Below are positions 1-24,748 of a stretch of 24,748 bases of DNA, piece by piece; within the stretch, counting starts at the first letter, position 1, and every line of letters starts with the position of its first letter. Source of the stretch: Treponema sp. (GTDB taxonomy: Bacteria; Spirochaetota; Spirochaetia; Treponematales; Breznakiellaceae); contig JAITBO010000155.1 of assembly GCA_031283505.1 (NCBI GenBank), positions 1 through 24,748 on the forward strand. Direction: 5' to 3'. Below the pieces are notes generated by a model. That model was not told where the DNA came from. It made no database searches and saw nothing but the letters and a program-made list of their open reading frames with translations. The position numbers and the translations under genes were made by a program.

Positions 1-1
1 T

Positions 2-1135
2 TCGGTCGTCCGGGAAGACCTGTTCAGCCTTGACATAGGACGCCTGGAAGATCAAATCGATCTCTTCAACCTCGAAGGCGACAGAAGCGTGCAGAAAACT
101 TCCCTCGCCATGCGGGACGGGTTGTTTTACATCTCCAACGGGAACAGCGGAAAAATCGTCCGGTATACTTCCTATGGGGACCTGCTGTTCATGATTTACA
201 ATGAGGAGACGAATCCGCCGCCCCTTTCCCTGAAACCCCTGGGCGAACACGACGGAGTGGTGACCCGCTGGGCCCTGACCTATCCCCTCCACAGCCCCGG
301 CGCCATAGCGGTGGACTCCCGGAAACACATCTACGCCGAAGACCGGTTCCCCTATGAACGCCACGGCTTTGATACGGAAACCAAGGCCCTCCTGGACAGT
401 GTTATCCTCCATTTTGACGCTGACGGCAGGTTTGTGGAATACCTGGGTCAGGAAGGGGTAGGGGGGACCCCCTTTCCCCGGATCAGCGGCATCTTTACCG
501 GCATCCGGGACGAACTCGCCGTGATATGCCGCCTACCCCAGGGCTGGAGCATCTATTGGTTCGACGGCGAAGGAGTGCCCCTCTATCAGATACCCCTGCC
601 CGATAAAACCCTGCCCATACCCCGCGACCGGTCCGGGGTATTCCCCTCGGTGGACGCCATCATAGCCGCCCCCGATACCCGGCGGTTGTTCATAAAGGTG
701 GACTACTACCGGGCCACCTACGACGAATCCACCAACACCCGCTCCGGTAACGAAGGTGACGGCTCGGTCATCTGGATCATGAACGTGGAAGACGGCTCTT
801 ACGCCGGCGCCATAGAAGTTCCCTTCTTCGAGTACGCCGTTACCGTAAACAACCGTCATACCACCGAGAACCTTCTCTATTCCATGCTGGGAGTCATCAG
901 GGACAACCGGGTGTTCCTCTCCTTTCCCGTGGAAGGCGGCTATTCCATCCTCATCCTTGCCGCCGATTCCCGGGAACAGCGCCGGGGTTTCATCAGGGTT
1001 GACGACGAGGAACTCATGTTCAACACCTTTTATCTGTCCGAAGACGGCATACTTTCGGGGCTTCTGGCAACCAACTGGGAGGCAAAACTGGTGTGGTGGC
1101 GGACCGACCGCCTGGCCGGGGAACTTGCGCCTTAA
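2..1135 (+). CDS. Beta-propeller-like (NHL-type) protein, 5' end outside the window
   Basis: The reading frame is open from base 2 with no stop, so the gene begins before the window; the GTG at 89 is an internal codon, not a convincing start. The visible 377 residues contain repeating units of the type seen in NHL/6-bladed propellers: SPGAIAVDSRKHIYAED, VILHFDADGRFVEYLGQEG and IYWFDGEGVPLYQIPLPD each end a blade-like strand with a G/D turn. Spirochaetes carry a conserved lipoprotein family of this build (often labelled LIC_12708), and this is a plausible member, but the signal peptide that would show export is not in the window. It ends about 130 bases before the NAD(P)H-hydrate repair gene. 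The function is unknown. Confidence 0.75.
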   Translation, partial: SVVREDLFSLDIGRLEDQIDLFNLEGDRSVQKTSLAMRDGLFYISNGNSGKIVRYTSYGDLLFMIYNEETNPPPLSLKPLGEHDGVVTRWALTYPLHSPGAIAVDSRKHIYAEDRFPYERHGFDTETKALLDSVILHFDADGRFVEYLGQEGVGGTPFPRISGIFTGIRDELAVICRLPQGWSIYWFDGEGVPLYQIPLPDKTLPIPRDRSGVFPSVDAIIAAPDTRRLFIKVDYYRATYDESTNTRSGNEGDGSVIWIMNVEDGSYAGAIEVPFFEYAVTVNNRHTTENLLYSMLGVIRDNRVFLSFPVEGGYSILILAADSREQRRGFIRVDDEELMFNTFYLSEDGILSGLLATNWEAKLVWWRTDRLAGELAP

Positions 1136-1152
1136 AGAATAGAAGAAGGGAA

Positions 1153-1221
1153 GGGGGAGTCCCCCCCTGCGTCCGGGCCAAGGTCCCGGCCTACCCCCCC
1201 AGCGGGGGGAAATCCCCCCGC
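1153..1221. repeat. G/C-tract inverted repeats in the spacer before nnr
   Basis: The 131-base spacer between two genes is made of runs of five to seven G or C. A perfect 8-bp stem with a 4-base loop (1202-1209 with 1214-1221, GCGGGGGG/CCCCCCGC) is preceded by GGGGG/CCCCC arms at 1153-1165. The string AACGCCCC occurs twice just after. There is no T-run, so it is not a standard terminator; it could attenuate read-through into the next gene or be a small dispersed element. Confidence 0.5.
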
Positions 1222-1266
1222 AACGCCCCTGGGCCTGGCGACGCAACGCCCCCCTCAAGGAGTAGT

Positions 1267-2859
1267 ATGATGAAATTGATCTCCTCCGAAACCTCCCGCG
1301 CCCTGGACGCCGAAGCTTCCGCTTCCTGGGGTCTTGATCCCTTTGCCCTGGTGGAAGCAGCGGGCCGTGCCTGCGCCAGGGTCTTTGCCGGAGCCTTCCC
1401 CGCCTTTTTCGCCGGCCCAAGACCCCCCGCCATAACCGTGGCCGCCGGTTCCGGTAACAACGCCGCCGACGCCATGGTCATGCTCCGCGCCCTCATCCTG
1501 GAAGGCGCCGCCTCCGCCGGGACCTCCCGGCTCCTCATAAACCGCCTCCCTGCCGCCGGTGAGCGGAACCCCCGGTCCGAAGCCTTCCGCGCCCTGGCGG
1601 CCATGGGAGTTCCTGTCCGGGTCCCGGAGGACCCGGACACCCTGACCGGCCTTCTTTCCGGCGAGGATATACTCATAGACGGAATCGCCGGTACGGGTCT
1701 GGAAGGCCCCCTGAGAGGCGCCGCCCTCGCCATGGTTCAGGCCGCCAATAGCCTGCGGGACCTTTCTTCCCGGCGGGGCCCCTTCGTCCTTGCCATAGAC
1801 ATCCCTTCGGGGAATTCCGACGCCTGGGAACCGGGTATGCCCATCCTGGAAGCCGATGCGACATTGGGGATAGAACCCCTTAAGCTTGCCCTCTACAAAC
1901 CCGCCGCCCGGCGCTTTGCCGGGACCATCCTGCCCGTGGGAGGCGTCTTTCCCGCCCCGCTGGTAGACCGCTTCGAAGGGGCGGAACGCCTCTGTTGGGA
2001 AAGCGCCTGTAAACGGATCCCCCCGGTCTGCCCGGAAGCCCACAAATACGAGCGGGGCGTCGTCGAGATCCGGGCCGGTTCCCCCGGCAGCGCAGGGGCC
2101 GCGCGCATCGCCGCCAGAGGCGCCCAGGCCGCCGGCGCGGGAATCGTCCGCCTCCTTGTGGACGAGGAACTTTACCCCATCCTGGCCCCGGCAGCCGGAG
2201 GCGTCATGATCGCCATGAACGAAAGCCCGGCGGATGATCCAGAGCGATTCAAACCCGACGCGATACTCCTGGGCCCCGGCTGGGGGAGGGGGGCGGACAG
2301 GGAACGGCTTCTGGTGGCGGCCCTGGAATGTGAAAGGGAGGGGACCCCCCTCATCCTGGACGCCGACGCCATCGCCCTGGTCCGGGGCCGCGTGTTCCAC
2401 GGCAAGGCCCTTCTGACCCCCCATCCCGGGGAATTCGCCACCTTTACCGGCCTGCCCAAAGAGGGGCTTCTTGCGGACCCCGTTCCCGTCCTTTGGGAAA
2501 CCGCCCGGCAAATCCGGGGAACCATCCTGTTTAAGGGCCATGTTCTTTACATCGCCTCTCCGGACGGACGGCTGGGCGTTCTGGACGGCAGGATCCCCGT
2601 CCTGGCCTCAGGCGGAAGCGGGGACCTGCTGGCGGGCTTCTGCGTAGCCCTGGCCGCCCGCATGGAACGGGCCGGCTTTTTCGACGGGTACGACTGCGCC
2701 TGTGCTGCCGCAAGCCTCCTTATAGCCGCCGCTTCCGCCCCGGAAAACGCCCGCCGCTTCTTTGATCCCCCGGACCTTGCGGACACCGCCGCTTCCTTGG
2801 CGGGCGAGGCGTGGCTCTGGAATCACGGCACTATTCAAAATGCGGGTAAAGGCGTTTAA
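1267..2859 (+). CDS. nnr: Bifunctional NAD(P)H-hydrate epimerase / ADP-dependent NAD(P)H-hydrate dehydratase
   Basis: This enzyme repairs hydrated NAD(P)H: the N-terminal half interconverts the R and S hydrates and the C-terminal half dehydrates the S form using ADP. Residues 1-235 or so are the YjeF_N epimerase, with GSGNNAADA (61-69; the family norm is GNNGGDG), DGIAGTGL and AIDIPSG. From about residue 255 comes the ribokinase-like dehydratase domain, with HKYERG, LLGPGWGRG, LDADAIAL, TPHPGEF and the catalytic-loop motif ASGGSGDLLAG. Total length of 530 residues is normal for the fused form. AAGGAG at 1257-1262 precedes tandem ATGs at 1267 and 1270; the second has the better 7-base spacing, so either may be used. 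The frame is open well upstream, but nothing there resembles the family. Confidence 0.93.
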   Translation: MMKLISSETSRALDAEASASWGLDPFALVEAAGRACARVFAGAFPAFFAGPRPPAITVAAGSGNNAADAMVMLRALILEGAASAGTSRLLINRLPAAGERNPRSEAFRALAAMGVPVRVPEDPDTLTGLLSGEDILIDGIAGTGLEGPLRGAALAMVQAANSLRDLSSRRGPFVLAIDIPSGNSDAWEPGMPILEADATLGIEPLKLALYKPAARRFAGTILPVGGVFPAPLVDRFEGAERLCWESACKRIPPVCPEAHKYERGVVEIRAGSPGSAGAARIAARGAQAAGAGIVRLLVDEELYPILAPAAGGVMIAMNESPADDPERFKPDAILLGPGWGRGADRERLLVAALECEREGTPLILDADAIALVRGRVFHGKALLTPHPGEFATFTGLPKEGLLADPVPVLWETARQIRGTILFKGHVLYIASPDGRLGVLDGRIPVLASGGSGDLLAGFCVALAARMERAGFFDGYDCACAAASLLIAAASAPENARRFFDPPDLADTAASLAGEAWLWNHGTIQNAGKGV

Positions 2860-3003
2860 ATTTTATGCGGGCATCAGCGATTGTAAACCGCCAGTTGATT
2901 TTACACATTTCTTTATTCCGTCTCCGATCCCACGCCGTCGTTTTTTTCCTCATCCGCTCTGTGCCCCCGCATCTTCGGCGGCAATCCGTACTTGTTAATT
3001 AGA

Positions 3004-3120
3004 GTCTGTCCATAATGTAGACACATTATGGACAGACCACCTTGAAATCCGCATTTTCGCAGCTTTTAGGCGAGAAAATGCAAGGTCTGTCCGCAAAGTA
3101 ACCGGCTTTGTGGACAGACA
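3004..3120. repeat. Cluster of GTCTGTCC hairpins
   Basis: A perfect 15-bp stem with a 4-base loop lies at 3004-3018 and 3023-3037 (GTCTGTCCATAATGT and its complement). A second, nearly perfect 14-bp stem starting again with GTCTGTCC lies at about 3087-3120, pairing GTCTGTCCGCAAAG with CTTTGTGGACAGAC. Between them GCATTTTCGC and GCGAGAAAATGC form an imperfect stem. The shared outer octamer in two separate hairpins suggests a compound mobile or REP-like element rather than a terminator. Confidence 0.65.
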
Positions 3121-3160
3121 CTAATTACTCATGTTACGCAGGAAGGATAATATGAACCAC

Positions 3161-3249
3161 TAACCACACGAACAACACGAACTTTTGAGGTTAAATCCAT
3201 AGTTTATTCGTGAAGTTGCGGACCACCGGTCCGATGAGGTTCGTGGTTA
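3161..3249. repeat. AACCAC...GTGGTTA inverted repeat element
   Basis: TAACCACACGAAC (3161-3173) is matched in inverse orientation by GTTCGTGGTTA (3239-3249), with ACACGAAC repeated directly next to the left arm. A related AACCACAAATTATACGAA string occurs at about 13223, so the sequence is probably a dispersed intergenic motif. No coding or promoter role is visible. Confidence 0.4.
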
Positions 3250-3329
3250 AATTTCTTCAATTTTGGCTCCGCTGTGTTTTGTTATTGCAAGAGGAGAAAC
3301 AAAACCGCGCTGTCCGCCAGGATTTTTTT

Positions 3330-4682
3330 TCAGGGAGTTTTGGGCGGTAAAGGAACAGAGTTCAACAGCTTGTTCAGAGCATCCAGCGGATCTTCATACT
3401 GCTCCAAATGGAAAGTTAGTTCATACCCTTTATCCGAAACGACACGTATGATCTTTCCTATACAATCGAGGACTGGCCGGGAACCGATTTCCGGGAAATA
3501 CTGTGGTTTTTTCGGTATAAACGTACATTGGCTGCCGTCAAATTGAATGTCCCCGATGTGCGCCGATACAGGAGCCAGAAAAATGAAGTAGTCGTCCAAT
3601 TTGCCGCCGCCGATAGTATAAACATCTCCGGCTTTGAGGGAGTGAAAATTCCTTCTGCCTATGTTTGTATTCTGATCATCTACAACCAGGGTAACCAGCA
3701 GAGTCCTTTTGGCCGTAGCCTCTTCGCCGTCCTTTTCATTCCCGCCAGAAAGAAGCGCCGCCAGGGGCAGGATTTTTTCATGTTGCCGGCCTGTGTCATA
3801 GTCCGCCGGGGAACTCGTATCCTGATCTTTTTGAATACCCCCCGCCGCTTCTTCCCCGGAATCTTTTCCAGCCACATACACCATGGTTTTATTCGGAGAA
3901 TTCTTGAGCTTCCTGGTTATAAAGAAAATGATAAAGCCCGAAATTAAAAGGAGGATCGCTCCCAGGCATATAAGCAAAGGAAGATAATTAGACCGTTGTT
4001 CCGTCTGAATGGGAAGCTCCGGCTGCTCCGGTTCTTCCGGCTGTTGCCTTGCGGGTTGCTCCGGCTGCGGTTCTTTCGGCTGTTGCACCGGGACGGGCGG
4101 TGCCGGCGGGTTCTTTTCCTGAACCGGGCCGCCGTCCGCCGCGCTTCCGGCGGAGGGGAAGGTTATCAAATGGAAGTCCGTTCCGTTCCTGCGGAGACGG
4201 TCAGCGGTTTCACTGACGAGGGTCTCCAGCGCCCCGGAATCCAGGACCTTAGCGGAGGTCCCCGGTTTGGGATTCTGATTCCCGTCGGTGATGAATACCA
4301 CTTTCTTAGGCCGGGACGAGGGGAGATGGAGGGTATAGCGTTCCGTATAGGCCAGGGCTTCGGCAATGTCCGTATAGGGGTCAAGGGGTAGCATGAGAAA
4401 CAAACGGCCCAGGATGGTTTCCACATCGCCGACCCCCTCTATTCTGCGGGAAATTTCGGAATGGGGGGAACCGGAAAAAGAAATGAGGTGAAAGGTATCG
4501 CCTTTTTTTAAGAATTCTTTCAGGAAAGGGCCGGAGATATAATCAGTTACTTCCCGGTAAGAACCGCTCATACTGGAAGATGTATCCAGCGCCAAAATGA
4601 GATCGATCGGCTCCGGCGTCTGGCCGGAAACAAAAAACACAATCCCAAGGAATAACAACAAAGGGGTTATGACTTTTTTCAT
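3330..4682 (-). CDS. Von Willebrand A domain protein with one membrane helix and FHA-like C-terminus
   Basis: The protein starts with a signal peptide (MKKVITPLLLFLGIVFFVSG) followed by a VWA domain at about 25-175. Its metal-ion-dependent adhesion site is intact: DTSSSM at 33-38, a threonine in DPYTDI near 104 and ITDG at 131-134. Residues 183-228 are a Pro/Gln/Glu-rich linker, and 233-256 are a single membrane helix followed by basic residues. The part after about 325 (SLKAGDVYTIGGGK...ISAHIGDIQF type spacing) resembles a forkhead-associated fold, though its phosphothreonine-binding residues are not obvious. So an exported VWA sensor or adhesion domain would face the periplasm and a possible FHA domain the cytoplasm. 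The ligand is unknown. It has its own promoter, so it need not depend on the upstream greA gene. Confidence 0.85.
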   Translation of the reverse strand: MKKVITPLLLFLGIVFFVSGQTPEPIDLILALDTSSSMSGSYREVTDYISGPFLKEFLKKGDTFHLISFSGSPHSEISRRIEGVGDVETILGRLFLMLPLDPYTDIAEALAYTERYTLHLPSSRPKKVVFITDGNQNPKPGTSAKVLDSGALETLVSETADRLRRNGTDFHLITFPSAGSAADGGPVQEKNPPAPPVPVQQPKEPQPEQPARQQPEEPEQPELPIQTEQRSNYLPLLICLGAILLLISGFIIFFITRKLKNSPNKTMVYVAGKDSGEEAAGGIQKDQDTSSPADYDTGRQHEKILPLAALLSGGNEKDGEEATAKRTLLVTLVVDDQNTNIGRRNFHSLKAGDVYTIGGGKLDDYFIFLAPVSAHIGDIQFDGSQCTFIPKKPQYFPEIGSRPVLDCIGKIIRVVSDKGYELTFHLEQYEDPLDALNKLLNSVPLPPKTP

Positions 4683-4699
4683 AAAAACCTGTTCATTAA

Positions 4700-4728
4700 A
4701 TTATATATAAATTGATGTCCTGCTTCAA
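4700..4728 (-). promoter_or_regulatory. Sigma70-type promoter of the VWA gene
   Basis: On the minus strand TTGAAG (4723-4728) is followed after exactly 17 bases by a perfect TATAAT (4700-4705). The start codon at 4682 is about 18 bases past the -10, leaving a very short leader of roughly 11 bases. The spacing and -10 quality make this a strong candidate. Confidence 0.75.
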
Positions 4729-4729
4729 G

Positions 4730-4765
4730 GAAAGGGTTCCAAAATATTCGTTTTGGAACCCTTTC
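4730..4765 (-). terminator. 15-bp inverted repeat after greA, possible terminator
   Basis: GAAAGGGTTCCAAAA (4730-4744) pairs perfectly with 4751-4765 across a 6-base loop and begins 5 bases after the greA stop codon. The position suits transcription termination of greA, but neither strand has a T-run after the stem. The arm contains GTTCCAAAA, the core of the dispersed repeat at 13142-13200, so it may also be a copy of that family used as a terminator. Confidence 0.5.
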
Positions 4766-4770
4766 GGGCG

Positions 4771-7467
4771 TTAAAAATTTACAGCGGCTATGCTGCGGAC
4801 TATATAGGAAACCCTCTCCTCGTTATTGATCGAAAACTCAAATTTTTCACCTTTCTTTTTGTTCAAAACGGCGCCTCCAAAAGGAGACTGATAAGAAATA
4901 ATCTGGTTTTTCGGATCCGATTCCCAAGGTCCCAGGATGGTATAGGCTTCCTCTTTACCGGATACGGTGTTTTCCAGGACCACCTTAGTCCCAAAGGAAA
5001 CCCGGCTGGTGTTGACTGAGGAGGGATCGAAAAGCTGCGCCCGTTCAATCTCATCTTTCAGTTTGGCAACCGCCGAATTGAGGAGTTCCTGCTTTTCTTT
5101 GGCCGCCTTGTATTCCGCGTTCTCCCGCAGGTCGCCCAGGGACAGGGCAAAGGCGATTTCCTTGGAGTTCGCCGGGACCTCGTCCTCCATGATGTGAGCG
5201 AGCTGACGCTGTTTTTCTTCGTACATCGCCCTGGTGACCATGATCCCCCGGGTGACGACCATTTTTTCCGTATCACCGAAGAACTTGAAGTCAGGATGCT
5301 TGTCAAGGATCCGGCTGCGGAGTTTCAGTTTATCCGCCGGGTCAAGGTCCTTGACATCTTCAATAAAGGTGAAGATGCGCAGGATAGTATCTATGTCGGC
5401 GGTATTGATAAAGGTATCCAGAATTCCTTCTTTAAAAAGGATAGTATAAACCTGCTTATTGATCTTCCGGTTTTCGGATGTTTCCCGGTGGTTTTCAATC
5501 TCCCGAAAGGTGATATCCAGAATATGAATCAGGGTTATAAGCTGCTTTTCAAACGAAAGGGCGGTCTTTTCAAACCAGCTTTCCCCGGTCAGGTTCTTGT
5601 ATATCCACACCACAGCCCCCCGGTACTCCCGGAAATTTTCAAAACAGTTTTGAACCATGGCGACCAGTTTATCTTCATAACCTTCTTTTTCGAGATTCAC
5701 GATGATGGAATGATTCAAAGCATAGGGGAAAAGCCTGGTGTAGATGTCGGGCCAGGAGGGTTCAAAGAGTTTGATATGATGGAGGAAGTCCTCTTTTAAC
5801 TTTGCGTCTTTCAGGTTCATAAAGATGGCCGGAACATCCTCAACCTCTTCAAAAATATTAAGGAAATTGAGCTGTAGACCCGCGCCCAAATGAGGGTAAT
5901 GTCCCGCCAGGTCCTTTACCAGAAGGTAGGAAGCCACCACCTGTTCGGACGCCTGGCTCCAGGACCGGAGGAAGGCGGTAAAATACGAGAACATCTCGGA
6001 AAAAAATTCCGAGTCCAGATCCGCTTCTTTCCGGGAAACAAAACTTCTCAGCGTCTGAACCCGGTCAAAAAAGGACCGCTGGGCCTTGAATTCGTTGAAG
6101 AGTTTTTCTTCTATGCTGATAGGCCGTTCCCTGACCATATAAAGGTCTATGTTATTGGGGCTGACGCCCATTGAAGGATCGGTTTTGAGTACATCCCTGG
6201 CTTTGGCGCTCCAGGTGGTCCATTCACCGGGAGAAAGTATGGAGGGAACGAGTTCCGCCTTGATGCGTTTGATGTCGCAGGAATTACCGAAACTTTTAAT
6301 CACCGTTTTAAGGGCCCACTCAGGTTCGTTTTTAACCCGCTCGTGAAGCTTTTCCTTTGGCTGGGTAGCCTTGAGGACCCAGATGTGGGTCTTGGACAGG
6401 GTTTGCAGGGCGTTTACCGCCATTTTAAGGGACATGGAATGGCCCCGCTTCTTCGCAAAGTCTATGACAATCTCGTCTCCCTCGACATTGACGATACGGC
6501 CGACCCCCCAGGTCCGGTGGCAGACAAAATTTCCCTTGTCAAAGGCGATGTGCTTTTCAAAATCCTGGATGGCTTCGTGGATATTCCGGGGGCCGGTGGA
6601 AAGGCTGGAAATTTTAATGTATTTATCAAGCTGGCTATGACCGGCGTACTTTTTCCTGAAGCAATCGGTGATTTCTTTCCGGGCCTTGCTGTGGCTGTCC
6701 TTTTCGTTGTAATCCAAAATGATCTTGAGGATGCTGATGGCAGTATCAACATCCTCCCGCTTCTTGCAGGAGGCGTATACATCCTCCAGGAGAACTACCG
6801 CCTTTTCCTCGCTGATGTTCTTGGAAATCTTCTTTTGCACATGGAGGAAAAAATCAATGTCTTCGGGACAGTATTCCAGCAGTTTGGCCCAGATTTCCCG
6901 TATATTGGTGAAAAGCTGTTTGTTGATATACCGGTGGAGGGCTTTTTTGTAATAATCTACCGCCGTTTCTATCTCGGGGATCTTTTCATAGTGTTCCGCC
7001 AGGGATTTGGCCAGATCCGCTTCTTCATAGTCCACCTTAACCAGCCGCTCCCATATCCCAAAGAGGGCGTCTTCCTCATTGTCGTTTTTATAGCACTCCG
7101 CCAGGGTCCTGAGGGCAAATTTGGATTCGCCGTAATCCAGGATACGTTCGCAGAGGTACTTGACTATGGCCCATTTATGGTTATCCACAAAGATACTGAC
7201 CAGGTTGATCAGGGTGGAGTCATCGATCAACTGCCGGGAAAGGGCTATCATGCCCGAAAGATAGAGGGCAATGATACTGTTCTTGGTATGTCCCAGATGT
7301 TCATCGCATATCTTTTTTAGCTCATCATAACTTCGGTCTTCCCTGGCCTCTTTTAAAAGGATATCCAACTCCTTAAATTGGTTGGTTGAATAATTGCTGA
7401 GGGTAGCTCTGGTCCATTTTTCCTCGTTCAGCATTTCCTGTACATTTTTAAGGAGAGCCTCTGCCAT
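4771..7467 (-). CDS. greA: Giant GreA-type transcript cleavage factor with helical-repeat N-terminus
   Basis: The last ~165 of 898 residues are a complete GreA/GreB factor. It has the antiparallel coiled coil with the tip motif GDLRENAEYKAAKEKQ at 778-793, carrying the acidic residues (D779, E782) that in Gre factors hold the catalytic magnesium in the RNA polymerase secondary channel. The C-terminal FKBP-like domain (FGTKVVLEN, YQSPFGGAVLNKKKGEKFEF) follows. Ordinary GreA is about 158 residues. The preceding ~730 residues are alpha-helical and repeat-like (for example AVDYYKKALHRY and FFLHVQKKI), of TPR-like character. Long GreA proteins of this type are known in Treponema. The start is secure: AAGGAG lies 7 bases before the ATG. 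It probably rescues backtracked RNA polymerase, with the N-terminal part recruiting an unknown partner. Confidence 0.9.
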   Translation of the reverse strand: MAEALLKNVQEMLNEEKWTRATLSNYSTNQFKELDILLKEAREDRSYDELKKICDEHLGHTKNSIIALYLSGMIALSRQLIDDSTLINLVSIFVDNHKWAIVKYLCERILDYGESKFALRTLAECYKNDNEEDALFGIWERLVKVDYEEADLAKSLAEHYEKIPEIETAVDYYKKALHRYINKQLFTNIREIWAKLLEYCPEDIDFFLHVQKKISKNISEEKAVVLLEDVYASCKKREDVDTAISILKIILDYNEKDSHSKARKEITDCFRKKYAGHSQLDKYIKISSLSTGPRNIHEAIQDFEKHIAFDKGNFVCHRTWGVGRIVNVEGDEIVIDFAKKRGHSMSLKMAVNALQTLSKTHIWVLKATQPKEKLHERVKNEPEWALKTVIKSFGNSCDIKRIKAELVPSILSPGEWTTWSAKARDVLKTDPSMGVSPNNIDLYMVRERPISIEEKLFNEFKAQRSFFDRVQTLRSFVSRKEADLDSEFFSEMFSYFTAFLRSWSQASEQVVASYLLVKDLAGHYPHLGAGLQLNFLNIFEEVEDVPAIFMNLKDAKLKEDFLHHIKLFEPSWPDIYTRLFPYALNHSIIVNLEKEGYEDKLVAMVQNCFENFREYRGAVVWIYKNLTGESWFEKTALSFEKQLITLIHILDITFREIENHRETSENRKINKQVYTILFKEGILDTFINTADIDTILRIFTFIEDVKDLDPADKLKLRSRILDKHPDFKFFGDTEKMVVTRGIMVTRAMYEEKQRQLAHIMEDEVPANSKEIAFALSLGDLRENAEYKAAKEKQELLNSAVAKLKDEIERAQLFDPSSVNTSRVSFGTKVVLENTVSGKEEAYTILGPWESDPKNQIISYQSPFGGAVLNKKKGEKFEFSINNEERVSYIVRSIAAVNF

Positions 7468-7510
7468 CTCATAACTCCTTGCCCATAGGCACGTAAATCT
7501 TCAAAATATT

Positions 7511-7549
7511 TGAGCCTGTCTCAAAATTTGACATAGTGGAACAGCCTCA
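7511..7549. repeat. Imperfect GAGCCTGTTCCA-type inverted repeat
   Basis: TGAGCCTGTCTCA (7511-7523) pairs at 10 of 13 positions with the inverse of 7537-7549. The right arm includes the stop codon of the upstream minus-strand gene. It resembles the arms of the larger element at 13072-13200 and may be a degenerate copy, or may work as a weak terminator between the two genes. Confidence 0.4.
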
Positions 7550-8494
7550 CCGGATATATTGTTCGTATATCGCCGGATCAATGACCTTGATCTTCAACAT
7601 GGTTTCTTCAATCAATTCGGGAGCTTCCCGGGTATTTTCATATTGATCGATTAACCAGAAATACCGGTTAATAAGCCGGGGTACCAGGATGGACAGGTTG
7701 TCCGGACGACTGCGGATTTCATTTTCCAGGGTGAAGATGGACTGTTTCAACCGTCCGACTTCCACCGGTTTAAGTTCCCGCTTGACCGAAAAAACCCCGT
7801 AAAGACACCCGTAAATCGGTATCCACTCCAAAAGTTCCTGGCCTGTCTTCCCCAACTGCACAACCCTGTCCCTGAGCCGGATGATGAGTTCCGACTCCAT
7901 GGACCTGAGATTTACTCCCTGGGAGTCCACAAAAAACGCTTCCCTGAAAAGGACCTTGGCCGCCCGGGTCTCTTCCAGCAGGGCGTTGACATCCGCCAGT
8001 TCTGAAAGAGTTTCCCCATCATCACGCTTAAAACGGGCCGCCTGCTCCAGGTACTTTATCGCCAGATCGTAATTGCCAACCCCCTTGTAACAGCAGCCTA
8101 CCTGTAATAACAAGCCCGGATCATGCCGGTTAACCCCGTCTCCCAGGACATCTTCAAAAAACCGGAGGGCGGTGGAAAAAACAAAACGCCGTATCGCATA
8201 CATACAGGGTTCATAGCCGCCCTTTACGTCCTTGATGCGATCCAAAAAGCTGTAAAAAGATTTCCACTGGGAAAGGATGTATCCTCCTTTATCATAGGTA
8301 TCCCGAAAATCTTCCAGCCGTTTTATCCGATCCAGCCACCAGGTGACGCATTTCAACGCATAAACCACCTCGGGATGCTCATAATCTATCTTGAGCGCGT
8401 TCTTCAGGATCCGTTGCGCTGAAACCGCATCAGAGGCTTTCAGATTGTCATAGGCTTGCTGAATGAGCCCCGTTATCGACATTTCCGCGTTCAT
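7547..8494 (-). CDS. TPR-like helical-repeat protein, function unknown
   Basis: This 315-residue protein has no signal peptide or membrane helix and should be cytoplasmic. Its repeats are of the TPR type: AYDNLKASDAVSAQRILKNALKIDYEHPEVVYALK near the N-terminus, then DPGLLLQVGCCYKGVGNYDLAIKY and ETLSELADVNALLEETRAAKVLF in the middle. The C-terminal third is helical without a recognisable motif. It lies 79 bases upstream of greA on the same strand, and with TPR-like repeats in both proteins they may share a partner; that is inference. ATG at 8494 is used here; a second in-frame ATG at 8482 is possible, and neither has a strong ribosome site. Confidence 0.8.
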   Translation of the reverse strand: MNAEMSITGLIQQAYDNLKASDAVSAQRILKNALKIDYEHPEVVYALKCVTWWLDRIKRLEDFRDTYDKGGYILSQWKSFYSFLDRIKDVKGGYEPCMYAIRRFVFSTALRFFEDVLGDGVNRHDPGLLLQVGCCYKGVGNYDLAIKYLEQAARFKRDDGETLSELADVNALLEETRAAKVLFREAFFVDSQGVNLRSMESELIIRLRDRVVQLGKTGQELLEWIPIYGCLYGVFSVKRELKPVEVGRLKQSIFTLENEIRSRPDNLSILVPRLINRYFWLIDQYENTREAPELIEETMLKIKVIDPAIYEQYIR

Positions 8495-8539
8495 GACTTG
8501 AATCGTTCTTTACAATCTGATAGAGAATAAGATTTTTGC

Positions 8540-8567
8540 ATTATACCATTTTTATGGTTCTTTACAA
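8540..8567 (-). promoter_or_regulatory. Sigma70-type promoter for the TPR-like gene and greA
   Basis: Reading the minus strand, TTGTAA (8562-8567), a 16-base spacer and a perfect TATAAT (8540-8545) stand about 45 bases before the ATG at 8494. It faces away from rpe, which starts at 8597, so the 102-base region serves a divergent pair. I could not define a good plus-strand promoter for rpe in the same region. Confidence 0.65.
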
Positions 8568-8596
8568 GGGGGGGGCCGTAAGGTTATGATCAGAGT

Positions 8597-9250
8597 ATGA
8601 AGTTTCCATTGATCGCCCCTTCGGTGCTGGCGGCGGATTTTTCCTGCCTGTCGGAAGCGGTTGTTCAAATAGATAAAGCCGGCGCAGATTGGGTCCATCT
8701 GGACGTGATGGATGGTAAATTCGTCCCTTCCCTTACCTTTGGCCCCAAGACGGCGGCGGATCTCAGACCTCATTTTCCCTCTGTTTTCGATGTTCACCTT
8801 ATGGTTTTTGAGCCCGAAAATCTCATTGAAGATTTTGCCCGGGCCGGGGCGGATTACATCACCTTTCATGCGGAAGCCGTGGTTCATTCTCATCGGCTCC
8901 TTGGGGCCATCCGTGACCTGGGTAAAAAGGCGGGGATCAGCATCGTGCCTTCTACGCCGGTAAGCGCCGTAGAACCTCTGCTGCCCTATACGGACTTGGT
9001 CCTGGTGATGACCGTCAACCCCGGTTACGGCGGTCAGACTCTGATACCAGGCTGCCTGGAAAAGGTCAGAACCCTGGCGGAACTTCGTTCCCGGGGCCTG
9101 GGGAATTATCTCATTTCCGTTGACGGCGGCATCAACCGCCTGACTGCGGCTTCCGTCCGGGAAGCGGGGGTGGACATCATGGTTACGGGTTCGGCTTTTT
9201 TTGACGCCGGCGATAAAGCGGGTCTGGTACGGGAACTAAAAGGCGGGTAA
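8597..9250 (+). CDS. rpe: Ribulose-phosphate 3-epimerase
   Basis: It interconverts ribulose 5-phosphate and xylulose 5-phosphate in the pentose phosphate pathway. The 217-residue length is typical. The metal ligands and catalytic acids are all visible: S9 in APSVLAADF, H34 and D36 in HLDVMDG, H67 in DVHLM, and D176 in SVDGGI. The phosphate-binding loops VNPGYGGQ (140-146; usually NPGFGGQ) and VTGSAFF are in place. A weak ribosome site (TAAGGT) lies about 12 bases upstream after a run of eight G. It is the first gene of a plus-strand run ending with dtd, though the next four genes have no obvious metabolic link to it. Confidence 0.96.
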   Translation: MKFPLIAPSVLAADFSCLSEAVVQIDKAGADWVHLDVMDGKFVPSLTFGPKTAADLRPHFPSVFDVHLMVFEPENLIEDFARAGADYITFHAEAVVHSHRLLGAIRDLGKKAGISIVPSTPVSAVEPLLPYTDLVLVMTVNPGYGGQTLIPGCLEKVRTLAELRSRGLGNYLISVDGGINRLTAASVREAGVDIMVTGSAFFDAGDKAGLVRELKGG

Positions 9251-9308
9251 TAATGATAATCACCGGATGTTTTTGTACCAAAATAACAAACAGAGAAGGA
9301 AAGCTCCC

Positions 9309-10337
9309 ATGAATCCCAGGCCCTGCAAGCAAATCGGTCAATTTTTGTGTGCCCTCTGGATTGTCCTGGCGCCGGTTTTACCCGCTGCCGCCCAGACTCA
9401 GACTTCAAGGCTCCAGAACGGGATTAATCTCTACGGGAGGGGTCTCTGGACCGAGGCGGTGATAGAGCTCCGCAGGTATCAGGCGGAAGCTCCCGATGCG
9501 GACCGGCGGGTGGAAGCCCTGTACTGGATAGCCCTGTCGGAAATGGGGGCGGAGGAATACGAGGCTGCTATCCGGGATATGAGCGACCTTGAGCGTACTT
9601 CTCAAGAAAACCCCCGGTATGCGGAAATTCCCTATCACCGGGGCAGGGCGCACTACTACCTTGGCCGTTATGACGAGGCTCTGGTGATCCTCAAGGCGTA
9701 CACCGACAGCCTTACCTTTGAGACCTCGGAAGACGAGGCCCGGATGCCCGCCGCCCTCTACTGGATGGGGGAGTGCCTGTATTCCCTGGGGCAGCTTGAT
9801 GCGGCTCAGAATATTTTCATGACCATTACTAACGAGTATCCCTACAGCCTCAAATACGAAGCCGCGTCCTACCGGGTGGCCCTGATAAACCAGAAGAAGA
9901 TCGAGGCGGAACTGCTTTCCATCCTCAAATGGACCCATGAAGAATCCCTTAAAACAGTGGAAGAATACCAGCGCCGGGAGCGGTCTTACGATCAGGCTAT
10001 TATCGCTTATCAAAAGCGTATTGCCGATATGCTTAAAGAAAACGGGCTTTCGGATTCGGGAAACGCCGGCGCGGACTACCGGCAGAGCCTGGAAGAAGCC
10101 GAGGCGCGGATCGCCCTGCTGGAGGCCCGGCTCCGGGAAGCCAACATCCCTGTTCCTCCCGGAAACCGGCAGTCTTCCGGCGGAACGGCTTCACGCGCCG
10201 GAGCGTCTCCGGGATCGGGGATGTCCCGGGCGTATTCGCTTAAAAATTCAGCCCAGGACATGGTAAACGAACTCCTTACCACAGAGACCGGAACACCCCA
10301 GACGGGCAGTTCAGCCGGCAGAGGGGAAGGCAGATGA
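9309..10337 (+). CDS. Exported TPR protein with coiled-coil C-terminal part
   Basis: The start at 9309 is chosen because AGAAGGA lies 8 bases before it and the protein then begins with a clean signal peptide (QIGQFLCALWIVLAPVLPAAA, cleavage near residue 28). About 30-230 of the 342 residues are TPR repeats: NGINLYGRGLWTEAVIELRRYQ, VEALYWIALSEMGAEEYEAAI, IPYHRGRAHYYLGRYDEALVIL and ALYWMGECLYSLGQLDAAQNIF. After that come a charged helix with EEAEARIALLEARLREA and a Gly/Ser/Thr-rich tail. The arrangement recalls periplasmic TPR scaffolds such as the CpoB/YbgF and BamD groups, but no specific match is claimed. It overlaps the next gene by 4 bases, so the two are probably translated together. Confidence 0.85.
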   Translation: MNPRPCKQIGQFLCALWIVLAPVLPAAAQTQTSRLQNGINLYGRGLWTEAVIELRRYQAEAPDADRRVEALYWIALSEMGAEEYEAAIRDMSDLERTSQENPRYAEIPYHRGRAHYYLGRYDEALVILKAYTDSLTFETSEDEARMPAALYWMGECLYSLGQLDAAQNIFMTITNEYPYSLKYEAASYRVALINQKKIEAELLSILKWTHEESLKTVEEYQRRERSYDQAIIAYQKRIADMLKENGLSDSGNAGADYRQSLEEAEARIALLEARLREANIPVPPGNRQSSGGTASRAGASPGSGMSRAYSLKNSAQDMVNELLTTETGTPQTGSSAGRGEGR

Positions 10338-11392
10338 AACGCCGCCTGCCTGTCATGCGGGGGGGGCGCGGACCGCGTTTGGTTCCGGTATGTCTGCTGA
10401 TCCTGTTCTTCGCCTGCGGAGGTTCCGTAGTATCCGCAGTGGAAATTCTCAACGGCAGAATCAGACTCGTGTTGCATGAAGATACCGGGCGGTTTTCACT
10501 GTACTATCTGATCGATATGCCCCAACAGAGGGACATTCATTTTTGGCAGTACGAGCCTTTGTTCGTGGACAGCGATCCCCGGACCAGTTTTCTTACCGTA
10601 ATGGTCAATGACCGGACCTACCGGCTGGGAGACTCTCCGTCATTCAGGATGAGGATACGGCAAAGCGCGGTGAATCCGGCCATCATTTTTGAATCGTCTT
10701 TTTTACTGGTAACCCAGGAATTCACCTTCATCAAAACAGCCGGCGCTGCAATGTCCAACGGGGTCCGTATGAACGTCAGGCTGGAAAATCGGGGGACCGA
10801 ACAATCTCTTGCGGGGATGCGTTTTCTGTTGGATACCAACCTGGGGGAGGGGAGCGGTACGGCCCATTATACCGTCGGCCAGGAGGTTGTTTCAGTCGAA
10901 TTCATCATTGATTCACAGCGGGGCGACCCATACTGGGTTTCCCGGAACAACCGTTTCGGACTTATGGGAAGCGTTTCGACTAACGAAGGCCCGAGGCCGG
11001 ATACGGTTCATTTTGCCAACTGGAAGCGGCTTAACGAGGTCCCCTGGAAACTCGTGTTTACTCTGGGCAGAAATTTCAATTATTTGCCCTATTCGATTAA
11101 TGATTCCGCAGTATCCTATAATTTTGATCCCCAGCCTTTGGCCCGCAGCGCATCCCGGAATTGTGTGATCCTCCTGGCCGTGGCAGATGAAAACGGTTTT
11201 TTCCAAACGGAAGATGCTCCGCCAAACGCTCCTGTAACCGTTGACTCCCGGGAAGAGGACCTGATTACCTTGCGGGATCTCCTCACCCGGCTTGATAGTC
11301 ACCTTTTGGGCAGCCAAGTCCTCTCTGACGAGGAACTTGAGGAAATTGAAACGGCTATCGCCGGTTTGAAAGCCCGGTACGGATTGCGGTAA
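10334..11392 (+). CDS. Exported protein of unknown function, possible lipoprotein
   Basis: The ATG overlaps the stop of the TPR gene (ATGA), which fixes the start. The N-terminus has arginines, then LVPVCLLILFFACGGSVVSA. Cleavage could occur after VVSA by signal peptidase I, or at the cysteine in LFFAC as a relaxed spirochaetal lipobox. The remaining ~320 residues look like beta-strands (NGRIRLVLHEDTGRFSLYYL, FLTVMVNDRTYRLGD, VRMNVRLENRGTEQSLAGMRFLLDT) and end with a helical LSDEELEEIETAIAGLKARYG segment. I do not recognise a family. Sitting between two TPR proteins, it is likely a partner of an envelope complex. Confidence 0.8.
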   Translation: MKRRLPVMRGGRGPRLVPVCLLILFFACGGSVVSAVEILNGRIRLVLHEDTGRFSLYYLIDMPQQRDIHFWQYEPLFVDSDPRTSFLTVMVNDRTYRLGDSPSFRMRIRQSAVNPAIIFESSFLLVTQEFTFIKTAGAAMSNGVRMNVRLENRGTEQSLAGMRFLLDTNLGEGSGTAHYTVGQEVVSVEFIIDSQRGDPYWVSRNNRFGLMGSVSTNEGPRPDTVHFANWKRLNEVPWKLVFTLGRNFNYLPYSINDSAVSYNFDPQPLARSASRNCVILLAVADENGFFQTEDAPPNAPVTVDSREEDLITLRDLLTRLDSHLLGSQVLSDEELEEIETAIAGLKARYGLR

Positions 11393-11403
11393 GCCTTAAA
11401 CCC

Positions 11404-12552
11404 ATGAAGCTCGATCCTGTTTTAACCAAAGCGGTCCGTTTTTTGAAACGGGGAAAATACGAGAAAACCATCCGGCTTCTGGAAAGCGAAGTATTGCGAT
11501 ACCGGGATTCGTTTAATTATCACTATATTCTGGCCTCCGCCTGCATCAGGGCGGGAGACTTCGGCGGGGCCCTTACGTATTTTAAGCGGGCCCGGGAAAT
11601 CAAGCTTAGGGATTCTCTGGCTATGACCGGCCTTGCGGCCCTGTTTCTGCGCCGGGGAGAGACCGACAGAGCGGTGGATTTCTACCTGGAAGTTCAGGAC
11701 CTGGACCCTAAAAACAAGCTTGCCAAAAAAGCCCTCAAAGTGATTAAGAAAAACGGGGGAGCCGAAAAGATCGCCGCCTGGATAGATTCGGGCAAGCTGT
11801 CCCGGCTCTATCCCCCGGCTCCGAAACTGTCCCTTGCCTCAAACCGTATCTTTCTTTCCCTGTGCGGCCTCATCGCGGTTGCGGGGGTTTTTGTCCTGCT
11901 TCTCCACTTTAACGTGATAACGCCTTTTAAGCCTAATGCCGGGCGGGAAGGCTTTGCCGGGACCGCCCTGGAACGGGAAGAACGGGACGCCCCGTTTCCA
12001 ATAGACGGGAGTTACCGCTATGTCCTTACCAGGGATCAGGTCCTTGACGCCTATGCCGAAGCCAGAAAGCTCTTTGCCGGTTACCGGGACGAGGAGGCCA
12101 AGGTCGCCCTGAACCACATCCTGGAATCCAATGCTCCCGAAGGGATAAAGAACAAGGCCCGGCTTCTCTTTTCTTACACAAAATCTCCGGGTTTCGATAC
12201 CCTTTCTGAGGGAAACAGTTTTACATACGCGGAGGTGATGAAGGATCCCTCCCTGTATCGGGACTGTTACGTGATCTGGAAAGGGATGGCCGCCAATCTG
12301 GAAATACTCCAAAACAGTACGATCTTTACTTTCCTGGTGGGGTACGATACCCGGACCACTCTGGAAGGCCAGGTTCCGGTGGCGTTCAATTCCGCGATAC
12401 CGGTGAACCCGGAATTCCCCCTGAAGATACTGGCCCGTATTGTCCCGGTGGTCAAACCTACAGGCATGGATATACGCCTTGAGGGGACGGCAATCCAGCA
12501 GACAGGGCTCCTCCAGCCTCCAGTGGGGGAAAGCGCCGGGGGGAGCCGATGA
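11404..12552 (+). CDS. Membrane-anchored TPR protein with C-terminal extracytoplasmic domain
   Basis: Residues 1-130 of 382 are TPR repeats without a signal peptide ([65 protein letters not shown]). A single membrane helix follows at about 149-168 ([21 protein letters not shown]). The C-terminal ~200 residues should be outside the cytoplasm; they include a helical [22 protein letters not shown] section, then a strand-rich part around [18 protein letters not shown]. So the TPR part faces the cytoplasm, in contrast to the exported TPR protein two genes upstream. The gene starts 11 bases after its upstream neighbour, without a clear ribosome site, and overlaps dtd by 4 bases. The function is not known. 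Confidence 0.82.
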
Positions 12553-13028
12553 AGGCGGTAGTCCAGCGGGTAAAAAATGCTTTGGTAACCGTTGTAAACG
12601 AAGTGGACGCGGCAGGTTCTCCGGGCCGTGTAACCGGACGGATAGACCGGGGCCTTCTGGTTTATCTGGGGGTTGCCCGGGGGGATACCGAAGAAGACGC
12701 CGGACGCCTGGCGGACAAAATCGCCTTTCTCCGTATCTTCGAGGACGGGGAGGGGAAGATGAACCTCTCCGTTCAGGATTCAGGCGGCGGTGTTCTTGTG
12801 GTTTCCCAGTTTACCCTCCTGGCTGACACCCGGAAAGGCCGGCGTCCGTATTATGGAGACGCTACGGATCCCGAAACCGCCTGCGCTCTCTACGAATACT
12901 TTATGGAACGGATCAGGAAGGCGGGACTCCTATGCGAAAGCGGGGTGTTCCAGGCCCACATGGAAGTGGCCTATATCAACGACGGCCCGGTAACGATACT
13001 GCTGGACTCAAAGGAGTTAAGGTCATAG
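12549..13028 (+). CDS. dtd: D-aminoacyl-tRNA deacylase
   Basis: It hydrolyses D-amino acids, and glycine mischarged on tRNA(Ala), from tRNA, protecting translation. The 159-residue length is usual. Both signature motifs are present: SQFTL at 86-90, with the threonine that lines the active site, and the cross-dimer GPVT at 146-149 (in NDGPVT). The N-terminus [15 protein letters not shown] is the standard first strand. A roughly 10-residue insertion-like segment ([17 protein letters not shown]) follows it. The start codon overlaps the upstream stop (ATGA) and is preceded by GGGGGAG. It is the last gene of the rpe run. Confidence 0.95.
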
Positions 13029-13071
13029 TGCATGGGAATACAAGTATCATGTCAGGGCCGGTGCATATAAA

Positions 13072-13200
13072 TGAGGCTGTTCAAAAACTCCAGTTTTTGG
13101 AACAGCTTCCTTGGATTTATTGGAAAAACCGGGTTTTCCAAGAGCCTGTTCCAAAACCGTGCGCGTTTAGCGCACAGTCAATTAGTTTTGGAACAGGCTC
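13072..13200. repeat. Compound palindromic element with GAGCCTGTTCCAAAAC ends
   Basis: Three hairpins lie in a row. The first pairs GGCTGTTCAAAAAC with GTTTTTGGAACAGC (13074-13110, one-base slip). The second pairs TTGGAAAA with TTTTCCAA (about 13129-13141). The third has perfect 16-bp arms, 13142-13157 and 13185-13200, enclosing a perfect 6-bp hairpin GTGCGC/GCGCAC (13159-13175). The first and third hairpins share the GGCTGTTCC/GCCTGTTCC core. It follows dtd by 43 bases and may also end transcription. It looks like a REP- or MITE-like element. Confidence 0.7.
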
Positions 13201-13361
13201 AAATAAAAATAAAGAAGAATTTAACCACAAATTATACGAATAGACACAAACAAAAGAATATCACCACAAAAAATCCGTTGAGTATCATGGGGTATGGCAG
13301 CAATTTAACAGTTACCGGCTTATCCGTGGGGAAAAATCTTCCGCGCAAGGGATAGGAGCGG

Positions 13362-13426
13362 TATCCTTTTTTGCCGCAGGCAAAAAAGATACAAGCGGAT
13401 AGCCCGGTCAATCCCGAAGGGATTGA
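13362..13426. repeat. Two adjacent short hairpins, candidate dispersed motif
   Basis: TATCCTTTTTTGCC (13362-13375) pairs, with one mismatch or slip, with GGCAAAAAAGATA (13379-13391). TCAATCCC (13408-13415) pairs perfectly with GGGATTGA (13419-13426) over a GAA loop. The intervening AGCGGATAGCCCGG is the sort of constant block seen in intergenic repeats of many bacteria, which I recall only in general terms. It lies about 140 bases upstream of the flavoprotein promoter. Confidence 0.45.
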
Positions 13427-13562
13427 TGCGCCCGTCCTTGCGAATACAATAGAAATACTTTCTAAATGTAAAATTGCAGGCGGCGCGAATACTGAAATGC
13501 CGTACAAGATAACCGTGAGGGGTTGCAAATATCTAAGGATTTGTTTTGTCCTGCATTTTTTC

Positions 13563-13591
13563 TTGACAAACTCCCGGGGCTTTCCTAGAAT
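13563..13591 (+). promoter_or_regulatory. Strong sigma70-type promoter of the flavoprotein gene
   Basis: A perfect TTGACA (13563-13568), a 17-base spacer and TAGAAT (13586-13591, one mismatch to TATAAT) form the best plus-strand promoter in the window. Transcription would start near 13598, leaving a leader of about 160 bases before the start codon. Confidence 0.8.
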
Positions 13592-13597
13592 AATAGA

Positions 13598-13759
13598 TAG
13601 GTTTGAGTTTTTTGATTTGTGGGCGGGTCCGGCTGGGCTCTTCACGGGTTCTGTAATTTCCCGCCGGAGGATCCTTGGTTCCGTGGCAGTGAAATTGCGG
13701 CAGGTACGAAAAAAATTCAGAAACTCAGGATTCTGAATAAATATATGTTAGGAGAATGT
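13598..13759 (+). other. Long 5' leader of the flavoprotein mRNA
   Basis: About 160 bases separate the predicted transcription start from the start codon. A GGCGGG near 13621 can pair with CCCGCC near 13663, and CAGAA/TTCTG form a small hairpin at about 13719-13736 just before the ribosome site. I see no match to the conserved cores of FMN, TPP, cobalamin or SAM riboswitches. It may be a structured leader, or simply a long one. Confidence 0.35.
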
Positions 13760-15640
13760 ATGCAGAGAAAAATGGTAATATGTTTGTTAATCGGGAGCCT
13801 ATGTATTGGGTTCTTCGCCTGTAGATCGGCTTCTGTGGGGTCTGGTTCTGCCGCTGCCGTTTACATAAATACTATTGCGTGGGACGCGGAATATGATGTG
13901 GTGGTGGTGGGCTTCGGCGGCGCTGGGGCAACCGCCGCGGTAAGCGCGGCAGATACAGGAGCCAAGGTGCTGCTTCTGGAAAAAGCTCCGGAGGGTGAAG
14001 AGGGCGGGAACACTCGCTATGCTATGCAGGCGGTACTTCTTCCTTCAGAACGGGATGCGGCAATCCGTTATTTTAAAAACCTGCGGGGCGTTTACAATAA
14101 CCAAAGCGATGATGTGATCAAATTTATCGTGGAGGGGTCTATGGAAAACCCGGATTGGCTAAAAAAAGCGGGGCTTTCCCCGGACCGGCTGAAGATATAT
14201 CCTTCGGCGGAGTATCCCGAATTGGAGGGCAAAGAAGGAATAGGCGTGTTTTTTATTGACGGGCTACAGTTCCAGTCTACCCTGTGGAAATTCCTCCGGG
14301 AGTTGGTGTATGACCGGACGGATAAGATTGATGTCTGGTACGATTCTCCGGGGACCAGGCTGATCCAGGATCCGGGTACAAAAATTATCCACGGCGTTAT
14401 AGTCAACCACGGGGGCAAGTCTTACCATGTCCGGGCGAAAAACGGGGTGGTGCTGGCTACCGGCGGTTTTGAGAACAACGATGAGATGTTGGAAAATTAC
14501 GCCCAACTGGGAGATGCCCGAGGTATAGGCGCCCGATTTAATACCGGGGATGGTATCAAAATGGCCATGGATGTGGGGGCGGACCTCTGGCACATGAGTA
14601 CCCTGTCGGGGCCCTACTTGAACTTTGTCAATCCGGATACTAATAACGCCATGTTTGTACTCTTTAACAGTCCCCAGGCAGGACCTTTCGCTACCGGTTT
14701 TGGGTCCCTCAATATGATCATAGTAGGGAGAAATGGTAAACGTTTTACCAATGAAATCGACACCTCCCGCCACGGTCATGTCAATGTTGGGGGGACATGG
14801 TTCAGCCGGCTGATACCTCAAAATGCCTGGTGTATCTTTGACGAAACCGCCCGGAAGACCGCCCCGGCCTATAAGCAGTGGAGTTCGGGAATGGTGGATG
14901 AAATCAACAAAGGGTGGATAGTCCAGGCCAATTCTATCGAGGAACTGGCGGCCAAAATCAATATTGATCCTGCGGCCTTGAAGGCGGAGGTGAACAAATA
15001 TAACGGGTACTGCAAAAATGGGCTGGACCCTGAATTCAATGTGAACTCCCAGGCTTTGAAACCGCTGGAAACCGGGCCCTATTACGCCTTTCCCCTCAAG
15101 GCTACTCTGATCAATACCCAGGGCGGACCAACGCGGAATGTTAACTGTGAAGTTCTGGATGTGTGGGGTAATCCCATCCCCCACCTTTACAGTGCCGGTG
15201 AGTTGGGTTCCTTTTACCCCGATATTTACCAGGGTGCGGGGAACCTCAGTGAATGTTTGTTTACTGGCCGCCGGGCAGGGGCCAATGCGGCGGCCCCGAA
15301 AAAAGACAGTTTTACTGCCAATGCGATACGGAATAAAACCCCGGTGGATTTCCGGTCAAAGGCCGAAGCCGCCATTGACACCGGGGCGGGGGAATACTTG
15401 GGAACCGGTTCCGGGATTGGCGGAGAACTGATAGTTAAGATAAAACTGGATGGTCAGAGGATCCTGTCTGTTGATGTGATTAAACACAATGAAACTCCGG
15501 GAATCTCCGATAAGGCCCTGGCGACCATTCCCCGGCTTATAGTGGAAAAACAGACTCCCCAGGTGGATGTCGTAGCCGGGGCTACGGTTACCAGCAGCGC
15601 TATTATCCAGGCGGTTACTGCTGCTTTAAGCCGGAGATAA
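13760..15640 (+). CDS. Exported fumarate-reductase-type flavoprotein with covalent-FMN domain (lipoprotein)
   Basis: The start at 13760 fits GGAG 5 bases upstream; an in-frame ATG at 13745 lacks a site. Residues 1-21 are a lipoprotein signal (LLIGSLCIGFFAC), so C21 should be lipidated and the enzyme placed outside the cytoplasmic membrane. FAD_binding_2 domain: dinucleotide fold VVVVGFGGAGATAA (47-60), LLLEKAPEGEEGGN, ATGGFENN, and the C-terminal FAD motif HLYSAGELGS...GNLSECLFTGRRAG. Residues ~550-626 are an FMN_bind domain with DVVAGATVTS, in which T609 is the expected attachment site for FMN placed by ApbE. The layout matches fumarate, urocanate and related reductases that take electrons at the membrane. 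The substrate cannot be told: the pocket motifs differ from classical fumarate reductase. Confidence 0.88.
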   Translation: MQRKMVICLLIGSLCIGFFACRSASVGSGSAAAVYINTIAWDAEYDVVVVGFGGAGATAAVSAADTGAKVLLLEKAPEGEEGGNTRYAMQAVLLPSERDAAIRYFKNLRGVYNNQSDDVIKFIVEGSMENPDWLKKAGLSPDRLKIYPSAEYPELEGKEGIGVFFIDGLQFQSTLWKFLRELVYDRTDKIDVWYDSPGTRLIQDPGTKIIHGVIVNHGGKSYHVRAKNGVVLATGGFENNDEMLENYAQLGDARGIGARFNTGDGIKMAMDVGADLWHMSTLSGPYLNFVNPDTNNAMFVLFNSPQAGPFATGFGSLNMIIVGRNGKRFTNEIDTSRHGHVNVGGTWFSRLIPQNAWCIFDETARKTAPAYKQWSSGMVDEINKGWIVQANSIEELAAKINIDPAALKAEVNKYNGYCKNGLDPEFNVNSQALKPLETGPYYAFPLKATLINTQGGPTRNVNCEVLDVWGNPIPHLYSAGELGSFYPDIYQGAGNLSECLFTGRRAGANAAAPKKDSFTANAIRNKTPVDFRSKAEAAIDTGAGEYLGTGSGIGGELIVKIKLDGQRILSVDVIKHNETPGISDKALATIPRLIVEKQTPQVDVVAGATVTSSAIIQAVTAALSRR

Positions 15641-15704
15641 ACGCACCGGTATAAGTATATAGAAGCAATCGTCCAGAAAGCCCGGTACAAAAGCGCCGGA
15701 CATC

Positions 15705-15751
15705 GGGCCGGTAAAGGGGAAGCGGTTTCCGCCTTTCCTTTTTGCCGGCCC
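15705..15751 (+). terminator. Long hairpin after the flavoprotein gene, probable terminator
   Basis: GGGCCGG (15705-15711) pairs with CCGGCCC (15745-15751), and the inner GCGG/CCGC and purine/pyrimidine arms extend the stem almost to a TTT loop. It lies 65 bases after the stop codon. T-rich sequence (TTTCCTTTTTG) is inside the right arm rather than after it, so it is not a textbook terminator. Confidence 0.55.
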
Positions 15752-16251
15752 TCTATTGCAAGATGATAGCTCGTCTTGCTTCTATGACTATTAATGATGT
15801 TGTGTTTGATACAAACGGAAATCCGTATACCGCCGGTTATGGTCCAAATCTTTTTGATCCTTATAGTAAAAAAGGCGTTTGGATAAAAAAGTTTGATTCG
15901 TCAGGTACTGAAATCATTTTCGACTGAAACAAAAATATTGACTGGAGCCATAGTGATGATGATTATGCGACAAAGGTTTTGTTTGATGGAACCAATATCA
16001 TTGTTGCAGGCTAGGGCAATGACCTTGTCAATGGCGCCGGTGATGATGACGGATGGGTGAAAATTTTGAATGTGGGAGGTTCGCCGGTAAGTGAATTTGT
16101 AACACCCGATCCAAACGCCGCTTTGTTAAGAATTGATAATAGCGGAAATTAGTACTTCTCCTATGATTCTGTATATTCCTCAAAATTACGGAAATATAAT
16201 TCATCAGGTAATTTACTGCTTACCCTGAACGTAGTTACGACTGGAGCATAA
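15742..16251 (+). pseudogene. Remnant of a beta-propeller (SBBP-type) repeat protein
   Basis: One frame reads continuously as propeller blades: DVVFDTNGNPYTAGYGPNL, GVWIKKFDSSGTEI, then KVLFDGTNIIVAG, DDDGWVKILNVGG, LLRIDNSGN and LRKYNSSGNLLLTLN. It is broken by TGA (15925), TAG (16012) and TAG (16150) with no frameshift, and ends at TAA (16249). TGA falls where related repeats usually have Trp (D-W-NKN), and the first TAG where they have Tyr (AGYG). The N-terminal signal region is missing; the frame opens inside the preceding hairpin. The DNA is clearly richer in A/T than its neighbours. Such repeats are common in spirochaete surface proteins. It is most likely a decaying fragment of an acquired or duplicated gene. 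Confidence 0.75.
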
Positions 16252-16424
16252 AAAATATGACGGCGCGGGAACAGAACAATAGAAAAACTGTGCAATGGAA
16301 TTGTGTGTGATTTGCCGCATTCGACGGTATAGTGTTCGGGGGCTGCCGAATCATTCCGTTGGGCTTCTTCTTACGGCTCACCCCATTCGTATTTTACCGG
16401 CCTGTACTAAAGCCCCGTATATCC

Positions 16425-18395
16425 CTACAGCAAACTTACCGGGTCCACGTCTACCTCCAGGTAGACCCGGCTGTCTTTTCCCTTTTCGTAGCGGGTAAGG
16501 ATGGTCCCGGCGGCTCCGTGGAGGGGCCCCATGGCCGGCCCCCGGAGGAGTATCTGTCTGCGGTAGTTCCCGGCGATGACACCTATGGGACATTCCGCGG
16601 GACCCAGGATGCCGGCACCTGCGGGGAGGAGGGGGTGGGCAAGGAAGGCAAGACGGTTTATGGCTTTGTCCGCCCGCAGAGCGTCCCTGGAGCGGACGGT
16701 GAACCTGATGAGCCGGGAGTAGGGGGGAAAGCCGAGGGCCTCCCGCTGGGCAAGTTCGGCGGCAAAGAAGCCCGTCACATCCAGGGCGCAGGAGCGGGTA
16801 ATTGCCGGGTCCCGGGGGCGCAGGGTCTGGACGATAACCTTGCCGTCAGGAAAATAGCGGCCCGCCCGCCCAGCTACCTGGACAATGAGGGAGAAGGTCC
16901 GTTCCGCCGCCCTAAAGTCCGGAAGGTGGAGGCCCGTGTCCGCCAGGACCACTCCCACCAGGCGCACGCCGGGGAAGTTGAGCCCCTTGGCGACCATCTG
17001 GGTCCCCAGGAGCAGGTCTATCTCGGCGGCCTTAAAGTGGTCCAGCGTTTCTTTGAGGCTCCCCTTTTTGCCCAGGGAATCGGCGTCTACCCTGGCTATC
17101 CGCAAATCGGGGAAGGTCCGGGCGGTTTCCTCCTCGATCATCTCGGTGCCGAAACCCGTGAACCCCGCTTCCAGGGAACCGCATTGGGGACAGGCGCGGG
17201 GGGGCGTTACGGAATACCCGCAGTAGTGGCAGACCGCCCGGCCCCGGTCCTTGTGGTAGGTCAGGGACACCGAACAGTGGCGGCAGGTAAGCTCGTATCC
17301 GCAGTCCCGGCAATGGTAGAAATAGGCGAAACCCCGGCGGTTGAGGAAAAGGATGGTCTGCCTCCCCAGGGCGGCGGTTTTCCGTATCTCCTCCTTGAGT
17401 TCCCGGGAGAGGCAGCCGTCGGTGTGTTCCAGGCTTATGGGAACAATTTCGGGAGGGCTTCCGCCGGAAAGTCTCCGGGACAAGTCCAGCCTGGCGACGC
17501 CCCCGTCCGCGATGAGTTTCCACGCTTCCGCCGAAGGGGTTGCGGATCCCATGATGAGCAGAGCCTTTTCTCTGGCGGCCCGGTACATGGCCACCTGCCG
17601 GGCGTGATACCGGGGGGTATTCCCGGACTTGTAGGACCCGTCCTGTTCTTCATCAATGATGATGAGGCCCAGATTCCGCACCGGGGCGAAGACCGCGCTC
17701 CTGGGACCCACCACGATGCGGACTTCCCCCCTCCGTATACGGAGCATCTCGCGCAGCCGGACGCTGGGGGTCATCCCCGAATGGATGGTGGTCGCCGCCT
17801 GACCGAAGCGCTTTCCTATGGCCTCGGCGGTCTGGTGGGTCAAGGAGATCTCCGGAACCAGGTAGATTACCGACTTCCCCGCCTTGATCATATATTCCGC
17901 CGCCCTGAGGAAGACCTCGGTCTTCCCCGATCCGGTGATGCCGTAAAGGTAGAACCGGCCCGCCGTCAGGGCGTCGGAATCCCCGGCGATCAGGGCTTCC
18001 AGAGCCCGGCGCTGTTCATCCGAAAGTTCCAGGGGATTCGCCGCCATTTCTTCAATCTCGTCGGGGAAGGCAGGAACGGCGGCGGCCCGTCTCCCGGAAG
18101 GGATCATGGCCGCCAGGGCTTCTCCCAGACCGCAGAGGTAGTACCCCGATACCCACCGGGCCAAGGCGAGGTCTTCCACGTCAAAGAGGGGTTCCTTGTC
18201 CACAACCCGGCGTATCGCCTTTATGATTGAGGCGCCCATCCCTTCCGGGGGGGATTCCCGCGTTTCGACAACATAGCCCATGATTTCCCGCTTGCCGAAA
18301 GGAGCCATGACCCGTTTGCCCGGCGCGGCTTCGCCCTTGTCGTCTTTCCGGTAGGTAAAGGTCCGGTTCAGGGGAATATCGAAAACGATGTCCAA
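16425..18395 (-). CDS. priA: Primosomal protein N' (replication restart helicase)
   Basis: PriA is a 3'-to-5' DNA helicase that reloads the replisome at stalled forks. The 656 residues show the N-terminal DNA-binding domain (DIPLNRTFTYRKDD), Walker A GITGSGKT (152-159), and DEEQD (248-252), where most PriA proteins have DEEHD. The helicase motifs GSATPS and LFLNRRGFAY, eight zinc cysteines (CRDCGYELTCRHC, CHYCG, CPQCG) and the late motifs GTQMVAKGLNFPGV and QVAGRAGR are all there. The start is uncertain: TTG at 18395 gives DIVFDIPLN, but the frame stays open upstream into the uracil-DNA glycosylase gene without ATG or GTG. It is the last gene of the nrd cluster. Confidence 0.95.
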   Translation of the reverse strand: MDIVFDIPLNRTFTYRKDDKGEAAPGKRVMAPFGKREIMGYVVETRESPPEGMGASIIKAIRRVVDKEPLFDVEDLALARWVSGYYLCGLGEALAAMIPSGRRAAAVPAFPDEIEEMAANPLELSDEQRRALEALIAGDSDALTAGRFYLYGITGSGKTEVFLRAAEYMIKAGKSVIYLVPEISLTHQTAEAIGKRFGQAATTIHSGMTPSVRLREMLRIRRGEVRIVVGPRSAVFAPVRNLGLIIIDEEQDGSYKSGNTPRYHARQVAMYRAAREKALLIMGSATPSAEAWKLIADGGVARLDLSRRLSGGSPPEIVPISLEHTDGCLSRELKEEIRKTAALGRQTILFLNRRGFAYFYHCRDCGYELTCRHCSVSLTYHKDRGRAVCHYCGYSVTPPRACPQCGSLEAGFTGFGTEMIEEETARTFPDLRIARVDADSLGKKGSLKETLDHFKAAEIDLLLGTQMVAKGLNFPGVRLVGVVLADTGLHLPDFRAAERTFSLIVQVAGRAGRYFPDGKVIVQTLRPRDPAITRSCALDVTGFFAAELAQREALGFPPYSRLIRFTVRSRDALRADKAINRLAFLAHPLLPAGAGILGPAECPIGVIAGNYRRQILLRGPAMGPLHGAAGTILTRYEKGKDSRVYLEVDVDPVSLL

Positions 18396-18448
18396 GTAGC
18401 CGTCGTCTTCGCCGGGTAACGACGGGCCTGAGGAGGGGAGGGGAGCGG

Positions 18449-19159
18449 TCAGCTTCTTCCCCCGGTTTTGAGGGTTTGTGCGTAATCCCGGTCAAGGCCG
18501 ATCAACGTTGAACTGAGGGCTTTGAGTTTTTCCCAGGCCGGACGTTTCAGGCCCTCATCGTATTGAATCGAAGCCGGGTGGTGGGTCGAAAAGAAGGGAA
18601 TTCCGGCAGTTTTCAGGAAATCTGCTTCCGGGAAACCGCTCCCGGTCGTTCTTTCAAAACTGAGGATGACCATGGGCTTGAGGAGAGCCAGTTCCCGTTT
18701 CAAAAAGGGGGCGCAGGCGGCGAACTCCTCCTGTCCGGGCGGATTTCCGTCTTCCGGAGGCCGGCACTTTATCCGGCTGGTAAGGTAGCAGTTCGTCCTC
18801 CGTGAGAGGGCTATGGGTTTGAGCATACGGTCCAGGAGTTCTCCTGCCGCTCCCGCAAAGGGTTCACCCGCTTCTTCGTCCTCTTTGCCGGGGACATCCT
18901 CAAGGATGAGGACCAGGGGACCCTTCGCCCCGTCTCCGCTCACGGCCTTTTCCCTGGTTTTGTGGAGGGGACAGGCGGCGCAGCCGCATATATCCGCCCG
19001 CAGGGCTTCCAGGGAATCCGCGCATGAGGAGACAGGGGCGCTTTCAGGCGGATCTTCGGCAAAGACGTATTCCCCCCGGTCACGGGCATACCCGTCCCAC
19101 AGATAATCCTCGGCCATATCCAAGGCCGACGCCAGGGCGATTTTCTCTTCGACAGTCAT
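18449..19159 (-). CDS. Family 4-like uracil-DNA glycosylase, divergent
   Basis: It should remove uracil from DNA. Four cysteines spaced as iron-sulfur ligands are seen: C60 and C63 in CAACPL, C132 in KCRPP and C149. Other family traits are EPFAGAAGELLDRML (99-113), NCYLTSRIKCRPPEDGNPP (123-141), PMVILSF and a terminal HHPAS (193-197). The usual GEAPG active-site motif is LEDVPG here (86-91), so catalysis may be altered. An N-terminal extension of about 55 residues has no match I know. ATG at 19159 is preferred over TTG at 19171; neither has a good ribosome site. It lies between nrdG and priA, consistent with a link between dNTP supply and DNA repair. Confidence 0.85.
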   Translation of the reverse strand: MTVEEKIALASALDMAEDYLWDGYARDRGEYVFAEDPPESAPVSSCADSLEALRADICGCAACPLHKTREKAVSGDGAKGPLVLILEDVPGKEDEEAGEPFAGAAGELLDRMLKPIALSRRTNCYLTSRIKCRPPEDGNPPGQEEFAACAPFLKRELALLKPMVILSFERTTGSGFPEADFLKTAGIPFFSTHHPASIQYDEGLKRPAWEKLKALSSTLIGLDRDYAQTLKTGGRS

Positions 19160-19183
19160 GGTTCCATTCAATAATAAGAAGCC

Positions 19184-19903
19184 TTAGAGTTCAATCCCCC
19201 GTTTGCCCGATTCCCTGGCCTTTCGGGCCAGAACGGCGGCCTCCTGCGGCCCCGGCGCGTCCAGGCTGTTCCAGTCCGGGTCCAGACAGTTTCCGGGCCT
19301 GAAAGCCCTGAAATACCAGGGCGCACCGTCAACCAGGGCCGCCATGGCCGGAATTTCACCGGGAGCAAGATAACGATTGGGCAAGGCGAGGCTGCGGAAT
19401 TCGTGGTCTATGCCGGAAGCCCGGATCAGATCGGCGCTCCTTTTCAGAGCGCCGCCGGCTTCCCCCGGCGCACCCGCGTTCCCCGGTGCAAGTTCCCCGT
19501 ACCGTTCAGGGGGGAGCTTCAGATCCAGGGCGACGTAATCGGGCCGGGTTTCTTCCCGGGAAAAAAGGTTTTCCAGAACGCCGGGATGCATTCCGTTGGT
19601 GTCCAGTTTCACCGGAAGCCCCAGGGCCTTGACCCGCATGAGGATTTCCCCCAGGCCGCCTGAAGCTGTGGGCTCCCCGCCGCTCAGGACCACCCCGCCC
19701 AAAACGGAACGGCGTTTCAGCAGATGCCCCGCCGCCTCGTCAACGGTAAGGAGGTCCACCCTCCCGGTCAGAAGACCGGGCAGGACAAGCTCCCGGTTCT
19801 GGCACCAGGGGCACCGGAGGCTGCACCCCGGAAAGAACAGCGCCGCCGCCACCTTCCCCGGATAATCCACCAGGCTGGTCTTGCGCAGGAGTATCCGGTC
19901 CAC
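19184..19903 (-). CDS. nrdG: Anaerobic ribonucleotide reductase activating enzyme (radical SAM)
   Basis: This enzyme uses S-adenosylmethionine and a [4Fe-4S] cluster to make the glycyl radical of class III ribonucleotide reductase. The cluster motif CSLRCPWC gives C27, C31 and C34. GGVVLSGGEPTASG (70-83) is the SAM-binding GGE motif, and KLDTNGMHP and DYVALDLKLP are further barrel strands. At 239 residues it is of the longer NrdG2 type (anaerobic NTP reductase activator as in TIGR02495) rather than the ~155-residue E. coli type. The start is GTG (19901-19903), 23 bases after the upstream gene. Its expected target glycine is not in NrdD here but in the adjacent small protein. Confidence 0.92.
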   Translation of the reverse strand: MDRILLRKTSLVDYPGKVAAALFFPGCSLRCPWCQNRELVLPGLLTGRVDLLTVDEAAGHLLKRRSVLGGVVLSGGEPTASGGLGEILMRVKALGLPVKLDTNGMHPGVLENLFSREETRPDYVALDLKLPPERYGELAPGNAGAPGEAGGALKRSADLIRASGIDHEFRSLALPNRYLAPGEIPAMAALVDGAPWYFRAFRPGNCLDPDWNSLDAPGPQEAAVLARKARESGKRGIEL

Positions 19904-19926
19904 GGTTTGCGGCCTGTAGGAACCGT

Positions 19927-20442
19927 CTACACCGCCGCCAGAGCGTTTATGCTCCCCGCGTCAAGGGCACGGCCCACTTCCTGACCGTCTCCGGCAAGGA
20001 GTATCGCTGTGGGGGTGGAAAAGACCCGCCGCCGCGCCGCTTCCGCCATACCGGCTTCCGTATCGGCGTTTACCAGGTCAACGGGAATACCCAGACGGCT
20101 TGCCGCAGCCTTTGCTCCGGGACAGGCCGGACAAGCGGGGCGCACAAACAGAAGGAGCCGCCCTTCGCCGCCCTGAAAAACGTCCGCCGCCGGCGTTGAA
20201 GGGTAAGATGGAATTTCCCGTCCGGCGGCCTCTCCTGCCCCCTGTCGCGCCGGGTTCTCTCCCGCAGACAAGCGGAAGGTTTTCCGCTCCCCGTATTCTT
20301 CCCGTTTTCCCCTGTTCCAGTTCCGCACGGACCGGTAGTAACCGACAATACGGCTGTAAACTTCCGCCCGGGTCCCTTCCGCATGGGAAAGAGCCTCCCG
20401 GGCCGCCGCCAAATCTTTTTCGATTTCCTCAAGGTTTCTCAT
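19927..20442 (-). CDS. Detached NrdD glycyl-radical segment fused to a thioredoxin-like domain
   Basis: The 171 residues have three parts. Residues 3-22 form a heptad-patterned helix (L4, I7, L11, A14, L18, A21). Residues 27-56 (EVYSRIVGYYR, then NWNRGKREEYGERKTF) match the extreme C-terminus of class III ribonucleotide reductases, where R-x-x-G-Y holds the radical glycine; this would be G34. After a linker (57-93) comes a thioredoxin/glutaredoxin fold: LLLFVRPACPACPG with redox pair C104/C107 and cis-proline STPT at 142-145. AAGGAG 5 bases before the ATG fixes the start. NrdD, the previous gene, lacks this segment. So I read it as the radical-bearing, self-reducing subunit of a split reductase, activated by the NrdG encoded next. 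Function is inferred from motif and position. Confidence 0.85.
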   Translation of the reverse strand: MRNLEEIEKDLAAAREALSHAEGTRAEVYSRIVGYYRSVRNWNRGKREEYGERKTFRLSAGENPARQGAGEAAGREIPSYPSTPAADVFQGGEGRLLLFVRPACPACPGAKAAASRLGIPVDLVNADTEAGMAEAARRRVFSTPTAILLAGDGQEVGRALDAGSINALAAV

Positions 20443-20674
20443 ATTTTCTCCTTAATTCATCTTAAATGAATATGTTGATAATCCAATGTCAACAAGTTAC
20501 AGGGGGAGCGTGTTGGCTTCTGAAAGCTAAGGGCATGACGCTCCTCTGCGGCCGTTTTTGACGCTGCTCCCCCTCGCTCCAGCCTTGCTCCACCTGATCG
20601 TGGAATTTTACCGGCGGCCCGGAACAAGTGGAGCAAGTCTTCCGCTGCCCCCACTCGTTTCCTGTTGACAGTAT
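20443..20674 (-). other. Hairpin-rich 232-base spacer between NrdD and the glycyl-radical protein
   Basis: No gene fits here. Stems seen: GGAGCGT/ACGCTCC (20505-20511, 20538-20544) enclosing TTGGCTT/AAGCTAA; a perfect 10-bp CTTGCTCCAC/GTGGAGCAAG (20584-20593, 20628-20637) around a GC-rich loop; and a small ATTCAT/ATGAAT near the ribosome site (20455-20471). A TTGACA occurs on the minus strand (20487-20492), but no good -10 stands 16-18 bases after it. It could control the ratio of the two subunits, or be the scar of an inserted element. Confidence 0.55.
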
Positions 20675-22738
20675 TTATACCCCGGTCAAAACCGCTTTAC
20701 GCTCCTGTTCCAGTTCCGCTATCTTCTGTTTCAGTTTTTCTTCCGTCTCATCTTTGCACCGGGGACAGTTGAAGTGTTCCCCCCTAAGGTAGCCGTGAAC
20801 CGGACACACGGAAAATGTGGGGGAAATCGTGAAGTAGGGGATGCGGTAGGTATGGGCTATGGCCTTAACCAGGTCCCGGCAGGCCCGCCAATCTTCGATA
20901 GCTTCCCCCAGGAAAACATGGAACACCGTACCGCCGGTGTAGGCCGCCTGAAGTTCTTCCTGAAGGTCCAGGGCATCGAAAATATCCTCTGTTTCCATAA
21001 CCGGCAGTTGGGTAGAATTGGTGTAGTAGGGCTCCCCGCCGTTTCCCCCCGCAGTAATGATGCGGGGATAACGCTTCTTGTCATGTTTCGCCAGCCGGTA
21101 GGAGGTTGACTCCGCGGGAGTGGCCTCCAGGTTGAAAAGCTCCCCGGTCTCCTCCTGGAAATCCGCAAGTTTGTCCCGCATAAAGCGTAGCGTCGAAAGC
21201 GCGAAAGCCCGTCCCCGTTCCGTGGCTATCGTCGCGTCTTCCCCAAGGAAGTTGAGGAGGCACTCGTTCATCCCCACAAGACCGATGGTGTTGAAATGGT
21301 TGTCGAGGCCCGAAAGGTAGCGCCGGGTGTAGGGGAAAAGGCCCGCTTCCAGAAGCCGGTTCACCGCCTTCCGCTTGATGACAAGGCTTTCTTTTGCCAG
21401 GTTCATGAGCCGGATGAGGCGGGCAAAAAAATCCTCCTCGTCTTTGGCGAGATAGCCGATGCGGGGCAGGTTGATGGTCACCACTCCTATAGAGCCGGTA
21501 AGCTCGTCGGACCCAAAGAGGCCGCCTCCCCGCTTGCGGAGTTCCCGCTTGTCCAACTGAAGACGGCAGCACATGGACCGGACATCCGCCGGGTTAAGAT
21601 CGGAGTTGACGAAATTCTGAAAATAGGGCGTACCGTACCGGGAGGTCATCTCGAAGAGGAGCCGGGCATTTTCGCTTTCCCAGTCGAAATCGGGTGTGAT
21701 GTTGTAGGTCGGGATGGGATACTGAAAGCCCCGGCCTTCGGCATCCCCTTCCAGCATGAGTTCGATGAAGGCGCGGTTCACCCGGTCTATTTCTTCCTTG
21801 CAGTCCCCATAGGTAAAATCCGTTTCTTTTCCCCCTACCACCGCCTTCTTGTCCCGAAGGTCCGCCGGAACCGTCCAGTCCAGGGTGATGTTGGTGAAAG
21901 GCGCCTGACTGCCCCAGCGGCTCGGGGTGTTCACCCCGAAGACAAAGCTCTGAAGGCACTGTTTGAGTTCCCGGTCCGGAAGCCCGTCGGCCTTTACAAA
22001 GGGGGCGATGTAGGTATCGAAGGAACTGAATGCCTGGGCGCCGGCCCATTCGTTCTGGAGGCAACCCAGGAAATTCACTGCCTGCTGCATCAGGGTGGAA
22101 AGGTGTTTGGCGGGTTTGCTGGTGATCTTGTCCGGCACCCCGCCCAGGCCCTCGGCGATAAGCTGCCTGAGGGACCAGCCCGCGCAGTACCCGGAGAACA
22201 TGGACAGATCGTGGATGTGGAAGTCCGCGTTCCGGTGGGCTTCAGCGATTTCCGGGGGGTAGATGTTTTTCAGCCAGTAATGGGCGGTAATGCTCCCGGA
22301 ATTGTGGAGGATGAGCCCCCCAAGGGAATAATTGACGTTGGCGTTTTCGTTTACCCGCCAGTCGGACTGTCTGAGATACCCATCCATGGTGGAATCTATG
22401 TCCAGCATGAGCTTTTTCGCGTCCCGCATGGCCTCATGCCTGGCCCGGTAGAGGATGTAGGCCTTGGCGACCGCAGTCTCCCTGGCCTCGACGAGGGATG
22501 TTTCCACCAGATCCTGAATTTCCTCTATGGCCGGGATTGAGTTGGGATGCCTTCCCGCCATGAGTTCTTCGATTTTTTCCTCGGTCAAACGAGTTACGCC
22601 TTCCGCTTTCCGGGGGAAGCTTTTTTCGTCATCCCCCGCGCTCCCTGCGGCTTTAAAAGCCTTGAGTACCGCGTTGTAGATCTTGGAGCGATCATAGGGA
22701 GCCACATCCCCGGATCGTTTGACCGCCTGCCGAATCAT
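20675..22738 (-). CDS. nrdD: Class III anaerobic ribonucleotide reductase, catalytic part without glycyl-radical tail
   Basis: It reduces ribonucleoside triphosphates to dNTPs without oxygen. Of 687 residues, about 3-100 are an ATP-cone (RQAVKRSGDVAPYDRSKI) for allosteric control. The ten-stranded barrel holds FSGYCAGW (C185) and SMCCRLQLD (C390/C391), the cysteines expected for the thiyl radical and its partner; GMNECLLNF (488-496) and TITAGG-type strands follow. The zinc site is CPVHGY...CPRC (C645, H648, C658, C661). The usual R-x-x-G-Y radical segment should come within 10-15 residues, but the protein ends at 687 with a helical KLKQKIAELEQERKAVL. The missing segment is in the next gene. 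Start ATG at 22738 overlaps the nrdR stop (TGATG), with GGGAGG upstream. Confidence 0.94.
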   Translation of the reverse strand: MIRQAVKRSGDVAPYDRSKIYNAVLKAFKAAGSAGDDEKSFPRKAEGVTRLTEEKIEELMAGRHPNSIPAIEEIQDLVETSLVEARETAVAKAYILYRARHEAMRDAKKLMLDIDSTMDGYLRQSDWRVNENANVNYSLGGLILHNSGSITAHYWLKNIYPPEIAEAHRNADFHIHDLSMFSGYCAGWSLRQLIAEGLGGVPDKITSKPAKHLSTLMQQAVNFLGCLQNEWAGAQAFSSFDTYIAPFVKADGLPDRELKQCLQSFVFGVNTPSRWGSQAPFTNITLDWTVPADLRDKKAVVGGKETDFTYGDCKEEIDRVNRAFIELMLEGDAEGRGFQYPIPTYNITPDFDWESENARLLFEMTSRYGTPYFQNFVNSDLNPADVRSMCCRLQLDKRELRKRGGGLFGSDELTGSIGVVTINLPRIGYLAKDEEDFFARLIRLMNLAKESLVIKRKAVNRLLEAGLFPYTRRYLSGLDNHFNTIGLVGMNECLLNFLGEDATIATERGRAFALSTLRFMRDKLADFQEETGELFNLEATPAESTSYRLAKHDKKRYPRIITAGGNGGEPYYTNSTQLPVMETEDIFDALDLQEELQAAYTGGTVFHVFLGEAIEDWRACRDLVKAIAHTYRIPYFTISPTFSVCPVHGYLRGEHFNCPRCKDETEEKLKQKIAELEQERKAVLTGV

Positions 22739-23196
22739 CAATTGTTCCCTCCCATTTTCCGTATTTCTCCTATGAATTCATCCATGTTTTCAAAATGACG
22801 GTACACCGAAGCGAACCGTATATAGGCCACCTTGTCCAGGGTCTTCAATTTTTCCAAAACAAGATCCCCTATGGCCGTTGCGGCTATCTCGTGGTTGTTC
22901 CCCTGCATGGCGGCGGCGTCTTCTATCTCGTTCACCAGGCTTTCTATGTTCATCTGGGACACCGGACGTTTCTCCAGGGCCCGCTGCACGCCCCGTTCAA
23001 TCTTGGTCCGGTCAAAAGGCTCCCGGCGGCCGTTCTTTTTGATCACCATGAACTGCTTGTCCTCGATCCGTTCATAACTGGTGAACCGGAACCCGCAGGC
23101 ATTGCACTCCCGCCGTCTGCGTATGGCTTCCCCGTTGGCCAAAGTCCGGGATTCAATCACTTTATCGTCAAAGTTACCGCAATGAGGGCAGCGCAT
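22738..23196 (-). CDS. nrdR: Transcriptional repressor of ribonucleotide reductase genes
   Basis: NrdR senses dATP/ATP through an ATP-cone and represses nrd operons. The 152 residues have the zinc ribbon with C3, C6, C31 and C34 (MRCPHCG, CNACGFRFTSYE), and the ATP-cone from about 49 to 139 (VIKKNGRREPFDRTKIERGVQRALEKRPV). It is first in the operon, with nrdD overlapping its stop, and two NrdR boxes lie in its own promoter region, so autorepression is expected. AAGGA just before the ATG serves as ribosome site. Confidence 0.97.
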   Translation of the reverse strand: MRCPHCGNFDDKVIESRTLANGEAIRRRRECNACGFRFTSYERIEDKQFMVIKKNGRREPFDRTKIERGVQRALEKRPVSQMNIESLVNEIEDAAAMQGNNHEIAATAIGDLVLEKLKTLDKVAYIRFASVYRHFENMDEFIGEIRKMGGNN

Positions 23197-23221
23197 GGTC
23201 CTTTTTCCTGGTCTAAAACCT

Positions 23222-23237
23222 ACTCCGTATATAGCGT
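23222..23237 (-). promoter_or_regulatory. Second, weaker NrdR box
   Basis: ACTCCGTATATAGCGT matches the NrdR consensus ACACWATATATWGTGT at about 12 of 16 positions. It lies downstream of the predicted transcription start, 42 bp from the first box, which is about four helical turns and so on the same DNA face. Confidence 0.5.
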
Positions 23238-23255
23238 TCTTTTTTTCAGTTTCAG

Positions 23256-23284
23256 ACTATAGCACGCTATATCTTGTGCCTCAA
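23256..23284 (-). promoter_or_regulatory. Sigma70-type promoter of the nrdR-nrdD operon
   Basis: Reading the minus strand, TTGAGG (23279-23284), a 17-base spacer and TATAGT (23256-23261) form a good promoter about 60 bases before nrdR. The spacer is almost entirely covered by an NrdR box, so bound repressor would block RNA polymerase. Confidence 0.75.
23264..23279 (-). promoter_or_regulatory. NrdR box inside the nrdR promoter
   Basis: ACGCTATATCTTGTGC (plus strand) matches the NrdR consensus ACACWATATATWGTGT at 13 of 16 positions, including the ATAT core and the GTG half-site. It lies between the -35 and -10 elements. Confidence 0.7.
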
Positions 23285-23388
23285 GGGGTTTAACACGAAA
23301 TTCGCAAAAAAATGAAAAAAAGTTGAATTATGCCCATGGGGGTGAAACATATTCCCAAGTATGATATGATACTTTCAAGGAGGCATCC

Positions 23389-24522
23389 TTGAAGATAGGT
23401 ATAGATACCTTCGCCTGTGACGGCGGAAAATCGGGTGTGGGCGTCTATCTTAACCAGATTCTTAAACGGATACCTCCCTCCGGCGCCCGTTTTGAGTTGT
23501 TCGGCTGGGATTTCGACCGTTTTGCCTTTAGCGAGACCGCCCGGGATATGGAATTTATCCCCCAATGTTTCGTCAGCGGGAGAACCGCCAATTCCCTGTG
23601 GCACCTCTTTAAATACCCCAAATTTTCCCGAAGCCGGGAATATGACGCTTGTTTTTTCCCCGCCGCCCACCGTCGTCCGGCTTACAAGTCCCCCTGTCCG
23701 TCCATAGGAACGGTTCACGATATGGCGGTCTTTTGGGGGAATCTGAAGACCCGGGAACATCTGGGACCGGCGCTTCGGGTGATGTTTCCCAACTCTCTCC
23801 GTCACCTGGACCGAGTTATTGCCGTAAGTCAGTGGGTCAAGCAGGAACTAGCGGATAAGGTCCGGGTCAGGGAATCCCGCATTGAGGTGATCCCTAACGG
23901 CGTGGACCTTTCGGCTTTCTATCCCCGCTCCCGGAACGAGGAGAGCGTGGTTCTCATCCAGCCCTTCAGTTTCCGGCGGCCTTACATTCTTTACGCATCC
24001 CGCATAGACCATCCGATTAAGAACCATGTGCGCCTTTTTAAGGCCTTTGAAATTTTCAAGGAGCGGACCCGCTACCCCCACCGTCTGGTCTTGGCCGGAG
24101 CGGACAGCCATGGGGCGGATCTGGTGAAGGCCGCCGCTTTTGAGAGCCGTTACCGGAACGACATCTTCTTCACTGGACATTTCCCACCCGCAAGCCTCCC
24201 GGAACTCTACGTGGGAGCGGATTTTGTTGTTTTCCCTTCCCTGTACGAAGGCTTCGGTTTGGGCGTTTTGGAAGCCATGGCCTCCGGGGTTCCGGTGGTC
24301 TGCGCCCGGGCCGCTTCCCTTCCGGAAACCGCCGAACACGCGGCCCTTTACTTTGATCCCTGGAACAGCGAGGACATGGCTGACCGCATGGTAACCATCA
24401 CCACCAACCGTGACGTTTACCGGGAATGCCGCGCCCTGGGCCTGGAGCGTGCCAAGGCGTTCTCCTGGGACCGTTGCGCCCGGCGGACCCTGGAAGTAAT
24501 ACAAGAGATCGCAGCGCGGTAG
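23389..24522 (+). CDS. Glycosyltransferase family 4 (GT-B fold)
   Basis: It should transfer a sugar from a nucleotide-sugar donor, probably to a surface glycan or glycolipid. The start is TTG at 23389, chosen for AAGGAGG 5 bases upstream. The N-terminal acceptor half begins MKIGIDTF...GVGVYLNQIL and includes GTVHDMAVFW and ASQW-like VIAVSQWVKQEL. The hinge IEVIPNGVDLSAFYP precedes the donor half (YILYASRIDHPIKNH, LVLAGADSHG, FTGHFPPASLPELYVGADFVVFPSLYEGFGLGVLEAMASGVPVV). In the latter the E-x7-E motif (EGFGLGVLE) binds the donor. At 377 residues it is full length. It points away from nrdR and has no glycan-synthesis neighbours inside the window, so substrate is unknown. Confidence 0.93.
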   Translation: MKIGIDTFACDGGKSGVGVYLNQILKRIPPSGARFELFGWDFDRFAFSETARDMEFIPQCFVSGRTANSLWHLFKYPKFSRSREYDACFFPAAHRRPAYKSPCPSIGTVHDMAVFWGNLKTREHLGPALRVMFPNSLRHLDRVIAVSQWVKQELADKVRVRESRIEVIPNGVDLSAFYPRSRNEESVVLIQPFSFRRPYILYASRIDHPIKNHVRLFKAFEIFKERTRYPHRLVLAGADSHGADLVKAAAFESRYRNDIFFTGHFPPASLPELYVGADFVVFPSLYEGFGLGVLEAMASGVPVVCARAASLPETAEHAALYFDPWNSEDMADRMVTITTNRDVYRECRALGLERAKAFSWDRCARRTLEVIQEIAAR

Positions 24523-24571
24523 GCCGGGACCTTTCCTGCTACGGCTAATGCCAGATGTTTTACAAAACCGG

Positions 24572-24632
24572 TTAAAAAATATGCCGATACAACGCGAACA
24601 GCAGAATCGCTACGGCAATTAATATTGCTATA
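24572..24632 (-). pseudogene. Possible C-terminal exon of a small membrane protein next to the intron
   Basis: Directly after the intron 3' end one minus-strand frame reads IAILIAVAILLFALYRHIF and then TAA (24572-24574), which is a plausible membrane helix with a basic end. If real, it is the 3' part of a short gene interrupted by the group II intron. With only 20 codons visible, it could be chance. Confidence 0.3.
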
Positions 24633-24748
24633 ATCGAGTAGGAGGCCACCCATTATTTGAGTGGCCGTCCTCTCACACCACCGTGCGTACCGTTCGGTAC
24701 ACGGCGGTTCAATGGGCGGGAATAGGTGTCCGTAATTTCAGGAGCCGT
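24633..24748 (-). mobile_element. Group II intron, 3' end (domains V and VI), rest outside the window
   Basis: On the minus strand a 34-base domain V (24677-24710) is clear: ACCGCCGTG pairs with CACGGTGGT through a G-T wobble, then a 2-base CG bulge, a TACC/GGTA stem and a GAAC loop. The GGTACGYACGG stretch is shared with known introns such as Ll.LtrB. The G of the wobble gives a CGC rather than AGC triad. Domain VI follows as a stem with GGCCAC/GTGGCC and an unpaired A 7 bases before the end (CCTACTCGAT at 24633-24642), the expected branch point. The reverse transcriptase gene would be further right, outside the window. Confidence 0.85.

What the first reader, a model, noticed from the sequence alone, without database searches (positions are those of the whole stretch)
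19927..22738. Split class III ribonucleotide reductase: radical glycine on a separate polypeptide
NrdD keeps its ATP-cone, C185, C390/C391 and zinc ligands, but ends 26 residues after the last zinc cysteine with no R-x-x-G-Y segment. In class III enzymes that segment sits right after the zinc site and bears the essential glycyl radical. The next gene encodes exactly this segment (EVYSRIVGYYR followed by NWNRGK). The nearest parallel known to me is GrcA (YfiD), a free glycyl-radical unit that repairs pyruvate formate-lyase; here the split would be the normal state, in one operon with nrdG. I do not recall a description of this for ribonucleotide reductase, but cannot search.
Basis: partly seen in the sequence, partly recalled or inferred. 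Interest (0 to 1): 0.93.

Follow-up and report, generated by a model that had tools for sequence, protein, structure and literature searches.

The report
Two-piece anaerobic ribonucleotide reductase
A spirochaete encodes its oxygen-free enzyme for making DNA building blocks as two separate proteins, with the essential radical-bearing glycine segment missing from the large one and present on a small one that is predicted to plug into it; because no other enzyme of this kind was found in some relatives with nearly complete genomes, the two-piece version likely does the job on its own.

Summary
Window NrdD (20675-22738, minus) matches Pfam NRDD positions 1-531 of 562 and has no R-x-x-G-Y. The next gene (19927-20442) matches positions 533-562 and ends in a glutaredoxin-like domain. 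It is no frameshift: the arrangement is conserved across Spirochaetota, with gene gaps in all three frames. In nine single-contig genomes, and a tenth on one large contig, the halves lie at least 95 kb apart. Of 167 genomes whose NrdD lacks the radical segment, 165 carry it on a separate ORF; of 65 with only intact NrdD, 2 have an extra hit. In G362, G338 and G240, each one contig or nearly so, no other ribonucleotide reductase was found. One-piece NrdD-glutaredoxin fusions in other spirochaetes are the likely ancestor. A model of one relative's joined pair puts the small protein's glycine where T4 NrdD and pyruvate formate-lyase have theirs. A mini form (about 40-85 aa, no glutaredoxin) occurs in other phyla and in phages. 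Catalysis is untested. The papers searched gave no description; one calls class II NrdJab the only split reductase of a non-viral organism.

The parts
22738..23196 (-). nrdR-like regulator gene, overlapping the start of nrdD
   Evidence: ORF; a homologue lies upstream of nrdD in 56 of 58 related loci with room. The name nrdR is recalled; no family search was made.
20675..22738 (-). nrdD: class III RNR catalytic subunit without the glycyl-radical segment
   Evidence: PF13597 1-531/562, ATP-cone PF03477; NF006126 1071 bits; no R..GY
22433..22723 (-). ATP-cone of NrdD
   Evidence: residues 7-103
22184..22186 (-). codon of C185, first-strand active-site cysteine
   Evidence: role from family knowledge
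21566..21571 (-). codons of C390 and C391 in the MCCR finger-loop motif
   Evidence: motif classes in PMC9669993 section 9
20756..20806 (-). zinc-type site CPVHGY...CPRC
   Evidence: by motif only
20678..20755 (-). added 26-residue tail of NrdD, absent from the one-piece NrdDs seen; predicted helix
   Evidence: in the relative's model helix 670-700, pLDDT 96-97 for 671-690 and 79 for 691-700
20443..20674 (-). 232-nt gap between the two genes; folds more stably than shuffles (z -3.7)
   Evidence: gap length varies from -14 to 384 nt in relatives
20448..20453 (-). Shine-Dalgarno-like AAGGAG of the small gene
   Evidence: sequence; a 5-mer core at 91 of 117 small genes
19927..20442 (-). small gene: glycyl-radical segment plus glutaredoxin-like domain, 171 aa
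   Evidence: PF13597 533-562/562 and PF00462; 1131 homologues
20383..20442 (-). added N-terminal amphipathic stretch of the small protein; predicted helix
   Evidence: helical moment over 1 sd above shuffles in 89 of 90 relatives; helix 725-740 in the model
20338..20352 (-). R31-I-V-G34-Y35: radical-glycine motif
19945..20160 (-). glutaredoxin-like domain, CPAC at residues 104-107 (edges approximate)
   Evidence: PF00462 at 97-140; folded at pLDDT 84-94 in the relative's model
19184..19903 (-). NrdG2-like radical SAM activase gene
   Evidence: TIGR02495 126.7 bits against cut-off 131.15; a homologue downstream in 27 of 58 loci

Best explanation
In this spirochaete the class III ribonucleotide reductase is encoded as two separate proteins, NrdD without a radical-glycine segment and a small protein that has that segment joined to a glutaredoxin-like domain, and the two are predicted to assemble into one working enzyme. 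Shown: the split, its wide conservation, its co-occurrence pattern, and that in some genomes no other ribonucleotide reductase was found. Predicted: a helix added at the NrdD C-terminus and one at the small protein's N-terminus hold the pieces together, and the R-x-x-G-Y loop enters the NrdD barrel at the usual place. Inferred: NrdG puts the radical on G34 of the small protein, probably when it is bound to NrdD; the radical passes to a finger-loop cysteine of NrdD and reduction proceeds as in other class III enzymes; the attached glutaredoxin likely re-reduces the active-site cysteines. Inferred history: a one-piece NrdD-glutaredoxin fusion was cut between zinc site and glycine loop. A likely advantage is that oxygen, which cleaves glycyl radical enzymes at the glycine, would destroy only the cheap small subunit.
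For: Complementary Pfam coverage 1-531 and 533-562. 322 relatives of the small protein in the genome collection, 80 kept; among 82 rows (those 80, viral locus L001 and the window) a script found both halves in 71, never in one ORF. Halves 95 kb or more apart on one contig in ten genomes (contig lengths). Free segment in 165 of 167 genomes with segment-less NrdD against 2 of 65 with intact NrdD only; 9 of 241 fragmentary genomes left out. No other RNR found in G362, G338, G240. Six intact NrdD-Grx fusions and one further intact NrdD are sister to 75 rows, 73 of them split; one origin of these is not rejected (p-AU 0.52). AF2 of a relative's read-through pair: pLDDT 83.7, blocks around the glycine 93, 82, 88; added helices 79-97; superposition 2.6 A over 552 residues with P. 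copri NrdD; counting back from the end of the aligned ranges, its glycine 755 falls on PFL 734 and T4 NrdD 580. The MCCR motif is compatible with formate or thioredoxin-type reductants (PMC9669993 section 9); a Grx fused to another RNR subunit is an efficient reductant (PMC6187632, title and passages).
Against: No biochemistry. The window's genome is not held. 24 of 167 split-bearing genomes also have an intact NrdD. Two draft genomes (G269, G331) have segment-less NrdD without a partner found. G214 is counted as split but its NrdD hit scores like the other, MGCR, type and its break may be something else; without it the count is 164 of 166. The model is of a joined proxy and AF2 knows many such enzymes; the finger loop (404-423) is under pLDDT 50 and no coordinates were available, so no Gly-Cys distance can be given. 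Small proteins of G173 and G346 lack the glutaredoxin part, so it is not essential to the split. NrdG is adjacent in only 27 of 58 loci. The NrdD tail's amphipathic score is like shuffles.
Confidence: 0.86

Rival explanations
1. The small protein is a GrcA/YfiD-like spare part that repairs an oxygen-cut full-length NrdD, and the short NrdD is a by-product.
For: Free glycyl modules that rescue cut pyruvate formate-lyase are known, and others were speculated (PMC8683613 passages). Free mini copies lie in phages and in prophage-like regions. 24 of 167 split-bearing genomes also have an intact NrdD.
Against: 143 of 167 split-bearing genomes show no full-length NrdD to repair, and intact-only genomes almost never have the free part (2 of 65). 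Intact NrdDs that coexist with a split one were of another type (MGCR) in 8 of 8 looked at, out of 24. The NrdD gene itself ends before the segment.
Confidence: 0.07
2. The two genes are joined in expression by frameshifting, bypassing or stop-codon read-through into one NrdD-glycyl-glutaredoxin chain.
For: A few loci are in frame with a single stop between (L005, L006, L007, L013), and the window gap is strongly structured.
Against: Gaps run from -14 to 384 nt in all frames (20/32/19); a Shine-Dalgarno core stands before a candidate ATG in 91 of 117 small genes against 80 of 1884 internal ATGs (any candidate against single ATGs, so the contrast is somewhat inflated); the genes lie far apart in ten genomes.
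Confidence: 0.02
3. The split NrdD is dead or makes no radical, and the small protein is just a glutaredoxin that kept a remnant.
For: No activity data; 24 genomes have another NrdD.
Against: Glycine motif (21 aligned small proteins) and catalytic cysteines (37 rows) are invariant in close relatives, co-occurrence is near perfect, and in some genomes nothing else was found.
Confidence: 0.03

Closest known systems
One-piece class III RNR, NrdD (T. maritima 4u3e, T4 1h7b, P. copri 8p23)
   Same: Barrel, active-site cysteines, zinc-type site, glycine motif and predicted placement of it; ATP-cone as in P. copri
   Different: There the glycine loop is in the same chain, about four residues after the zinc site in the intact sequences seen here; here it is on another protein with an added stretch on each side
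GrcA/YfiD and phage T4 Y06I
   Same: A small stand-alone protein that bears the glycyl-radical segment of a larger enzyme
   Different: These replace the lost end of damaged pyruvate formate-lyase (PMC8683613 passages); here the partner is an RNR whose gene lacks the segment from the start
Split class II RNR NrdJa/NrdJb of Pseudomonas aeruginosa
   Same: An RNR divided over two genes, the small one tied to re-reduction (PMC4520616 passages)
   Different: Class II, B12 radical; catalytic machinery is confined to NrdJa
Grx-NrdB fusion of Facklamia ignava
   Same: A glutaredoxin domain built into an RNR component
   Different: Class I radical subunit, N-terminal Grx; the passages seen of that survey name one NrdD fusion, in a Lachnospiraceae genome (its Table S1 not seen)
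Split phage nrdD genes (introns, homing endonucleases, unexplained breaks)
   Same: nrdD in more than one ORF (PMC3653736 passages)
   Different: Not described in those passages as a free radical subunit

Membership tests
Class III RNR (NrdD) | NRDD barrel and ATP-cone | tested here: met
   structure of a relative
Class III RNR (NrdD) | Active-site cysteines and finger-loop cysteine motif | tested here: met
   C185, MCCR, by motif and alignment
Class III RNR (NrdD) | Glycyl-radical R-x-x-G-Y in the same polypeptide | tested here: not met
   absent from NrdD; present on the small protein
Class III RNR (NrdD) | Activation by NrdG | tested here: inconclusive
   adjacent NrdG2-like gene just under cut-off; activity not testable
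GrcA/YfiD spare-part proteins | Free-standing glycyl-radical segment | tested here: met
GrcA/YfiD spare-part proteins | Matches the C-terminus of a full-length enzyme in the same genome | tested here: not met
   in relatives only: 143 of 167 split-bearing genomes show no intact NrdD; the window genome is not held
GrcA/YfiD spare-part proteins | Restores an oxygen-cleaved enzyme | not testable with these tools
   needs experiment
Glutaredoxin/NrdH-type redoxins | Glutaredoxin model match and CxxC | tested here: met
   PF00462 above cut-off, CPAC; weak hits to NrdH and glutaredoxin chains
Split class II RNR NrdJab | B12-dependent class II barrel | tested here: not met
   barrel families matched are class III; class I/II models match only the ATP-cone part

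The most novel reading that the evidence does not exclude
Class III ribonucleotide reductase exists in nature as a true two-subunit radical enzyme: a catalytic NrdD and a detachable radical-glycine subunit that can be encoded anywhere in the genome, was split off at least twice, is as small as about 40-60 residues, and is carried by phages as a mobile plug-in part for the host's NrdD.
Probability: 0.6. Interest if true: 0.94.

Novelty: new variant of a known kind. Interest (0 to 1): 0.87.

Why it matters
Glycyl radical enzymes are thought of as carrying their radical on the same chain as the active site; here an essential DNA-precursor enzyme would carry it on another protein, in normal operation and not as a repair. 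It makes testable whether the radical part is exchangeable, whether oxygen damage is confined to it, and how activase, radical carrier and reductant are handed over. In logic it resembles the radical subunit of class I enzymes. It would also correct annotation: segment-less NrdDs look defective and free parts are called whole reductases. An archaeal virus, ANMV-1, was said to encode an oxygen-sensitive reductase (PMC4372165 passages), yet the only NRDD match in its 38,465-base record is a free glycyl-radical domain of 144 aa.

Tried and rejected
Frameshift or read-through: rejected as above. Rfam: no family at gathering threshold in the gap. A first alignment with the small proteins as separate rows was misaligned by MAFFT (A2) and not used. 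The first structure job (A3, 37 close rows) gave pLDDT 65.4; its aligned ranges agree but I rely on the second. Amphipathicity of the NrdD tail did not differ from shuffles. A single origin of the long-type split is neither shown nor rejected: two compact intact NrdDs (L092, L100) sit inside the split group with support 80, but the tree with all split rows held together is no worse. In that tree I set by hand the labels of rows whose partner the script had not seen: eight as long-type split (L030, L040, L116, L117, L119, L141, L170, L181) and the unlinked ones. Papers: searches listed no description of a class III RNR with its glycine on another protein; the library holds open-licence PMC papers only.
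Full report
WHAT IS THERE. On the minus strand the window reads an nrdR-like gene (23196-22738), nrdD (22738-20675), a 232-nt gap, a 171-codon gene (20442-19927) and an NrdG2-like activase gene (19903-19184). NrdD matches the NRDD model over positions 1-531 of 562 plus an ATP-cone; the small protein matches positions 533-562 in residues 26-56 and a glutaredoxin model in residues 97-140. NrdD ends 26 residues after its last zinc-type cysteine and holds no R..GY. The small protein has R31-I-V-G34-Y35, then NWNRGK. The nearest NrdD in the tree, from a Treponema sp. metagenome assembly (L002), is 95% identical over 585 columns, so the source is a spirochaete.

NOT AN ARTEFACT. A protein search found 1131 relatives of the small protein, 120 listed; those listed with an organism are all Treponema or other Spirochaetes, including Breznakiella homolactica and Leadbettera azotonutricia. 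A scan of genome contigs gave 322 relatives, 80 kept. Among 82 rows (those 80, viral locus L001 and the window) a script found both halves in 71; none was one ORF. The gap between genes ranged from -14 to 384 nt, median 67, with 20, 32 and 19 cases in the three frames. A Shine-Dalgarno core precedes a candidate ATG of the small gene in 91 of 117 cases; 80 of 1884 internal ATGs of nrdD have one (the first count allows any candidate start, so it is generous). In ten genomes the halves lie on one contig but far apart (places, distances recomputed): G039 95 kb, G375 131, G134 133, G346 290, G284 308, G181 360, G173 515, G027 527, G360 826, and G296 2235 kb, or 471 if the contig is a circle. Nine of these contigs have about the whole genome's size; G360's has 2.35 of 2.7 Mb. 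G173's contig length is the one I recall for Treponema denticola ATCC 35405; no call names it. In G173 and G346 the small protein lacks the glutaredoxin part. These facts exclude a frameshift, and read-through as a general explanation.

WHO HAS IT. Of 392 sampled Spirochaetota genomes 241 have an NRDD match. I sorted these by hand, and checked the lists. 167 have an NrdD hit that stops before the glycine segment; 165 of them have that segment as a separate hit (misses: drafts G269, G331). G214 among them is doubtful, see evidence against. 65 have only intact NrdD; 2 of these have an extra segment hit (G103, and G022 with five stops). 9 are fragments or otherwise unclear and left out (G059, G132, G158, G162, G167, G191, G200, G233, G325). 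Fisher's test gives 9e-52, but the genomes are related and partly drafts, so the number is only a guide. 24 of the 167 also have an intact NrdD; 8 of these 24 were looked at and all 8 are of the MGCR type. 90 of the 241 have no PF02867 match, that is, no class I or II enzyme found. Of the 45 of these with exactly two NRDD matches, 44 have only a split pair, and PF00317 was found in one of them (G170), leaving 43 with a split NrdD and no other RNR found. Among these, G362 and G338 are single contigs of 2.63 and 2.66 Mb, about the genome size, and G240 has 3.43 of 3.5 Mb in one contig. So the split enzyme must be the working one there unless a gene was missed or an unknown kind of RNR is present.

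ORIGIN. Other spirochaetes have one-piece NrdDs that continue through zinc site, EVYSRITGYYRP or EVWSRITGYYRP, NWN.GK and a linker into a glutaredoxin-like domain. In a tree of 93 NrdD barrels (zinc site and beyond left out, drawn with a midpoint root) six of these and one further intact NrdD are sister to 75 rows, 73 of them split, with support 80 for the 75. The small protein is therefore most simply the cut-off end of such a fusion. The alignment with intact phage NrdDs shows the cut: intact chains have about four residues between CPxC and the E-V-Y-S-R segment, while split ones have a tail on NrdD (21-49 residues after the last zinc ligand, median 27, 86 rows) and an added stretch at the start of the small protein. 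A second group of split NrdDs, with free parts of 54-66 residues without glutaredoxin (L112, L120, L125, L127, L142, L147, L159, L161), branches with other intact NrdDs (L082, L085, L086), so at least two separations are likely.

MECHANISM. Shown: two genes, complementary parts, invariance of the motifs in close relatives, co-occurrence, no other RNR found in some genomes. Predicted: assembly and loop insertion. Inferred: activation of G34 by NrdG, radical transfer to a finger-loop cysteine, reduction with help of the attached glutaredoxin. Most MCCR enzymes appear to contain the parts for formate or thioredoxin as reductant (PMC9669993, section 9), so formate remains possible. YfiD is activated well only with the damaged enzyme present (PMC8683613 passages); by analogy the small protein may be activated on NrdD. 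Oxygen cleaves class III enzymes at the glycyl radical (PMC3019208 passage), so a replaceable subunit could pay off.

WIDER FAMILY. A profile of mini parts found 7982 small proteins among the 7991 scored (a capped set), 120 listed; organisms named there are Spirochaetes or 'bacterium'. A phage-type query found 740, with names from Victivallaceae, Victivallales, Lentisphaerae, Thermoguttaceae and Desulfobacteraceae. 239 of the 240 listed in both have R-[IVT]-x-G-[YF] (chosen by similarity). In IMG/VR 157 loci matched, 80 kept; in 61 the motif was in an ORF under 140 aa, and 2 of these had an NrdD barrel in the locus (the rest of the contigs was not searched, except L001, with no other match, and L226, with a full split pair). 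Copies in G072, G191 and G097 lie beside phage genes; one in G100 (L279) showed none. Whether hosts of these phages have segment-less NrdDs was not tested.

KNOWN OR NEW. [quoted passage not shown] PMC8683613 that only PFL spare parts were validated. PMC9531940, PMC9669993 (plus section 9), PMC11226230, PMC3653736, PMC12288474, PMC3019208, PMC4372165 and PMC6187632 were read in passages only. I file it as a new variant of class III RNR: it meets the barrel features, fails the same-chain glycine, and works like GrcA without being a repair part.

Noticed in passing
IMG/VR loci L197-L276, e.g. L212 4018-4155, L001 5001-5132: Phage contigs carry free glycyl-radical mini proteins of about 45-60 aa, mostly with no NrdD in view; possibly plug-in or spare parts for the host enzyme.
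   Followed up: partly
L298/L226 (same contig), L312, L318, L326, L330: Phage-encoded NrdDs that end without the glycine segment; on the L226 contig a free 59-aa part lies about 1.4 kb downstream (a whole split pair), L312 has a tail like the spirochaete ones.
   Followed up: partly
L277 3680-4114 (KP703175.1, ANMV-1 virus): A 144-aa CDS named anaerobic ribonucleoside triphosphate reductase is a free glycyl-radical domain with CxxC pairs, and the only NRDD match in the record; the paper speaks of an oxygen-sensitive reductase.
   Followed up: yes
G100, G203, G097, G072 and G191 (L279-L283): Genomes with one NrdD (segment-less in the first four, fragmentary in G191) and three or four free mini parts at different places; copies in G072, G191 and G097 sit beside phage genes (baseplate, integrase, ParB-like, RecE).
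   Followed up: partly
L244 7809-8111, L247, L274, L275: Phage ORFs of about 75-100 aa with CxxC pairs before the glycine motif: apparently a whole free glycyl-radical domain including its zinc ribbon.
   Followed up: no
L089, L093, L094, L098, L101, L102, L107: One-piece NrdD with a C-terminal glutaredoxin domain in unnamed spirochaetes, a fusion not named for them in the passages read of the RNR-Grx survey.
   Followed up: yes
window 20443-20674: The intergenic gap folds unusually stably (z -3.7) with a 19-nt inverted repeat; maybe an inserted element.
   Followed up: no
window 13340-13413 +: Rfam Flavo-1 RNA match, 44.4 bits against a gathering score of 42.
   Followed up: no
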